A stretch of DNA of 64,000 bases from Herbaspirillum rubrisubalbicans (GTDB lineage: Bacteria > Pseudomonadota > Gammaproteobacteria > Burkholderiales > Burkholderiaceae_D), in the NCBI RefSeq assembly GCF_003719195.1, contig NZ_CP024996.1, forward strand, positions 3,844,001-3,908,000, in the 5' to 3' direction. Below the pieces are notes generated by a model, which had not been told where the DNA came from, did not search any database, and saw only the letters and a list, made by a program, of their open reading frames with translations. Position numbers and translations under genes: made by a program. This document shows positions 1 through 64,000 of this stretch, in pieces (position 1 is the stretch's first letter; every line of letters begins with the position of its first letter).

Positions 1-113
1 GAAACAGCGGCTGGCCATGGCTGCTTGACGTTTCTACTTCTGGCAAACGTTAGAAATGGGGGGATTACCAATCCAACCGGAGGTGAGAGAAGACAACCAG
101 GTTTTGGCCAAAA

Positions 114-140
114 TGAACCGCCCCGACTTTCGCGGAGGCT
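114..140 (+). repeat. IS3-family terminal inverted repeat, left
   Basis: Starts TGAACCGCCCCG and ends GGAGGCT. It pairs with the repeat at 1408-1434 at 23 of 27 positions. Confidence 0.9.
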
Positions 141-152
141 ATTTGGTTTAAG

Positions 153-1001
153 TTATGCCGACACTGCAGTATTGCTGGCGAACCGGCTGTAGTAGTTTGC
201 CTCAGCTTCTGCCGGAGGGATATAGCCGATGGATTCCAGCAGTCGATGATGGTTGAACCAAGCCACCCATTCGAGCGTGGCTAGTTCGACGGATTCCCTG
301 GTTTTCCAAGGGGCACGGCGATGAATTAATTCAGCTTTGTACAGGCCATTGATGGTTTCGGCCAAGGCGTTATCGTAACTGTCGCCACGGCTTCCGACCG
401 ATGGCGCAATGCCCGCCTCGGCCAGGCGTTCACTGTAGCGAATCCCGACGTATTGCGATCCCCTGTCGGAATGATGGATCAAGCCGCCGTTGCCTTCGGG
501 CTGGCGAGCATAGAGCGCCTGCTCCAGCGCATCTAGCACGAAGTCCGTCGTCATACTGTTGCTGACACGCCAGCCAACGATGCGACGGGCAAACACGTCG
601 ATGACGAAGGCCACATACAGCCAGCCTTGCCAGGTCGATACGTAGGTAAAGTCGGACACCCAAAGCTGGTTGGGACGATCAGCCTTGAACTGACGATTGA
701 CCCGGTCCAACGGGCAGGCTGCCTTGGGATCAGAACGCGTGGTGCGAAGTTGCTTACCACGCCGGGCTCCCTGAAGCCCTTGCTTTCGCATCAACCGCTC
801 TACCGTACAACGTGCGATAGATACGCCCTCGCGATTCAGCTGTCGCCACACCTTGTCAGCACCGTACACACGCATGTTGGCGTGCCACACCCGGCTGATT
901 TCAACTCGCAGTACCGCATCACGCTTGCTACGAGCACAGCACAATTGAGGATTGCGCTGCCTCGCTGCATAACGCCGATATGCTGACGGGGCAACCTGCA
1001 A
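153..1001 (-). CDS. IS3-family transposase OrfB (DDE integrase part)
   Basis: Catalytic half of the IS3 transposase; it cuts and joins the element ends. An HTH_21-like N-terminal part is followed by an rve integrase core. Visible motifs are WVSDFTYV (first Asp), IHHSDRGSQY (second Asp) and SYDNALAETINGLYKAELI (the Glu in the N-x-x-x-E context). The first ATG is at 1001, but the frame stays open upstream to the slippery site at 1094-1100. The working enzyme is therefore probably an OrfAB fusion made by -1 frameshifting. The length of 282 residues from the first ATG is normal for the family. Confidence 0.93.
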   Translation of the reverse strand: MQVAPSAYRRYAARQRNPQLCCARSKRDAVLRVEISRVWHANMRVYGADKVWRQLNREGVSIARCTVERLMRKQGLQGARRGKQLRTTRSDPKAACPLDRVNRQFKADRPNQLWVSDFTYVSTWQGWLYVAFVIDVFARRIVGWRVSNSMTTDFVLDALEQALYARQPEGNGGLIHHSDRGSQYVGIRYSERLAEAGIAPSVGSRGDSYDNALAETINGLYKAELIHRRAPWKTRESVELATLEWVAWFNHHRLLESIGYIPPAEAEANYYSRFASNTAVSA

Positions 1002-1057
1002 TACCTTGCAGATCGGCTCGACCCCGTGGATATCCCGATAGCGATCGATATAGGTAT

Positions 1058-1384
1058 TTACGACTTCAGTTTGCGGTCGAGCTCCGCCTGCGCGAAAAAA
1101 GCGCTCGCGGTCTTGAGAATCTCGTTAGCACGGCGCAATTCCTTGACCTCGCGCTCCAGTGCCTTGATACGCTCACGCTCGGCCGTGCTGACGCCATCCC
1201 GCTCGCCGCTATCGACCTCGGCGCGTTTGACCCAGTCCAGCAGCGTCTGAGGCGTACAGCCGATCATCGGCGCAATCGATTGGACCGCAGACCACGTGGA
1301 GGAATGCTCATCCCGCTGCTCACGCACCAAGCGCACCGCACGCTCTCGTACCTCAGGGGAAAACTTGCTTGATTTCTTGTTCAT
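1058..1384 (-). CDS. IS3-family transposase OrfA
   Basis: 108-residue DNA-binding partner of the transposase. It has an N-terminal HTH (about residues 10-45, including the segment [13 protein letters not shown]). A leucine-zipper-like coiled coil (about 65-95, [20 protein letters not shown]) leads into the [12 protein letters not shown] tail typical of IS3-group OrfA. Its last codons overlap the slippery site used to shift into orfB. Confidence 0.93.
1094..1100 (-). other. Programmed -1 frameshift heptamer of the IS
   Basis: On the minus strand the codons GCT TTT TTC contain T TTT TTC, an X XXY YYZ heptamer. Slipping by -1 here takes orfA directly into the open orfB frame (next residues [12 protein letters not shown]), with no stop before orfB proper. 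Confidence 0.7.
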
Positions 1385-1407
1385 GGCTCTATTCTCTCAA
1401 GAGTTAG

Positions 1408-1434
1408 AGCCTCCTCAAAATCCGGGGCGGTTCA
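1408..1434 (-). repeat. IS3-family terminal inverted repeat, right
   Basis: Inverted partner of the repeat at 114-140, lying just upstream of orfA. Confidence 0.9.
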
Positions 1435-1542
1435 CTGAAACGGACCTATGCCACCAAGCAAAGTGCGAGCCGCGCCGCAGCTCTGGAGTGGGCAAAAATC
1501 AAGGAGGTCCGTGAGATTATTAGGGAGAATAATACAGACTAG
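1435..1542 (+). pseudogene. Possible C-terminal remnant of phage late-control protein gpD
   Basis: Starting directly at the IS edge, a 35-codon open frame reads LKRTYATKQSASRAAALEW and continues to a TAG stop at 1540-1542. The pattern of a basic stretch, (H/T)-Y-A, a run of R/A residues and E-W resembles the end of P2 gpD proteins as I know them; the last dozen residues do not. It has no start of its own, so it is a fragment cut off by the IS. The remainder of the 332-bp gap to the next gene shows no convincing coding. Confidence 0.35.
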
Positions 1543-1766
1543 AAAGGTCTCATTGCTGCTGATATATCATATCTACTCCATACTCAAGACGTACCTTCGC
1601 CCCCCTTTATTCCGAGTTCAAAATAAAGGTAAAACAGCGCGACCAAGCCCAATAAAGCCATTTATGCCGCTGTTTGGAGCGAAGGATGTTTCAAAGAAAT
1701 TAAATAGAATGTCGATGACCAAAATTTTCTCGACAGCATTGCAGAGGCATCAAGGCGTATAAGTAA

Positions 1767-2687
1767 ATGAGATCGACATTACCGGAACTTGGGGCCGAGC
1801 TAGCGTTATATTCAATTGACGCAGTGAGCGACATGATTATTTGGCTCGACGAAGACGGATACTACGTATTCGTCAATAAGGCTGCCACAGAGTTTTTAGG
1901 CTATACATCTCAAGAGCTAGGACAATTGAGAGTCTGTGATATTGATCCAGACTTTGACGAGGTACGCTGGAAAGATCATTGGAAGGAGCTTGAGATAAAG
2001 CAGTCCGTTTGTTTGGAAACGACCAACAGGAAAAAATCCGGGCAGATTATTCCAATTGAAGTGAACGCAAGCCTAGTTCAATTTGAAGGAAAAAAATTTA
2101 ATTGCTCTATCGTTCGAAATATCTCTGAGAGAAAGCGCACTGAAGCCTCATTGCTCGCACTGAACAAGCAAATCTATTTGCTGAGCATTACCGACGACCT
2201 AACCCAAATAGCGAACCGGCGCTATTTTGACGAGGTGTTTAAAAGAGAGCTTCAACGTGCTCTAGAACAGAAAACTCCTTTTTCTTTGGTTCTTATCGAC
2301 GTTGATTATTTCAAGGCATTCAATGATCTATATGGGCATATACAAGGCGATCATTGCTTAAAACGCGTAGCTGCGACGATCAGCGCATCAATTCAATCTA
2401 CGAATGAATTAGCTGCGAGATATGGAGGCGAAGAATTTATATGCATTCTGCCGGGCATGTCCCAAAAAAATGTTTTGGTATTTGCTGAAAGACTAAGACA
2501 AGCAATCCAAGATCTGGCAATTCCACACAGGGGATCGTCTTTTGGCACTGTCACAGCCAGTATCGGCGTGTCTACCTTAGAGATTACCGGCAACGTCTCG
2601 CCTGAGAATCTGTTCTTCGAGGCTGATCAACATCTCTATCGAGCCAAAGCGAATGGGCGCAATCGGGTCGAAGGAAAATCTAGTTAG
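1767..2687 (+). CDS. PAS-GGDEF diguanylate cyclase
   Basis: Makes cyclic di-GMP from two GTP. A PAS domain occupies about residues 12-125 (DMIIWLDEDGYYVFVNKAATEFLGYT, then the PAC-like RNISERKRTEA). A GGDEF domain spans about 138-303, with DDLTQIANRRYFD, DVDYFKAFND and an intact active-site GGEEF at 220-224. The RxxD product-inhibition site five residues before GGEEF is missing (TNE instead). There are no membrane segments, so it is probably cytosolic, sensing through the PAS domain. It is clearly richer in A+T than the surrounding chromosome and sits where P2-type phages carry cargo genes, so it was probably brought in by phage. It stands alone, with no partner phosphodiesterase. Confidence 0.92.
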   Translation: MRSTLPELGAELALYSIDAVSDMIIWLDEDGYYVFVNKAATEFLGYTSQELGQLRVCDIDPDFDEVRWKDHWKELEIKQSVCLETTNRKKSGQIIPIEVNASLVQFEGKKFNCSIVRNISERKRTEASLLALNKQIYLLSITDDLTQIANRRYFDEVFKRELQRALEQKTPFSLVLIDVDYFKAFNDLYGHIQGDHCLKRVAATISASIQSTNELAARYGGEEFICILPGMSQKNVLVFAERLRQAIQDLAIPHRGSSFGTVTASIGVSTLEITGNVSPENLFFEADQHLYRAKANGRNRVEGKSS

Positions 2688-2744
2688 CCTGTAGCTTCAT
2701 CAGGAAACCTGAGTCGCGATCACTGTAGAAAACAATTTGACTGA

Positions 2745-3440
2745 CTATCTTGGTTTCGACCAAAGTGATTTACCGCTCGTGGCATCGAAGATGCATTCTT
2801 GGCGCAAGTCACCTTCTGATCTGATAGTGAATCCTGTCGTGTATGCCTTGCCTTCTGAATAGCATGTGTTGTCAGAAACCTGCTGTGGCTCGACCGGGGC
2901 TGGCATTCTATAGAGCAAAAAACCGCATACAAGCGTAAGCACTGCAGACAACACCCATTGGCCACGCGCACTTCTTTGTAATCGTGCATAGCCGACGTCT
3001 TTCTCAATGCAGGCAGGACAGACCTGAGGGACGACGATCGGCGGCACAACCTCTTCTAACGGGGTGATATTAGACTCCTCACCGCCAGTTGGCGCAGGCT
3101 CAGTTTCTGAGGTTTCTCTCCCGTGCTTTGCTTCGGCGATCCATTGATTAATCTGCGCTTTCACTTGCGGGTACTTCTCGCGCGGCATCAGCCTCATCTT
3201 CGTCGCACCGAAATCCGTCAAGATTATGCGGTACACCGCTAGGGGCTCTTCGCCTGATATTGCGCAAAGTTGGTCGACGAGATCAGCGATAGTACGGCGC
3301 TGAAGTTGGGTCAGCGTTTCTACCTTCTTGTCTTCGGCCAACACATTGAAATTGACCACGCTGCTTAATTGCGGTGCTTCATGAACATTGCCATTAACCA
3401 GATGGGCGACATCCCCGGCAATATCTAATTTGTGTTCCAT
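2745..3440 (-). CDS. Prophage single-pass membrane protein with NGNV-type motif
   Basis: Function unknown. The ATG at 3440 is chosen because AAGGAAG lies just before it; the frame is open 30 codons further up without a better start. From that start (231 residues) there is an N-terminal Gly/Val/Asn motif (GDVAHLVNGNVHEAP), a helical region (about residues 40-105) with the segment VYRIILTDFGATKMRLMPRE, an acidic linker, a CPAC pair and one membrane span (WVLSAVLTLVCGFLLYRM). A short outer tail follows. The central part faintly recalls DNA-binding domains of phage anti-repressors, but I would not name it. It follows the XRE regulator gene on the same strand, with which it shares the N-terminal motif. 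Confidence 0.75.
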   Translation of the reverse strand: MEHKLDIAGDVAHLVNGNVHEAPQLSSVVNFNVLAEDKKVETLTQLQRRTIADLVDQLCAISGEEPLAVYRIILTDFGATKMRLMPREKYPQVKAQINQWIAEAKHGRETSETEPAPTGGEESNITPLEEVVPPIVVPQVCPACIEKDVGYARLQRSARGQWVLSAVLTLVCGFLLYRMPAPVEPQQVSDNTCYSEGKAYTTGFTIRSEGDLRQECIFDATSGKSLWSKPR

Positions 3441-3533
3441 TACTTCCTTGCCAATAACGCCTAAACATCCACTACTTGTTACGCAAAAAACCGTGTAGGA
3501 GCGCAACCCGACCAATGCCGAACTGCGCACCTT

Positions 3534-3992
3534 CTATTTTTTCTTTTCGGACTTCTCGCGAGGGGCTTTCACCTTGCTGGGAATATCCCCATTGTTGACT
3601 GTGCCGTAGACATCACCGTTGACCTGATGGCCAACACTGCCGCCGATTGAAACCATATGTCGAGACTTAGGTTTTTCATGAGGAACTGCGCCTTCGATGA
3701 CACCTAGCACTCGTACCTTCCCCATAAGATCAAGTTTTCGAAAACCGCTCAATAACTGATCCTCCTCAGCCGATAAAGCTCCGGGAGTAGGCACTCCAAA
3801 CATAACGTAAGTCACATCAACACCGATCTTTGACACCGCCACCATAAAACCGATGTCAGGAAGTGTTTTCCCTTGTTCGTAAGAAATTTGGGCCAACTTT
3901 TTGACGCCCCCGACTGCAGCGAATGCTTCTTGCGAAAGGCCAAGCCTATTGCGCTCGCTCTTCAATCGCTCGCCAAATGTATTTAATTCCAT
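3534..3992 (-). CDS. XRE-family phage repressor-like regulator
   Basis: 152 residues. An N-terminal HTH_3 domain (about 5-65, ERLKSERNRLGLSQEAFAAV and ISYEQGKTLPD) matches phage and plasmid repressors. There is no S24 peptidase domain, so control by RecA cleavage is unlikely. The C-terminal part has a motif IGGSVGHQVNGDVYGTVNNG and ends in a run of basic residues. The gene is divergent from the early operon, whose promoter lies just upstream, so the likely role is lysogeny control of that promoter. Confidence 0.85.
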   Translation of the reverse strand: MELNTFGERLKSERNRLGLSQEAFAAVGGVKKLAQISYEQGKTLPDIGFMVAVSKIGVDVTYVMFGVPTPGALSAEEDQLLSGFRKLDLMGKVRVLGVIEGAVPHEKPKSRHMVSIGGSVGHQVNGDVYGTVNNGDIPSKVKAPREKSEKKK

Positions 3993-4004
3993 ATTAGAAA
4001 ACTC

Positions 4005-4033
4005 TTGACGGGTATGTTTTTAAATACTATATT
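4005..4033 (+). promoter_or_regulatory. Early promoter of the prophage replication operon
   Basis: TTGACG at 4005-4010 and TATATT at 4028-4033, separated by 17 bases. It lies only a dozen bases from the repressor start codon and points away from it, as expected for a repressed phage early promoter. Transcription would begin near 4040, which rules out an upstream ATG at 4005 as the start of the next gene. Confidence 0.6.
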
Positions 4034-4070
4034 TCCGTCATTGCTAAGTGACGTATACAAATTTTACTCT

Positions 4071-4295
4071 ATGTCTACATCCGCCATTTCGTTGCCAATG
4101 AGAAATGAAACTAACATCCCAGCTACCGGGGATGTCACATCAGTGGTTATGACCACCCGCCTGGATTCTCGCGAGGCGGAAAAAGTCTCGGTCTATGCGG
4201 TTCAAGACCATCGAACTCGCTCGTCCTTTCTCCGCCTCATGGTGCTGAAAGGTATTCAGGCTTACGAAAAAGAACACCAATCCGCAACCGCCTGA
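4071..4295 (+). CDS. Ribbon-helix-helix type small phage protein
   Basis: First gene after the early promoter. The C-terminal half (MTTRLDSREAEKVSVYAVQD, then RTRSSFLRLMVLKGIQAYE) has the strand-helix-helix pattern of Arc/CopG DNA-binding proteins. ATG codons at 4071 and 4098 are both possible; neither has a clear ribosome site. The position suggests a Cox- or Apl-like regulator, but that is inference from location. Confidence 0.6.
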   Translation: MSTSAISLPMRNETNIPATGDVTSVVMTTRLDSREAEKVSVYAVQDHRTRSSFLRLMVLKGIQAYEKEHQSATA

Positions 4296-4308
4296 CCAGG
4301 GGGAATCT

Positions 4309-4551
4309 ATGTACGACGATCCGCGCCACATCCGCGATCACCGAATCGTGATCCGCTGCAACGCCGACAACTACGCTTTTATGAAGTCGCTCGCCCAACT
4401 GCAGGGTGAAAACTTGGCGACCTTGGCCCACGACATGATGCTGCATATGGCCGTTGAGTTCGTTGTTGCTCGTGATGTGCCCATAGTAATCAATCAAAAC
4501 ATGCAAACCAAGGCGCTCAAGAGCCACTTTTTAGTGCCTCAAAATGCCTGA
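4309..4551 (+). CDS. Small prophage protein, unknown function
   Basis: 80 residues, preceded by a strong AGGGGGAA site. A short basic/aromatic N-terminus is followed by a helix-rich part (FMKSLAQLQGENLATLAHDM). No family recognised. Its end overlaps the next gene by 8 bases, so the two are translationally coupled. Confidence 0.7.
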   Translation: MYDDPRHIRDHRIVIRCNADNYAFMKSLAQLQGENLATLAHDMMLHMAVEFVVARDVPIVINQNMQTKALKSHFLVPQNA

Positions 4552-4741
4552 TATCGAACTGACGCAGACAAGCCCCGAACTCATTGAGGCATTGGAAAGA
4601 CTGATGGCGCGCGAAGGATTCGAAACAATCGAAGACGCCGCCGAGTTCGTTTTGTCCGCAGCGGTTCGTGAAGGCGCAAAGCGTGTTACCGGCAAGGCAA
4701 GAGTGCTTTATGCCGTTGAGGGGAAGAAGCCATGCGCGTAA
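4544..4741 (+). CDS. Small helical prophage protein
   Basis: 65 residues. The segment SPELIEALERLMAREGFETI followed by EFVLSAAVREG recalls the paired helices of ribbon-helix-helix proteins, but no basic N-terminal strand is obvious. It overlaps the genes on both sides (8 and 10 bases) within the early operon. Confidence 0.65.
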   Translation: MPDIELTQTSPELIEALERLMAREGFETIEDAAEFVLSAAVREGAKRVTGKARVLYAVEGKKPCA

Positions 4742-4992
4742 TCAGCATTCCATGCCCACACTGCCAACATCGTGTGAGAGCGGCTAAGAGCCGCACCATG
4801 TCATTGATGATGAAGGAAATCACCTACCAGTGCCAGAACGTCGAGTGCGGCCATACCTTCGTGGCCACGCTTGAAGTTTCGCGCACCGTGTCGATGTCAG
4901 CCATGCCGAACCCGGAAGTGCGCATCCCCATTTCTTCACGCGCATTTCTGGCTGCGAAGAACCAAATGACGTTAGACCTCGCGACCGCCTAA
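4732..4992 (+). CDS. Ogr/Delta-like zinc-finger transcription activator
   Basis: 86 residues matching the P2 Ogr / P4 Delta family, which activates phage late promoters through RNA polymerase alpha. Zinc ligands are C8, C11, C34 and C39 (CPHC and CQNVEC). The family signature SRTMSLMMKEITYQCQN and CGHTFVATLEVSRTVS is complete. The tail VRIPISS also fits. Its late-gene targets are gone from this window, so it may be an orphan or may act on another phage. Confidence 0.9.
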   Translation: MRVISIPCPHCQHRVRAAKSRTMSLMMKEITYQCQNVECGHTFVATLEVSRTVSMSAMPNPEVRIPISSRAFLAAKNQMTLDLATA

Positions 4993-5026
4993 GCAGCCGC
5001 CCAACTCCCGATAAATCAAAACCTGC

Positions 5027-5046
5027 CGTGCGCCAATTGGCGCACG
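5027..5046. repeat. Perfect 20-bp palindrome
   Basis: CGTGCGCCAATTGGCGCACG lies in the 79-bp gap between the Ogr-like gene and the next gene. No T-run follows, so it is not a standard terminator. It could be an operator for a dimeric protein or a structural element in the early transcript. Confidence 0.7.
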
Positions 5047-5071
5047 CGGGATTCGCTCACCCTAAAAAATC

Positions 5072-5278
5072 ATGACTACTGCGAATCTGAATGCAAAGGA
5101 CGCCATCAGGCAGCATTTCAACGATGATCTGGCCGCGTATCTCTGCGCACAGAGAATGCTGTATCGCCGCTCTGTCACTAGCCAGCAATGGGACGTGATT
5201 TGGGAAGGGAAGCAAGCCATCAGCAAGCGTCTTGCATGGCGGCTTCAGCTCTTGGACGGTGTGCAGGGGGAATGGTGA
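5072..5278 (+). CDS. Small prophage protein, unknown function
   Basis: 68 residues, helical, rich in Gln, Arg and Trp (VTSQQWDVIWEGKQAI). It is in the early operon ahead of the replication initiator. The stop codon overlaps the start of the next micro-ORF (TGATG). No family recognised. Confidence 0.65.
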   Translation: MTTANLNAKDAIRQHFNDDLAAYLCAQRMLYRRSVTSQQWDVIWEGKQAISKRLAWRLQLLDGVQGEW

Positions 5279-5364
5279 TGCGAACCGTATTGGCCTACTG
5301 CGTGGCGGCTTTACTGCTGCTCGCCCCAACACTGTTGTCGGCCCTCGGCATGGTGAAAGGCTGA
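5278..5364 (+). CDS. 28-residue hydrophobic membrane micro-protein
   Basis: Starts in the TGATG overlap with the previous gene, with GGGGGAA about 5 bases upstream. Sequence MRTVLAYCVAALLLLAPTLL and onward to the stop: two positive charges at most and one membrane-spanning stretch. The start-stop coupling on both sides (the next gene begins 3 bases after it) argues that it is translated. It resembles small phage membrane peptides in kind, not in sequence. Confidence 0.5.
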   Translation: MRTVLAYCVAALLLLAPTLLSALGMVKG

Positions 5365-5366
5365 CC

Positions 5367-5720
5367 ATGCGCGGTGCCCGAATCAAGGACCATGCGTCAT
5401 TCCGTCCCGTCACGGATCTGCTGCGCGAGCGTGCCGCACTGGCGCCGACGCCACCAGGCGATGAGGCAGCAAAGGCTGAATTGGAAAAGGCCATGACGCT
5501 GCTCCGCACGCGCAAGCGGCCCAACCATCAGCTTGGCGTCGCCTATTCCTGGGCGGCCACTGCCAAGCCGGTGCGCCGACACATCCTGGCCCTGGCAGGA
5601 CTCTCGCCGGATCGCTGGGAATCCCCCATTCACTCCTTCACCGAAGCCGAACGCCTGGCCATGCGCCATGCCGTGCTGCGTGCGATTACGACCTATGAAA
5701 GAGCGCTCAATGCAGTATAG
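5367..5720 (+). CDS. Conserved-type prophage protein upstream of gpA
   Basis: 117 residues from ATG 5367 (the frame is open further up, but it overlaps two genes there). It is Arg-rich at the start, with a helical middle (AALAPTPPGDEAAKAELEKA) and GVAYSWAATAKPVRRHILALAGL. No function recognised. Its end overlaps the start of the replication gene. Confidence 0.65.
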   Translation: MRGARIKDHASFRPVTDLLRERAALAPTPPGDEAAKAELEKAMTLLRTRKRPNHQLGVAYSWAATAKPVRRHILALAGLSPDRWESPIHSFTEAERLAMRHAVLRAITTYERALNAV

Positions 5721-7761
5721 GAAAGTCGATGCGAAGACCCGGCGCCAGCATAGGGCGTTCACCGAGTCGCCGCAGTTCTCCAGGGAGCTGGCACGCATCC
5801 CGTTGAAGTGGCGTGGCCGCGTGGTCAGTGAGGCTCTAGAGCTGATGTCGGTCTGGCACTGGCGCCGCATCTTCGAGCCGGTGGCCGTCGAGTTCGTCCG
5901 CGACTTCGCAGAAAAGTACGTTCCGGCCGGCATCGATCTATCTCAAGACGATGCGGATATCTGCGCCACGGCAGAAAAGGCCGCTGACAACGTCAAGAAA
6001 ATGCTGTGGAAGGCGATTTCCGATACCCACGCTCGCGACATCATCGAGCAGGAATGCAGCGACTACGGCATTGATATGCCGGAAGTGGACGATGACGACT
6101 TGCGCGCCATCATTGCCCGCGTGGTTGATCCCCGCTGGTGGCGTCGGCAATTGCGCAAGGTGGTCGGCCGGGCCTTCGAGGGCGGCAATATCCGCCTCGG
6201 CTACGTCCATTACCACGGCGAGCCCTATGCCAGTAATGATGCCGTATTGTCTCGCCTGGCCCAGAACAAGCGCAATGCTGCCGCGCTGGAAGCCACCATC
6301 GTGCGCAATGAGGCGGGCCAGGAATTCAGCATTGCCGAGCTGGCCGAGAAGACTACGGCCAATAAGACCATTCGTCGTGGCGAACTCATGCTGCGCATCA
6401 ATGGCTTCGAGGTAATTGCGAAGGAATGCAACGACCAGGGGCTGTTCCTTACCTGGTCCTGCCCATCACGCTTCCATGCGACGTTGTACACGGGCAAACC
6501 GAATCCCAAATATGACGGCTCGGACCCACGCACGGCCAATAAGTACCTTGGCAAGATGACTGCGCTGGCGCGCTCGGCGCTGGCCAGGCGCGGCATCGGC
6601 CTGTACGGATTCCGCATCGCTGAACCGCATCACGATGGATGCCCGCACTGGCACATGCTGGTGTTCGTGCGCGCTTTGCCGGGCTACACCACGCCGCACG
6701 TCAAGGATGTGGCCAGCCGTGCTATCCGTATCATGAAGCGGTACGCCTGGCGCGTGGATCGCGGCGAGCCGGGTGCATTCAAGCGTCGCCTCGACGTGAA
6801 GCGCATCGACTGGTCAAAGGGAAGCGCTGCTGGCTACATCGCCAAATACGTGGCCAAGAACATCGATGGCGTGGCCGACCACAAGACCAAGGAAGGCTAT
6901 GTGGTCACCACTGACACAGCCGGCGACTACGAACTGACGCCATCGGCCCGCGTGGAAGCCTGGGCCGCTCGCTGGGGCATTCGTCAGTTCCAGCAATGGG
7001 GTGGCGCGCCTGTGAGCGTGTGGCGCGAGCTGCGCCGCGTGCCGGCAGAGATGGTGCAAGAGGCGCCCCCGGCGATGGCCGCCGCCTGGGATGCTGTCCA
7101 GAAGATCGAGGGCGAGAAGCGTGCGTGTTGGGCCAGTTATCTGCGCGCCCAAGGTGGTGCCATCGTGAAGCGCGACGATCTGATGGTCACTCTGGCCAAA
7201 GAAACCAAGACTGTGACCGGTCGCTATGAAGAGTGTGAACGCGTCATGCCCTATGGCGTGCAGTGTCGCCAAATGGCCGGGGTGGTCTTTAAATCGGTTC
7301 GGCATACATGGACGCCAGTTCAAGGGCACGACGCCCGCGTATCGGCGGGTTCGGGGTTCCCTTGGACTCGTGTAAATAACTGTACGCAGTCCGCTGGGCC
7401 TGACTTTGCGGCGGATGTGTCCTTCGATCCGAAGACTGCGCCGGCTCCGGTCATGTTCAAGCCCGACCAGGCCGTGCAGATCGATCATGCCTGGCTCGCC
7501 CTGGGCGCATGTCCCTGGCCTCGACCAGTGGTCGACGACATGCCGACATGGCCAGGGCCAGCCGTGACCGCCGATGAGCAGCGCCGGGCCCTGGCCGCCT
7601 GGGATGCCATCAAGGCGTGTCCCTGGCCGCGCGTGGTGCCCGTGCCGGACAAGTCCCCGCGCCGCGGCACGCCGCGCCAGGTGGCCGACTGGCGCGCCGG
7701 CCGGCTTGATGTGACCGAACTTCCGATTGATACCAACCAAACGAAAGGGAACGCCCCATGA
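5710..7761 (+). CDS. Phage replication initiator, gpA family (HUH endonuclease)
   Basis: Nicks the phage origin to start rolling-circle replication. It is 683 residues from ATG 5710, which has a GAAAGAG site; ATG 5695 is an alternative. Diagnostic features are the metal-binding HUH segment AEPHHDGCPHWHMLVF near residue 305 and the paired catalytic tyrosines in GYIAKYVAKN (Y376 and Y380), as in P2 gpA. The domain (about 100-480) matches Phage_GPA. The C-terminal third is variable and Trp/Pro-rich. It overlaps the genes before and after it. Confidence 0.93.
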   Translation: MQYRKVDAKTRRQHRAFTESPQFSRELARIPLKWRGRVVSEALELMSVWHWRRIFEPVAVEFVRDFAEKYVPAGIDLSQDDADICATAEKAADNVKKMLWKAISDTHARDIIEQECSDYGIDMPEVDDDDLRAIIARVVDPRWWRRQLRKVVGRAFEGGNIRLGYVHYHGEPYASNDAVLSRLAQNKRNAAALEATIVRNEAGQEFSIAELAEKTTANKTIRRGELMLRINGFEVIAKECNDQGLFLTWSCPSRFHATLYTGKPNPKYDGSDPRTANKYLGKMTALARSALARRGIGLYGFRIAEPHHDGCPHWHMLVFVRALPGYTTPHVKDVASRAIRIMKRYAWRVDRGEPGAFKRRLDVKRIDWSKGSAAGYIAKYVAKNIDGVADHKTKEGYVVTTDTAGDYELTPSARVEAWAARWGIRQFQQWGGAPVSVWRELRRVPAEMVQEAPPAMAAAWDAVQKIEGEKRACWASYLRAQGGAIVKRDDLMVTLAKETKTVTGRYEECERVMPYGVQCRQMAGVVFKSVRHTWTPVQGHDARVSAGSGFPWTRVNNCTQSAGPDFAADVSFDPKTAPAPVMFKPDQAVQIDHAWLALGACPWPRPVVDDMPTWPGPAVTADEQRRALAAWDAIKACPWPRVVPVPDKSPRRGTPRQVADWRAGRLDVTELPIDTNQTKGNAP

Positions 7762-7904
7762 CCGCGTTTCGTGTCGTCGTGCGCACTGCCAGCGCACGCC
7801 ATTCCTACACCGCCATCGCAGCCCATAGCTGCGACGTGATCGCCGCCGCCGTCGATCGCTTTGGCGTGTGCTCTGTAACGGCCACCAAGGAGAAGAAACA
7901 ATGA
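7758..7904 (+). CDS. 48-residue prophage micro-protein
   Basis: Begins in an ATGA overlap with gpA and ends in an ATGA overlap with the following gene. Sequence begins MTAFRVVVRTASARHSYTAI; small, neutral to basic, with a short beta-like N-terminus followed by a helix. Small genes of this look commonly follow gpA in P2-like phages. No function known. Confidence 0.6.
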   Translation: MTAFRVVVRTASARHSYTAIAAHSCDVIAAAVDRFGVCSVTATKEKKQ

Positions 7905-8260
7905 ATGCACCCGTGAAATTCGATGTGATCGCCACCACCAGCAGCAAGCCGCGTGACTTCGTGATGCAGCCCCCGCAGTCCCTGGACCGCATCACCTTCA
8001 ACACGCCCGACGATGGCGTGCTGGCCGGCTATGTGTCGGTCATTCGTCAGCACCTGGGCAACGGTCAGCGATTCGCCTGGGTCGAGCTCGACAACGAGCC
8101 GGCCGGGCTGTTTCGCGGCGTGCCGTTGGCAGACATCCTCACTTGCGATGATGCCGGCGATCTGCGCCGCAATACTCCGAACCGCGAAGCTAGGCGTCTG
8201 TGCCTGAGCGACTACAGCGCGAACATTATCGACAGGGGGAGAATGGATGCTCGCAATTAA
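7901..8260 (+). CDS. Prophage protein, unknown function
   Basis: 119 residues from ATG 7901, preceded by AAGGAGAAG. A Pro-rich N-terminus and a central stretch RITFNTPDDGVLAGYVSVIR are followed by an acidic WVELDNEPAGLF segment. No family recognised. It is coupled to its neighbours by short overlaps. Confidence 0.65.
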   Translation: MNAPVKFDVIATTSSKPRDFVMQPPQSLDRITFNTPDDGVLAGYVSVIRQHLGNGQRFAWVELDNEPAGLFRGVPLADILTCDDAGDLRRNTPNREARRLCLSDYSANIIDRGRMDARN

Positions 8261-8385
8261 AAATCCCACCGCCTGGGGCCAGCTTCTACGGATGCTGGCC
8301 GAGCAGGTGGCGAACGAAGTTCTGCAGCAGGCGCCGGAATTATCCGGCGATGATGAAACCGAAAAAGCACTCTATATTCAGCACC

Positions 8386-8414
<29 letters not shown>
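8247..8414 (+). CDS. 55-residue prophage micro-protein overlapping the recombinase
   Basis: ATG 8247 has a very strong GGGGGAG site. Sequence begins MLAIKNPTAWGQLLRMLAEQ and is a mostly helical, acidic-ended protein. It overlaps the preceding gene by 14 bases and runs 29 bases into the recombinase gene in another frame. The ribosome site and arrangement support it; the function is unknown. Confidence 0.5.
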
Positions 8415-9999
<1,585 letters not shown>

Positions 10000-10012
10000 T
10001 CTGAAGAAAATG

Positions 10013-10041
10013 ATTATAGGACAGCTAAAAACGGAATGCAA
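10013..10041 (-). promoter_or_regulatory. Promoter of tRNA-fMet
   Basis: On the minus strand TTGCAT (10036-10041) and TATAAT (10013-10018) are separated by 17 bases, placing the start about 7 bases before the tRNA 5' end. The promoter is outside the prophage, so integration left tRNA expression intact. Confidence 0.8.
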
Positions 10042-10199
10042 ACATTTTCTGCAATCTTTTTACAGTGATACACTCCTAACCGCATTACGGCTTCCAGGAT
10101 TGCCACGCACGGGGCGGCGAAAGCAACCCATCCCAGCCCTATCCATCGCAATCCGGGGCCATCCCATCTTCTATATATACAGCCACGATCCGAGCCTCT

Positions 10200-10766
10200 A
10201 TGAAATTCTGTTCCGAGTGCGGTCAGACAGTATCCCAGCAGATTCCTCCCGATGACACGCGGCTACGCTACGTCTGCAGCAATTGCGGGGCGATCCATTA
10301 TCAGAATCCAAAGATGGTGGTCGGCTCCATCCCGGTGTGGGAACAGGATGGCCAGGTCAAGGTGCTGCTATGCAAGCGTGCCATCGAGCCACGCCTGGGT
10401 TATTGGACTCTGCCGGCCGGTTTCATGGAGAACGATGAAACCACCGAAGACGCCGCCCGTCGCGAAACCGAGGAAGAAGCCGGCGCCCGCGTCCAGTTGC
10501 ATGAGCTCTTTTCCCTGGTGAACGTGCCGCACGTGCATCAGGTCCACCTGTTCTATCGCGCTACCCTGCTCGACCTCGACTACCACGCCGGCGTCGAAAG
10601 CCTGGAAGTGGAGCTCTATACAGAAGCACAGATCCCCTGGCAGGACATCGCTTTTCCCACGGTGGAGTTCACCCTGCGCGCCTTCTTCGCCGATATGAAG
10701 AAAGTGCGCAGCGGGGAAGGCGGCTTCACGCTGCACACCGAAGACATCCGCCGCCGCATGATCTGA
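10200..10766 (+). CDS. Nudix hydrolase with zinc ribbon
   Basis: 188 residues. A zinc ribbon at the N-terminus (CSEC at 4-7, CSNC at 26-29) precedes a complete Nudix box at 74-96 (GFMENDETTEDAARRETEEE and on to AGA). It hydrolyses a nucleoside diphosphate linked to another group. The layout resembles NADH pyrophosphatase and ADP-ribose pyrophosphatase relatives, but the substrate cannot be told. The gene is 16 bases ahead of aat and probably cotranscribed with it. Confidence 0.9.
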   Translation: MKFCSECGQTVSQQIPPDDTRLRYVCSNCGAIHYQNPKMVVGSIPVWEQDGQVKVLLCKRAIEPRLGYWTLPAGFMENDETTEDAARRETEEEAGARVQLHELFSLVNVPHVHQVHLFYRATLLDLDYHAGVESLEVELYTEAQIPWQDIAFPTVEFTLRAFFADMKKVRSGEGGFTLHTEDIRRRMI

Positions 10767-10782
10767 TCGGTAGGAGCCACGG

Positions 10783-11526
10783 ATGATCGCCTGGCTGGAC
10801 TTGGATACGCCCTTCCCCGATGTCTCGCGTGCACTGGAGGATCCGCCAGGCTTGCTGGCGGCGGGCGCCGACCTGTCGCCACAACGGCTGCTGGAAGCCT
10901 ATCGACAAGGCATCTTCCCCTGGTTCTCGGAAGGCCAGCCCATCCTCTGGTGGAGTACCGATCCGCGCATGGTGCTCTATACCGACCGCTTCGTGGTCTC
11001 CGACAGTCTCAAGAAAACCCTGCGCCGGGTCGAGCGCAGCCGCCACGGCGATGGTCTGTGGCAGGTCAGCTTCGATACCGCCTTCGAACAAGTCATGCAA
11101 GGCTGTGCCGGCCCCCGTCGGCATGAGCACGGCACCTGGATTTCGCCGGAGATCATGCAGGGCTATACGGGACTACATCGCGCCGGTTTCGCGCACTCCT
11201 CGGAGGTCTGGCTCAACGGTGAGCTGGTAGGCGGTGCCTATGGGGTATCCATCGGGCGCATGTTCTACGGCGAATCGATGTTCGCCCGGGTTAGCGATGC
11301 CTCCAAGGTGGCGCTGGCACACCTGGTGTTCTTCCTGCACAGCCACGGCGTGGAAATGATCGACTGTCAACAGGAGACCTCGCACCTGGCCTCGCTGGGC
11401 GCGCGGCCCATTGCCCGCAGCGATTTCCTGCGCCACCTGCGTGGGGCCATCCAGCAGCCGCAGATCCGTGGTTGGACACCGCTAAACCTGCTGGAAACAG
11501 GGATTGCATCCACCCGACGCGATTGA
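10783..11526 (+). CDS. aat: Leucyl/phenylalanyl-tRNA-protein transferase
   Basis: 247 residues, cytosolic. Transfers Leu or Phe from tRNA to proteins with N-terminal Lys or Arg, marking them for ClpS/ClpAP. Family signatures are [36 protein letters not shown] and [24 protein letters not shown] [13 protein letters not shown]. Full length. It lies directly upstream of bpt, so the two N-end-rule transferases are together. Confidence 0.97.
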
Positions 11527-11647
11527 AGCTGACACAGTTGTTCACTGCTGCTATCAAAATGGTGTAAATTGGAACCTGACTCCACGGACCGGACGGCCTC
11601 GGCGACCACGCCCGCCGCCGCTTCCAGCAAGACAGGACAGGACGCAC

Positions 11648-12376
11648 ATGACGCATCTCAAAGACTTGCCGTTCTCCACGTTGCAGTTCTATGCAACCGC
11701 GCCCTACCCGTGCAGCTATCTCGACGACCAGCAGGCCCGCTCGCAAGTGGCCACGCCTTCACACCTCATCAATGCCGATGTCTACTCGGAACTGGTCAAG
11801 ACCGGTTTTCGGCGCAGCGGCATCTTTACCTATCGCCCCTATTGCGATGGCTGCGCGGCTTGCACGCCGGTGCGCATCCGGGTAGCCGAATTCCAGCGCA
11901 ACCGCAGCCAGCGCCGCGCGTGGGAACGCAACGCCGGCCTGCAGACGCTGGTCACCAACCTGACCTACGCCCACGAACATTACGAGCTCTACCTGCGCTA
12001 CCAGTGCGCGCGCCATGCCGGCGGCGGCATGGACCAGGACAGCCGCGACCAGTACGCACAGTTCCTGTTGCAGAGCAAGGTCAATACCCGCTTGGTGGAA
12101 TTCCGCGAGGCCGATGGCACGCTGCGCATGGTCAGCATCATCGACGTGCTCAATGATGGCTTGTCCTCGGTGTATACCTTCTTCGATCCCGACCTGCCCG
12201 CGGCCTCCTTCGGCACGTACAACATCCTGTGGCAGATCGAACAGGCACGCCAGCTGGACATGCCCTATGTCTATCTCGGCTACTGGATCAAGGAAAGCCA
12301 GAAGATGGCCTACAAGACCAATTACCAGCCACTGGAAGCCTTACACCAAGGGCAGTGGCGCCTGCTGGAGGGTTGA
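11648..12376 (+). CDS. bpt: Aspartate/glutamate leucyltransferase
   Basis: 242 residues from ATG 11648 (open frame upstream ignored; it overlaps aat). Transfers Leu to proteins with N-terminal Asp or Glu. The R-protein family features are present: [14 protein letters not shown] near the N-terminus, [14 protein letters not shown], the [12 protein letters not shown] cysteine cluster, and the GNAT-like C-terminal [17 protein letters not shown]. It acts in the same N-end-rule pathway as aat. Confidence 0.97.
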
Positions 12377-12531
12377 GGCGGGTTGAGCCGGGCTGTGGCG
12401 CGATGTCTGCAAAAAGATGCCTCGCCTCCCGAATTCGCTCCGATGGTGCCAGGATTGCAGGCATTGGCGGCGGCTCGCGTTAGAATAGCGGCACTTTTTC
12501 CTGGCCATCCGCCTTTCAATAGCCTCCCATC

Positions 12532-13596
12532 GTGTCCGACAAATTCCTCTACGCGCTTGCGCGTCCCCTGCTGTTTTCCCTGCAACCCGAAACCGCGCAT
12601 CATCTGGTGCTGCCGGCACTGCGCTGCGCTGCGCACTACAGCCTGACCGACTTCATCACCAAAAAGCCAGCCGCCGATCCGCGCACGGTCATGGGCATCC
12701 GCTTCCCCAACCCGGTGGGTATGGCCGCCGGCCTGGACAAGGATGGCGCCTACATCGACGGCCTGGCCGCGCTGGGCTTCGGTTTCATTGAGGTGGGCAC
12801 GGTCACGCCGCGCGCCCAGCCGGGCAATCCGCTGCCGCGCATGTTCCGCCTGCCGGCCGCCAACGCAGTCATCAACCGCATGGGCTTCAACAATGGCGGG
12901 GTCGATGCCTTCGTGGCCAATGTGCAATCCTCGCGCTTCTACCAGGAGCGCCAGGGCGTGCTGGGCCTGAACATCGGCAAGAACGCCGATACCCCCATCG
13001 AGCGCGCCGCCGAGGATTACGTGCATTGCCTGGAAAAGGTCTATCCCTACGCCAGCTATGTGACAGTGAACATTTCTTCACCGAACACCAAGAACCTGCG
13101 CCAGTTGCAGGGCGCCTCCGAGTTGGATGCACTGCTGTCGCAACTGAAATCGGCCCAGCGCCGCCTGGCCGACCGCCATGGCCGCTACGTGCCGGTGGCG
13201 CTGAAGATCGCGCCCGACATGGACATGGAACAGGTCAAGAACGTTGCCGATGCACTGTTGCGGCACCAGATCGATGGCGTCATCGCTACCAACACCACCA
13301 TCACCCGCGATGCCGTCCAGGGGATGCCGCATGGCGAAGAGGCCGGCGGCCTATCGGGCAAGCCGGTGCTGGAATTGTCCAATCAGGTGATCCGCGGCCT
13401 GAAGGCCGAAGTGGGCGACGCCCTGCCCATCATCGGCGTAGGCGGTATCTTCAGCGGTGCCGATGCGCGTGCCAAGATCGATGCCGGTGCCTCACTGGTG
13501 CAGCTCTATACCGGCCTGATCTACCAGGGGCCGGCGCTGGTGCGCGAATGCGCCGAGGCGTTGCGCGCACCGCTGGCGGTGGCAGCGCATCACTGA
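12532..13596 (+). CDS. pyrD: Dihydroorotate dehydrogenase (quinone), class 2
   Basis: 354 residues with a GTG start. Oxidises dihydroorotate to orotate in pyrimidine synthesis, passing electrons to membrane quinone; FMN-dependent. The N-terminal helical membrane-docking region (about 1-40) marks class 2. Signatures are [42 protein letters not shown], the catalytic-serine segment VNISSPNT, and the FMN-binding [11 protein letters not shown] strong terminator follows. Confidence 0.97.
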
Positions 13597-13621
13597 ATCC
13601 TGCAAGGTATTGCAAACGAAA

Positions 13622-13648
13622 ACAGCAGGCCAGGTGCCTGCTGTTTTT
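13622..13648 (+). terminator. Terminator of pyrD
   Basis: A perfect 9-bp stem ACAGCAGGC / GCCTGCTGT with a 5-base loop, followed by five T. Confidence 0.9.
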
Positions 13649-13697
13649 GTCTGATGGTCTATATGCGCAGCAATCTACCGTGCGGTGCAAAGCTTGC

Positions 13698-13841
13698 TCA
13701 GTCCTTGGACGACTCCCGCTTCAGATTGAAGATCCGGCGCGCATTGGCATCGGACTCGGACTTCTTCTCGAAATCGGTCTTTTCGCAACCGACCAGCACT
13801 ACGCCCACGACCAGCGTCAGCAGCATGACGACAACACGCAT
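13698..13841 (-). CDS. 47-residue lipoprotein, unknown function
   Basis: The signal MRVVVMLLTLVVGVVLVGCE has a classic lipobox (LVGC, C19), so the mature part is only 29 residues, charged and rich in Lys/Glu/Asp. The AGGGGA site before the ATG is good. The gene stands alone between pyrD and the ChaC-like gene. Probably a small envelope lipoprotein; no partner is evident. Confidence 0.65.
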   Translation of the reverse strand: MRVVVMLLTLVVGVVLVGCEKTDFEKKSESDANARRIFNLKRESSKD

Positions 13842-14039
13842 GATATTCCCCTGAAGATTCGGATGTAGCCCCTGGGCCCGATCGCTGGCGGGCCACAGCA
13901 GCCGGCAGGCGCCATTTTATGCGCAAATGGCAATGATGCGACAAGTCCGCGAGGAAAGATTTCACCTTCAGCCGACTTTGCGTTCACCTCTATAATGACA
14001 GGCTTCCGACGGCCAAGCCGTCGCTGCCGCATCCTGTCC

Positions 14040-14648
14040 ATGTCCGTCAACACCATCGCCATCAACCGTCAGATGAGCCACTTCGATGACCATGCCAGCC
14101 TCTGGCTGTTCGGTTATGGCTCCATCATCTTCAAGGCCGATTTCCCCTATCTGGAGCGCCGCCCGGCCCACATCAAGGGCTGGGCGCGCCGCTTCTGGCA
14201 AGCCTCGCACGATCACCGCGGCACGCCTGACGCCCCCGGTCGGGTGGTCACCCTGGTGCCGCAAGCCGGGGCGATCTGCGCCGGCATGGCTTACCTGATC
14301 ACGCCGGAAGTGTTTGCCCACCTGGATCACCGTGAAAAGAACGGCTACCTGCGCCTGGCGACCCCGATCAGCTTCGAGGATGGTGAGCAGCCCGTCGAAG
14401 GCCTGATCTACATCGCCGCCGAAGACAATGCCGCCTTCGCCGGCCCAGCCAGCGAAGCCGAGATTGCGCGCCAGATTGCCGGCGCGGTCGGGCCCAGCGG
14501 GCGCAACAGCGAATACCTGCTCAAGCTGGCCCAGGCGCTGCGCGAACTGGGCGCCGAAGACCGCCATGTCTTCGACATCGAACGACACCTGCTGCAACTG
14601 GCCCCGCAGACGGCCATGCTATCGTCTGGCAGTCGCGCCGCTACTTGA
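14040..14648 (+). CDS. Gamma-glutamylcyclotransferase, ChaC-like
   Basis: About 202 residues. Degrades glutathione (or another gamma-glutamyl amide) to 5-oxoproline. The ChaC fold is marked by LWLFGYGSIIFKADF near the N-terminus (the YGS substrate loop), RRFWQASHDHRGTPDAPGRV and HREKNGY, whose Glu is the expected catalytic base. ATG 14040 is taken as start; a TATAAT at 13991-13996 with only a weak -35 could be its promoter. Confidence 0.88.
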   Translation: MSVNTIAINRQMSHFDDHASLWLFGYGSIIFKADFPYLERRPAHIKGWARRFWQASHDHRGTPDAPGRVVTLVPQAGAICAGMAYLITPEVFAHLDHREKNGYLRLATPISFEDGEQPVEGLIYIAAEDNAAFAGPASEAEIARQIAGAVGPSGRNSEYLLKLAQALRELGAEDRHVFDIERHLLQLAPQTAMLSSGSRAAT

Positions 14649-14685
14649 ACGCACCGCATTGAACACCACCATGAGGATGAACAAC

Positions 14686-15105
14686 ATGATCAAAGCCCTT
14701 GCCGCAAGCCTGACCGTCGCCCTCGCGCTGGCGGCCTGCGCCACGCCCGTGCAACGCACCGCCAGTGGAGAAATCCCGCCCGCGCGCATCTATATCAAGA
14801 GCATGACCGAACAGGCGGCCGGCCTGTCGCAGGTTGAATTGAGCCGCAACGGCGGCCTGCTCAACAATGAACTGCTGGAACTGGCCATCAATGACGTGGT
14901 GCTGGCCCAGATCGCCGGTGGCGAACACCTGTCCATCTGGCTCAAGCCCGGTAGCTACGATTTCAGCGTCAAGCGCATCAATACCCTGACCGAGGGTTCG
15001 GCACCCACCCAGCACAAGCTGACGCTGCAAGTGAACCAGAGCGGCGCCTACAAGATCCAGATCAGCAGCGAGCTACGTGGCTTGAGCATCCAGTTGATGA
15101 AGTAA
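14686..15105 (+). CDS. Lipoprotein, DUF2846-like
   Basis: 139 residues from ATG 14686 (AGGATG just upstream; in-frame ATGs at 14671 and 14677 also possible). Signal and lipobox ALAACAT. The mature part, with PPARIYIKSM, a central beta-rich part and IWLKPGSYDFSV followed by a beta C-terminus, resembles small DUF2846-type lipoproteins. Envelope location is likely; the role is unknown. Confidence 0.7.
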   Translation: MIKALAASLTVALALAACATPVQRTASGEIPPARIYIKSMTEQAAGLSQVELSRNGGLLNNELLELAINDVVLAQIAGGEHLSIWLKPGSYDFSVKRINTLTEGSAPTQHKLTLQVNQSGAYKIQISSELRGLSIQLMK

Positions 15106-15166
15106 GCCCCCCCCGCAGTGACCGAGGGCGCAACAAAAAGCGCCGGATCATGTTGATTTACGACAC

Positions 15167-15206
15167 AGCCCCTGTCGCACAAATGAAACATCGTGCGGCA
15201 GGGGCT
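15167..15206 (+). terminator. Hairpin after the lipoprotein gene
   Basis: A 14-bp stem (one G-U pair) AGCCCCTGTCGCAC / GTGCGGCAGGGGCT around a 12-base loop, followed by a weak T-rich run. Probably a terminator for the lipoprotein gene. Confidence 0.5.
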
Positions 15207-15404
15207 TGTTGCTTGACGATCCAACAACATCAATAAACCACTGATTTAAAAGGGAAATTACAATCCAGCACAAACTGAACGCCCGCCAAGGGAAGAATTA
15301 TTCACAAACTCGATAACTGGTATTGGGATTCAAAATTGGAACACTGGCCGTGAAGCGAATATATTGCAATGCAACAGATCAATTTCTTCCTCACGGAGCT
15401 CACC

Positions 15405-15485
15405 ATGAACATCGTCGCCGACATCCTCCCGTACACCCTGCTCATCGGCGCCATGGTTGCGCGCTACCTGATTTCGGTCAAGTAA
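15405..15485 (+). CDS. 26-residue hydrophobic membrane peptide
   Basis: MNIVADILPYTLLIGAMVAR and six further residues: one membrane span with a positively charged C-terminal end. A good GGAG site lies 7 bases before the ATG. It is flanked by 300-bp gene-free stretches and followed by two strong hairpins, so it looks like an independent unit. KdpF and similar micro-proteins have the same shape, but kdp genes are absent here. Confidence 0.45.
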   Translation: MNIVADILPYTLLIGAMVARYLISVK

Positions 15486-15507
15486 GCAGCTTCCTGGCCG
15501 GGTTCTC

Positions 15508-15531
15508 GCCAGCATCCCCGAGGATGCTGGC
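15508..15531 (+). other. Strong hairpin after the micro-protein
   Basis: A perfect 10-bp stem GCCAGCATCC / GGATGCTGGC with loop CCGA and no T-run. It may protect the 3' end of the short transcript or be part of a structured RNA. Confidence 0.5.
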
Positions 15532-15553
15532 AGGGAACATCGGAGCAGATTTG

Positions 15554-15597
15554 AAAAGCGGTCATTGTCGCGTTGCAACGCTGACAAGCCGCTTTTT
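15554..15597 (+). terminator. Intrinsic terminator
   Basis: AAAAGCGG at 15554-15561 pairs with CCGCTTTT at 15589-15596, with an inner stem around CGTTGCAACG, then more T. It ends the transcript that begins before the 26-residue peptide. The gene-free stretch 15486-15797 holds this, the preceding hairpin and nothing else I recognise. Confidence 0.75.
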
Positions 15598-15797
15598 TCT
15601 TTTGCCCTTCGCAGGTGCAAATCAACCCGTTTTGGGACATTTTTTGCACCATTATCATTATCGATGATATCTGGAACTCAAGGCCAATCGCCGTCCTTCA
15701 GACGGCCGCAAGAGCGAACCCGCGGCCCTGGCCTGGCTTGCAAAGCTTGTGTAGCGCATTACACTCGCAAGCTTTGCCACTGCAACGAAAGCCAAGC

Positions 15798-15929
15798 ATG
15801 AAGCGACTCGCCTCCCTCCTCGCCGCCTCCGCCCTGCTGCTGGCCGTGCAAGGCTGCGCCTGCGCGCCGGGCTTCGTCGGTTTCGACAGCCGCTGCCAGT
15901 TCCACAACATTCCCAGCGCACAGCCCTGA
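15798..15929 (+). CDS. 43-residue Cys-containing lipoprotein
   Basis: The signal MKRLASLLAASALLLAVQGC ends in a lipobox-like VQGC. The mature part is about 24 residues with two further cysteines (CACAPGFVGFDSRCQ). It is too small for a recognised family. Probably an envelope micro-lipoprotein. Confidence 0.55.
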   Translation: MKRLASLLAASALLLAVQGCACAPGFVGFDSRCQFHNIPSAQP

Positions 15930-16079
15930 CATGAAGAAAGCTTCCTAACAGGCCCTGCAGAACGCCGATAGCGCAGCTTTACACAGGTAATTCCAGGTTA
16001 ATTCCCGCCTCTGCGGGGCGCCGATTGCGCTGCGCGCTCTCGCTCTTTTGCCGCCATCAAGATCGCCTTGTAGGGCATC

Positions 16080-16925
16080 TCAATCCGCGGGCAACTGCGC
16101 CAGCCACTGCCGCAGATCATGCATGACTTGCTCGCGCAGGCTGGCTTCCTCGTTGAAGATCTCGTGATAGGCCGCGTCATACCAGTGCAGCGTCTTGCGC
16201 GGCCCCGGCAAGGCGTCGAAAAAGGCCCGGCTGCCGCGCGGCGCGACAAAGGCATCGTCCCCGGCCACCTGCAGCAGCACTGGGCGGGTGAATTGCACGG
16301 CGTCGCGTGCGGCCTGACGCATGGCATCGAGCATGAAATTGAGCATCCTGGCAGAAATCTTGCCGTGGTTGAGCGGATCCTGGCGATAAGCCTGCACCTG
16401 GTGCGGATCATGCGAACTACGACTGGCCGGCAAGGCGGTCGGCAGCGCTAGGCCCGGTGCGATTGCCGTAGAAAGCTTGAGTAGCACTTGCTGCCAACCC
16501 GCCAGATCCAGCGCCAACGCGGGTGACGACAAGGCCAGCGCGCGCACCGGACTGAAACCGCCAGTGGCAAAGCGCGCCGCCACCAGTCCGCCCATGCTGT
16601 GGCCGAACAGGAGCGGCGTGCAGAGCGTGCGGCGGCTGAAATCATCGAAACTCTGCTTCAGGTCGCGCAATAGATCGTCGGGCTGGATCAGGCTGCCCTG
16701 CCGGCCTCCCGAATTGCCGTGGCCACGATGGTCGCAGATGCGCACCGACAGGCCGGCTTCATTGAACAACTGTGCCAGTGCGGCATAACGGCCGCCATGC
16801 TCGCCCAGGCCATGGACCATCTGTACCGCCGCCGTGGCACCGGGCAGCAGCCAGTCACGGCAAAACAGGCGGGTACCGTCGGCGGCGTCGATCCAGTGTT
16901 CCTGCGGGGGCGTAGCTTGGCTCAT
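16080..16925 (-). CDS. Alpha/beta hydrolase, monoacylglycerol lipase-like
   Basis: 281 residues from ATG 16925. A serine hydrolase of the lysophospholipase/monoglyceride lipase type (Hydrolase_4). Oxyanion region HGLGEHGGRY, nucleophile elbow GHSMGG, acid in AGDDAFV, catalytic His in YHEIFNE. No signal peptide. The start overlaps the stop of the upstream membrane protein gene by four bases, so the two form an operon. Confidence 0.9.
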   Translation of the reverse strand: MSQATPPQEHWIDAADGTRLFCRDWLLPGATAAVQMVHGLGEHGGRYAALAQLFNEAGLSVRICDHRGHGNSGGRQGSLIQPDDLLRDLKQSFDDFSRRTLCTPLLFGHSMGGLVAARFATGGFSPVRALALSSPALALDLAGWQQVLLKLSTAIAPGLALPTALPASRSSHDPHQVQAYRQDPLNHGKISARMLNFMLDAMRQAARDAVQFTRPVLLQVAGDDAFVAPRGSRAFFDALPGPRKTLHWYDAAYHEIFNEEASLREQVMHDLRQWLAQLPAD

Positions 16926-18340
16926 GGCTCTTTCACGGTGGAAGCTTCGGTTCGGGTGGAGCGGCGTGTCGCACGCCAGCCTTGGCGCAGGCGTCGGCTC
17001 TGGCGCAGCGCCTGGTGCAAGGAAGCGGCCCAGGACAAGGGGCGCGGGTGTACCACGGCGCGCAAGGCGCGGGCATAGTCCAGTACCATGCCGGGCGTCC
17101 AGGCCATGGTGACGGCACGCTTGCGGATCTGACTGGCGACCCAGATCTCGGGCGTGAACATCATGCGCACCGCATTGAACCAGTGCCGGTCGCGACCGCC
17201 GATGACGCCTTCCAGCGCCGCCTCCAAGGCGCGCGCCACGGTGCTGGAACAGTTGCGGTAGGTGAGATTGTAGATTTCCGTCTGACGGTAATGCTGCCAG
17301 AAGCGGTCCAGCGGCGCACGGCGATAGTCGCGAAAGATGATTTTTTCTGTCGATTCGCACCAGGCTGCGGCCTCGCTACGGTAGTCGCTCAGATAACGCC
17401 CCTTGATGTCGTTGTCTGCGGTGGCGCGCAGCAGGCGCGCAAACTGGTCGGGCGAGCGGTCGATTTCCTCGGCCGGGTAGAGGCTGATGTAGAGCTCGGG
17501 TGATATCTCCAAGGCAGCATGGCCGGTCGAGATGACGCCGTTGACGTCCACCGCCGCGATGTAGCGGTCGATCACCGGTTGCCGCCGGGCTGGCCCCTTG
17601 GCGCTGCCGGTGGGTGTCCAAACGTGGACCGTCAGTGGCGGCAAGGACTCCATGAGCGATGCAGCTGCCGCCGTTGCCGAGCTGTCCAGCCGTGTTGACA
17701 GGCCGGCGGCGGCATCGTGCAACCCGGCATCGAACGGGCGGTCGTCGCCGCTGTTGCGCTGCACCAGCACGTCGGTCGAGGCCTGTTGCGGCAACATGCG
17801 GGTGCGCAAGGCCAGCCAGATCAGGTTCCAGCCGCCAAATACCAGTCCCAGGCCCAGGCAATACGGCACGGTGCCCTTGTAATGAGTGGGATAGGGTTGA
17901 AAGAAGAAGATCGCCAGCGCGATCTGCACCATGCCGCCCAGCATAGCCGTGCGCCAGCGCGGAAAACGCACGACCAGCGCCGAAGTGATCTGCAGCGTAC
18001 CACCGATGGTAAAAGCGATGCCGAACAGCATAGCCAGCACCATGTTGCTGGTCTGGTGCTGGGTGATGACCAGCACCGCGATCAACAGAAACAGCGCCCC
18101 CTTGGCATAGCGCAGCGTCTTTTGTGCTCCCATGCCGCTATTGGCCACCCACAGGGTGACCAGGCTTTCCAGCAGCAACAGGTAGCCGAACAGCGTCAGC
18201 GGAAAATTGAGAACGCCATCCAGCGCATCGATCATCAACGACACCCCGATGCAGCCCCAGGCCAGGCCGGCCACGGCCAGCGCGTGCCAATTGCGGCGGA
18301 TGAAGTCGGCGCCCAGCAACAACAAGACAAGACGTATCAC
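16922..18340 (-). CDS. HdeD-like membrane protein with Cys-peptidase-like tail
   Basis: 472 residues from GTG 18340 (GGGGAAA site; the longer frame upstream has no good start). The N-terminal 190 residues hold about six membrane spans in the HdeD/DUF308 pattern. The C-terminal half is soluble, with a His in HAALEISPELYISLYP and, later, YNLTYRNCSSTVARALE. The His-then-NC order resembles permuted NlpC/P60 or papain-like hydrolases. The link to acid resistance or to peptide/lipid cleavage is inference. It is in an operon with the lipase-like gene. Confidence 0.75.
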   Translation of the reverse strand: MIRLVLLLLGADFIRRNWHALAVAGLAWGCIGVSLMIDALDGVLNFPLTLFGYLLLLESLVTLWVANSGMGAQKTLRYAKGALFLLIAVLVITQHQTSNMVLAMLFGIAFTIGGTLQITSALVVRFPRWRTAMLGGMVQIALAIFFFQPYPTHYKGTVPYCLGLGLVFGGWNLIWLALRTRMLPQQASTDVLVQRNSGDDRPFDAGLHDAAAGLSTRLDSSATAAAASLMESLPPLTVHVWTPTGSAKGPARRQPVIDRYIAAVDVNGVISTGHAALEISPELYISLYPAEEIDRSPDQFARLLRATADNDIKGRYLSDYRSEAAAWCESTEKIIFRDYRRAPLDRFWQHYRQTEIYNLTYRNCSSTVARALEAALEGVIGGRDRHWFNAVRMMFTPEIWVASQIRKRAVTMAWTPGMVLDYARALRAVVHPRPLSWAASLHQALRQSRRLRQGWRATRRSTRTEASTVKEP

Positions 18341-18499
18341 GGCGTTTTCCCCGGGCTTGCGCCCTTCCCTTTTTTCGATCACGCATTTTGGGGGATTACG
18401 TGGCGCGAGGCAAATCACCGAGCCGCAAGAGTGGATCAAGCCGCTGCAATCGCGCACAATGCCGGACTGTCATCCCCATCATCCCGATTGACTGCAACC

Positions 18500-19276
18500 A
18501 TGCCCCTGTCCGTCCTGCTCTCGGCCCTGGCCAGCAGCCTACTGCTGCCACCGGTCTCGCCCGTCCTGCTCAGCCTGGCCGGGTGCTGGCTGCGCCGCCG
18601 CGCGCCGCGCACCGGTCTGGCGCTGATGCTGCTGGGTGTGGCGCTGCTGCTAGTCCTGAGTACGCGTGTAGCGGCGCTATGGCTGATCCAGCCGCTGCAA
18701 CGCCAGTATCCGCCCTTGACACATCCGGGCCAGATCAAGCAGGCCCAGGCCATCGTCATCCTCGGATCGGGCCGGATCGATGCTGCCCCGGAATACGGCG
18801 GTAGCGATGAACCCACCCCGATCGGCATGAAGCGCCTGCAATACGGCGCCTTCCTGCAGCGCCAAAGCGGCCTGCCGATCCTGGTCAGTGGCGGCAACCC
18901 CGATGGCTCCCCCGAAAGTGAAGCGGCCCTGATGGCGCGCAGCCTGCAGCGCGACTTCGGCGTGCCGGTGCGCTGGCAGGAGACACATTCGGATACCACG
19001 GCCCAGAACGCCCGCGATTCGGCGGCCCTGCTCAAGGCCGAGGGCATCACACACATCCTGCTGGTCACCGACAGCGTGCACATGCCGCGTGCCATGCGCG
19101 CATTCGCGCAGACCGGCTTGCAGGTGCAGGCTGCGCCCACCTTGCTGTTGCAACCGGCGCGCGCACGGGTGAGCGACTACCTGCCCGGTGCCAGCCACTT
19201 GCAGATGTCCAGCTATGCATTGCGTGAAAGGATCGGCCAATGGTGGTATCGGGTCCGTGGCGCGACTGCGCCATGA
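18500..19276 (+). CDS. YdcF/ElyC family membrane protein (DUF218)
   Basis: 258 residues from ATG 18500. Two N-terminal membrane spans precede a DUF218 domain: AIVILGSGRIDAAPEYGG, GLPILVSGG, the conserved acid-rich ESEAALMA, HSDTTAQNARDSA and LLVTDSVHMPRAM. ElyC-type relatives act in envelope or peptidoglycan precursor homeostasis. The exact role is not shown. It is divergent from the HdeD-like gene. Confidence 0.88.
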   Translation: MPLSVLLSALASSLLLPPVSPVLLSLAGCWLRRRAPRTGLALMLLGVALLLVLSTRVAALWLIQPLQRQYPPLTHPGQIKQAQAIVILGSGRIDAAPEYGGSDEPTPIGMKRLQYGAFLQRQSGLPILVSGGNPDGSPESEAALMARSLQRDFGVPVRWQETHSDTTAQNARDSAALLKAEGITHILLVTDSVHMPRAMRAFAQTGLQVQAAPTLLLQPARARVSDYLPGASHLQMSSYALRERIGQWWYRVRGATAP

Positions 19277-19524
19277 CACCCCATCAGCCAAAAACTAAGC
19301 CCGCAAGTAACTGCCCTTCCACCTCCTGTTCCCCCATTCGCCGCCGACATCCGGCGGTAAAGTGGCAAAGTCGCGCGTCTTGCGTCTTGCATCTTGCGCA
19401 AGGCCGCACACATCCAAGACCGCAATAATTACGCTCAACGAAGACGATGCACTTGCGTGCACTTACGCAATCGCCCCCGGCGCGATGACGTCAACGAGCG
19501 CTTTGAACAAAGGGAGATTACATC

Positions 19525-21345
19525 ATGGGCCAGTTATCCTTCAGCAAAAAGCTGTGGCTGCCACTCGGGCTTAGCCTCATCGCACTACTGGCGACTTCCA
19601 TCTTCAGTGCCTTCATGGTGCGCGACGTGCGCCTGCAGGAACGCAAGACCGACCTTACCAACATCGGCCAGACCGCGCTCTCGCTGGTGAAGGCCTACGG
19701 CACCCTGGCCGAGAGCGGTGCCTTGAGCAAGGAAGAAGCGCAGCAGCGCGCCAAGGCCGCCATCAAAAGCCTGCGCTATGGTACCGATGGCTATTTCTCG
19801 ATCTCCACCTCGCAGCAGATCATCGTCATGCACCCGATCAAGACCGAGCTGGATGGCAAGGATCTGACCAACTTCAAGGATCCGGCCGGTACCAACCTGT
19901 TCGTGGAAATCAGCAAGGCCGGCAGCAAACCGGGCGGCAGCTTCGTCAGCTATCTCTGGCCCAAGGTGGGTGCGGCCGAACCGGTGCCCAAGACGTCCTT
20001 CGTGATCGCCTACCAGCCCTGGGACTGGAACCTGACCACTGGCGCCTACATGGATGACATCAACGCCGCCTTCATGGGTACGCTGACCCGCATGGCGATC
20101 CTGTTCGCCGTGGTAGCCGCCGCACTGGTGGCACTGGTGATCGTGATCAACCGCGGCATCCTGCGCACCATCGGCGGCGATCCGGCCAAGGCAGCCGAAG
20201 TCGCCAACCGCATCGCCCAGGGCGACCTCACCCCCAACATCGACACCCAGCCGGGCGACCAGAGCAGCCTGCTCTATGCGGTACGCGGTATGCGCGACTC
20301 GCTGCTCTCTACTATCGCCAACATCAAGAGTTCAGCCACGACCATCGCCTCGGCCAGCCATGAAATTGCCCGCGGCAACCTGGACCTGTCGGGCCGCACC
20401 GAACAGCAGGCCGGCTCCCTGGAAGAAACCGCCTCGGCCATGGAAGAACTGACCGCTACGGTCAAGCAGAACGCCGACAACGCGCGCCAAGCCAACCAGT
20501 TGGCCGAGTCAGCTTCGGAAGTGGCGATCCAGGGCGGCAGCGTGGTCGGCCAGGTGGTGCAGACCATGGAAGGCATCACCGAGAGCTCACGCAAGATTGC
20601 CGACATCATCGGCGTGATCGACGGCATCGCCTTCCAGACCAACATTCTGGCCCTGAACGCCGCCGTGGAAGCGGCCCGTGCCGGCGAACAGGGACGCGGC
20701 TTTGCGGTGGTGGCCTCCGAAGTGCGCTCGCTGGCTCAGCGTTCGGCCTCGGCCGCCAAGGAAATCAAGACCTTGATCGATGACTCCGTGGCCAAGGTCG
20801 ATTCGGGTAGCAAGCTGGTGGAACAGGCCGGCACCACCATGACCGAAGTGGTGGCCAGCGTGCGCCGCGTGACCGACATCGTCGGCGAGATCAGCTCGGC
20901 CAGCCAGGAGCAAAGTGCCGGCATTGCAGAAGTAGGCCGTGCCATCACGCAGATGGATGAAGGCACGCAGCAGAACGCCGCACTGGTGGAACAAGCGGCT
21001 GCCGCTGCCCAGTCCTTGCAGGACCAGGCCGCCACCCTGGCCGGCCTGGTCGGTCGCTTCCAGATCGATGGCAGCCAGGCCCACGCGGTGCAGGCCGCAC
21101 CTGCTGCTGCAGTGAAGTCAGCCGCCTCCAAGCCGGCTGCACGTCCGACAACCACCGCTGCGCCAAGTCCGGCGCAGCGCAAGCCGGTTGCCGCCCACCC
21201 GGCCATTGCCGCCCCCAAGGCAGCCGCGCCCAAAGCCGCGGCAGCACCGACCGCCAAAGCCGAGGCACCCGCCACCAAAGCCGCTGGCAAATCAGCATCG
21301 CGCCTGCCGGCCGGAGAAGATGAGGGAGATTGGGAAACCTTCTGA
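19525..21345 (+). CDS. Methyl-accepting chemotaxis protein with CheR tether
   Basis: 606 residues; GGGAGA site before the ATG. TM1 about 10-32, periplasmic sCache_2-type sensor about 35-185 ([44 protein letters not shown]), TM2 about 190-212, then HAMP and a signalling domain. The hairpin tip reads [21 protein letters not shown] long Ala/Pro-rich linker ends in GDWETF, the CheR-binding pentapeptide type, so it can be a high-abundance receptor that recruits the methylase. Ligand unknown; Cache_2 receptors often bind carboxylates. Confidence 0.95.
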
Positions 21346-21367
21346 GCCCGTCCCGGTATCGCCCACC

Positions 21368-21390
21368 AGCCCGCCTCGTGCGGGCTTTTT
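21368..21390 (+). terminator. Terminator of the chemoreceptor gene
   Basis: AGCCCGC, loop CTCGT, GCGGGCT, then five T. Confidence 0.85.
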
Positions 21391-21403
21391 CTTGTCGGCG
21401 CGC

Positions 21404-22045
21404 TTACCAGCGCAGCAGGCGCGGCCCCAGCAGCAACCCTGCTGCAGCCGGGATGACCATACCCAGGAAATACCAGATGCCCCAGAACGGCACCTCCATT
21501 TCCGGGCAATGCAGGCAATACACCATGGTGGCCGAAGCGCCGGCCAGCAGGCCCGCTACCGCGCCGGTCAGGCGCAGCCGGGTCGGCGCCATGCCGCGCA
21601 CGGCCCAGAAGATGCCGATGAACAGCGGTACCGACAAGAGCGCGATATTGAAGGGGCAGCTACGCCAGCTGATCCCCAACACCAGCGGCAGGCGTTGCGC
21701 CAGCGGGGTGCTCACCAGCACCAGCGCGCCCGCGGCCCAGATCGCCAGGCTCGGCAGCGCGATGCCGGCCCAGTTGAGGCCCACTCGCAGACCGGGTCGC
21801 ACCAGGCGCCGCAGCACCAGCATCGCGCCGATGGCCAGGGTGGTCGGGAAGGCCAGCTTGATCCAGAACAGCGGCACGCCCAGCATCACCGACAGGTCCG
21901 GCCGCAGGCCGTAGATGGTCAGCATCAGGATCAGTGCCCCGACGCCGCCCAGGACCAGCGCCTGGAGCATTTGCCTCATCGGCAAGCGACGATCCACCGG
22001 CGCCACGCCGCTGGCCATCATGGAAATGAGGTCGTCCGTCTTCAT
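21404..22045 (-). CDS. NrsF/DUF1109 anti-sigma factor, copy 1
   Basis: 213 residues with about six membrane spans. NrsF proteins hold an ECF sigma factor at the membrane and release it under metal or oxidative stress. It carries the family's two conserved cysteine sites (SWRSCPF and [15 protein letters not shown]; the second has an extra Cys). The start overlaps the sigma gene stop by four bases (ATGA). It is third in the leftward operon. Confidence 0.9.
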
Positions 22046-22674
22046 GCTTGCAATTTCTCCCGAATCTTGAGGGCCAGGGCCTTGAGGCCGCGGTGGATAC
22101 CTACTTTCACGGCCGACTCCGACATCCCCGTCAGTTGTGCCGTCTCGGCCACCGACAAGCCTTCCAGCTTGACGTGCAGGATCGGCAGGCGCTGCTTGTC
22201 CGGCAATTCTTCCAGCAAGGCACCAACATCGCGCCGGGCCTGGGCCGGTTCATCGTCGCAGGTGGCCAGCAGCTCGTGCTCTTCGTCCAGCGGATCGTGG
22301 AAGGCCTCGCGGCGCGAACGCGCGCGCAGGAAATCCATCAGCTTGTAGCGCGCAATGGCATGTACCCAGGCCGTCACCGGCTGGTCGGCGTGATAGGTAT
22401 GACGGGCATTGTGGATGGCCAGCAGGGTTTCCTGCACCACGTCTTCGACTTCATCCTGCAAGTGTAAAAGGCGTTTGCGCAGGAAGGCGCGCAAGCGCCC
22501 GCTCAATTCGGCCAGGAAGTTGCGATAGGCTACCGCATCGCCATCAAGCCCGGCCAAAAGCAACGTGCGCAGGCGTTCTTCGGTGGGATGCACAGGCTCC
22601 TGGCCGGGACGGCCCGACACCTCCTGCGGCAACGCCGAGGCGGAACGGGCCAACAGGAATGGACTCTCGCTCAT
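22042..22674 (-). CDS. ECF sigma factor, SigF-like
   Basis: 210 residues from ATG 22674; a TTG at 22689 is an alternative. Region 2 (about 55-120: [20 protein letters not shown] and [20 protein letters not shown]) and region 4 (about 145-205: [36 protein letters not shown]). It has no extended C-terminal domain. It lies between two NrsF genes and is divergent from the bufferin operon. The two matching promoters in the divergent region are the likely targets, giving autoregulation. Confidence 0.92.
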
Positions 22675-22689
22675 GGAAACGCCGCCCAA

Positions 22690-23355
22690 TCACCAACGCA
22701 GCAGCCAGGGGCCGCACCAGGCGCCGGCCAGCGTCGGCAGCAGCACCCCCAGTACATACCAGACACCCCAGAAGGGAGGCGCCATCTCGACGCAATAGAG
22801 CGTATAGACTAGCACGCCCTGCGCTCCCGCCACCAATCCGGCCACCGCGCCCGCGGCGCGCAGTCGGGTGGGCGCGAAACCGCGCAGGAACCACAGCATG
22901 GTAGCCAGGGTGGGCAGCGACAGCAGCGCCACGTTCAAAGAACAGACTTCCCAACTGCTGCCCAGCAACAGCTCCAGCCGCTGCGAGGGAGGCGCCAGCG
23001 CCAGCCAGCTGCCGCCGGCCAGCCACAGCACGGCCGGTGGCAGCAGCAGCGCCGTAGCCGGCCCCAGGCCGATGCGCATCCCCGGCCGCGCCAGGCGCGC
23101 CGCCGCTACCTGAGCGGCCAGCAGCGCGGCCAGCGGGAACGAGACCTTCATCCAGAACAGCGGCTGCTGCAGCAACTGCCGCAAGTCGCTGCGCACCCCA
23201 TACAGGATGGCCAGCAACAGCGCCGCTCCCAGCAGGCCCAGCGCCAACGCCACGGCCATGCGCGCGGCGGCATGGCGTGCCACGGCGCGGTTGTCGGCAT
23301 CGGCTTGGCGACCGGTGCCGGTGGCCAGCATGTTGACCAGTTCCATCGTTTTCAT
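22690..23355 (-). CDS. NrsF/DUF1109 anti-sigma factor, copy 2
   Basis: 221 residues, about six membrane spans, same family as the product of 21404-22045 and of similar layout (PLFWMKVSFP, SSWEVCSLN, TLYCVEMAPPFWGVWY). It keeps one Cys at each of the two conserved sites. First gene of the leftward operon; its stop abuts the sigma gene. Two NrsF proteins for one sigma factor is unusual. Confidence 0.9.
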   Translation of the reverse strand: MKTMELVNMLATGTGRQADADNRAVARHAAARMAVALALGLLGAALLLAILYGVRSDLRQLLQQPLFWMKVSFPLAALLAAQVAAARLARPGMRIGLGPATALLLPPAVLWLAGGSWLALAPPSQRLELLLGSSWEVCSLNVALLSLPTLATMLWFLRGFAPTRLRAAGAVAGLVAGAQGVLVYTLYCVEMAPPFWGVWYVLGVLLPTLAGAWCGPWLLRW

Positions 23356-23412
23356 TCATATCCCCTGTAGACCCATGGCGGGCGGGCTGCACCCAGTGGC
23401 GCTCTCCTGTCT

Positions 23413-23439
23413 ATTCGTTCAGAAACGGCTTCCGGTTAC
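23413..23439 (-). promoter_or_regulatory. Sigma-F-type promoter of the nrsF-sigF-nrsF operon
   Basis: On the minus strand GTAACC (23434-23439) and CGAAT (23413-23417) are separated by exactly 16 bases, facing the leftward operon. It is identical in boxes and spacing to the rightward copy at 23484-23510. Confidence 0.75.
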
Positions 23440-23483
23440 AGCAGCCAGCAAAAATATTTATCGAAAAAATCTGCAGCCCCGCT

Positions 23484-23510
23484 GTAACCGAACCCCAGCC
23501 CCCGGCGAAT
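23484..23510 (+). promoter_or_regulatory. Sigma-F-type promoter of the bufferin operon
   Basis: GTAACC (23484-23489), 16 bases, CGAAT (23506-23510), about 87 bases before the precursor gene. It matches the GTAACC-N16-CGAA motif I recall for Caulobacter SigF targets. Confidence 0.75.
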
Positions 23511-23597
23511 TAACCAGCAGACCGGCCAACAGGCAAGCAAGCTAGTTGGCACCGGTCACTGTCGTCTTCCCCATTCTCTCTTTTCAAGGAGTACACC

Positions 23598-23876
23598 ATG
23601 AACAATCGTATCGTCGCCACCGCCGCCCTGACCCTCGCTACCCTGGCCTCAGGCGTGGCCATGGCGCAAGACAAGCAACCGATGAACAAACCGGCGATGG
23701 AAAAGTGCTATGGCGTGTCCATGGCCGGCCAGAACGACTGCAAGGCGGGCGAAGGCACCACCTGCGCCGGCACTGCCAAGATGGATTACCAGGGCAACGC
23801 CTGGAAGAACGTCCCGGCCGGCACCTGCACCTCCATCAAGACCCCGCGCGGCATGGGTTCGCTCAAGCCGATCTGA
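23598..23876 (+). CDS. bufA: Bufferin-type RiPP precursor (DUF2282)
   Basis: 92 residues; AAGGAG site 8 bases upstream. A Sec signal peptide (about 1-23, ending AMA before QDKQP) is unusual for a RiPP and typical of bufferins. The core carries four cysteines, C37, C48, C56 and C77, in the family pattern [27 protein letters not shown] and PAGTCTSIK. In the studied family, cysteines are turned into thiooxazoles by an MNIO enzyme and the exported peptide binds copper in the periplasm. Modification here is inferred from the neighbouring genes. Confidence 0.9.
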
Positions 23877-23887
23877 GCGAGTCCGCC

Positions 23888-24751
23888 ATGACAGCGCACA
23901 CCATCACGGCCGGCCTGGGCTTGAAACCCCAGCACTTCGACGCGGCCCTGGCCTGCACCGCCTCGGGTCTGTGGTTCGAAGTCCATCCCGAGAATTACCT
24001 GATGGATGGCGGCCCGCGCCTGGCCTGGTTGCAGGCCATCCGCGAACAGCATCCGCTGGCCTTGCATGGGGTGTCGTTGTCCTTGGCCGGGCCCGATGCG
24101 CCCGATCCCGAGCACCTGCGCCAACTGGCGCAACTGGCGGCGCGCATCGAACCGGTGCTGGTCTCGGAACACCTGGCCTGGTCGCGCAATGATGGTCACT
24201 ACCTGCCCGACCTGCTGCCGGTGCCGCGCACCAGCGACACCCTGGCGCGACTGGCGGCCAACATCGGCCGCACCCAGGATGTGCTCAAGCGGCGCATCGC
24301 CCTGGAGAATCCTTCCCATTACCTGCACATGGAGCAGCATGGCTGGAGTGAACCAGACTTCCTGCAGGAACTGGTGCGCCGCACCGGCTGCGGCCTGCTG
24401 GTGGACGTCAACAATGTTCACGTCAGCGCCACCAACCTGGGATTGGATGCGCATGACTACCTGGATCAACTGCCGGCCTCAGCCATCCTCGAAATCCATC
24501 TGGCCGGCCACAGTGCCGACGCCAGCCTGCCAGGCCTGTTGATCGATTCGCACGACGCACCGGTGGCGCCGGTGGTATGGGCGCTTTACCAGTACCTGAT
24601 CGAGCGCATCGGCCGGCGCCCGACGCTCATCGAACGCGATGGCCAGGTACCGTCCTTTGCCACCCTGCTGGCCGAGCGCAGCCAGGCCAGCGCAATGCTG
24701 GCCGAGCGCAGCCAGGCCAGCGCAATGCTGGCCCAGGAGCAGCCCGCATGA
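23888..24751 (+). CDS. bufB: MNIO (DUF692) RiPP-modifying oxidase
   Basis: 287 residues from ATG 23888. Multinuclear non-haem iron oxidase of the MbnB/BufB/HvfB family, TIM-barrel fold. Probable iron ligands lie in LHGVSLSL, VSEHLAWS, IALENPSHY, LLVDVNNVHVSA and EIHLAGHS; all are intact. It would act on the precursor made by the gene 11 bases upstream. The C-terminus contains a 10-residue unit repeated exactly (LAERSQASAM twice) from a 30-bp tandem duplication, outside the catalytic domain. It overlaps the next gene by four bases. Confidence 0.93.
   Translation: MTAHTITAGLGLKPQHFDAALACTASGLWFEVHPENYLMDGGPRLAWLQAIREQHPLALHGVSLSLAGPDAPDPEHLRQLAQLAARIEPVLVSEHLAWSRNDGHYLPDLLPVPRTSDTLARLAANIGRTQDVLKRRIALENPSHYLHMEQHGWSEPDFLQELVRRTGCGLLVDVNNVHVSATNLGLDAHDYLDQLPASAILEIHLAGHSADASLPGLLIDSHDAPVAPVVWALYQYLIERIGRRPTLIERDGQVPSFATLLAERSQASAMLAERSQASAMLAQEQPA
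24668..24727 (+). repeat. 30-bp exact tandem duplication in bufB
   Basis: Two identical 30-bp units (24668-24697 and 24698-24727) keep the frame and add ten residues near the end of the protein. A third copy begins (CTGGCC) and then diverges. A candidate for strain-to-strain length variation. Confidence 0.95.
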
Positions 24752-25527
24752 ACGCCCCCGAACATGCTTATTACGCCGCCTTCGTGCAAGCCCTGCTCGA
24801 CGGCCATTGCGATGCCCCGACCGTAGCCGCGCTATCGCGCCAGCCAGCCTTTGCGGTCTATCGCAATACCGTCTTCAAGGGCTGCGTCGATGCCCTGCTG
24901 GCCAATTACCCCGCCGTGCACCGGCTGGTAGGCAGCGCCTGGATGCAGGCCACGGCGCTGGACTATGCGCGAGCGCACCTGCCGCGCCAGGCCAGCCTGA
25001 TCGCCTATGGGGACGGTTTCGCCGATTTTCTTCATACACTGGAAGCAGTAAGTGAACTTCCCTACCTGCCCGGCGTGGCCGCACTGGATCGCTGCTGGAC
25101 CGAATCCCACCTGGCTGCCGACCAGCCGGCGCTGGACGTGGCGGCCCTGCACAGGGCGCTGGCCGCGGGGCAGGATGTGCAATTGGTGCCGCACGCAGCC
25201 ACGCGCTGGCACCACGATGCACAGCATCCCATCTACAGCATCTGGGCCGCCAATCGCCAGCAAGACGAACACGAGGCGGTCAACGACAACCTCAGCGACG
25301 AATTCGCCCCGCACTGGCAAGGCGAAGGCGCCCTGCACACCCGCGTGGACGGCCAAGTCCAATGGCAAGCCTTGAGCCTGGGCGGATGCCGCTTCCTGGC
25401 TGCCTGCCGCGACGGCTACAGCATCGCCAGCGCAGCCGAGCAGGCGCTGACGCAAGAACCCGACCTGGAGATGGCGGCCATGCTGGGCCAGTTGGTCCAG
25501 GCTGCGGCCTTCACTTCCTTTTATTGA
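24748..25527 (+). CDS. bufC: DUF2063 RiPP partner protein
   Basis: 259 residues from ATG 24748, in an ATGA overlap with bufB. BufC/HvfC proteins pair with the MNIO enzyme and help it recognise the precursor. The N-terminal DUF2063 pattern is clear ([39 protein letters not shown]). The C-terminal half is a beta-rich domain as in longer BufC proteins. Always found with DUF692 partners. Confidence 0.9.
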
Positions 25528-25538
25528 TGGAGAACCCC

Positions 25539-26009
25539 ATGAACCAGCCCGTCACCCTGCAGCCCATGGCACCCTTGCGCCCCACCCTCTACGCGCGCGC
25601 TGCCGACCTGGCCACGCGCCTCATCAGCGACACCTTGCTGGCCCTGGTGGCGCGCGTAGCGATCGCCTCGATCTTCTTCCTGTCCGGCCGTACCAAGGTC
25701 ACCGGCTTGCTGGACATCAAGGACAGTACCTACGTCCTGTTCCAGGAGGAATATCGCCTGCCGCTAGTGCCGCCCGAACTGGCCGCGCACCTGGCCACCT
25801 ATGCCGAGCACTTCTTCCCGCTGCTGCTCATCCTCGGCCTGTTCACCCGCGGTGCCGCGCTGGCACTACTAGGCATGACGGCGGTCATCGAGATCTTCGT
25901 CTATCCCGATGCCTGGCCCACCCATCTGTCCTGGGCCGGCCTGCTCCTGCTGTTGGTAGCACGCGGTGCTGGCGCCTGGTCGCTGGACCGTCGCTTCGGC
26001 CTGCGCTGA
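25539..26009 (+). CDS. DoxX family membrane protein of the bufferin operon
   Basis: 156 residues from ATG 25539 (GGAGA 6 bases upstream). Four membrane spans in the DoxX pattern ([40 protein letters not shown]). DoxX genes commonly close bufferin operons, probably as a quinone-linked or redox membrane component; the exact task is unknown. Confidence 0.88.
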
Positions 26010-27362
26010 ATGCAACCGGAGCCCCACGTGATGCCTTCCAGCGCCCTGCGCGAGATCGTCGAAGAAAGCTTCAGCGAAGCCTTCACCCACCATGTCGCCG
26101 GCCGGCTCGACCAGGCCGAAGAGCACTACCGCGTCGCCCTCGACCTGGATGAACGGCATGGTCCCTCGCAACACTATCTGGGTATCCTGCTGCACCAGCA
26201 GGGCCAGCACGAAGCCGCCCTGGCGTTGATGCATCAGGCCAGCCAATCGAGGCCAGCCAACGCCGACTGGTGCAACGATCTGGGCAATGTGCTGTTTGCC
26301 TGCCAGCAGTTCGAGCAGGCGGTGCAGGCCTATGAGCAGGCGCTGGTCTTGCGCCCCGAGGATGCGCAGTTGTGGACCAACCTCGGCGCTGCACGTCGCG
26401 CCCAGGGACAGGCCGATGCCGCCATTGCCGCCTGCCAACGCGCCCTGGCGCTGACACCGCAGTACCTGCCGGCCTTGCAGCAACTGGCCGAACTCTACGC
26501 GCAACAGGGCCACACCATGCTCAGTTCGCGCTACCAGTGCATGGCCTACGTATTGCCACCGCATGAAGGCAAGTCGCGCGAATTGCTGGCAACCTGCTGC
26601 TACTTTCTCGGCCGCATCGATGAAGCCGCCGAGATATGCCGTCAGTGGCTGCTGGAAGAACCGGGCCATCCCATCGCCAGCCACATGCACGCCGCCTACG
26701 CCGGACTGCCCCGCCAGACCGTGCCGCGCGACTACATCGTGCGCCGCTTCGATGACTATGCCGATCATTTCGATAGCAAGCTGCTGGCCCAGCTCGACTA
26801 TCGCGGCCCGCAAGTGCTGGCCCAGGTATTGCAGGGCTGCCTGCCCGGCTTGAGCGGCCTGGACGTGCTCGACGCCGGCTGCGGCACCGGCCTGTGTGCG
26901 GCGGTGCTGGCGCATTATGCGCGTCGGCTGGAGGGCATCGACCTCTCGCCCAACATGCTGCGCCACGCTGCCCGCCATCCGCACTACAGCACGCTGGCCC
27001 AGGCTGAGGTGGTGGAATGGATGGTGGCCCATCCTGCGCACTACGATCTGGTGGCCGCCTGTGATGTGCTGATCTATTGCGGCCAGTTGGTCGATTTCTT
27101 CGAGGCGCTGCGCACGACCCTGCGGCGCGGCGGTCATGTGATCTTCACGGTGGAACTGGCCGATGCCGACCAACAGGCCAGCTATACCCTGCACGCCAGT
27201 GGACGCTTTCGCCACCAGCGTAGCTATGTGGAAAAGTGTCTGTCCGCAGCGGGCTTGCAGGTGGTGCTGATGCGCGAGGACAGCCTGCGCGTGGAAATGC
27301 AGCAGGCCGTGCCGGGCCTGGTGGTGTTGGCGCGGGCCGCTGACACCGAAGAGCCAGGCTGA
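26010..27362 (+). CDS. TPR-repeat SAM-dependent methyltransferase
   Basis: 450 residues; begins immediately after the DoxX stop, so it is probably in the same operon. About residues 20-210 form TPR repeats (AVQAYEQALVLRPEDAQLWT, NLGAARRAQGQADAAIAACQ). A class I methyltransferase domain follows (about 275-440): LDVLDAGCGTGLCAAVLA is the SAM-binding motif I, EGIDLSPNMLRHA motif II and YDLVAACDVLIYCG motif III. The substrate is not known. Its place at the end of the bufferin operon raises methylation of the peptide or of a partner, but that is speculation. Confidence 0.85.
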   Translation: MQPEPHVMPSSALREIVEESFSEAFTHHVAGRLDQAEEHYRVALDLDERHGPSQHYLGILLHQQGQHEAALALMHQASQSRPANADWCNDLGNVLFACQQFEQAVQAYEQALVLRPEDAQLWTNLGAARRAQGQADAAIAACQRALALTPQYLPALQQLAELYAQQGHTMLSSRYQCMAYVLPPHEGKSRELLATCCYFLGRIDEAAEICRQWLLEEPGHPIASHMHAAYAGLPRQTVPRDYIVRRFDDYADHFDSKLLAQLDYRGPQVLAQVLQGCLPGLSGLDVLDAGCGTGLCAAVLAHYARRLEGIDLSPNMLRHAARHPHYSTLAQAEVVEWMVAHPAHYDLVAACDVLIYCGQLVDFFEALRTTLRRGGHVIFTVELADADQQASYTLHASGRFRHQRSYVEKCLSAAGLQVVLMREDSLRVEMQQAVPGLVVLARAADTEEPG

Positions 27363-27715
27363 TGAACGCCACAAAACTCATCAATGGTCGCTGCGCCTGG
27401 ACCGCCTTGTCAGAGTTCAGAGGTCAAAGCTCAGAGATCAGATGAGTATCCTTCGAATTTCAGCAATCATTCCTTTAGATCTCTGCCCCCTTGGCAAGGC
27501 AAGCCATTCCAGCATGTCCACAGTGCAACAAGGATGAATTTTCTTGCACATTTCGTCGCACTTTTCCCCTTAGGGGCAGTCGTACCGGCATTCGGCATGG
27601 CTTAGAATAGCCGAAGCTCACGACGTAATCGATTGATACGCACCGGTCTGCGCGCACGATGAATCCCCGCCATTGGCGCCGCGCAAACAGTGCGACATCT
27701 GAAAAGGAAAACGGA
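27363..27715 (+). other. Gene-free stretch
   Basis: 353 bases with lower GC than the neighbours. Contains short AG/TC-rich near-repeats (TCAGAGGTCAAAGCTCAGAG) at about 27413-27435. No coding, terminator with T-run or tRNA seen. Confidence 0.5.
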
Positions 27716-27904
27716 ATGACGCAGTCCCCAAAAAACATCTCGGAGCTGATGTGTGAGCTCAGCGTGGCGCTAGCCGATCTGTCGGAGAAGATGAGCAATC
27801 TCTCGGTCACGCTGGAAAACAGCTATCTCGAATCCGACGCTCCAGAACCGGCAGCCATGATGGAAGCCGCGCGCGAAACCATCGAAAAGGCACGCGGCAG
27901 CTGA
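27716..27904 (+). CDS. Small acidic helical protein, unknown
   Basis: 62 residues from ATG 27716 with an AAGGAAAACGGA site. Mostly one amphipathic helix (ELSVALADLSEKMSNLSVTL), likely coiled coil; no signal or membrane span. No family recognised; it stands alone. Confidence 0.6.
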   Translation: MTQSPKNISELMCELSVALADLSEKMSNLSVTLENSYLESDAPEPAAMMEAARETIEKARGS

Positions 27905-28031
27905 TCACCATCAGCCGCAGTCCTCCCACCTCATCCGGCAGCCGGGCCCATCCCGGCCTGCCTCTGCTGTCCAGCCTCAAATCCCTCCTCCCATTCGCAC
28001 CCGGCATCACCCACCGATGGCTGGCAGTTCA

Positions 28032-30302
28032 TCAAAAGTTGTACTTCAACTCGGCAAAGACCGTGCGTTGCGGGAAGGGATGGAACAGGAAGTAATCCCG
28101 GTTGGTCAGGTTGTCCACCCCCATCGCACCGCTCCAGTGCTGGTCGAAGCGGTAACGCACCCGCGCATCGAAGACGGTGTAACCATCGAAGCCCTGGTAG
28201 GTATGGGTATTGATGTCGGTATTGTCCACGGTGGCATAGACGCGGCCGCTGTAGCGCCCGGCCAGGGTATAGGTCCAGCGGTCGTCGGGCTTGTAGCTGG
28301 CCACCAGCGTGGCGCGCCATTCGGGCACATAGGGCGTACGCTTGCCCACCGACGTCGCCCCTGGAATGGTGGCGACGTAGCCGCGGTTTTCCAGGATGCG
28401 GGCATCGACCCAGGTCAGGCTGCCATTGAGCGAGAAGCCGCGCAGCAGCAGGTCGTTACGCTCGAAGGCGGCTTCGATGCCACGCTGGCGGGTACGGTCC
28501 ACGTTCTGGGTGAAGGAAGCCACGCCACTGCCGATAGTGGACGATTGCGAAATCAGCGCATCGGCCACCCGCTCCTCGAACAGCGATACGCGCCACTTGC
28601 CCTGCCCTTGTTGTAACTGTTTTTCGATGGCCAGTTCGGTTGACCAGACTTTCTCGGGCTTCAGGTTCGGATTGGCCTGCAGGAATACACCATTGACCTG
28701 CACGTTCTGGTACAGCTCGCCCACCGTGGGAAAGCGCAGTGCGCGTCCGGTGGACAGCGTGGCCAGCCAGTCGTCGGCCACGGCCCAGGCCAGCGAAGCC
28801 TTGGGCGAGAGACCGTTGTGACTGATCTGGGGCTGGCTGACCGCGAAACCGGTATTGCCCGCCGTCGAATAATTGCTGCCATCGAAGGCGCGCCACCATT
28901 CATAACGCGCACCGAGGGTGGCTTTCCAGGCGGGGGCGAGATGCCATACATCCTGCGCCCACAAGGCCGAGGTCTCGGTCTTGCCGCGCGAATCGGCATT
29001 GAGCGTGCCATTGCCACCGCTGATCCAGTTGCTGGTATTCCAGGTCGGCGTGGCCAGCGTATAGCGGTCGTAGTGCGCACCGAAGCTGATCACCTGATTC
29101 ACCCCTTGCGGCCGCCAGATGCCCTTGGCGTCCAGCGTGCTCCAGCCGGTGCCGCTGGCGTCGGCAATGGTGCCGGCACCGCCGCCCAGACCGGCCGGGA
29201 AGGCCGCCGTGGATGTGCGGGTCAGGTCGCGCGAAGCCGACAGGGTCGAGGCCTGCACTTGCCAATCCCATGGCCCGCCGGTCTTGCTGCGCAAGGCCAG
29301 CGACTGCATCCACTGCTGCTGGTCCACCTGGTTGCTAGAGAAGCCGCTGGTATAGACGGTAGCCCCGGCCGCATTGCGCAGGAAACTCTGCGGATTGGCA
29401 TTGGCCTGGTTCTGCCAGAAACCCAGCGTATAGGTGGCCGTGAGGCTGGGGGTGAAGTCATAGGAGAACTTCAAGCGCGCCGTATCCTGCACCGTATGCG
29501 TGAGGTTGCCCGCGCCCAGCACGTAGAGGTTCTTGCCGGTGCGATCCTGCGTCTGCACCGCGCCGGTGGTACCCGCCGGGTTGCTGGCGGCAGTGATGTA
29601 GGTCACCGGTTGCGTATAGCTGTCCAGATGATTGACCGAGAAACGCCAGGCCAGCGCCCCGCTACGGTTACCCAAACCGACGTTGTACTCCTGAGCGCGA
29701 TAGGTACCGGAAGCACCGTAGTGGCTGAAGTCCTGCTGCGCATACTGGGCCTTGATGCTGGCCTCGAACTGCTGCGGCATCCGAGTGGTGATCTCGGTGA
29801 CTGCACCATAGGAGTTGCCCGGATACTCGGCGGCAAAGGGGCCATACATCACATCGATGCGTTCGATTTCTTCCGGCGCCACCATGAACCAGCGCGGCGA
29901 ACCATTGCCATTGTTGTTGTTCACCAGCGCCGAGAGCAGGATGCCATCGGCATAGACCAGGCTGCGCGCACTGGCGTTGACGCCCGTGGTGCGGGTAGCC
30001 AGCGGCGCTTGCGTGTCGCCGATGTAGCGCTTGCGCACGGTCAGGCTGGGCAGGTATTTGAGGGCGTCCGAACTGTCGGTGACGTTGATGCTAGCGGCGG
30101 CGGTGTCGGCGGTGACGCTGGCGCTGGTCTGCGGCAATTGATCGCGTTCGGCCACCGAACCACTGCCGCGCACCTCGATGGTGGGCAAATCGGTGGCCGC
30201 TTGCTGGGCCAGGGCACTACTGCTCCAGGCACACAGGATGGCCAGCAGCAAGGGACGGCGATTCAATCTGGGAAAGCAGGAAGAAGGCAACGGCGGAGTC
30301 AT
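28032..30302 (-). CDS. TonB-dependent outer-membrane receptor
   Basis: 756 residues from ATG 30302, chosen because a signal peptide (RRPLLLAILCAWSSSALAQQ) then sits near the start; ATG 30386 would add 28 residues. Plug domain about 45-170 (LPTIEVRGSGSVAERDQL, YADGILLSAL, ERIDVMYGPFAAEYPGNSYG), then a 22-strand barrel ending in the Phe-terminated VFAELKYNF. The substrate is not evident; there are no neighbouring transport genes. The distance from the bufferin operon (about 700 bp, opposite strand) does not prove a copper role. Confidence 0.88.
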   Translation of the reverse strand: MTPPLPSSCFPRLNRRPLLLAILCAWSSSALAQQAATDLPTIEVRGSGSVAERDQLPQTSASVTADTAAASINVTDSSDALKYLPSLTVRKRYIGDTQAPLATRTTGVNASARSLVYADGILLSALVNNNNGNGSPRWFMVAPEEIERIDVMYGPFAAEYPGNSYGAVTEITTRMPQQFEASIKAQYAQQDFSHYGASGTYRAQEYNVGLGNRSGALAWRFSVNHLDSYTQPVTYITAASNPAGTTGAVQTQDRTGKNLYVLGAGNLTHTVQDTARLKFSYDFTPSLTATYTLGFWQNQANANPQSFLRNAAGATVYTSGFSSNQVDQQQWMQSLALRSKTGGPWDWQVQASTLSASRDLTRTSTAAFPAGLGGGAGTIADASGTGWSTLDAKGIWRPQGVNQVISFGAHYDRYTLATPTWNTSNWISGGNGTLNADSRGKTETSALWAQDVWHLAPAWKATLGARYEWWRAFDGSNYSTAGNTGFAVSQPQISHNGLSPKASLAWAVADDWLATLSTGRALRFPTVGELYQNVQVNGVFLQANPNLKPEKVWSTELAIEKQLQQGQGKWRVSLFEERVADALISQSSTIGSGVASFTQNVDRTRQRGIEAAFERNDLLLRGFSLNGSLTWVDARILENRGYVATIPGATSVGKRTPYVPEWRATLVASYKPDDRWTYTLAGRYSGRVYATVDNTDINTHTYQGFDGYTVFDARVRYRFDQHWSGAMGVDNLTNRDYFLFHPFPQRTVFAELKYNF

Positions 30303-30509
30303 GGCGGCGATATCTTGGTGTGATCGGGAAGCGCGCGCAGTCGCACCCGCGACCGCCGTGGCGTTCGCACTCCCCGTTTTTTTCATCGGCGCAATCTATC
30401 ACGCAGCCTGCGCGCCGCGCGCCAGCAGCCATGCTGCCAGCTGGCAAGAGCACCGTGCACCGGCATAAAAAACCCTTTTCGAACAAGGATTTAGCGTCGG
30501 CATCGGACG

Positions 30510-30542
30510 AAAAAAAAGGGCTGCGACATATTGCCGCAGCCC
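30510..30542 (-). terminator. Orphan minus-strand terminator, possible small RNA
   Basis: On the minus strand GGGCTGCG, a 9-base loop and CGCAGCCC are followed by eight T: a textbook terminator. No gene ends here. Upstream on that strand is only the 300-bp gap before the divergent carbonic-anhydrase-like gene. The rest of the 550-bp gap 30303-30852 holds a TATGAT (30709-30714) that may serve the rightward gene. Confidence 0.75.
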
Positions 30543-30852
30543 GCAAATACAACAGAGAGGAATTGAGATTGGACCCGATTTCAACCACTCTCCCCTTAAT
30601 CCACATCAAACCCCATGCGCGAGAACGAAAGCCGGGCCTTGGCGCAATGCGCACGGGCATCCCATCAAAAGCCCCCGTGGGGCCCCTGTCCAGCGCCGCG
30701 CCAAACGGGTATGATCGCTACCCGCTCGCGCGCCGATGACGTCCGCCCCAATGCGAGTCATCACGCCAGCGCAGAGCGGCAGCATTGCCGCCGCTGCCCT
30801 GCACTACCATCCGCCCCCTCTGCACCATCGCATCACCAGGAGAATCCGATCC

Positions 30853-31413
30853 ATGCTTCGCCGCAACCCATCCGGCCACCGGCCCCAAGTCCACGAATCC
30901 GCCTATGTCGACCACACCGCCATCCTGTGCGGCAAGGTGATCGTGCATGAGAATGTCTTCATCGGTCCCTATGCCGTCATCCGCGCCGACGAAGTCAATG
31001 AGCATGGCGAGATGGAAGCCATCGTCATCGGCGCCCATTCCAATATCCAGGATGGCGTGGTGATCCACTCCAAGTCGGGCGCGGCCGTGACCATCGGCGA
31101 ACGCAGCTCGATTGCCCACCGCGCCATCGTGCATGGTCCCTGCACGGTGGGCGACGGCGCCTTCATCGGCTTCAACAGCGTGCTCTTCAATTGCAGCATC
31201 GGCGCCGGCTGCGTGGTGCGTCACAACGCCGTGGTCGATGGCTGCGACCTGCCGCCCGGTTTCTACGTGCCCTCCACCGAACGCATCGGTCCCAAGACCG
31301 ACCTGGCGACCATTCCGCGCGTGACCGTGGCCGCTTCCGAGTTCTCGGAAAACGTGGCACGCACCAACAATGAACTGGTACTGGGCTACAAGAAACTACA
31401 AAACGAGTTCTGA
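30853..31413 (+). CDS. Gamma-carbonic-anhydrase-like hexapeptide protein
   Basis: 186 residues from ATG 30853 (AGGAGA site). Left-handed beta-helix of hexapeptide repeats (VFIGPYAVIRADE, IVIGAHSNIQDGVVIH, VTIGERSSIAHRAIVHGPCT, VGDGAFIGFNSVLF). The His residues of DGVVIH, IAHRA and IVHG fit the zinc ligands of CamH/CcmM-type enzymes, so CO2 hydration is possible; other members are acyltransferase-like. Shares a bidirectional terminator with uraH. Confidence 0.85.
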   Translation: MLRRNPSGHRPQVHESAYVDHTAILCGKVIVHENVFIGPYAVIRADEVNEHGEMEAIVIGAHSNIQDGVVIHSKSGAAVTIGERSSIAHRAIVHGPCTVGDGAFIGFNSVLFNCSIGAGCVVRHNAVVDGCDLPPGFYVPSTERIGPKTDLATIPRVTVAASEFSENVARTNNELVLGYKKLQNEF

Positions 31414-31432
31414 CACCTGCCCTACCCAAAAC

Positions 31433-31467
31433 AAAAAATCCGGCTTCTTGCGAAGACCGGATTTTTT
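31433..31467. terminator. Bidirectional terminator between gamma-CA and uraH
   Basis: AAAAAATCCGG pairs with CCGGATTTTTT around a 13-base loop. T-runs on both strands serve the two converging genes. Confidence 0.9.
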
Positions 31468-31499
31468 ATCGACCAGCAAAATGCATCAGGGTGGCGACA

Positions 31500-31853
31500 T
31501 CAACTCCCGCGATAGGTCGAATACGCCCAGGGCGACACCACCAGCGGCACATGGTAGTTCTGGGTGGCATCGGCAATACCAAAGGCGATCACCACCTCAT
31601 CGACGAAACGCGGCTGCGGCAGGCTCAGGCCCTGCGCGGCGAAATAGTCGCCGGCGGCAAAGACCAGTTCGTACTTGCCGACCTGGAGTGTGTCACCGGC
31701 CAGCAGCGGCTCATCGCAGCGGCCATCGTCATTGGTGACGGCCTGCTTGAGCAGACGCTTGCCGCCTTGCTCCACGGCATACAGCGCCAGCTTCACGCCC
31801 GCGCCCGGCTTGCCCTTGGTGATATCCAGCACGTGCGTGCTCAGTTTGCCCAT
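31500..31853 (-). CDS. uraH: 5-hydroxyisourate hydrolase
   Basis: 117 residues from ATG 31853. Hydrolyses 5-hydroxyisourate, the product of urate oxidation, to OHCU. Transthyretin-like family: N-terminal LSTHVLDITKGKPG with the active-site His, central VGKYELVFAAGDYF, and the diagnostic C-terminal Y-R-G-S (STYRGS). It is 6 kb away from the rest of the urate genes. Only a weak TATATC -10 is visible upstream. Confidence 0.96.
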   Translation of the reverse strand: MGKLSTHVLDITKGKPGAGVKLALYAVEQGGKRLLKQAVTNDDGRCDEPLLAGDTLQVGKYELVFAAGDYFAAQGLSLPQPRFVDEVVIAFGIADATQNYHVPLVVSPWAYSTYRGS

Positions 31854-32269
31854 GTTGCAGTCCTTTCCCTGTGTGGTTGGATGGAGTGATGAAGGGCGAT
31901 GATATAGCGGCAGCACACCCCTCCCTATACGAATACGCTGATACCGACCATCGATGAGGCGGCCCTCATGCCCACCGATTCAGACAATTCTGATTGAAGA
32001 AAATCGAAATTCCAGCAAGCCATCGCAGGAGTCAAAAATACCCGCAATAAATCGAAATTTCTACTAGTTCCTTTTCCCGCCGCCCTTCCTATACTCGCCC
32101 GATCCATGCCAGATGCGCCCCAGCAACTGGCCGGATTCCCCTGATATCTGATCGCCAGCCTTCCCCGGGTTGGAGCAGGAGCGACACCCACAGCATTCAC
32201 GCCGCCCTGTCCCGCACCCGCCCTCATCGCCAGCCAAGAGATTTCCAACCCTTTCTCTCGGAACCTGAC
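31854..32269. other. Divergent intergenic region uraH / Fiu-like receptor 1
   Basis: 416 bases. Contains an exact 11-bp direct repeat AAATCGAAATT at 32001-32011 and 32049-32059 and locally low GC (31990-32070), probably the promoter zone of the receptor. No convincing Fur box found by eye. The last 45 bases before the receptor match the same position upstream of the second receptor. Confidence 0.4.
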
Positions 32270-34519
32270 ATGAGCTTCATCAAGAGCCGCAAACACTCCT
32301 CCTCCCGCCTGTCGGCGGCCGTCGCTGGCGCCCTGCTATTGCCGGCCATGGCTGCGCACGCCCAATCGACCAGCCCATCGCTGCCCGGCGTGCAGGTCGA
32401 TGCCACCAAGGACTCCCCCTACAAGGCCGAACAATCGGCCTCGCCCAAATACACGCAACCACTGGTGGACACGCCACAGACCCTGCAGGTCTTCAAACGC
32501 CCGCTGATGGAGCAACAAGGCGCCACCACGCTCTCCGAGGTACTGCGCAACACCCCGGGCGTGGGCACCTTCTTCCTCGGTGAAAACGGCAGCACCAGTA
32601 CTGGCGACACGGTCTACATGCGCGGCTTCGATGTCTCCAGCGCCATCTTCGTGGACAATGTGCGCGACCTCGGCGCCATCTCGCGCGACGTCTTCAACCT
32701 GCAGCAGGTGGAAGTACTCAAGGGCGCGGCCGGCACCGACAATGGCCGTGGCTCGCCGACCGGCTCCATCAACCTGGTCACCAAGCAGCCCGAACTGAGC
32801 AACTCGGTCACTGCCAGCGCCACCTATGGCAGCTTCAACCAGAAGCGCGGCACGGTGGACTGGAACCAGGTCATCGACAGCGAGCGCGGCCTGGCCCTGC
32901 GCCTGAACCTGATGAAGCAGAACAGCGGCGTGCCCGGCCGCCACGAAGTACACAGCAGCCGCGACGGCATCGCCCCCTCGCTGGCCTGGGGCCTCAACAG
33001 CCCGACCCGCATCATCCTGAACTACCTGCACATGCAGCAGGACAACCGCCCCGATGGTGGGGTGGTCACCATCGGCCTGCCCGGCTACAGCTCGCCGGAC
33101 CCGGCGCGCCCCTTCATCGGCCAAGCGCCCAAGGTCAACCCGCGCAACTTCTATGGCCATATCGACGACTACAACAAGGTCAACGCCGACATGACCACAC
33201 TGCGCGTGGAGCATGATTTTTCCCCGACCCTGAAGCTACAGAACAGCACCCGCTACGCCCGCACCGACCAGGACTATCGCCTCAGCTCCTTCCTCGCCAC
33301 CGGCGTGGCCAGCAGCCGCTTCCCGGCCGGCATCCTCACACCCTCGGTCAGCGACCGCTCCACCTGGCAGCTGGCCCGGCAACTGGTGACCCTGCGCGAC
33401 CAGTCCAACGAAATCCTCAGCAACCAGACCCACCTGACCAGTTCCTTCACCACCGGCGATATCAAGCACACCCTGGTGGGCGGCCTGGAGCTCACGCGCG
33501 AGCGCCAGCGTGCACTTTCCTTCACTGCCACTGGTTTGCGCCCCTATGCCAACCTGTACCAGCCCGACGCCCACTTCGACGAATCCAAGGTCAAGGTCGG
33601 CGCCACCGGCTTCAACGAAGGCCAGACCGATACGGTCTCGCTGTATGCCCTGCACACCATCAAGTTTACGCCGCGCTGGTCGATCAACCTGGGCCTGCGT
33701 GAAGACCACTATCGCACCAGCTTCGACAGCACCTCGCCAAGCAATACCAGCAGCCTCAAGACCTCCGGCAACCTGCTCAACTGGAAGCTGGCCGGGGTCT
33801 TCAAGCCCACCAGCGCCAGCAGTGTCTATGCCCTCTATGCGAGCTCGCAGCAACCGCCGGGCGGCGCCAACTTCAGCCTGAGCGCCAGCCGCAGCAGTGC
33901 CGCCAACCCCGACTACGCGCCGCAGAAGACCCGCACCGCCGAACTCGGCACCAAGTGGGAGGTGCTCGATCGCAAGCTGGCCCTGACGGCCGCCCTGTTC
34001 CGCACCGAAGTGAGCAATGAAGTGGAACTGGATGAAGTGGCCAACACCTACTTCCAGACCGGCAGGAAGACCACCTCCGGCCTGGAACTGGGCGTGGTGG
34101 GCGAAGTCACGCGGGACATTTCCTTGACGGCGGGTTTTAGCCGCATGGATAGTCGCGTCACCCGCGGCCGCGTGGTGACGGCTGGCGGCGAGAACTACCT
34201 GGCCTATGCACCGCGCCAATCCTTCACCTCCTGGGCCACCTGGCGCGCCGCGCCCGGCCTGAGCCTGGGTGGCGGCCTGCGTTACTCGAGCGGCCTGCTG
34301 CGCGGACGTGACGGCGCCGTGGGCACGCCCACCAGTACCGGCGCCTACTGGGTGGCCGACGTCATGGCCGCTTACGTGATCAACCAGCATGTCGACCTGC
34401 AGTTCAACGTCACCAACCTGTTCAACAAGGACTACGTGGCCGCCATCAACAAGAGCGGCTACCGCTATACCCCGGGCGGCGAACGCGCCTTCGCGCTGAC
34501 GGCCAACCTGAAGTTCTGA
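32270..34519 (+). CDS. Fiu-like catecholate siderophore receptor 1
   Basis: 749 residues, outer membrane. Signal peptide about 1-31 (AAVAGALLLPAMAAHAQ). The plug (about 50-190) closely follows E. coli Fiu: DTPQTLQVFKRPLMEQQGAT, VGTFFLGENGSTSTGD, YMRGFDVSSAIFVDNVRDLG, VEVLKGAAGTDNGRGSPTGS. The barrel ends in FALTANLKF. Likely imports ferric catechols or their breakdown monomers via TonB. A paralogue follows 420 bp downstream, then piuC, so the three form an iron-uptake module. Confidence 0.93.
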   Translation: MSFIKSRKHSSSRLSAAVAGALLLPAMAAHAQSTSPSLPGVQVDATKDSPYKAEQSASPKYTQPLVDTPQTLQVFKRPLMEQQGATTLSEVLRNTPGVGTFFLGENGSTSTGDTVYMRGFDVSSAIFVDNVRDLGAISRDVFNLQQVEVLKGAAGTDNGRGSPTGSINLVTKQPELSNSVTASATYGSFNQKRGTVDWNQVIDSERGLALRLNLMKQNSGVPGRHEVHSSRDGIAPSLAWGLNSPTRIILNYLHMQQDNRPDGGVVTIGLPGYSSPDPARPFIGQAPKVNPRNFYGHIDDYNKVNADMTTLRVEHDFSPTLKLQNSTRYARTDQDYRLSSFLATGVASSRFPAGILTPSVSDRSTWQLARQLVTLRDQSNEILSNQTHLTSSFTTGDIKHTLVGGLELTRERQRALSFTATGLRPYANLYQPDAHFDESKVKVGATGFNEGQTDTVSLYALHTIKFTPRWSINLGLREDHYRTSFDSTSPSNTSSLKTSGNLLNWKLAGVFKPTSASSVYALYASSQQPPGGANFSLSASRSSAANPDYAPQKTRTAELGTKWEVLDRKLALTAALFRTEVSNEVELDEVANTYFQTGRKTTSGLELGVVGEVTRDISLTAGFSRMDSRVTRGRVVTAGGENYLAYAPRQSFTSWATWRAAPGLSLGGGLRYSSGLLRGRDGAVGTPTSTGAYWVADVMAAYVINQHVDLQFNVTNLFNKDYVAAINKSGYRYTPGGERAFALTANLKF

Positions 34520-34939
34520 CGCCCAACGCGCCAGACGGTGGTGGCGCCCTGCCGCCACCGCCCGCCCACCTGCAAGCAAATCATTTACGCATTTTTGCGA
34601 AACCCAATATGAAGACGTATTTTTTATACAACAAATCAGCCTCTGCTCTTGACGCGCGCAAAAGCCCGCCGCCAAGCGACTTTGCTGTGATGACCGGTTT
34701 AGGGGACGAATGGTCAGATAAAATTTTCAAGAATAAGAATCACTTTTATTTAGGCGTTCCTTATAATTGTAAAAATCCCGTATCAATTCGACATTCCGTG
34801 ACTGGTACTGGATACACAACAACATATACTCGCCAGCCATTCCAGCGACGCAGACCAGGTCCATCTTGACCGCAAGGCCTGCCGTCAGACTCATAGCCAG
34901 CCAAGAGAAACCCTCGATAACTTCTCTCGGAACCTTGCC
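34520..34939 (+). other. Gap between the two Fiu-like receptors
   Basis: 420 bases, AT-rich between 34580 and 34840. A GC hairpin without T-run follows receptor 1. AATAAGAATCACTTTTATTT (about 34732-34751) is a loose Fur-box-like AT dyad. The last 60 bases repeat the leader of receptor 1 (CAGCCAAGAGA then TCTCTCGGAACCT just before the ATG). Confidence 0.45.
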
Positions 34940-37198
34940 ATGAGTTACATCAAGAGCCGCAAGCACGCCCATGGCGCGCTCGCTTCAACCCGTCTGTCGG
35001 CTGCCGTCGCCGGCGCCCTGTTGCTACCGGTGGTAGCGGCCCATACCCAGACCAGCGCCACCCTGCCCAAGGTCGAAGTGACCGCCACCCAGGAATCGGA
35101 TTACAAGGCCGACAAAGCCTCCTCGGCCAAGTACAGCCAGCCGCTGGTCGATACCCCACAGACCCTGACCGTGATCAAGAAACAGCTGATCGACCAACAA
35201 GGCGCCACCACCCTGACCGAAGCGCTGCGCAACAGCCCCGGCGTGGGCACCTTCTATCTCGGTGAAAACGGTTCGACCAGCACCGGTGACGCCATCTACA
35301 TGCGCGGCTTCGACAGCTCCAGCGCGATCTTCGTGGACAACGTGCGTGACCTCGGTTCGGTCTCGCGCGACATGTTCAACATCCAGCAGGTGGAAGTCCT
35401 CAAAGGCCCGGCCGGCACCGACAATGGCCGCGGCTCGCCGACCGGCTCGATCAACCTGGTCACCAAGCAGGCCGAGATGAGCAACTTCTTCAATGCCTCG
35501 GCCACCTACGGTAGCTGGAACCAGAAGCGCGCCACGGCCGACTGGAACAAGACCCTGGACGAAGAACGCGGCATCGCCATGCGCCTGAACCTGATGAAGC
35601 AGGACAGCGGCGTGCCCGGCCGTCATGAAGTCAAGAACGACCGCTGGGGCATCGCGCCCTCGCTGGCCTTCGGCCTGAACAGCCCGACCCGCGTGTTCCT
35701 GAACTACCTGCACGCGGACCAGGACAACGTCCCGGACGGTGGCGTACCGACCATCGGCCTGCCCGGCTATTCCTCGCCCGATCCCGCACGCCCTTACATT
35801 TCCGGCGCGCCGCGCGTGGCCTCCAGCAATTTCTACGGCAATGTAAACGATTACGACAAGGTCACCGCCGACATGTTCACCGCGCGCGTGGAGCATGACT
35901 TTTCGCAGGACGTCAAGCTGCAGAACACCACCCGCTACGCCAAGACCAGCCAGGATTACTTCCTGACGTCCTTCATGGCATCGGCGGCCAGCAGCAGCCG
36001 TCCCACCGGCCTGGTCACGCCCTCGGCCAGCAATCTGTCGAGCTGGATGCTGGCGCGCAACCTGCCCACCCGCAAGGACCAGTCCAACGAAATCCTCACC
36101 AACCAGACCAACGTCACTGCCAACCTGAAGACCGGCGGCCTGCAGCACACCCTGGTGGGCGGTGTCGAGTTCACCCAGGAAAAGCAGCACGCCACCTCCT
36201 TCACCGCCACCGGCACGCTGCCGGCGGCCAACCTGTACAACCCGAATCCCAACTTCGGCAACGGCAGCTACAGCATCCGTGCGACCGGCTACAACGATGG
36301 CAAGACCGACACCGTCTCGGCCTACCTGTTCGATACCCTCAAGTTCAACGAACAGTGGTCCATCAACGGTGGCATCCGCGAAGATCACTATCGCACCACC
36401 TATAACGCCAACGCGGCCGGCGCCCTCACCAATCTGTCAACCTCGGGCAACCTGTTCAACTGGAAGCTGGCGGCCATCTTCAAACCGACCGACTACAGCA
36501 GCATCTATGCGCTGTATGCCACCTCGCAGCAACCTCCGGGCGGCGCCAACTTCACGCTGTCGGCCTCGGCCAACAGCGCGGCCAATACCAACTATGCCCC
36601 GCAGAAGACCAAGACTTCCGAACTGGGTACCAAGTGGGATCTGCTGAACAAGAAACTGGCCGTCACCGCCGCCGTGTTCCACACCGAAGTGACCAATGAA
36701 GTCGAGCAGGATCCGACCTCGCTGCAATACTTCCAGACCGGCAAGAAGACTGTGCAGGGCATCGAGCTGGGCGTGACCGGTGACGTGACCAGCAATCTGT
36801 CGCTCACCGCCGGCTATACCTGGATGGATACCAAGGTCGATAACGGCGCCATCACCACGGCTTCCGGTGAAAACAACCTGGCCTACACGCCCAAGCAGGC
36901 CTTCACCTCCTGGGCGACCTACCGGCTGCCGCAAGGCTTTACCGTGGGTGGTGGTGCGCGCTACGTCAGCTCGCTGCTGCGGGGCAAGGATGGCGCGGTG
37001 GGCACACCGACCTTTGCCGATGCCTACTGGGTCTTCGATGGCATGGTCGGCTATGTCGTCAACAAGAATGTGGACCTGCAGTTGAATGTCTACAATATTT
37101 TCAACAAGGACTACGTCGCCGCGATCAACAAGAGCGGCTATCGTTACACCCCGGGCACGCCACGCGCCGTGGCGCTGACCGCCAACTTCAAGTTCTGA
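34940..37198 (+). CDS. Fiu-like catecholate siderophore receptor 2
   Basis: 752 residues; signal peptide about 1-35. Collinear with receptor 1 and even closer to Fiu in places (DAIYMRGFDSSSAIFVDNVR, VEVLKGPAGTDNGRGSPTGS, GVPTIGLPGYSSPDPARPYI). The barrel ends in VALTANFKF. The shared 5' leader and tandem position indicate duplication. Differences cluster in the extracellular loops, suggesting different siderophores. A terminator separates it from piuC. Confidence 0.93.
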   Translation: MSYIKSRKHAHGALASTRLSAAVAGALLLPVVAAHTQTSATLPKVEVTATQESDYKADKASSAKYSQPLVDTPQTLTVIKKQLIDQQGATTLTEALRNSPGVGTFYLGENGSTSTGDAIYMRGFDSSSAIFVDNVRDLGSVSRDMFNIQQVEVLKGPAGTDNGRGSPTGSINLVTKQAEMSNFFNASATYGSWNQKRATADWNKTLDEERGIAMRLNLMKQDSGVPGRHEVKNDRWGIAPSLAFGLNSPTRVFLNYLHADQDNVPDGGVPTIGLPGYSSPDPARPYISGAPRVASSNFYGNVNDYDKVTADMFTARVEHDFSQDVKLQNTTRYAKTSQDYFLTSFMASAASSSRPTGLVTPSASNLSSWMLARNLPTRKDQSNEILTNQTNVTANLKTGGLQHTLVGGVEFTQEKQHATSFTATGTLPAANLYNPNPNFGNGSYSIRATGYNDGKTDTVSAYLFDTLKFNEQWSINGGIREDHYRTTYNANAAGALTNLSTSGNLFNWKLAAIFKPTDYSSIYALYATSQQPPGGANFTLSASANSAANTNYAPQKTKTSELGTKWDLLNKKLAVTAAVFHTEVTNEVEQDPTSLQYFQTGKKTVQGIELGVTGDVTSNLSLTAGYTWMDTKVDNGAITTASGENNLAYTPKQAFTSWATYRLPQGFTVGGGARYVSSLLRGKDGAVGTPTFADAYWVFDGMVGYVVNKNVDLQLNVYNIFNKDYVAAINKSGYRYTPGTPRAVALTANFKF

Positions 37199-37303
37199 AC
37201 CAGCCGATCGCAATGAATTGATCTGCCTCAGTCCCGCCACCAAGGGCTTTGCTTAAAGTGGCGGATGCCCACTGAGTCCAGTCATGGATCAGCCAGACTT
37301 GAC

Positions 37304-37331
37304 GGCCCCTCCTTCACCGGAGGGGCCTTTT
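37304..37331 (+). terminator. Terminator between receptor 2 and piuC
   Basis: A perfect 9-bp stem GGCCCCTCC / GGAGGGGCC, 6-base loop, then TTTT. piuC expression may therefore depend on read-through or its own promoter. Confidence 0.8.
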
Positions 37332-37355
37332 CATTAGCGACAGGAGAATTCCATC

Positions 37356-38036
37356 ATGATGCTGCATATCCCCGAAGTCCTCAGCGCCGAGCAGGTGCGT
37401 CACATCCGTGCCGAACTGGATCGCGCCGATTGGGTGGACGGCCGCGCCACCGTGGGCGACCAGGGGGCGCGCGTAAAGCGCAACCGGCAATTGCCGGAAC
37501 ACTCGCCACTGGGCTTCGCGCTGGGCGAGATCATCCTGGAGGCCTTGCGCAAGAATCCCCTGTTCTTTGCCGCCGCCCTGCCCAAGAAGACCATGCCGCC
37601 GCTCTTCAACAGCTATGAAGGGGGCGAGCACTATGGCCTGCATGTAGATGGCTCGGTGCGCAACCTGCCCAATGCCGCCGGCAGCATCCGTACCGATGTC
37701 TCCTCCACCCTGTTCCTGTGCGACCCGGACGACTACGAGGGGGGCGAACTGGTGGTGGTCGATACCTATGGCACACATGAAGTGAAGCTACCGGCCGGCG
37801 ACCTGATCGTCTATCCCTCCACCAGCCTGCACCGGGTCGAACCGGTCACCCGCGGCGCCCGCGTGTGCGCCTTCTTCTGGAGCCAGAGCATGATCCGCGA
37901 CGACTGGAAGCGCAGCATGTTGTTCGAGCTGGATCGCAACATCTACAGTCTGCGCCAGAAGATCGGCGACACCGAGGAAGTGCTAGGCCTGACGGGGCAT
38001 TATCACAACCTGCTGCGGCAGTGGGCGGAAGTATAA
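37356..38036 (+). CDS. piuC: Fe(II)/2-oxoglutarate-dependent PKHD hydroxylase
   Basis: 226 residues; ACAGGAGA site. YbiX/PiuC family, habitually next to Fiu/PiuA receptors. Iron ligands HVD (in YGLHVDGS) and H of SLHRVEPV, 2-oxoglutarate Arg in [12 protein letters not shown]. The C-terminal helical tail is complete. Its likely job is in handling ferric siderophores after uptake; the substrate is not established. Confidence 0.95.
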
Positions 38037-38055
38037 ATCTTTTATATCATTTATT

Positions 38056-39306
38056 TTATTTGGCGCCCGCCTGGAACCATGCCGCCAATTCGGCGCGTTC
38101 TTCATCGGTCATCCGGGTCAGGTTGGCCAGCGGCATGTCCCTGGTCTGCACGGCGCGCTGGAAGATCTTGGCGGCGTGCTGGTGGATCAGTTCGGGCGTT
38201 TGCAGCATCATGCCGGCCGGGGCGGTGGCAAAGCCGGGCTGGGTCGGTTTATCGGAGTGGCAGGTGGCGCAGCGCTGGGTGATGATGGACTGGATCCTGG
38301 CAAAGTCCGGTGCAGCTGCTGGCACCGTGGCCACCGATGCGCCACCACCTGCGCCTTGCGCTACAGGCACAGTGGGCACCACCGGGCGCGGTGCAATGGC
38401 TATCGCCACCACCAACAGCAAGGCCACCCCGGCCAGCGGATAAGCCACCGCGATCCTGCCCTTGTGGCGCAGATTGAAGAAGTGACGGATCAACACCCCG
38501 GCCGCCATGATCGCGGCCAGCACCAGCCAGCTATAGGTATGGGTGTAGGTCATCGCATAGTGGTTGCTGATCATGATGAAGAGAATGGGCAGCGTGAAGT
38601 AATTGTTGTGTACGCTGCGCTGCTTGCCGCGCTGGCCATGGATGGGATCGGGCGCGCGACCGGCCTGCATCGCCGCCACCAGCTTGCGCTGCCCCGGAAT
38701 GATGACCATGAGCACATTGCCCACCATGATGGTGCCGATCATCGCCCCCACATGGATGTAGGCAGCACGACCTGAGAGCAGGTGCGTGAGCAGGTAGGCC
38801 ACGGCCACGATGAAGACGAACATCACCAGCCCCAGCAAGCCTTCACGCTTACCCAGCGGCGAGCGGCACAACAGGTCATAGACGATCCAGCCCAGCACCA
38901 GCGTAGCGATACCCACCCCCACGGCCTGCAAACCGGAGAGATCGGCCACCGACTTGTCCACCATCATCGCCGAGGCATTGAAGTAATAGACGATCAACAG
39001 CATGGCGATGCCGCTCATCCAGGTGGCATAGGCTTCCCACTTGAACCAGTGCAGTTCGGCGGGCAATTCGGCCGGCGCCACCAGATATTTTTGCGGATGG
39101 TAGAAACCGCCACCGTGCACTGCCCACAGCTCGCCGGAGACGCCCTTCTTTTCCAGGTCGCTGCCCGGCTTGGGCGGCCGGATGGAATTGTCCAGCCAGA
39201 CGAAATAGAACGAGGCGCCGATCCAGGCGATACCGGTAATCAAGTGCAGCCAGCGGACCAGCAGATTGGCCCATTCGAGACCATATGCAACCAGGATTGC
39301 TTCCAT
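38056..39306 (-). CDS. puuD: Urate hydroxylase PuuD with cytochrome c domain
   Basis: 416 residues. Membrane urate oxidase that makes 5-hydroxyisourate and passes electrons through its own cytochrome c. About eight membrane spans with the family stretch HLITGIAWIGASFYFVWLDN, WKWEAYATW-like FKWEAYATWMSG and YFTLPILFIMISNHY. A C-terminal haem-binding CATCH (C346, C349, H350) has a likely Met ligand near 391 (RDMP). Divergent from a LysR regulator. Product goes to UraH. Confidence 0.95.
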   Translation of the reverse strand: MEAILVAYGLEWANLLVRWLHLITGIAWIGASFYFVWLDNSIRPPKPGSDLEKKGVSGELWAVHGGGFYHPQKYLVAPAELPAELHWFKWEAYATWMSGIAMLLIVYYFNASAMMVDKSVADLSGLQAVGVGIATLVLGWIVYDLLCRSPLGKREGLLGLVMFVFIVAVAYLLTHLLSGRAAYIHVGAMIGTIMVGNVLMVIIPGQRKLVAAMQAGRAPDPIHGQRGKQRSVHNNYFTLPILFIMISNHYAMTYTHTYSWLVLAAIMAAGVLIRHFFNLRHKGRIAVAYPLAGVALLLVVAIAIAPRPVVPTVPVAQGAGGGASVATVPAAAPDFARIQSIITQRCATCHSDKPTQPGFATAPAGMMLQTPELIHQHAAKIFQRAVQTRDMPLANLTRMTDEERAELAAWFQAGAK

Positions 39307-39646
39307 GTCTTCCCCACGCAGAATGACTGTCCGCCACCGCGAGCTACTGCGAACAGGCGAGGCATTGCCTCAGGAAAGGGCCGCCATGAAAGTCTTCCCT
39401 CCCCAGGCATGTCACAGGGGAATCCGTGGCTGTGTGGAGTGAAGGCTTTCCGCGCGCCAGGAAGCCGGGGCAAAAGACATGGCCGCCCCGGCTCTCCTGG
39501 TCATCGCTGCCGCTACGACCCGATGGCTGTGGCCATCTGTTGTGCGGTCCTGCCTGCGGCGCTGCCCTCGTGAGGCTGGCAATGGCTGGCACGAACCGGT
39601 TGCACGAACGATAAACGCGGCACTGCTCCACAACATGGTTACCAAC

Positions 39647-39675
39647 GTATATTTGACATACGAATAACAATATAC
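39647..39675. promoter_or_regulatory. Candidate LysR operator between puuD and lysR
   Basis: A perfect 7-bp inverted repeat GTATATT / AATATAC with 15 bases between, in the 518-bp divergent region. It includes a TTGACA at 39653-39658. The AT-rich dyad next to a divergent LysR gene is the usual place for autoregulation and activation. The remainder of 39307-39824 shows no gene. Confidence 0.5.
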
Positions 39676-39824
39676 AAAAATACCCTCTGGATGAGAGACG
39701 CTGCGGCCGCAGCCCTGGCCCACGCCGGCCTCGGCGACCGCAACGATCATGCGCCTGCCCCGATGCAGCCACCCCAGAGTGAACGAAAAACCGTCACCTG
39801 CCCCGCCACCCAAACCCCGGAGAC

Positions 39825-40775
39825 ATGTCCATGTCCAGGCTGCCTGACCATCTCGATATCCACCTCATCCGCATCCTCTACCTGTTGCTGTGCGAAAAGA
39901 ATGTCTCGCGGGTGGCGTTGAAACTGAACCAGCCGCAACCCTCGATCTCGGCCTCGCTGCGCAAGCTGCGCGAACTGACCGGCGATCCGCTGCTGGTGCG
40001 CGGGGCGCGTGGCATGGTGCCGACCCAGCATGGCGAGAGCCTGTTGAAGCCCGCCAAGCGCATCCTCGATGAAACCGAGCGCCTGTTCGTGCCCAAGACC
40101 GCCTTCGTGCCGCAGGAGGAAGAGCGCACCTTCCACCTGGCCGCGCCGGACTACATGAACACCCCCTTCTTCACCGAAGTGATCGCCCGCGTGCGCCGCG
40201 AGTCGCCACGCAGCCGCATCGTCATCCATGCCCTGGGGCCCGATACCGACTACGTGCGCCGGCTCTCGGATGGCGACCTGGACCTGGTGATCGCCAACTG
40301 GGATGCGCCACCGGCCCACCTGCACCTCTCCAAGCTGTTCGACGACCCCATCGTCTGCCTGATGCGCGCCGACTGCGCCTACGCCAAGCGCACCGCGCGC
40401 GAGGCCATGCGCATGGAGGATTACCTGGACCTGCCCCATGCCGCCCCGTCGCAGATCCTGCCCGGCTACCACGGCAGCATCGACAGCTTCCTGGAAAAAC
40501 AGAACCTGCGCCGCAACGTGGTGGTCGAGTCCGCCCACTTCCGCATGTTGCCCTACATGGTGGCGCAGACCGACCTGGTGCTGACAGCCGGCCAGCAGTT
40601 CGCCCGCTTCTACGAAAAACTGCTGCCTCTGAAAAGCTATACGGTGCCCATCAAATTCCCGCCGCTGCGCTTCTACCAGCTCTGGCATGAGCGCGTGCAC
40701 CAGGCGACCGAACACAAATGGCTGCGCGCCCAGGTCAGCGCGGCGGCCAAGACGATGGCCCAGGCGCGGGCCTGA
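39825..40775 (+). CDS. LysR-family transcription regulator
   Basis: 316 residues. HTH about 10-70 (LYLLLCEKNVSRVALKLNQPQPSISASLRK, broken as LLCEKNVSRVALKLNQ and SISASLRKLRELTG), then a periplasmic-binding-like effector domain (about 100-305). The wing pattern with H-L-I-R-I-L-Y-L-L resembles the PecT/NodD-like subgroup with long linker. Position between puuD and the UraD-AllC gene suggests control of urate/allantoin breakdown; effector could be urate or allantoin. Confidence 0.9.
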   Translation: MSMSRLPDHLDIHLIRILYLLLCEKNVSRVALKLNQPQPSISASLRKLRELTGDPLLVRGARGMVPTQHGESLLKPAKRILDETERLFVPKTAFVPQEEERTFHLAAPDYMNTPFFTEVIARVRRESPRSRIVIHALGPDTDYVRRLSDGDLDLVIANWDAPPAHLHLSKLFDDPIVCLMRADCAYAKRTAREAMRMEDYLDLPHAAPSQILPGYHGSIDSFLEKQNLRRNVVVESAHFRMLPYMVAQTDLVLTAGQQFARFYEKLLPLKSYTVPIKFPPLRFYQLWHERVHQATEHKWLRAQVSAAAKTMAQARA

Positions 40776-41003
40776 AGCCATACTCTCCAGATGAAAGCAT
40801 TGATGTCATCCGCGCCAAGATGTTTTAAAGTCTCATCTGCACTCCAACGCGCCCAGATGCCCACCGGACGGGCCTGGCTGCACAGTTTGAGACAACAGCC
40901 GCACGCAACAATGGGCGCCGACAATCCTGAGGTACAGATTGCTACAGATTGCCGGCGCCGTTTTTGAGCGCATCACCAACGAACAAGCGAGGGCGCCGGC
41001 GCC

Positions 41004-42785
41004 ATGCCGGCCGGCAACTACATGACCACCACACTGGACCAATTGAACCAGGCCGAGCGCTCGGCCTTCATCGCCGCCCTGCACGGCATCTACGAACACT
41101 CGCCCTGGATTCCCGAACGCGCCGCCGCGCAGCGCCCATTCCGCACTCTCACCGCGCTCAAGCTGGCCCTGCAGAACGTCGTCAGCGAAGCCAGCCACGC
41201 CGAGCAACTGGGCCTCATCCGCGCCCACCCCGAACTGGCAGGGCGCGCCGCCATTGCCGGCGAGCTGACCGCCGAATCCACCGGCGAACAAGCCCGAGCC
41301 GGCCTGAACCTGTGCAGCCCGGAAGAATTCGCCACCCTGCAAACCCTCAATGCGAACTACAACGCCAAGTTCGGCTTCCCCTTCATCTTGGCTGTCAAGG
41401 GCCCGACCGGTGCCGGCCTGACGCGCCAGCAGATCATCGCCACCTTCTCCCGCCGCCTGCGCAACCAGGTCGCCGATGAGCTGCGTGAAGCCCTGCGCCA
41501 GATCGGTCGCATTGCCGAACTGCGCCTCAACGAGCTGCTCGGCTATCACCCGGCCTTGGGCGCCACCGTCATGCAATGGGCCGAAGACATCGGCGCCCTG
41601 TCCGAAGACGAAGGCGCCCTCACCTGCACCTACCTCACCGACACCCACCGCCGCACCGCCGCGCAGATCGCCCAATGGATGCGCGAGGCCGGAATGCTCG
41701 TCCACATCGACGCCGTGGGCAACGTGGTTGGCCGCTACCTCTCCAGCGACCCGCAGGCCAAGACCTTGCTGACCGGTTCGCACTACGACACGGTGCGCAA
41801 TGGCGGCAAGTACGATGGCCGCGAAGGCATCCTGCTGCCCATCGCCGTGATCAAGCACCTGCACGAGCGTGGCGAGAGCCTGCCCTTCCATGTCGAGGTG
41901 ATCGGGTTTTCGGAAGAAGAAGGCGTGCGTTTCAAGAGCACCTTCCTGGGCAGCAATGCGATCACCGGCCACTTCGACTTGAATCTGCTGGACTTGCAGG
42001 ACAAGGACGGTATCCTCCTGCGCGAGGTCATCACCCAGGCCGGCCACGATGTAGCCGCCATCCCGCAGATCGCCCGCGACCCCGCCGACATCCTTGGTTA
42101 CGTCGAAGTCCACATCGAACAAGGCCCGGTCCTGCTCAACCGCGACCTGCCGGTGGGCATCGTCACCTCGATTGCCGGCAGCTCGCGCTATCTGGTGGAC
42201 TTGAAAGGCGTAGCCAGTCATGCCGGCACCACCCCGATGGACATGCGCAAGGATGCTGCGGCGGCAGCGGCCGAAATCATCCTGTACGTCGAGCAGCGCT
42301 GCGCGCAGGACCAGCACGCCGCTCTGGTCGGCACGGTGGGCCAGTTGCAGGTTCCGCGTGGTTCCACCAACGTCATCCCTGGCGCCTGCCAGCTCTCGCT
42401 GGACATCCGCGCCGCCCGTGACGATGTGCGACAAGCTGCGGTGCAGGACATCCTGGAGAGGATCGCCGCCATCTGCGAACGCCGCAGCATCGACGTCAAA
42501 CTCGAAGAAACCTTGAGCGCCCCGGCGGCTCCCTGCGCCCCCTGGCTGATGGCCCAACTAGCCGCCGCCACCGAACGCGCCGGCATCCCACCCTTCGAGC
42601 TGGCCTCCGGCGCCGGCCACGACGCCATGGCCATTGCCAGGCTGACCGACGTCTGTATGCTCTTCACCCGCTGCGGTAACGGCGGCATCAGCCACAACCC
42701 GCTGGAAACGATGACGGCCGATGATGCCGAGGTGTCGGGGCAGATCCTGCTGGATTTCCTGCGTAGCTTCAGGGCGAAGAACTAA
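41004..42785 (+). CDS. Fused OHCU decarboxylase - allantoate amidohydrolase
   Basis: 593 residues; ATG 41022 is an alternative start. Residues about 7-175 are UraD, which decarboxylates OHCU to S-allantoin (RPFRTLTALKLALQNVV, GLIRAHPELAGRAA with the catalytic His, FGFPFILAVKG, RLRNQVADELREAL). Residues about 180-590 are an M20-type allantoate amidohydrolase (TGSHYDTVRNGGKYDGREGI cut here as TGSHYDTV and GGKYDG, GFSEEEGVRF, YVEVHIEQGPVL, SGAGHDAM, ISHNPLE). The two enzymes are not consecutive: allantoinase is needed between them and is not in the window. Confidence 0.94.
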   Translation: MPAGNYMTTTLDQLNQAERSAFIAALHGIYEHSPWIPERAAAQRPFRTLTALKLALQNVVSEASHAEQLGLIRAHPELAGRAAIAGELTAESTGEQARAGLNLCSPEEFATLQTLNANYNAKFGFPFILAVKGPTGAGLTRQQIIATFSRRLRNQVADELREALRQIGRIAELRLNELLGYHPALGATVMQWAEDIGALSEDEGALTCTYLTDTHRRTAAQIAQWMREAGMLVHIDAVGNVVGRYLSSDPQAKTLLTGSHYDTVRNGGKYDGREGILLPIAVIKHLHERGESLPFHVEVIGFSEEEGVRFKSTFLGSNAITGHFDLNLLDLQDKDGILLREVITQAGHDVAAIPQIARDPADILGYVEVHIEQGPVLLNRDLPVGIVTSIAGSSRYLVDLKGVASHAGTTPMDMRKDAAAAAAEIILYVEQRCAQDQHAALVGTVGQLQVPRGSTNVIPGACQLSLDIRAARDDVRQAAVQDILERIAAICERRSIDVKLEETLSAPAAPCAPWLMAQLAAATERAGIPPFELASGAGHDAMAIARLTDVCMLFTRCGNGGISHNPLETMTADDAEVSGQILLDFLRSFRAKN

Positions 42786-42980
42786 TTATTTATATGATTT
42801 ACAGTACGGCGCGCCTTCGATACGCGGCGCGGCCGCTACTCAGGACGAACGGTAGAGGGAACAAGCGCGACGCGGAACGACTCGGAGTCGCAGGCAATCC
42901 AACCCAAAGCCGAAGGCGAGTAGGAGACCGGGGCGAGGCCAAAGGCGAGCCGGTCATGCTTTCCCCCTTGGGGGCCAGCC

Positions 42981-43062
42981 GCCGCAGCGAAGCGAAAAGT
43001 GGATCAGAAAAATAGTGGGAGCGTAGCGACTCTATTTTTCCCACTTTTCGCTTCGCTGCGGC
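42981..43062. repeat. 22-bp perfect inverted repeat, REP-like cruciform
   Basis: The arms 42981-43002 and 43041-43062 are exact inverse copies. Inside them AAAAATAG (43008-43015) pairs with CTATTTTT (43032-43039). It is part of the 629-bp gap 42786-43414, whose left part also holds G/C-rich dyads (GACCGG...CCGGTC, CCCCCTTGGGGG). The motif GCGAAGCGAAAAGTGG recurs widely between genes in Burkholderiales, as I recall. Confidence 0.75.
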
Positions 43063-43108
43063 GGGTACCCTCCGTAGGAGGGCTGGCTCTTAGGGGGCCG
43101 CTTTCTTT

Positions 43109-43142
43109 GCTTACTTTCTTTGGCGGGCCAAAGAAAGTGAGC
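43109..43142. repeat. 16-bp inverted repeat, intergenic hairpin
   Basis: GCTTACTTTCTTTGGC and GCCAAAGAAAGTGAGC with a 2-base loop (one mismatch). A common type of intergenic repeat in this order; possibly a stabilising or terminator-like structure. Confidence 0.75.
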
Positions 43143-43190
43143 GGCTGCCGGGCCGCCCCCGGCGCTCACCTCCGACCGGAGAAAGAAAAA

Positions 43191-43231
43191 CATTAAGCTA
43201 GAGCGCAAACCAGCATGCCGTGCAGACTACC
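43191..43231 (+). promoter_or_regulatory. Purine leader element, copy 1
   Basis: Begins CATTAAGC and ends CCGTGCAGACTACC, with both blocks in the same register as the copy at 46587-46627 before the purine permease gene. 30 of 41 positions match, with divergence mainly in the middle. Either a shared regulator site or a conserved RNA leader. Confidence 0.6.
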
Positions 43232-43414
43232 TATAGCAATTGAATTCAACCAGAAATAACGCTACAACACCCAGCATTAAGCGGACCTTAACCCTCCCAA
43301 CAACCCCACCCGACGCAGCCGTCAATAGGGCAAGAAAGGGACTCCCCCTGTCACCTGCGCCGACCCGCAAGCCAACATCAACCACACAAGGAACCCAAGA
43401 AGGAGTCCAGCACC

Positions 43415-44791
43415 ATGCAACACCCCGCCCACGGCAAGACCCTGCTGATCAAGAACGCCCGCGTCCTGGTCACCATGAACGAGACCCGCGAAGAAATCGC
43501 CAACGGCGCCCTCTTCATCCGCGACAACGTCATCGAACAAGTCGGCCAGACCCAAGAGCTGCCCCAAGAAGCCGACGAGGTCATCGACGCCACCCACCAC
43601 GTGGTGATCCCCGGCCTCATCAACACCCACCACCACATGTACCAGAGCCTCACGCGCGCCATCCCCAGCGCGCAGAATGGCGAACTGTTCCACTGGCTCA
43701 CCAACCTCTACCCCATCTGGGCTGGCCTGACCCCCGAGATGATCCAGGTCTCCACGCTGACCGCCATGGCCGAGCTAATCCTCTCGGGCTGCACCACCAG
43801 CAGCGACCACCTCTACATCTACCCCAACCAGACCCGCCTGGACGACAGCCTGGAAGCCGCCGCGCGCATCGGCATGAGATTCCACGGCGCGCGCGGCGCC
43901 ATGAGCGTCGGCCAGTCCAAGGGCGGCCTGCCACCCGACCGCGTGGTCGAAGACGAAGAAGCCATCCTCCGAGACAGCCGCCGCCTCATCGAGACCTACC
44001 ACGACCCCAAGCGCCACGCCATGCAACGCATCGTGGTCGCGCCATGCTCGCCGTTCTCGGTCTCGCGCGACCTGATGCGCGAAGCCGCCGACCTGGCGCG
44101 TCACTATGGCGTCTCGCTGCACACCCACCTGGCCGAGAACCTCAACGACATCGCCTACAGCCGCGAAAAATTCAACATGACCCCGGCCGAATATGCCGAA
44201 GACTGCGGCTGGGTCGGCCACGATGTCTGGCACGCCCACTGCGTGCAACTGGATAAGCACGGCATCGACCTGTTCGCCCGCACCGGCACGGGCGTGGCAC
44301 ACTGCCCCTGCTCCAACATGCGCCTGGCCTCCGGTATCGCTCCCATCCGCAAGATGCTCGATGCCGGCGTGGCGGTCGGGCTCGGTGTGGATGGCAGCGC
44401 CTCCAACGATAGCGCTCACATGCTGGGCGAAGTACGCCAGGCCATGCTGCTGCAACGGGTGGGATTCGGACCGGACGCCATGACCGCGCGCCAGGCATTG
44501 GAAATGGCCACCCTGGGCGGGGCCAGGGTCTTGAACCGCGACGACATCGGCGCGCTCAAGCCCGGCATGTCGGCCGATGTGGTGTTGTTCGATACGCGCC
44601 AGATCGCCTTTGCCGGGGCGCTGCACGATCTGGTGGCGGCCCTGGTGTTCTGCACCCCGGCCAATGTGGACTACAGCATCATCAATGGCCGGGTGATCGT
44701 GCGCGAGGGGCAATGCACTACCATCGAGCTGGGGGCGGTGCTGGAGCGACATAATCGGCTCTCGCACCAGTTGGCCGAAGCGGCGCGCTAA
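43415..44791 (+). CDS. 8-oxoguanine deaminase
   Basis: 458 residues; AAGGAG site. Amidohydrolase that deaminates 8-oxoguanine to urate. Metal ligands H72/H74 in NTHHHMYQSLTR, then THLAEN, HAHCV and GVDGSASND, all intact; the HHH-M-Y-Q-S-L-T-R loop and CTTSSDHLY fit the 8-oxoguanine subgroup rather than TrzA/AtzB dehalogenases. It feeds urate into PuuD. Its leader carries the 41-bp element shared with the NCS2 permease. Confidence 0.9.
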   Translation: MQHPAHGKTLLIKNARVLVTMNETREEIANGALFIRDNVIEQVGQTQELPQEADEVIDATHHVVIPGLINTHHHMYQSLTRAIPSAQNGELFHWLTNLYPIWAGLTPEMIQVSTLTAMAELILSGCTTSSDHLYIYPNQTRLDDSLEAAARIGMRFHGARGAMSVGQSKGGLPPDRVVEDEEAILRDSRRLIETYHDPKRHAMQRIVVAPCSPFSVSRDLMREAADLARHYGVSLHTHLAENLNDIAYSREKFNMTPAEYAEDCGWVGHDVWHAHCVQLDKHGIDLFARTGTGVAHCPCSNMRLASGIAPIRKMLDAGVAVGLGVDGSASNDSAHMLGEVRQAMLLQRVGFGPDAMTARQALEMATLGGARVLNRDDIGALKPGMSADVVLFDTRQIAFAGALHDLVAALVFCTPANVDYSIINGRVIVREGQCTTIELGAVLERHNRLSHQLAEAAR

Positions 44792-44933
44792 GCTTTTCCG
44801 ACCGGAAAGGCTGGACGATCCTCTACAGCACGGGGTGTGCAATACGCTGTCACATGACGTAAGATGTCGCGTGCTTGCCGAACGCTATCGTGATAGGCTA
44901 ATCGGCTCGAAAAAAATTCCATAGGGGGAAAAC

Positions 44934-45476
44934 ATGAGCTTTCGAATAACCATCATCGGTGGCGTGCGCGCGTCCATGCTGGTCGGCATCGTCCTGTCCT
45001 TGACCGCCTGCGCCACCCGCACGCCCTTGCTGCCCGACAACTATGCTGGCCCGAGCGCCGTACTGAAGGACTCTGCCGACATGCTCAACATGAGCAAGGC
45101 CGACATGTACTATGCCGCCAGTGTCAATACCATTGCGGTAGACAATGTCCGCTTCGCCACCCGAAGCGCCAGCGAGGGTCGCGGCGCCATGATGCTGTTG
45201 CAGAAAGTGGAGCGCCGTATCCCAGCTACACCGCTCAAAGTCCAAGTAGTGGCAAGAACCGCATATGCCATGCCCATCATGGCAATGACCGGCACCGTCT
45301 ACCAGGTCAAGGGCGATGTCGATTTTACGCCGGAGGCGGGCAAGAGCTACGTAGTGCGTGGCAAGCTGGGACCGACCTACAGCGCCGTATGGATCGAAGA
45401 AGAAGGAACCAGCACCATGGTTGGCAAGAAGATCGAAGTCAATGGTTCAGCGGAACTGGGCTTCTTCGATAAATAA
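44934..45476 (+). CDS. Lipoprotein, unknown function
   Basis: 180 residues; very strong AGGGGG site. Signal with lipobox LTACA (Cys about 27). Mature part is beta-rich (VQVVARTAYAMPIM, KSYVVRGKLGPTYSAVWIEE). No family recognised. Followed 29 bases later by another lipoprotein gene, so the two are probably one operon unrelated to the purine genes around it. Confidence 0.7.
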   Translation: MSFRITIIGGVRASMLVGIVLSLTACATRTPLLPDNYAGPSAVLKDSADMLNMSKADMYYAASVNTIAVDNVRFATRSASEGRGAMMLLQKVERRIPATPLKVQVVARTAYAMPIMAMTGTVYQVKGDVDFTPEAGKSYVVRGKLGPTYSAVWIEEEGTSTMVGKKIEVNGSAELGFFDK

Positions 45477-45505
45477 CGACGTCGCCTTGCCGCGTACCAA
45501 ACCTC

Positions 45506-46150
45506 ATGCTCATGAAAAAACTGCTCCTGCTATGCGCTAGTACATGCGCACTGATACTCGGTGGCTGCGCCCCCTATCCGACGGCAGCCTATCCAGACAA
45601 CACGATGACGCGTGTCAGTCCGGCAGATCTTCCTAATGGCGCAGCCCCACTGAAACTGAAAATGGAAGTGCGGTGGCTGATCAATGGTCGCCAGCCTGAT
45701 ACCGACACACACTTCATGGAAGTCCCTTTCCCTGTGCCTGACCCCGTGGTATTGCGCAACATCATGGAACCAGCATTCCAACAAACCGGCGTGATCGTGA
45801 TCAGTCAGACCGATGCAGTGGGAGTGGTCAAGGTCACTCTCGATGACGTTTCCGATATTGCCGAGGCGATGAACCAAGGTGTGCGCTTAAGCGAAAAATG
45901 GGGCGACGGATACATCACCACCAAGGAAGAGATGAAGATGTCTCTTGAAATCCGCGTTGGAAACCAGACTGCACAGTCGCCTGCCGTGCGCGGCGCTTTC
46001 TATAGCGTATTGGGCAAATCGACTCTGCCCCATGACCCTCGCCTGCAACCACTCAAGCCGGTCCAGGATGATCTGTTTCAGCAATTACTGATCAAATGTC
46101 TCCTGGCGCTGAATAAAGAGGGAAGCCTGCAACGCCTGCGTGAACCCTGA
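45506..46150 (+). CDS. Lipoprotein, unknown function
   Basis: 214 residues (ATG 45512 also possible). Lipobox LGGCAP. Mature part has a beta pattern with KMEVRWLINGRQPDTDTHFM, GVIVISQTDAVGVVKVTLDD and a helical C-terminus. The layout recalls envelope lipoproteins that work in pairs, but no homologue is recognised. Same operon as the preceding gene. Confidence 0.7.
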   Translation: MLMKKLLLLCASTCALILGGCAPYPTAAYPDNTMTRVSPADLPNGAAPLKLKMEVRWLINGRQPDTDTHFMEVPFPVPDPVVLRNIMEPAFQQTGVIVISQTDAVGVVKVTLDDVSDIAEAMNQGVRLSEKWGDGYITTKEEMKMSLEIRVGNQTAQSPAVRGAFYSVLGKSTLPHDPRLQPLKPVQDDLFQQLLIKCLLALNKEGSLQRLREP

Positions 46151-46203
46151 TGTCGTCAGCAGGACATCTCCATTCTTTGACGATCTGGTGATTAGACAGT
46201 AGC

Positions 46204-46540
46204 TCAACGGCCCAACATATCGGTCGATGTAGTAATGTTCAATACGTCTGAGTCAGGAGCCTCGCTAATCAGCTCGGTACGCTTTATCGGCTTGGCTTTC
46301 TCGGCAATACGCGGTTTATCCACATCGCGCGGTTTGATGGGGACAGTCTCATGAGGCTTGGCTCCACTCCAAGCGTTACCAATGGCACCGTCTCTGCGCC
46401 GAGCCGAAACAAGCTCATCGCCACCACAAGGATGTTCGCCTGGTCTTTCAAGGATTACATAGCCGGGGCGGCTTCTTCCAGGAGTGCTGCGTTCTGCTTC
46501 GTCGTCTGATCCACCTGGACGATGGTACGGTTGATTTCAA
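46204..46540 (-). pseudogene. Decayed C-terminal end of a chemoreceptor (MCP)
   Basis: The minus strand reads FEINRTIVQVDQTTKQNAAL, LEEAAPAM, a TAA stop (46455-46457), then SLKDQANILVVAMSLFRLG in the same frame. This is the end of an MCP signalling domain (compare [20 protein letters not shown] in the intact receptor at 19525). A second frame carries a Lys/Pro-rich tail (GAKPHETVPIKPRDVDK and on) to a stop at 46204, so a frameshift is present too. Nothing upstream of 46540 continues the gene. Confidence 0.7.
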
Positions 46541-46586
46541 ATAGATCAGGCAATATCAAAGGTGTGCCAGCCTCGGGATAGATCAG

Positions 46587-46627
46587 CATTAAGCGACAGT
46601 GCAAGAACAAATCCCGTGCAGACTACC
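46587..46627 (+). promoter_or_regulatory. Purine leader element, copy 2
   Basis: CATTAAGC followed 19 bases later by CCGTGCAGACTACC, matching 43191-43231 in order and spacing. It lies 320 bases before the NCS2 permease start; the rest of the 796-bp gap 46151-46946 holds only the chemoreceptor remnant. Confidence 0.6.
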
Positions 46628-46946
46628 CAATAAACAAGAAAATAACCCTCAGCAACAAATCAGTCCGAGCGATGCCTCCAGCCAATAAAACTGGCAAAAT
46701 CTTGCATTTCTGGAAGACGATGACATATCCGCATGTCAACGACGCGCAGCGCCACCCACTTATCACGCCAGGTTAATAATGGCTATTTCCTGGCCCTTAC
46801 ATCCCCTCAATGAAATTCAACGACATTAGCACCGCTGCCACAACAAAGCGCACACCAAGGCCGACAGCAACGCCGGTTTCCCGCCTGAGCGCACCGCAGG
46901 CGAGCGCTCCGGCGGATAAAAACGGAACCCACGGAGACCGCCCACA

Positions 46947-48248
46947 ATGAATGTCCTCAACAAATTCTTCCACCTGGAAGAGAACGGCACCACCGTCCGC
47001 ACCGAGTTGCTGGCCGGCCTGACCACCTTCCTGACGATGGCCTACATCATCTTCGTCAACCCCTCCATCCTGGGCGACGCCGGGATGCCCAAGGATGCCG
47101 TCTTCGTGGCCACCTGCGTGGCAGCGGCGGTGGGTACCCTGATCATGGGCCTGTACGCCAACTACCCCATCGGCCTGGCGCCCGGCATGGGCTTGAACGC
47201 CTACTTCGCCTATGCCGTGGTCAAGGGCATGGGCTTTCCCTGGCAGGCCGCATTGGGAGCGGTGCTGATCTCGGGTTGCCTGTTCCTGGTGGTGAGCGTG
47301 CTGCGCATCCGCGAAGTGATCATCAAGAGCATCCCGCATTCGTTGCGCACGGCCATCCCGGCCGGCATCGGTCTGTTCCTGGCGATCATTTCCTTGAAGA
47401 GTGCCGGCATCGTCGCCGCCAATCCGGCCACCTTCGTGACCCTGGGTGACCTGCACCAGCCGGCGCCGGTGATGGCCAGCATCGGCTTCCTGGTGATTGT
47501 GGCGCTGGATCGGCTCAAGGTACGCGGTGCGCTGCTGATCGGCATCCTGCTGGTGACGGTGCTGTCCTTCCTCTTCGGTGGCAATCATTTCTCCGGCATC
47601 TTCGCCGCGCCACCCTCGATTGCGCCGACCTTCCTGCAACTGGACATCAAGGGCGCCATTTCCATGGGGCTGATCAACGTGGTGCTGGTGTTCTTCCTGG
47701 TGGAACTGTTCGACGCCACCGGCACCCTGATGGGCGTGGCCACCCGCGCCGGGTTGATGAAGGACGGCAAGATGGAGCGCCTCAACAAAGCCCTGATGGC
47801 CGACAGCACCGCCATTGTCGCCGGCTCCCTGCTGGGCACCTCCTCCACCACCGCCTACATCGAAAGTGCCGCTGGCGTGCAGGCCGGCGGTCGCACTGGC
47901 CTGACCGCCGTGGCCATCGCCGTACTGTTCCTGCTGTGCCTGTTCATCGCCCCGCTGGCCGGTGTGGTGCCGGCCTATGCGACCGCGCCGGCGCTGTTCT
48001 TCGTGGCTTGCCTGATGCTGCGCGAGCTGGTGCACATTGATTGGAATGACACCACCGAGTGCGTGCCGGCCGTCATCACCGCGCTGGTCATGCCCTTCAC
48101 CTACTCCATTGCCAATGGCCTGGCGCTGGGCTTCATCAGCTATGCCGGGTTGAAGCTGCTGACCGGTCGTATGAAGGATGTTTCAGTGGTAATCTGGATC
48201 ATCGCTGCCATCTTCCTGTTCAAGCTCATCTACCTCGGTGGCGAGTGA
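46947..48248 (+). CDS. NCS2 purine permease, AzgA family
   Basis: 433 residues, about 13 membrane spans. Proton-driven uptake of hypoxanthine, adenine, guanine or related purines. AzgA signatures: ELLAGLTTFLTMAYIIFVNP, YPIGLAPGMGLNAYFAY, LVELFDATGTLMGVATRAG, LLGTSSTTAYIESAAGVQAG and GGRTGLTA. Context (xdh and guaD downstream) suggests guanine/xanthine-type substrates; sequence alone does not decide. Confidence 0.93.
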   Translation: MNVLNKFFHLEENGTTVRTELLAGLTTFLTMAYIIFVNPSILGDAGMPKDAVFVATCVAAAVGTLIMGLYANYPIGLAPGMGLNAYFAYAVVKGMGFPWQAALGAVLISGCLFLVVSVLRIREVIIKSIPHSLRTAIPAGIGLFLAIISLKSAGIVAANPATFVTLGDLHQPAPVMASIGFLVIVALDRLKVRGALLIGILLVTVLSFLFGGNHFSGIFAAPPSIAPTFLQLDIKGAISMGLINVVLVFFLVELFDATGTLMGVATRAGLMKDGKMERLNKALMADSTAIVAGSLLGTSSTTAYIESAAGVQAGGRTGLTAVAIAVLFLLCLFIAPLAGVVPAYATAPALFFVACLMLRELVHIDWNDTTECVPAVITALVMPFTYSIANGLALGFISYAGLKLLTGRMKDVSVVIWIIAAIFLFKLIYLGGE

Positions 48249-48283
48249 GCGGCAATCCAGCGGTATGAAGTAAATTGAAAAAT

Positions 48284-48321
48284 CGAAGAGGTGGCCCCGC
48301 AACCGCGTGCCCACCTCTTCG
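48284..48321 (+). terminator. Long hairpin after the permease gene
   Basis: CGAAGAGGTGG (48284-48294) pairs with CCACCTCTTCG (48311-48321), 16-base loop, no T-run. It could end the permease transcript or be part of the xdhA leader. 48249-48573 (325 bp) also contains the three-way structure listed next. Confidence 0.5.
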
Positions 48322-48331
48322 GGATCGTGAC

Positions 48332-48388
48332 AAGAGGGAATCCGACAATCGTCGGCAACAATGTGCTGCGGACAATCCGTTTCCTCTT
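48332..48388 (+). other. Possible three-way-junction RNA in the xdhA leader
   Basis: P1: AAGAGGGAA (48332-48340) with TTTCCTCTT (48380-48388). P2: CCGAC-AATC-GTCGG (48342-48355). P3: CGGA-CAA-TCCG (48369-48379), with a 13-base joiner 48356-48368. All three helices are compatible at once. It does not match the known purine riboswitch, whose loops are longer. Confidence 0.35.
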
Positions 48389-48573
48389 TTGACGACCCCG
48401 GCACGTTTCTTGAATGCCATCTGGCCACGGGAGACACCACAGGTCGGCCGCCGCCCCGAGCGGACATGCCGCCTGAAAGCAGATCCAACAATAAGAAGCA
48501 CGCCCCACGATACGCCCTGGAGCGCGCCATAAAGCAGTCTGTTTTGTAGACAATTCAAATTGAGTAAAGCCAA

Positions 48574-50058
48574 ATGCCAGAGACCCAGCGCCCCATCCAG
48601 TTCTATTTTCGCGGCCAGACCCACGAAGTAGCAGGCCAACCCACGACCCGCACCGTTCTGCAGCATCTGCGCGAAGACCTTCACTGCACCGGCACCAAGG
48701 AAGGCTGTGCCGAAGGCGATTGCGGCGCCTGCACCGTGGTGGTGGGCGAGTTGCGCCATGACCAGCTGGAATTGAAGACGGTCAATTCCTGCATCCAGTT
48801 CCTGCCCACCCTCGATGGCCGGGCGCTGTTTACCGTGGAAGACCTGAAGCAGGCCGATGGCTGCCTGCATCCGGTGCAACAGGCCATGGTGGAATGCCAC
48901 GGTTCGCAGTGCGGCTTTTGCACGCCGGGCTTCGTGATGTCGCTGTGGGGCCTGTACCTGAAACATGACAAGGACGGCATCACGCCCAGCAAGCGCGAGA
49001 TCGACGACGCCCTCTCCGGCAACCTGTGCCGCTGCACCGGCTATCGCCCCATCATCGATGCGGCACGCCGCATGGGCGAGTTGCCCAAGATGGAGTTCGA
49101 CCGCGAAGCCGTCAAGCAAGCCCTGCGCGAGATCGATCACGACGCGCCGCTGGCGGTGAGCCATGCCGGCCAGACCTTCCACGCCCCGCGTACGCTGCAA
49201 CAACTGGCGCAACTGCGCGCGGCCCTGCCCCAGGCGCGCATCCTGGCCGGCTCCACCGATGTGGGCCTGTGGGTGACCAAACAGATGCGCGAGCTGGGCA
49301 ATATCATTTATATCGGTCGCGTCGAAGAATTGCGCACCATCAGCGTGCACGGCGAGATGCTGGAAATCGGTGCCGGCGTGTCGCTGGAAGAGGCCTATGC
49401 CGAAGCCGCGCGCCATTACCCGGAAGAACTGTCGGAACTCTGGCAGCGCTTTGCCTCGCTGCCGGTGCGCCATGCCGGCACGCTGGGCGGCAATGTCGCC
49501 AATGGCTCGCCCATCGGCGACTCCATGCCCTGGCTGATCGCACTGGGGGCGCAGATCCTGCTCTACAGCGTGCGGGGACAGCGCGTCATGGCGCTGGAAG
49601 ATTTCTATCTGGCCTACCAGAAGTCGGCCCTGCAAGCCGATGAAGTGGTGCAAGCCGTGCGCATCCCGCTGCCGCAGAAGGATGTGCGTTTCCGGGTCTA
49701 CAAACTCTCCAAGCGCTTCGACCAGGATATCTCGGCGGTCTGTGCCGCCTTCGCCTTGCGCATGGAGGGCGACACCATCAGCGAGGCACGCATCGCCTTC
49801 GGTGGCATGGCAGCCACGCCCAAGCGTGCCGCCCAGGCCGAGGCGCTGTTGCAGGGCGGTGCCTGGAGCGAGTCCCAGGTGCGCGCCGCCATGGCAGCCC
49901 TGGCGCAGGATTACGCGCCGCTGTCGGACATGCGCGCCAGCGCCTCCTATCGCCTGCGCAGCGCCCAGAACCTGCTCTATCGCTACTGGCTGGAAACCCG
50001 CACCGAGGCGCCGCTGACGCGCCAGGACGTGCGCGCCTTTGCGGTCGATGCGGCGTGA
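48574..50058 (+). CDS. xdhA: Xanthine dehydrogenase, iron-sulphur/FAD subunit
   Basis: 494 residues. Carries electrons from the molybdenum subunit to NAD. [2Fe-2S] clusters: C45, C50, C53, C73 and C113, C116, C152, C154. FAD domain about 185-370 with ARILAGSTDVGLWVTKQ and TLGGNVANGSPIGDSMP, then the CO-dehydrogenase flavoprotein C-terminal domain. The XDH-specific fused Fe-S plus FAD arrangement is complete. Followed by xdhB, xdhC and guaD on the same strand. Confidence 0.97.
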   Translation: MPETQRPIQFYFRGQTHEVAGQPTTRTVLQHLREDLHCTGTKEGCAEGDCGACTVVVGELRHDQLELKTVNSCIQFLPTLDGRALFTVEDLKQADGCLHPVQQAMVECHGSQCGFCTPGFVMSLWGLYLKHDKDGITPSKREIDDALSGNLCRCTGYRPIIDAARRMGELPKMEFDREAVKQALREIDHDAPLAVSHAGQTFHAPRTLQQLAQLRAALPQARILAGSTDVGLWVTKQMRELGNIIYIGRVEELRTISVHGEMLEIGAGVSLEEAYAEAARHYPEELSELWQRFASLPVRHAGTLGGNVANGSPIGDSMPWLIALGAQILLYSVRGQRVMALEDFYLAYQKSALQADEVVQAVRIPLPQKDVRFRVYKLSKRFDQDISAVCAAFALRMEGDTISEARIAFGGMAATPKRAAQAEALLQGGAWSESQVRAAMAALAQDYAPLSDMRASASYRLRSAQNLLYRYWLETRTEAPLTRQDVRAFAVDAA

Positions 50059-50108
50059 CGCCGGTTGCACCGTATTCACCGTATATACAGCCTCCGCAGG
50101 AGAAGCGC

Positions 50109-52478
50109 ATGAACAAGCAAAGCGAACAATTCCTTCATACCCTGGTGCCGCCGCCGGCCGACTGGGCCACCGTGGGCAAGCCCCATCCGCATGAATCGGC
50201 ACGCTTGCACGTCACGGGTGAAGCCACCTACACGGACGACATCGTCGAGCTGCAAGGCACGCTCCATGCGGCCCTGGGCCTGTCGCAGAAAGCCCATGCC
50301 CGGCTGCGCGCCATCGACCTGGACAAGGTCAAGACAGCCCCGGGCGTGGTGGCCGTCTTGACTGCCCAAGACATCCCCGGTGACAACCAATGCGGCGCCA
50401 TCATCCATGACGATCCGGTGCTGGCCGACGAGCTGGTGCAATACGTGGGCCAACCCATCTTCATCGTGGTGGCCGACAGCCACGACCGCGCCCGTCGCGC
50501 GGCGCGTCTGGCCGTGATCGACTACGAAGAACTGCCACCCATCCTCACCCCGCGGGCCGCCCATGCCGCGCAATCCTACGTACTGCCGCCGATGCACCTG
50601 AGCCGCGGCGAACCGGCCGTGGCCCTGGCGCTGGCGCCGCACAAGCTGCGCGGGCAATTCGATGTGGGCGGGCAGGAGCAGTTCTACCTGGAAGGGCAGA
50701 TTTCCTATGCCATTCCCAAGGAGGGGCGCTCCATGCATGTGTATTGCTCGACCCAGCACCCCAGCGAGATGCAGCACCACATCGCCACCGTCCTGCAACT
50801 GGCTGCGCACGACGTGCTGGTGGAATGCCGGCGCATGGGCGGCGGCTTCGGCGGCAAGGAATCGCAATCGGCCCTGTGGGCTTGCGCAGCAGCCGTGGCA
50901 GCCGCGCACCTGCGCCGTCCGGTCAAGCTGCGCGCCGACCGCGACGACGACATGATGGTCACCGGCAAGCGCCACTGCTTTGCCTATGACTACGAGATCG
51001 GCTACGACGACGATGGCCGCATCGTCGCCGCCAAGATCGATATGATCTCGCGCGCCGGTTTCTCGGCCGACCTGTCCGGGCCGGTGGCCACGCGCGCGGT
51101 CTGCCACTTCGACAATGCCTACTATCTCTCGGACGTGGAAATCCACGCCATGTGCGGCAAGACCCACACCCAGTCCAATACCGCCTTCCGCGGCTTCGGC
51201 GGACCGCAGGGGGCGCTGGCCATCGAGTACATCATCGATGAGATCGCCCGCAATCTCGGACGCGATCCGCTGGAGATCCGCCGCAATAACTTCTACGGTC
51301 CCAGCGAGGAAGAAGGACCGCTGGCACGCAACGTTACCCACTACGGTCAGAAGGTGGAAGACAACGTCATCCATGGCCTGGTGGACCAACTCGAACAGAG
51401 CAGCCGCTACCAGGAACGGCGCGGCGAGATCGCCCGCTTCAATGCCGCCAATACGGTGTTGAAGAAAGGCCTGGCGCTCACTCCGGTGAAGTTCGGCATT
51501 TCCTTCAACGTGCCGCACCTGAACCAGGCCGGCGCGCTGGTGCATGTCTATACCGATGGTTCGGTGCTGGTCAATCACGGTGGCACCGAGATGGGACAAG
51601 GCTTGAACACCAAGGTGGCGCAGGTGGTGGCCCACGCCCTGGGCGTACCGCTGGAAAAGGTGCGCTGCAGCGCCACCGACACCAGCAAGGTCGCCAACAC
51701 CTCGGCCACCGCTGCCTCCACCGGCAGCGACCTCAACGGCAAGGCGGCGCAGGATGCGGCCCTGCAGATCCGTGCGCGCCTGGCCGAGGTGGCGGCCCGG
51801 CATTTCAAGGTGGAGAGCTCGGCGCTGCGCTTTGCCGATGGCCTGGTGATAGCCGGTGAACAGTCGCTGCCCTTTGTCGAACTGGTGATGCAGGCTTACC
51901 TGCAACGCGTGCAGTTGTGGTCCGATGGTTTCTATTCCACGCCCAAGGTGCATTGGGATGCCAAGCGTATGTACGGCCATCCCTTCTTCTATTACGCCTA
52001 TGCGGCGGCGGTGTCCGAAGTGGTGATCGACACCCTGACCGGTGAATGGAAGTTGCTGCAGGCCGACCTGCTGTATGACGCTGGTGAAAGCCTGAACCCG
52101 GCGCTGGACATCGGCCAGGTCGAAGGCGGGTTCATCCAGGGCATGGGCTGGCTGACCACCGAGGAACTGTGGTGGAGCCAGGATGGCAAGCTGATGACGC
52201 ACGCCCCCTCGACCTACAAGATCCCGGCCATCTCGGATTGCCCGGCAGCCTTGCGCACCGAGCTGTATGCCAACAGCAATGTGTCCGACACCATCCACCG
52301 TTCCAAGGCGGTAGGCGAGCCGCCGTTGCTGCTGCCGTTCTCGGTGTTCCTGGCCATTCGCGATGCGGTCTCGGCGGTGGGCCAACATCGCGTGAACCCG
52401 CCGTTGCGCGCCCCGGCCACCAGTGAAGCCATTCTCGACGCGGTCGATGCCGTGCGCGCGGCCACCGCGATCCAGTAA
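50109..52478 (+). CDS. xdhB: Xanthine dehydrogenase, molybdopterin subunit
   Basis: 789 residues from ATG 50109 (AGGAG site). Holds the molybdenum cofactor and oxidises hypoxanthine/xanthine to urate. Signatures: GGQEQFYLEGQ, the cofactor-binding RRMGGGFGGKESQ, TAFRGFGGPQG with the substrate-binding Arg, GGTEMGQGLNTKV, and the catalytic-Glu context KAVGEPPLLL near the C-terminus. Full length. Confidence 0.97.
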   Translation: MNKQSEQFLHTLVPPPADWATVGKPHPHESARLHVTGEATYTDDIVELQGTLHAALGLSQKAHARLRAIDLDKVKTAPGVVAVLTAQDIPGDNQCGAIIHDDPVLADELVQYVGQPIFIVVADSHDRARRAARLAVIDYEELPPILTPRAAHAAQSYVLPPMHLSRGEPAVALALAPHKLRGQFDVGGQEQFYLEGQISYAIPKEGRSMHVYCSTQHPSEMQHHIATVLQLAAHDVLVECRRMGGGFGGKESQSALWACAAAVAAAHLRRPVKLRADRDDDMMVTGKRHCFAYDYEIGYDDDGRIVAAKIDMISRAGFSADLSGPVATRAVCHFDNAYYLSDVEIHAMCGKTHTQSNTAFRGFGGPQGALAIEYIIDEIARNLGRDPLEIRRNNFYGPSEEEGPLARNVTHYGQKVEDNVIHGLVDQLEQSSRYQERRGEIARFNAANTVLKKGLALTPVKFGISFNVPHLNQAGALVHVYTDGSVLVNHGGTEMGQGLNTKVAQVVAHALGVPLEKVRCSATDTSKVANTSATAASTGSDLNGKAAQDAALQIRARLAEVAARHFKVESSALRFADGLVIAGEQSLPFVELVMQAYLQRVQLWSDGFYSTPKVHWDAKRMYGHPFFYYAYAAAVSEVVIDTLTGEWKLLQADLLYDAGESLNPALDIGQVEGGFIQGMGWLTTEELWWSQDGKLMTHAPSTYKIPAISDCPAALRTELYANSNVSDTIHRSKAVGEPPLLLPFSVFLAIRDAVSAVGQHRVNPPLRAPATSEAILDAVDAVRAATAIQ

Positions 52479-52499
52479 GACCGCCACCGGAGAACGATC

Positions 52500-53588
52500 A
52501 TGACGACATGGTTAAGCGCCCTGCGCCGGATGCAGCAAGAGGCCATCCCCGCGGTGCTGGTGACGGTGGCGCAGATCCAGGGTTCGACCCCGCGCGAACC
52601 CGGCGCTCGCATGGTCTATAGTGCCGATCAGCAGTTCGATACCATCGGCGGCGGCCATCTGGAATGGCGCGCGGCGCAGATTGCACGCGCCATGCTGCAA
52701 ACCGATGCCGCCTCACTGCCCGGACAGCGCCGGCTGGAGCGCATCGCGCTCGGCCCTAGCTTGGGCCAGTGCTGCGGCGGCGTGGTGGTGCTCTGCTTCG
52801 AGCGCATCGGTGCGGATGAAGAAGCTCTGCGCACATGGCAGGTGCTGGAACAATCGTGGTGCCGTGGCAATGACCTGTGGCGGGCTGTGCCGCTGGACCA
52901 GATCCATGCACAACAACTCCATGCAATCGATGGCCGCAACTGCCAGCCCGATGTGCCTGACCATGGCCTGCCGCCGATGGATCTGCGTGATGTGCGCCAG
53001 ACCCACCTGCTGCGTGACCGTCACGGCCATCGCTGGCTGCTCGACCTGTGCCGGGCGCACCAGCCGCAGGTGGTGCTGTTCGGCGCCGGCCATGTGGGCG
53101 CGGCCATCGTCAAGGTCTTGTCCACCCTGCCCTGCCGCGTGCTGTGGGTGGATGAGCGGGAAGACATGTTCCCGCCCGATCTGCCCGCGCAGATCCGCAT
53201 CGAAGCCACCGACGTGCCCAATGCCGCCGTCGACATGGCCGAGCCCGGCGCGTATTATCTCGTGATGACCCACAGCCACGCCCTCGACCAGCAATTGACC
53301 GAACGCATCCTCAAGCGCCAGGACATCGCCTGGTTCGGCCTGATCGGCTCCATCACCAAGCGCAAGCAGTTCGAACATCGCCTGGCCGCACGCGGCTTTG
53401 GCGCCGCCGAACTGGAACGCATCACCTGCCCCATCGGCATCCCCGGCATCTACGGCAAGGAACCGGCCAGCATCGCCATCGCGGTGGTGGCGCAACTGAT
53501 GCAGTTGTGGGAGCTGCGCCTGAGCCATCCCCCATCCAAGGCATTGTCATTACCTATGGCCACACACGCTCTGGACGGCAGAGGCTGA
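52500..53588 (+). CDS. xdhC: Xanthine dehydrogenase accessory protein
   Basis: 362 residues. Binds and sulphurates/protects the molybdenum cofactor for XdhB. XdhC/CoxI N-terminal domain (LVTVAQIQGSTPREPGARMV, IGGGHLEWRA) with the CCGG cysteine pair (LGQCCGGVVVL), and a Rossmann C-terminal domain (LFGAGHVGAAIVKVLSTL, YYLVMTHSHALDQ, FGLIGSITKRKQF). 21 bases after xdhB, same operon. Confidence 0.96.
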   Translation: MTTWLSALRRMQQEAIPAVLVTVAQIQGSTPREPGARMVYSADQQFDTIGGGHLEWRAAQIARAMLQTDAASLPGQRRLERIALGPSLGQCCGGVVVLCFERIGADEEALRTWQVLEQSWCRGNDLWRAVPLDQIHAQQLHAIDGRNCQPDVPDHGLPPMDLRDVRQTHLLRDRHGHRWLLDLCRAHQPQVVLFGAGHVGAAIVKVLSTLPCRVLWVDEREDMFPPDLPAQIRIEATDVPNAAVDMAEPGAYYLVMTHSHALDQQLTERILKRQDIAWFGLIGSITKRKQFEHRLAARGFGAAELERITCPIGIPGIYGKEPASIAIAVVAQLMQLWELRLSHPPSKALSLPMATHALDGRG

Positions 53589-53774
53589 AGGAACACCCTG
53601 CCGTCACCCTCTGGCAATCCTGTTAACACGCTGTCCAGGCGGATACGGATTGCCCTTCGATTCCACCCGCCCCCTTACGGAAAGCACGGTCACGACAGTG
53701 CCTTCCAGTATGATGACCATTGAATCGACGGCCTGTGCAGTACGCGCCAGGCCTGCCCGCCTTGAGGAAACGCC

Positions 53775-55073
53775 ATGAGCACACCGCTGCAAGCCTACCG
53801 CGCCAGCCTGCTGTATTTCACCAACGATCCCGCCTTCGACGAACACGCCACGCAATGGCACAGCGATGGCCTCCTGCTGGTGCAAGACGGCAAGGTCCAG
53901 GCCGCTGGCGACTATGCCCAACTGTCGGCCCGCCTGCCGGCCGGCACCGCCATCGACGACCTGCGCGGCAAGATCATTTGCCCCGGCTTCATCGACACCC
54001 ACGTCCATTATCCGCAGACCGACATCATCGGTTCACCCGCACCGGGCCTGCTGCCCTGGCTGGACAACTACACCTTCCCCGCCGAGCGCCGCTTCCAGCA
54101 GCCGCAACACGCAGCCGAAGTGGCCGACTTCTTCCTGGCCGAACTGCTGCGCAACGGCACCACCAGCGCAGCGGTCTATTGCACCGTGCATCCGCAGTCG
54201 GTGGATGCCTTCTTCAATGCCAGTCATGCGCGCAACCTGCGCATGGTGGCCGGCAAGTGCCTGATGGATCGCAATGCACCGGATTTCCTGTGCGATACCG
54301 CCGAATCGGGCCTGCGCGAGAGTGAAGCACTGATCGGCCGCTGGCACAACAAGGGACGCCAGCATTACGCCATCACCGTGCGGTTTGCGCCGACCTCCAC
54401 GCCTGAGCAGATGAAGCTGGCCGGTGAATTGGCGGCGCAATACCCGGACACCTACATCCAGACCCACGTGGCCGAAAATACCGATGAAGTGCAATGGGTC
54501 AAGGAGCTGTACCCGGATGCGCGCAGCTACCTGGATGTGTATGACGGCTATGGCCTGATGCGCCAGCGGGCGCTGTATGCCCACTGCATCTGGCTGGACG
54601 ACCAGGACCGCGCGCGCATGGCGGCCACCCAATCGGCAGCCACCCTGTGCCCGACCTCCAACCTGTTCCTGGGCAGCGGCCTGTTCGATTTCGCCCGCGC
54701 CGATGCGGCCCGGGTACCGCTGTCATTGGCCACCGACGTAGGAGGCGGCACCAGTTTTTCGATGCTGCAGACCATGAACGAGCTCTACAAGGTGGCGCGC
54801 ATGGGCGGCACCTACCTGCCGGCGCAACGCATGTTCTACCTGGCCACGCTGGGCGGCGCCCGTGCCTTGCAACTGGAGGGAACCATCGGCAGCTTCACCC
54901 CCGGCTGCGAAGCCGACTTCATCGTCCTCGATCCCCAGGCTACGCCCTTGCTGGCGCGCCGCAGCGCCACCACCGACAGCCTCGAAGAACAATTGTTCGC
55001 CTTGGCCATCCTGGGCGATGACCGGGCCGTCGCTGCGACTTATGCGGCGGGGGTGAAGGTCCACCAGCGGTGA
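53775..55073 (+). CDS. guaD: Guanine deaminase
   Basis: 432 residues. Converts guanine to xanthine, feeding XdhAB. Zinc amidohydrolase: PGFIDTHVHYPQTDIIGSPA split here as GFIDTHVHYPQ, the guanine-deaminase-specific LLPWLDNYTFPAE, TSAAVYCTVHPQS, MDRNAPDFL, QTHVAENTDEV, HCIWL and ATDVGGGTSFSML. All ligands intact. Closes the xdh operon, about 190 bp after xdhC, so it may have its own promoter too. Confidence 0.97.
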   Translation: MSTPLQAYRASLLYFTNDPAFDEHATQWHSDGLLLVQDGKVQAAGDYAQLSARLPAGTAIDDLRGKIICPGFIDTHVHYPQTDIIGSPAPGLLPWLDNYTFPAERRFQQPQHAAEVADFFLAELLRNGTTSAAVYCTVHPQSVDAFFNASHARNLRMVAGKCLMDRNAPDFLCDTAESGLRESEALIGRWHNKGRQHYAITVRFAPTSTPEQMKLAGELAAQYPDTYIQTHVAENTDEVQWVKELYPDARSYLDVYDGYGLMRQRALYAHCIWLDDQDRARMAATQSAATLCPTSNLFLGSGLFDFARADAARVPLSLATDVGGGTSFSMLQTMNELYKVARMGGTYLPAQRMFYLATLGGARALQLEGTIGSFTPGCEADFIVLDPQATPLLARRSATTDSLEEQLFALAILGDDRAVAATYAAGVKVHQR

Positions 55074-55074
55074 A

Positions 55075-55222
55075 TAGGGCCTGTTCCCATTCAATCTGCG
55101 AGATGCGTTGCCTGCCGTTGTTGCAGCTCCTTGCCGTAGCACCACTACGCCGCGTCGCCGCGCCTAGGCAGACAACGCTTGGCGACCTCTCGCACTCGCA
55201 GATTGAATGGGAACAGGCCCTA
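55075..55222. repeat. 148-bp imperfect palindrome (MITE-like or structured element)
   Basis: 28-bp perfect inverted arms at 55075-55102 and 55195-55222, beginning two bases after the guaD stop codon. The inner sequence also pairs (GCGTTGCCTGCC at 55105-55116 with GGCAGACAACGC at 55167-55178, one mismatch), so most of the element can form one long hairpin. It has no coding capacity and no T-run. It looks like a small non-autonomous mobile or REP-type element. Confidence 0.85.
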
Positions 55223-55250
55223 GTTCATATCCCCGCTTTAAGGGCACCAG

Positions 55251-55284
55251 CCGGGCTTGCCATTGCGGTGGGCCCGGTTTTTTT
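55251..55284 (+). terminator. Terminator downstream of guaD
   Basis: CCGGGC (55251-55256), 15-base loop, GCCCGG (55272-55277), then seven T. It lies after the palindrome and before the converging tetR gene. Confidence 0.75.
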
Positions 55285-55322
55285 GCGCCTGTCCTCAGAT
55301 GCATTCAATCTCTGAACCACCC

Positions 55323-55925
55323 TCACCGCGGCTGATACAGATACACAAACGCCTCCACCGCCCGCCGCGCCGAGGCCTGCAACTGCGCCGGCGCAATCTC
55401 GGTGACCACATTGAGCATCCGCATTTCCATCCATTCCGCTTCCACCAGGCCGCGGAACTGCATGGCCGCAATCCACGCGTCGCCCGGGTGCAGCTTGCCT
55501 TCGTCCATCTTGACCTTGAGGAACTCGGCAATGCGCGTCCAGCCCCGCTTGGGGCCGCGCTCATACAGCATGGGGCCGAGCTCGGACTTGCCGGCGTAAT
55601 AGGAACCGAGCCGCTTGACCGCAATCACCTCGGGTCGGAATACCACCGCCAAATAATGATCGGCCAGACGCAATAAACCGCTGCGTACATCGTCTTCATT
55701 GCGCAAGGCCATGAAAAGCTCTTCGAACTGGCAGCCCACCTGCTTGATCATCACCTCCACGAAGATTTCTTCCTTGGAACTGAAATAGTTGTACAGCGTG
55801 GCCTTGGAGCCGCCGACACGGGCCGAGATTTCCGCCATGGAGGCGCCTTCGAAACCGATTTCATTGAATACCTCGGCGGCAATGTCGATCATCGCCTGCC
55901 GCCGTTCTTCACTTTTCTTGCGCAT
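55323..55925 (-). CDS. TetR-family repressor of the efflux operon
   Basis: 200 residues from ATG 55925 (AGGAAA site; the longer frame upstream is not needed). HTH about 10-58: ERRQAMIDIAAEVFNEIGFE, MAEISARVGGSKATLYNYFS. The C-terminal ligand domain resembles AcrR-type TetR_C_ members. It is divergent from the efflux genes, with a palindromic operator over their promoter, so it most likely represses them until a toxic compound binds. Confidence 0.92.
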   Translation of the reverse strand: MRKKSEERRQAMIDIAAEVFNEIGFEGASMAEISARVGGSKATLYNYFSSKEEIFVEVMIKQVGCQFEELFMALRNEDDVRSGLLRLADHYLAVVFRPEVIAVKRLGSYYAGKSELGPMLYERGPKRGWTRIAEFLKVKMDEGKLHPGDAWIAAMQFRGLVEAEWMEMRMLNVVTEIAPAQLQASARRAVEAFVYLYQPR

Positions 55926-56076
55926 GAATTTTCCTGTGATGCCGGCCGTGGTCGCGGCCAATCCCGAATTATAGGCGGAGATACCGCCCAAAGCCGCCAT
56001 ATTCAACTCAAATGCCAGGCAAAAATCGCTGTTGCGGCATTGCCGCATAAAAACGAGTAATTTGTCGCAATGAGCC

Positions 56077-56106
56077 TTGACGTTTTCCGATACTGAATAC
56101 TATACT
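56077..56106 (+). promoter_or_regulatory. Promoter of the efflux operon
   Basis: TTGACG (56077-56082) and TATACT (56101-56106) with an 18-base spacer, about 64 bases before the first gene. Confidence 0.65.
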
Positions 56107-56107
56107 G

Positions 56108-56119
56108 AACTGTACAGTT
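56108..56119. promoter_or_regulatory. TetR operator
   Basis: Perfect 12-bp palindrome AACTGTACAGTT directly downstream of the -10 box, at the expected transcription start: the classic place for a TetR-type block. Confidence 0.6.
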
Positions 56120-56169
56120 TTAAAACCACAGATTTCCTGATTCATTCGTTCACCCCACTTTCCACGAAC

Positions 56170-57717
56170 ATGAATAACACCTCATCTCCCCAAGACCCGG
56201 CCGCGCCCCTGGCGCAGAAGCGCGGCCGGCCCTGGCGGCAAACGGCGTCGGCCTCGGCGGCCGTGCTGGCGGCAGCGCTCATGGCGGGCTGTGCTTCCTT
56301 TACCGATCTGGGCCCGCGTGCCGAACCCAAGTCCATCGATCACTACCAGAGCAACCAGAGCCTGGCCGCCAGCGCGCTCCAAGCGACCTGGCCCAGCGAT
56401 CAATGGTGGACGGTCTATGGCGATGCGCAACTGAACAGTCTCATCGATGAAGCCCTGCAAAGCGCACCCTCCATGGCAGTGGCCAAGGCGCGCCTGATGA
56501 AGGCTGAGGGCGCGGCCCAGCAGCAAGGTGCAGCACTGCTCCCGGAAGTGAGCGGCAATGCCTCGCTGGACCACATGAAGCAGTCCTACAACAACGGCTT
56601 CCCGCCTGCGCTGGTGCCGCACGGCTACAACAACGAAACCCGCACCAGCCTGGATTTCAGCTATGAAATCGACTTCTGGGGCAAGAACCGCGCAGCCTTG
56701 GCTGCGGCCACCTCGGAACTGGAAGCCAGCCGTGCCGATGCCGCCCAAGCGCGCATCACCCTGGCCACCTCGATTGCCTCGGCCTATGCCGAACTGGCCC
56801 AGTTGTATGCCCAGCGCGATACCAATGAAGCGGCCTTGAAGGTGCGAGTGGAAACCCTGGACCTGTTCAAGCAGCGCTTTGCCAATGGCCTGGAGACGCG
56901 CGGCTCGGTGATGCAGATGGAGGCCCGGCGCGCCATCGCCCAGGCCGACCTCAAGGCCACCGACGAATCCATCGCCCTGCAACGCAACAAGCTGGCCGCG
57001 CTGGCCGGTGCCGGCCCGGATCGCGGCCTGCAACTGGCGCGACCCCAGATCGACCTGTCCAAACCCTTCGGCCTGCCGCAGCAACTGCCGGTGGAACTGC
57101 TGGGCCGCCGGCCCGATATCGTGGCTGCCCGTCTGCGCGCTGAAGCGGCGGGCAAACAGATCAAGGTGGCGCGGGCGGCGTTCTACCCCAACGTCAACTT
57201 GTCGGCCTATATCGGTTTCCAATCGCTGGGCCTGAGCATGCTGACCCGCAGCGGCTCCGACATCGGCAGCGTCGGCCCGGCCATCTCGCTACCCATCTTC
57301 AATGGCGGCCGTCTGCGCGGACAGTTCCGCTCGGCCAGCGCCAGCTATGACGAAGCCGTGGCCAACTATGACCAGGCCGTGACCCAGGCCCTGCAGGACG
57401 TGGCCGACGTGGGTGTGAGCGAGAAAGCCCTGACTGGCCGCCTGGCCGATGTAAAAGCTGCGGCCGATGCCGCCGACGAGGCTTATCGCATTGTCAGCAA
57501 CCGCTACAACGGTGGCCTGGCCAATTACCTCGACGTGCTCAATGCGCAGGACACCCTCATCAGCAACCTGCGCCAACTCTCCGATCTGCGCTCGCGCATG
57601 TTCACTCTGGATGTCGCGCTGGTGCGTGCCCTGGGTGGCGGCTACCGTGCCGCCGACAACAGCAAGAGCCAAGACAGCGCCCACGCGCTCCACACCGAAC
57701 CGCAAGCGAAAGGTTGA
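56170..57717 (+). CDS. NodT-family outer-membrane efflux lipoprotein
   Basis: 515 residues from ATG 56170. TolC-like channel of a tripartite pump. An unusually long cytoplasmic lead precedes a signal with lipobox LMAGCAS (Cys about 38). Two OEP domains follow, with LDFSYEIDFWGKNRAALAAA, LLGRRPDIVAARLRAEAAGK, VGPAISLPIFNGGRLRGQ and NRYNGGLANYLDVLNAQ. First gene of the operon with the EmrA/EmrB-type genes. Confidence 0.94.
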   Translation: MNNTSSPQDPAAPLAQKRGRPWRQTASASAAVLAAALMAGCASFTDLGPRAEPKSIDHYQSNQSLAASALQATWPSDQWWTVYGDAQLNSLIDEALQSAPSMAVAKARLMKAEGAAQQQGAALLPEVSGNASLDHMKQSYNNGFPPALVPHGYNNETRTSLDFSYEIDFWGKNRAALAAATSELEASRADAAQARITLATSIASAYAELAQLYAQRDTNEAALKVRVETLDLFKQRFANGLETRGSVMQMEARRAIAQADLKATDESIALQRNKLAALAGAGPDRGLQLARPQIDLSKPFGLPQQLPVELLGRRPDIVAARLRAEAAGKQIKVARAAFYPNVNLSAYIGFQSLGLSMLTRSGSDIGSVGPAISLPIFNGGRLRGQFRSASASYDEAVANYDQAVTQALQDVADVGVSEKALTGRLADVKAAADAADEAYRIVSNRYNGGLANYLDVLNAQDTLISNLRQLSDLRSRMFTLDVALVRALGGGYRAADNSKSQDSAHALHTEPQAKG

Positions 57718-57722
57718 TCATC

Positions 57723-58958
57723 ATGTCCCATAGCGATTCCCAAGCCGCCCACACCCTGGCCGAAGAGGCCAAGCAGCGCAACGAAGCCGCCGAGCGCGCC
57801 GCCAACACGCAAAAGCGCAAGAAGCTCTTTGCCATCTTCGGCGGCGTGGTCGCCATCGTCGCCGTCGGTTACGGCGCCTACTGGTACCTGATCGGCTCGC
57901 GCTACGTCGAGACCGACAATGCCTATACCGGCACCGAAGTGGCCACCGTCACCCCGGCCATCAATGGCATCGTGGCCGCCGTCGATGTGGTCGATACCCA
58001 GGCCGTCAAGAAGGGCGACGTGCTGGTGCGCATCGATGACGCCGACGCCAAGCTGGCCGTGGACCAGGCCGCCGCCGACCTGGACCGCACCGAGCGTAAG
58101 GTCCGGGGTTACTTCGCCAACGATGCCGGCCTGGCAGCCCAGGTGCTGGCCCGTGAAGCAGACCAGAAGCGCGCCAGCGCCCAGCTGCTGTCGGCCCAGG
58201 CCGATCTGCAGCGCGCCCAGATCGACCTGCAGCGCCGCGAAGCGCTGGCCAAGTCGGGTTCGGTCTCCGGTGAAGAACTGACCAATGCCCGCACTGCCCT
58301 GCTGACCGCGCAGGCCAACCTGAAGGCGGCCGAAGCGGCAGAAGTGCAGTCCCGTGCCAATATCAAGGCCACCCAGGGCGCGCAGAAGGCCAGCACCGTG
58401 TTGACCGCCGACACCACTGTCGAGGACAACCCGGAAGTGGTCCTGGCCCGTGCCAAGCTGGATCAGGCCAAGCTGGACCTGGAGCGCACCGTGCTGCGCT
58501 CGCCGGTCGATGGCGTCATCGCACGGCGCCAGGTGCAGGTCGGCCAGCGCGTGCAGAGCGGCGCCAGCCTGCTGTCGGTGGTGCCGATGCAACAGATGCA
58601 CGTGGATGCCAACTTCAAGGAAGGCCAGTTGACCAAGGTGCGCATCGGGCAGCCGGTGACGATGACCTCCGACCTCTATGGCGGCTCGGTGGAGTACCAC
58701 GGCGTGGTCACGGGCCTGTCGGGCGGCACCGGTTCGGCCTTTGCGGTGATCCCGGCGCAGAATGCCACCGGCAATTGGATCAAGGTGGTGCAGCGCCTGC
58801 CAGTGCGCATCTCGCTGGACCCCAAGGAACTGGCCCAACACCCGCTGTCGGTGGGCCTGTCGATGGTGGTGGAAATCGATACCCGCGGCCAGATCCAGGC
58901 CGGTAACGTGCAGGCCAAGTCGGCCCAGAACACCGATACCAAGGCTGCCGCGCTGTAA
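57723..58958 (+). CDS. emrA: Membrane-fusion protein, EmrA/HlyD family
   Basis: 411 residues from ATG 57723 (a TTG at 57714 in frame is unlikely). Periplasmic adaptor joining the inner pump to the outer channel. One N-terminal membrane span (about 40-62), lipoyl halves (TVTPAINGIVAAVDVVDTQA and VLRSPVDGVIARRQVQVGQR), a long alpha-hairpin (about 115-225) and the beta-barrel domain (HVDANFKEGQLTKVRIGQPV). All as in EmrA. Confidence 0.94.
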   Translation: MSHSDSQAAHTLAEEAKQRNEAAERAANTQKRKKLFAIFGGVVAIVAVGYGAYWYLIGSRYVETDNAYTGTEVATVTPAINGIVAAVDVVDTQAVKKGDVLVRIDDADAKLAVDQAAADLDRTERKVRGYFANDAGLAAQVLAREADQKRASAQLLSAQADLQRAQIDLQRREALAKSGSVSGEELTNARTALLTAQANLKAAEAAEVQSRANIKATQGAQKASTVLTADTTVEDNPEVVLARAKLDQAKLDLERTVLRSPVDGVIARRQVQVGQRVQSGASLLSVVPMQQMHVDANFKEGQLTKVRIGQPVTMTSDLYGGSVEYHGVVTGLSGGTGSAFAVIPAQNATGNWIKVVQRLPVRISLDPKELAQHPLSVGLSMVVEIDTRGQIQAGNVQAKSAQNTDTKAAAL

Positions 58959-58988
58959 GCCGGCGACCACGACTGAGAGAACTTCATC

Positions 58989-60560
58989 ATGTCATCCACA
59001 TTGAGCGCAGAGGCCGGCGATCTGCCAGCCCCGCAGCCTGGTCCTCTGGAGGCGCCGCTGAGCGGCGGCCAGCTGGTGGGCGCCGGCATCCTGCTGGCGG
59101 CGGCCAACTTCATCGCGGTGCTCGATACCACCATCGCCAACGTCTCGGTATCGACCATTTCCGGGGCGCTGGGCGCCTCCACCAGCCAAGGCACCTACGT
59201 CATCACCTCCTATGCGGTGGCCGAGGCCATCACGGTGCCGCTGACCGGCTGGCTGGCCAATCGCTTCGGCACGGTGCGCGTGTTCATCCTGTCAATGATC
59301 ATGTTCGGGCTGTTCTCGGCGCTGTGCGGCCTGGCCAATTCGCTGGGCATGTTGATCGCCTTCCGGGTCATGCAGGGCTTAGCCGGTGGTCCACTCATGC
59401 CGCTCTCGCAGACCCTGCTGCTGCGCATCTTCCCCAAGGAAAAGGCGCCGGCTGCCGTGGGCCTGTGGGCCATGACCACGCTGGTGGCGCCGATTGCCGG
59501 CCCGATCCTGGGCGGGGTGCTGTGCGACCAGTACAGCTGGCCCTACATCTTCTGGATCAACGTGCCGGTGGCGCTGATCTGCGGCTATCTCGGCTGGCGT
59601 ATGCTCAAGCGCTTCGAAACCAAGACCAGCAAGCTGCCCATCGACCGCATCGGGCTGATCCTGATGGTGGTGTGGGTAGCGGCGCTGCAACTGATGCTGG
59701 ACGAAGGCAAGGAAAAGGATTGGTTCGCCTCCACCGAGATCGTGCTGCTGGCCATCACGGCGGTGGTGTTCTTCATCGCCTTCCTGATCTGGGAGCTGAC
59801 CGAGCACAATCCCATCGTCGACCTGCGGGTATTCCGCCATCGCGGCTTCACTGCCAGCGTCACCACCATCTGCCTGGCCTTCGGCGCCTTCTTCGGCTCG
59901 GTGGTATTGACCCCGCTCTGGCTGCAGGGCTACATGGGTTATACCGCCACCTGGTCGGGCTGCATCTCGGCGCTGACCGGCATCCTGGCGGTGATGACCG
60001 CGCCGCTGGTGGCCAAGATGTCGGCCACCATCGATGCGCGCAAGCTGGTGTGCTTCGGCGTGACCTGGCTGGGCTTGATCACCTTCGTGCGGGCCTTCAA
60101 CACCACCGATATGTCGTTCTTCCAGATCGGCTGGCCCTTGTTCCTGCAGGGCATCGGTTTGCCGCTGTTCTTCGTGCCACTGACTAGCCTGGCGCTGTCC
60201 AGCGTGAACGAAGAAGAGACCGCCTCGGCAGCTGGCCTGATGAGCTTTTGCCGCACCATGTCAGGTGCCATTGCCACCTCCATCGTCAATACCAGTTGGG
60301 AAAACGACGCCACCCACTTCCATGCCGAACTGGCGGGCCTGGTCGATCGCAGCGGCGCGGCGATCCAGAGCATGATGGCCTCCGGCATGAGTCTGGAACA
60401 GGCCACTGCGTCACTGGCGCAGACGGTACAGAACCAGGCGGTGATGCTGTCAACCAATCACATCTTCATGATGGCTGCGGTCTCGTTCTCGCTGGCGGCG
60501 CTGGCGGTCTGGCTGGCACCCAAGCCGACCCGGGTGGCCGACACCACGGCGGCGCACTGA
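58989..60560 (+). CDS. emrB: DHA2-family MFS multidrug transporter, EmrB-like
   Basis: 523 residues, 14 membrane spans. Proton-driven exporter. Motif C-like and DHA2 signatures: FIAVLDTTIANVSVSTISGA, YAVAEAITVPLTGWLANRFG, MQGLAGGPLMPLSQTLLLRI, APIAGPILGGVLCDQYSWPY. The N-terminal 30 residues are Pro-rich and variable. With the two preceding genes it forms a complete EmrAB-TolC-type pump; substrates are likely hydrophobic uncouplers or antibiotics. Confidence 0.94.
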   Translation: MSSTLSAEAGDLPAPQPGPLEAPLSGGQLVGAGILLAAANFIAVLDTTIANVSVSTISGALGASTSQGTYVITSYAVAEAITVPLTGWLANRFGTVRVFILSMIMFGLFSALCGLANSLGMLIAFRVMQGLAGGPLMPLSQTLLLRIFPKEKAPAAVGLWAMTTLVAPIAGPILGGVLCDQYSWPYIFWINVPVALICGYLGWRMLKRFETKTSKLPIDRIGLILMVVWVAALQLMLDEGKEKDWFASTEIVLLAITAVVFFIAFLIWELTEHNPIVDLRVFRHRGFTASVTTICLAFGAFFGSVVLTPLWLQGYMGYTATWSGCISALTGILAVMTAPLVAKMSATIDARKLVCFGVTWLGLITFVRAFNTTDMSFFQIGWPLFLQGIGLPLFFVPLTSLALSSVNEEETASAAGLMSFCRTMSGAIATSIVNTSWENDATHFHAELAGLVDRSGAAIQSMMASGMSLEQATASLAQTVQNQAVMLSTNHIFMMAAVSFSLAALAVWLAPKPTRVADTTAAH

Positions 60561-60641
60561 TCCCCTGCTCTCCCCTCCAGTCCGTCTCCCCCTGCGGACT
60601 GGGCAGGCGGCCACTTCGGTGGCCGCCTCAGGTTGATGACG

Positions 60642-60675
60642 AACCCCGTGTTTTCGAACACGGGGTTTTGTTTTT
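60642..60675 (+). terminator. Terminator of the efflux operon
   Basis: An 11-bp stem AACCCCGTGTT / AACACGGGGTT with a TTCG loop, followed by TTTGTTTTT. A second, T-less hairpin with a TTCG loop lies at 60605-60628. Confidence 0.9.
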
Positions 60676-61045
60676 CAGGCGCAGGTAATTTGCAGATGGT
60701 CGATGGCGCAGAAGCCAAGCAAGGCGCGCATTTTTCGCTGTAGCCACTTTTGTACGCTGGCAGAGGCGCTCAAACCGTGTAAAAGCGCGCGCAAGCGCGC
60801 CACCAACAGGGCAATCTTCTTCATGTTCTGGGCCGCCGCCGCCAACAAGCACTGCTCGGCGACCTTGCGCAATCCCCGCATACGGGCATAACGATGTCCG
60901 TGCAATTGCTTGGCGTCGGCGAAGCTGCGTTCTACCGTTTCCTTGCGTCGGGCATAGATGCGCTTGCCCCATTCGGTACGACGCCGATCATCCACCTTCT
61001 CCTTGGAACGCTCCCACACATGGCGCGTCTCCGAACTCACCCAGC
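60675..61045 (-). pseudogene. C-terminal fragment of an IS1182-type transposase
   Basis: About 121 codons remain: RHVWERSKEKVDDRRRTEWG, KRIYARRKETVERSFADAKQ and YARMRGLRKVAEQCLLAAAA are the end of a DDE transposase of the IS1182 group (the E of the catalytic triad is in RKETVERSFAD). The N-terminal two thirds are missing; the fragment is joined at about 61045 to an integrase fragment. It cannot be active. Confidence 0.85.
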
Positions 61046-61467
61046 ATCTTTTCGAAGGTTCGCTTAACCTCTTTGTACCCCTTCTCCATTCGGTTCAGTC
61101 GGATGTATCCCTCAAGGTAGAACGTACAAACTTCACTGACCGATAGGCTGGCGAGCCTCGCGGACTCCTTCTCCGAGTTGGCCAGCTCTTGAGCCTGCTT
61201 GCGCTCATCCCGGCGCTGCACAGCCAGGTCGACGCCAGCATCGCGCTCGACCTTAAGCTCCTCCCAACGTACAATCGCGGCCGCGACCGACATCGCCGGC
61301 CACGAACCAATCTTCACCTGACGCATCTTCCCGTCGACCGGGCTTTTGTATCTATAGACCCAGGTTCGGGTAGACTCGGTAGCTTTCAACCTCAGCCCAG
61401 GATAATCAGGGACTGTTAAGTGTTGACCAGGCTGCAGCAGCTTTGCGGCCCTCGCGTCAAAATGCAT
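61046..61467 (-). pseudogene. N-terminal fragment of a tyrosine integrase
   Basis: From ATG 61467 (GGAGGGG site): an arm-binding DUF4102-like domain (LTVPDYPGLRLKATESTRTW, RQVKIGSWPAMSVAAAIVRW) and the start of the core-binding domain (YIRLNRMEKGYKEVKRTFEK). The catalytic domain is absent; after GEFGD the frame continues into the transposase fragment out of frame. It marks the former edge of a mobile element placed between the efflux operon and mutS. Confidence 0.85.
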
Positions 61468-61477
61468 AACCCCTCCG

Positions 61478-61557
61478 GCGTAACTTTTCACCACACGCGT
61501 GATGCGCCGGAATTGTAGCGTAACTTCCCCCTGACGCCAGCCGAAAAAGCTACGCTA
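61478..61557. repeat. Short repeats next to the integrase fragment, possible old att/arm sites
   Basis: GCGTAACTT occurs at 61478-61486 and 61518-61526, and TAGCGTA (61516-61522) is inverted as TACGCTA (61551-61557). Directly repeated short sites beside an integrase start are what arm-type sites look like; promoter or chance remain possible. Confidence 0.35.
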
Positions 61558-61632
61558 AAAGCGAAGTGTATGCTTGGTTTAGCGAGGCTTAACGGGGAAA
61601 CAATTTACGCCAGATAGAACAGCAAAATCCTT

Positions 61633-64000
61633 ATGAATCAAGCAGTTAAAGAAAACCCCGCATCAAATCAACGGTTTAGCGATGAGGAAGTATCGCGCCA
61701 TACACCTATGATGCAGCAGTACCTTCGCATCAAGGCCGATCATCCCAACACGCTGGTGTTCTACCGCATGGGCGATTTCTATGAATTGTTCTTCGAGGAT
61801 GCCGAAAAGGCCTCGCGCCTGATGGGCGTCACGCTCACCCAGCGCGGCTCCTCCAACGGCAACCCGATCAAGATGGCCGGCGTGCCCTTCCATTCGGTGG
61901 AGCAATACCTGGCGCGCCTGATCAAGCTGGGCGAATCGGTGGCGATCTGCGAACAGATCGGCGACCCGGCCACCAGCAAAGGCCCGGTGGAGCGCAAGGT
62001 GGTGCGGGTGGTCACCCCCGGCACCCTGACCGATTCCGATCTGCTGCCTGAAAAGGCCGAGCGCTGCCTGCTGGCCATGCAGTTGCTGCCGTCGAAATCG
62101 CGCAAGCAGATGCAGGTGGGCCTGGCCTGGCTATCCATGGCCAGCGGTGCGCTGAAGATGATGGAATTCACGGTCGAGGCGCATTTGCTGGATGGCCGCG
62201 TCAAGCAGGAACTGGAACGCATCTCGGCCGCCGAAGTGCTGGTGGCCGAAGGCCAGTTGGAACAGTGCGAGCCGCTCTTGCCCAATCGCGCCGTCACAGT
62301 GCCCGACTGGCATTTCGACCAGCCCAGCGGCGAAAAGGCCCTGCTCGATCAACTGGGCGTGGCCACCCTGCACGGCTTCGGCGCAGATGGCCTGGGCCCG
62401 GCCATCTGCGCCGCCGGCGCCCTGCTGCGTTATGCGCAATCGACCCAGGGACGCGGCCTGCAGCACGTGCGCACCCTCACCGTCGAATCCGAAAATGAAT
62501 TCATCGGCCTGGATGCCGCCACCCGCCGCAACCTGGAACTGACCGAAACCATCCGCGCGCAAGATGCCAACACCCTGGCGCCCACGCTCTTTTCCACGCT
62601 GGACCACTGCCGTACCGCCATGGGTTCGCGCCTGCTGCGCCATTGGCTGCATCACGCCCTGCGCGACCAGCAGGTAGCGCGCGCGCGCCACGCCGCCATC
62701 AATGCCCTGATGCGCACCGATGCCTGCTCGGGCCTGTCGGCGACTCTTGCAGCGGTGCCCGACATCGAACGCATCACCACCCGCATCGCCCTGCTCTCGG
62801 CACGTCCGCGCGACCTGGCGGGCTTGCGTGCCGGCCTGCAGCAACTGGGGTCGCTGCGCGCCTATGTGGAAATGTGCGCGCGTGACGCCGAGGCGCCGCT
62901 GCTGGAGCAATTGCACGACGACCTGGCCACGCCGGTGGAATGCCTGGACCTGCTGGAACGCGCCATCATGCTGGAACCCGCCGCCATGGTGCGCGACGGC
63001 GGCGTGATCGCACGCGGCTTCGATGCCGAACTGGATGAATTGCGCGGCCTGTCCGAAAACGCCGGCCAGTATCTGCTGGAGCTGGAAGCCCGCGAGCGCG
63101 AGCGCACCGGAATTGCCAACCTGCGCGTCGAATACAACAAGGTGCATGGCTTCTACATCGAAGTCACCCACGGCCAGACCGACAAGGTGCCGGAAGACTA
63201 TCGCCGCCGCCAGACCCTGAAGAACGCCGAGCGCTACATCATCCCCGAGCTGAAGGCCTTCGAAGACAAGGCGCTGTCTGCGCAGGAACGTTCACTGTCA
63301 CGCGAGAAATTCCTCTACGAACAGTTACTCAATGACATGGGCGTTCATATCGTGCGCCTGCAAGCCATCGCCCATGCCCTGGCCCAGCTCGACACCCTGG
63401 TGGCGCTGGCCGATCACGCCGTGCGCAACAACTGGTGCGCGCCGCAACTGGTGGCCGAGCCCTGCATCCAGATCGAGCAAGGCCGTCACCCGGTGGTGGA
63501 AAACCAGATCGAGCGCTTCATCGCCAACGATTGCCAGCTCGCAGCAGAACGCAAGCTGCTCTTGATCACCGGCCCCAACATGGGCGGTAAATCGACCTTC
63601 ATGCGCCAGGTGGCGCTGATCACCCTGCTTGCCTACGTGGGCAGCTTCGTGCCGGCCACCAGCGCCGTGATCGGGCCGATCGACCGCATCTTCACCCGCA
63701 TCGGCGCCGCCGACGACCTGGCCGGCGGTCGTTCCACCTTCATGGTGGAGATGACCGAATCGGCCTCCATCCTCAACAATGCCACAGAACACTCGCTGGT
63801 GCTGATGGATGAGGTGGGGCGCGGCACCTCGACCTTCGACGGCCTGGCGCTGGCCTGGGCGATTGCCAAGCACCTGATCGACGTGACCCGCAGCTTCACC
63901 CTCTTTGCCACCCACTACTTCGAACTGACGCAGTTGCCGGACATCCATCCGAGTGCGGCCAACGTGCATCTGTCGGCGGTGGAGCACAAGGACAGCATCG
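61633..64000 (+). CDS. mutS: DNA mismatch repair protein MutS (runs off the window)
   Basis: 789 codons visible with no stop. Recognises mismatches and starts repair with MutL. N-terminal mismatch-binding motif [15 protein letters not shown] (the F-x-E sits in this domain as [10 protein letters not shown]), connector and lever domains, then the ATPase: Walker [10 protein letters not shown] at about residue 647, STFMVEMTE, and Walker B-type [16 protein letters not shown], followed by THYFELT. The ATG at 61633 lacks a clear ribosome site; ATG 61708 is an alternative that would drop 25 residues. Separated from emrB by the element scar. Confidence 0.97.

Follow-up and report, generated by a model that had tools for sequence, protein, structure and literature searches.

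A probable sigma-F-controlled Buf1 bufferin operon facing an ECF sigma gene that lies between two NrsF anti-sigma genes

The thiooxazoles of Buf1 bufferins have been described as copper chelators (PMC12452194). In Caulobacter, the sigF regulon is induced by copper and a sigF mutant is copper sensitive; the phenotype reported in the available text concerns copper and not chromium or cadmium (PMC8224329). An earlier study, as far as its available text goes, found Caulobacter sigma-F genes to be induced by chromium and cadmium, with no induction by agents that generate reactive oxygen, and gave GTAACC-N16-CGAA as the sigma-F site (PMC3511200). For related systems, (T/C)GTAAC-N17-CGAA has been reported, in line with the Caulobacter site; related sigma/NrsF systems respond to hypochlorite or reactive oxygen, those of Brucella and Azospira to reactive chlorine, and Msr genes are common to several of them (PMC8315932). 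The gig operon of C. metallidurans was first named for gold (PMC12452194) and is induced by copper (PMC10304878). In 2023 its promoter was reported as not identified and rpoQ as RpoD-dependent, and metal-treated cells that lacked rpoQ expressed more gig (PMC10304878). On the published rpoQ data, sigma control is thus unproven even in the nearest studied relative.

The window analysed here (the whole stretch of 64,000 nucleotides) carries a complete Buf1 (DUF2282) operon at 21404-27362, in which Pfam and NCBIfam profiles identify bufA, bufB (MNIO), bufC (DUF2063) and doxX in this order. Opposite to it, across a divergent gap of 242 bp, lie an ECF sigma gene and two NrsF anti-sigma genes. The predicted features are:

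21404..22045, minus strand: nrsF2, NrsF/DUF1109 anti-sigma, sigma-distal copy (PF06532, 5.6e-71; 'dn' clade)
22042..22674, minus strand: ECF sigma factor, SigF/RpoQ-like (Pfam Sigma70_r2 and Sigma70_r4_2; tree)
22690..23355, minus strand: nrsF1, second NrsF, promoter-proximal copy (PF06532, 7.5e-64; 'up' clade)
23414..23439, minus strand: SigF-type promoter GTAACC-N16-CGAA of nrsF1-ecf-nrsF2, 58 bp before nrsF1 (exact match)
23484..23509, plus strand: SigF-type promoter GTAACC-N16-CGAA of the buf operon, starting the operon 88 bp upstream of bufA (exact match)
23598..23876, plus strand: bufA, Buf1 (DUF2282) bufferin precursor, 92 aa (PF10048, 1.7e-25)
23888..24751, plus strand: bufB, MNIO (DUF692) maturase, 287 aa (PF05114, MbnB_TglH_ChrH, 7.8e-99)
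24748..25527, plus strand: bufC, DUF2063 partner protein, 259 aa (PF09836, 6e-21)
25527..26009, plus strand: doxX (gigT-like), membrane protein (PF07681, 9.9e-18)
26010..27362, plus strand: tprMT, TPR superhelix fused to a class I SAM methyltransferase, 450 aa (Pfam TPR and Methyltransf_11/25)

We consider it probable (roughly 0.86) that the locus is a Buf1 bufferin operon under sigma-F control, working as follows. The membrane anti-sigmas NrsF1 and NrsF2 would sense metal or oxidant stress in the periplasm and release the ECF sigma. The sigma would then fire the promoter of nrsF1-ecf-nrsF2, as feedback on its own operon, and the second promoter, which would drive bufA-bufB-bufC-doxX-tprMT. 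BufB, aided by BufC, would convert the cysteines of BufA into thiooxazoles in the cytoplasm, and the peptide, exported by Sec, may sequester excess copper in the periplasm. The sequence itself establishes which genes are present, how the operon is laid out and where the promoter sites lie. We infer thiooxazole formation, copper binding and copper induction in this strain from what has been published for Caulobacter (PMC8224329, PMC12452194) and for the gig operon of C. metallidurans (PMC10304878).

The gene identities agree with the preliminary description, whose named genes all fall inside 21404-27362 and match Pfam profiles (NrsF twice, sigma70, DUF2282, DUF692, DUF2063 and DoxX). It had offered searches with DUF2282, DUF692 and DUF2063 as its check, the absence of matches counting against it, and all three returned matches. 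The range also takes in a fifth gene, the TPR-methyltransferase, that had no part in its reasoning. BufA scores 89.2 bits against PF10048 (cut-off 22.4) and has the expected four cysteines (37, 48, 56 and 77). The Sec signal is putative, judged by eye only (residues 1-23, ending AMA/Q at 23); unmodified, residues 24-92 have a computed average mass of 7255.3 Da. Membership of Buf2 failed, as the BufA2 model NF050166 gives 26 bits (cut-off 60) and there are four cysteines here versus the six described as conserved in Buf2 (PMC12452194).

BufB, read from the ATG at 23888, exceeds the cut-off of the NCBIfam equivalog MNIO_BufB (NF050167, 358.9 bits, cut-off 310). Its MNIO motifs (HG-SLSL, S-E-HL, EN-S-YLH, DVNN-V, IH-AGH, D-H and ERD), among them putative iron ligands, align with the solved structure 3bww, which shows a few exchanges (SDHL, ENTSYYLH, DVNNIYV, DTHG, ERDF). 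The bufC gene overlaps bufB in an ATGA (24748), and its product reaches 75 bits against PF09836 (cut-off 27.2). The doxX gene may start at 25527 (TGATG) or at 25539; the profile scan was taken on 25530-26009. The DUF2282, MNIO and DUF2063 profiles place the predicted proteins in a Buf1 bufferin cluster. BufB is at 225.6 bits against HvfB (cut-off 360), BufC at 19.7 against HvfC (cut-off 142) and the HvfX model below cut-off, so the locus is not of the Hvf/oxazolin type. Profile searches of the 5.6 Mb genome found a single MNIO and a single DUF2282 match, on which further bufferins in trans were rejected for this genome, and NrsF matches at the buf locus only.

SigF control, also put forward in the preliminary description, is well supported by sequence comparison. 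The two predicted promoters lie back-to-back and match the SigF promoter of Caulobacter exactly. Counting the window, both occur in 27 of 27 bufferin loci from 24 genomes of its genus, which is that of Herbaspirillum; the loci were chosen through NrsF and methyltransferase matches. None of the 27 has, on either strand, any of four control patterns (reversed letters in two, spacers N15 and N17 in the others). Two loci stand outside this set: a DUF2282 locus without NrsF match in G287, and another, partial locus in G275 (L115), the second of that genome, which has both promoter sites too. The DUF2282 search left out seven genomes of the genus (G294-G300), three of which were reached through NrsF. 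Of eight exact sites genome-wide, the divergent gap contains two, and each of the remaining six falls within an open frame, the longest frame that covers it measuring 485 to 839 aa. Together with the empty controls, this led us to reject a chance origin of the pair. The pair is, however, also covered by an open frame (112 aa, antisense to nrsF1), so an open-frame position alone cannot exclude the other six. Across 23300-27720, a sigma-70 promoter scan gave 0 sites (0.7 in shuffles) and a terminator scan 3 terminator-like sites versus 2.7 in shuffles, no excess.

The sigma gene product scores 327.3 bits against NCBIfam PRK12536.1 (cut-off 250), contains sigma70 regions 2 and 4, and has another possible start, a TTG at 22689. 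Its NrsF partner and its promoter, rather than an ECF-group model, are our grounds for calling it ECF16-type. The NrsF equivalog model of NCBIfam stays below cut-off here, though PF06532 matches. Membership of the sigma/NrsF family is indicated by DUF1109/NrsF proteins with two conserved cysteines, and by analogy NrsF would inhibit the sigma at this locus and release it on stress. In the alignment, NrsF2 retains C130, C180 and the motif C-x-H-C-P; NrsF1 retains both signal cysteines but lacks C177, H179 and P181 of NrsF2, its motif being mostly S/T-x-Y-C-V. Both cysteine columns are invariant in 67 of 67 rows of the four groups compared, 2 of the 69 aligned rows falling in no group.

While the core of the locus is known biology (bufferins, gig operons, the SigF regulon), the sigma gene between two distinct NrsF lineages and the TPR-methyltransferase after doxX are additions to it; the available text of the related bufferin, gig and SigF literature makes no mention of either. 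An alternative that keeps appreciable weight, if well short of even odds, is that NrsF1 and NrsF2 are redundant with each other and that the methyltransferase is a bystander, neither feature mattering for bufferin function. The upstream NrsF is indeed missing in 6 of the 27 loci, which have the downstream NrsF alone (3 more loci are cut or partial), and of the 24 genomes 10 have the methyltransferase beside the bufferin genes, one has a remnant and 13 lack it there; unlinked relatives exist, among them a paralogue (44%) in the genome of the window. Against this, the two NrsF lineages are separately conserved (tree support 99/94), and the NrsF1 rows of the genus keep both signal cysteines (19/19) and a tyrosine in place of His179 (19/19), which does not look like random decay. 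The methyltransferase gene, last in its run, follows doxX by 0, 9 and 3 bases in the window, L057 and L063 with an open frame, and GCGTG is invariant in 9 of 9 aligned proteins. Outside the genus, 65 genomes of the family have an NrsF match, and tandem NrsF genes are seen in 2 of them, which belong to one genus, as read from match positions with at most 10 candidates scored per genome. The arrangement nrsF-ecf-nrsF is a naturally occurring example of a single ECF sigma flanked by two anti-sigmas that have diverged.

Another alternative concerns the stimulus. Here, the locus would respond mainly to oxidants in the periplasm (hypochlorite, reactive oxygen) or to other soft metals, with the peptide acting as a thiol/thiooxazole sink for these rather than as a copper buffer. 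The hypochlorite or reactive oxygen responses of related systems, several of which share Msr genes (PMC8315932), and the chromium and cadmium induction in Caulobacter (PMC3511200) mean that copper need not be the natural signal, and the gold history of gig (PMC12452194) points the same way. We nevertheless regard this as unlikely, as exact site matching brings up no further target such as msrPQ, the six other sites lying in long frames, and as the Caulobacter reports describe no induction by reactive-oxygen generators (PMC3511200) and a copper rather than a chromium or cadmium phenotype on loss of sigF (PMC8224329).

TPR superhelices often bind peptides, and the AlphaFold model of tprMT (mean pLDDT 91.8) matches MamA, NTMT1, UbiG and ChlM. 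Since ChlM, NTMT1, UbiG and NodS fall within about 2 Z units of each other, the fold does not tell the substrate. Generic Pfam class I methyltransferase domains pass, and among 25 of 32 NCBIfam matches listed no methyltransferase model exceeds its cut-off (daptide methyltransferase 24.9, cut-off 175; UbiG 42.5, cut-off 102.95). That the enzyme methylates the bufferin or a partner protein to give a tailored variant is improbable: the gapless operon position, the TPR superhelix and the protein N-terminal methyltransferase NTMT1 among its neighbours speak for it, but small-molecule enzymes lie at similar Z, apart from those 10 of 24 genomes the gene occurs away from the bufferin locus, and by word search the survey of bufferin gene clusters (PMC12452194) names no methyltransferase in its main text.

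Equally doubtful is an extended scheme in which NrsF1 and NrsF2 read different signals, as the changed sensor motif could imply, the sigma fires only once both have released it, tprMT methylates the bufferin or its machinery, and a chemoreceptor in sister genomes ties buffering to swimming. In half of the sister genomes, the gene after doxX encodes a dedicated chemoreceptor; the main text of PMC12452194 yields no mention of it in a word search. The sensor is TarH-type in the two bufferin-linked receptors scanned, and 17 aligned sensor domains share no conserved cysteine that would mark a metal site. An order-wide search of 399 genomes for this domain gave one weak match (23% identity), in whose 3.6-kb locus (L112) neither a bufferin nor an NrsF gene was found. 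In the window itself, the chemoreceptor encoded at 19525-21345 was not retained as a locus partner, its sensor being sCache and not TarH-type, and a copper-type TonB receptor at 28032-30386 was rejected (TIGR01778, 35.1 bits, cut-off 472). The add-on genes, tprMT here and the chemoreceptor in relatives, may still be leads to accessory bufferin functions.

Taken together, the sigma-F-controlled Buf1 operon proposed here has its closest counterpart in the gigPABT/rpoQ-rsqA divergon of C. metallidurans, which has the same gene order and a divergent ECF sigma with an NrsF-type anti-sigma (BufB 68%, DoxX 74% and NrsF 60% identical). In contrast to our locus, C. metallidurans has a single NrsF, downstream of the sigma, and tblastn found no TPR-methyltransferase in its 9.8-kb stretch. 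In Caulobacter, the available text describes DUF2282-DUF692-DUF2063-DoxX beside sigF-nrsF (CC3252-CC3257) with the same promoter motif (PMC3511200), but with one NrsF and with a second buf cluster and msrPQ under SigF, whereas our genome has a single MNIO. The HvfABC/oxazolin/captophorin systems, named in part after PMC13097082, likewise combine an MNIO and a DUF2063 protein with a Sec-exported cysteine peptide and a DoxX relative; their precursor carries EGKCG repeats instead of DUF2282. Asticcacaulis excentricus pASEM-1 also has one ECF sigma and two NrsF genes adjoining bufferin genes, yet in the order sigma-nrsF-nrsF and with CGTA as the -10, where our locus has one NrsF on each side of the sigma. 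The divergon of C. metallidurans CH34 contains both GTAACC-N16-CGAA sites as found here, at 3982-4007 and 4042-4067 of its locus L117, so exact promoters can now be predicted for the gig operon, for which sigma control was still unsettled in 2023 (PMC10304878), and one promoter signature is common to the bufferin operons of the genus, C. metallidurans and Caulobacter.

The bufferin locus lies in a window placed at 3844001-3908000 of a single-contig genome of 5.62 Mb. It comprises two divergent runs of genes, assigned by Pfam and NCBIfam profiles:

21404-22045, minus strand: nrsF2, the sigma-distal (downstream) anti-sigma copy
22042-22674, minus strand: ecf, a SigF/RpoQ-like ECF sigma gene
22690-23355, minus strand: nrsF1, the promoter-proximal (upstream) anti-sigma copy
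23598-23876, plus strand: bufA, DUF2282 precursor, first of five head-to-tail genes
23888-24751, plus strand: bufB, MNIO/DUF692 maturase (NCBIfam model MNIO_BufB)
24748-25527, plus strand: bufC, DUF2063 partner
25527-26009, plus strand: doxX
26010-27362, plus strand: tprMT, TPR and class I SAM methyltransferase, last gene of the run

The profile searches bore out the gene names of the preliminary description. BufB scores 358.9, above the curated MNIO_BufB cut-off of 310 in NCBIfam, and the precursor is of the Buf1 type, a DUF2282 protein with four cysteines. It does not satisfy the BufA2 model, and the window's proteins score below the cut-offs of the HvfB and HvfC models. No further MNIO, DUF2282 or NrsF match was found elsewhere in the window's genome. 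The 3' end of bufB carries a tandem duplication of 30 bases without mismatch (window 24668-24727), which extends the C-terminus by 10 residues, so that LAERSQASAM occurs twice.

The 242-bp divergent gap holds two exact GTAACC-N16-CGAA sites, oriented away from each other; one lies 58 bp ahead of nrsF1 and the other 88 bp ahead of bufA. They match the sigma-F motif reported for Caulobacter, where two promoters were fixed by 5'-RACE (PMC3511200). Genome-wide there are 8 exact sites, compared with 10 for the same pattern read backwards; the other 6 fall within open frames that are 485 to 839 aa long, while the divergent pair is covered only by a 112-aa frame antisense to nrsF1. Both sites recur in all 27 bufferin loci from 24 Herbaspirillum genomes, window included, and the control patterns (two reversed-letter patterns, spacers N15 and N17) in 0/27. 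The gig/rpoQ gap of Cupriavidus metallidurans CH34 also carries both sites, exact and divergent (CH34 stretch L117:3982-4007, minus, and 4042-4067, plus). A 2023 study states that a gig promoter had yet to be identified and that control by RpoQ was no more than an assumption (PMC10304878). The site pair thus offers a usable prediction for gig and likely answers the missing promoter. Among the open-licence literature matches listed, both motif halves, NrsF and RpoQ occur together only in the Caulobacter paper (PMC3511200).

Gene identities, operon spacing, promoter sites and conservation can be read directly from the sequence. In relatives, the sigma-F regulon is reported to be copper-induced and a sigF mutant copper-sensitive (PMC8224329), gig is described as induced by copper in C. 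metallidurans (PMC10304878), and Buf1 as bearing thiooxazoles and chelating copper (PMC12452194). By analogy, we infer that the window's peptide would be modified, copper-binding and copper-induced in this strain. The preliminary description, which proposed a bufferin-type locus making a modified, copper-binding peptide under SigF control, was correct on the locus, and its interpretation is well founded.

NrsF genes flank ecf on both sides in 18 of the 27 Herbaspirillum loci, and 6 have the downstream copy only; the remaining three (L078, L079, L081) are cut or partial. A single branch with support 99/94 separates the upstream (23 rows) from the downstream copies (43 rows) in the tree built from 69 NrsF proteins (three rows unlabelled). 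The upstream type stands alone, in the order nrsF-ecf, in three members of the family from outside the genus. In a quick sigma tree, built without bootstrap, one group of 30 (SH-aLRT 99) takes in these three, every one of the 21 dual loci and 6 downstream-only loci, and 16 downstream-only sigmas stand apart from it. Read most simply, the dual arrangement would have had a single origin and later thinned. Both signalling cysteines, reported to matter in Caulobacter (PMC3511200) and Brucella (PMC8315932), are kept in 67/67 NrsF rows compared. Residue 179 is His in NrsF2 (28/28 genus rows) and Tyr in NrsF1 (19/19), and Pro181 is replaced mostly by Val in NrsF1 (15/19). These differences suggest that the two proteins may be differently tuned sensors. 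A gene of TetR-type appearance, judged by eye, lies antiparallel between nrsF1 and ecf at L064:9704-10288, splitting the sigma operon; it also occurs in L059 and L070.

Twelve of the 24 genus genomes with a doxX-bearing bufferin locus encode a chemoreceptor of about 540 aa after doxX, two of these loci (L056 and L064) showing in one of two analyses only. In six of the twelve, tprMT follows the receptor gene. In the two receptors scanned, a TarH-type sensor is combined with HAMP and an MCP signal domain. Examples of doxX-adjoining TarH-type receptor genes are:

L013:5337-6965
L071:8165-9790
L094:2807-4432
L114:5772-7331

A search with the sensor domain across 294 genomes of the family gave matches in 14; the window's genome lacks this subfamily. 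By position, 13 of the 14 matches lie on the same strand as, and at most about 2.3 kb from, a DUF2282 match; the fourteenth follows an NrsF gene by about 330 bp. We consider the receptor-bufferin association sound. The main text of the bufferin survey (PMC12452194) lacks the words chemotaxis, chemoreceptor and methyl-accepting, and none of the literature matches listed links a chemoreceptor to bufferins. In a second, reduced locus (L115:1801-4849, and likewise L078:3489-6525), the chemoreceptor gene comes directly after bufA, and nrsF1 lies on the far side of the same promoter pair; tblastn found no bufB or bufC alongside. Outside the window's family, a Pseudomonas sp. CIP-10 plasmid typed as conjugative (L119:1-2266) has a second DUF2282 gene followed by a gene for a different chemoreceptor of 643 aa; this pair lies within a few kb of a bufferin operon.

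The start of tprMT directly abuts the end of doxX (gap 0). AlphaFold models its product with confidence (mean pLDDT 91.8; nine sequences) as a TPR superhelix joined to a class I methyltransferase. The TPR part matches MamA and PilF; the methyltransferase part matches ChlM, NTMT1, UbiG and NodS, all within about 2 Z units, so the fold does not single out a substrate. Among the 24 genomes with a doxX-bearing locus, tprMT is intact in 10, a remnant in 1 and missing from the locus in 13; in genome G196 the gene is present but does not appear in the doxX-tprMT gap table, because its open frame extends beyond the gene itself. An unlinked paralogue (44%) lies at 1908620-1909900 on contig C1 of the window's genome, G000 (L084:8573-9904), and 23 of 34 genus genomes have matches at 42-47% identity. 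tprMT is an accessory gene, not part of the core; tetratricopeptide and methyltransferase are likewise absent as words from the survey's main text (PMC12452194).

Two tandem NrsF genes also adjoin a bufferin locus in Asticcacaulis, and NrsF doubling is therefore not unique to the window's locus. The core of the locus belongs to a kind that is already well described; what makes the locus a variant that merits follow-up is its doubled and diverged anti-sigma together with the accessory genes.
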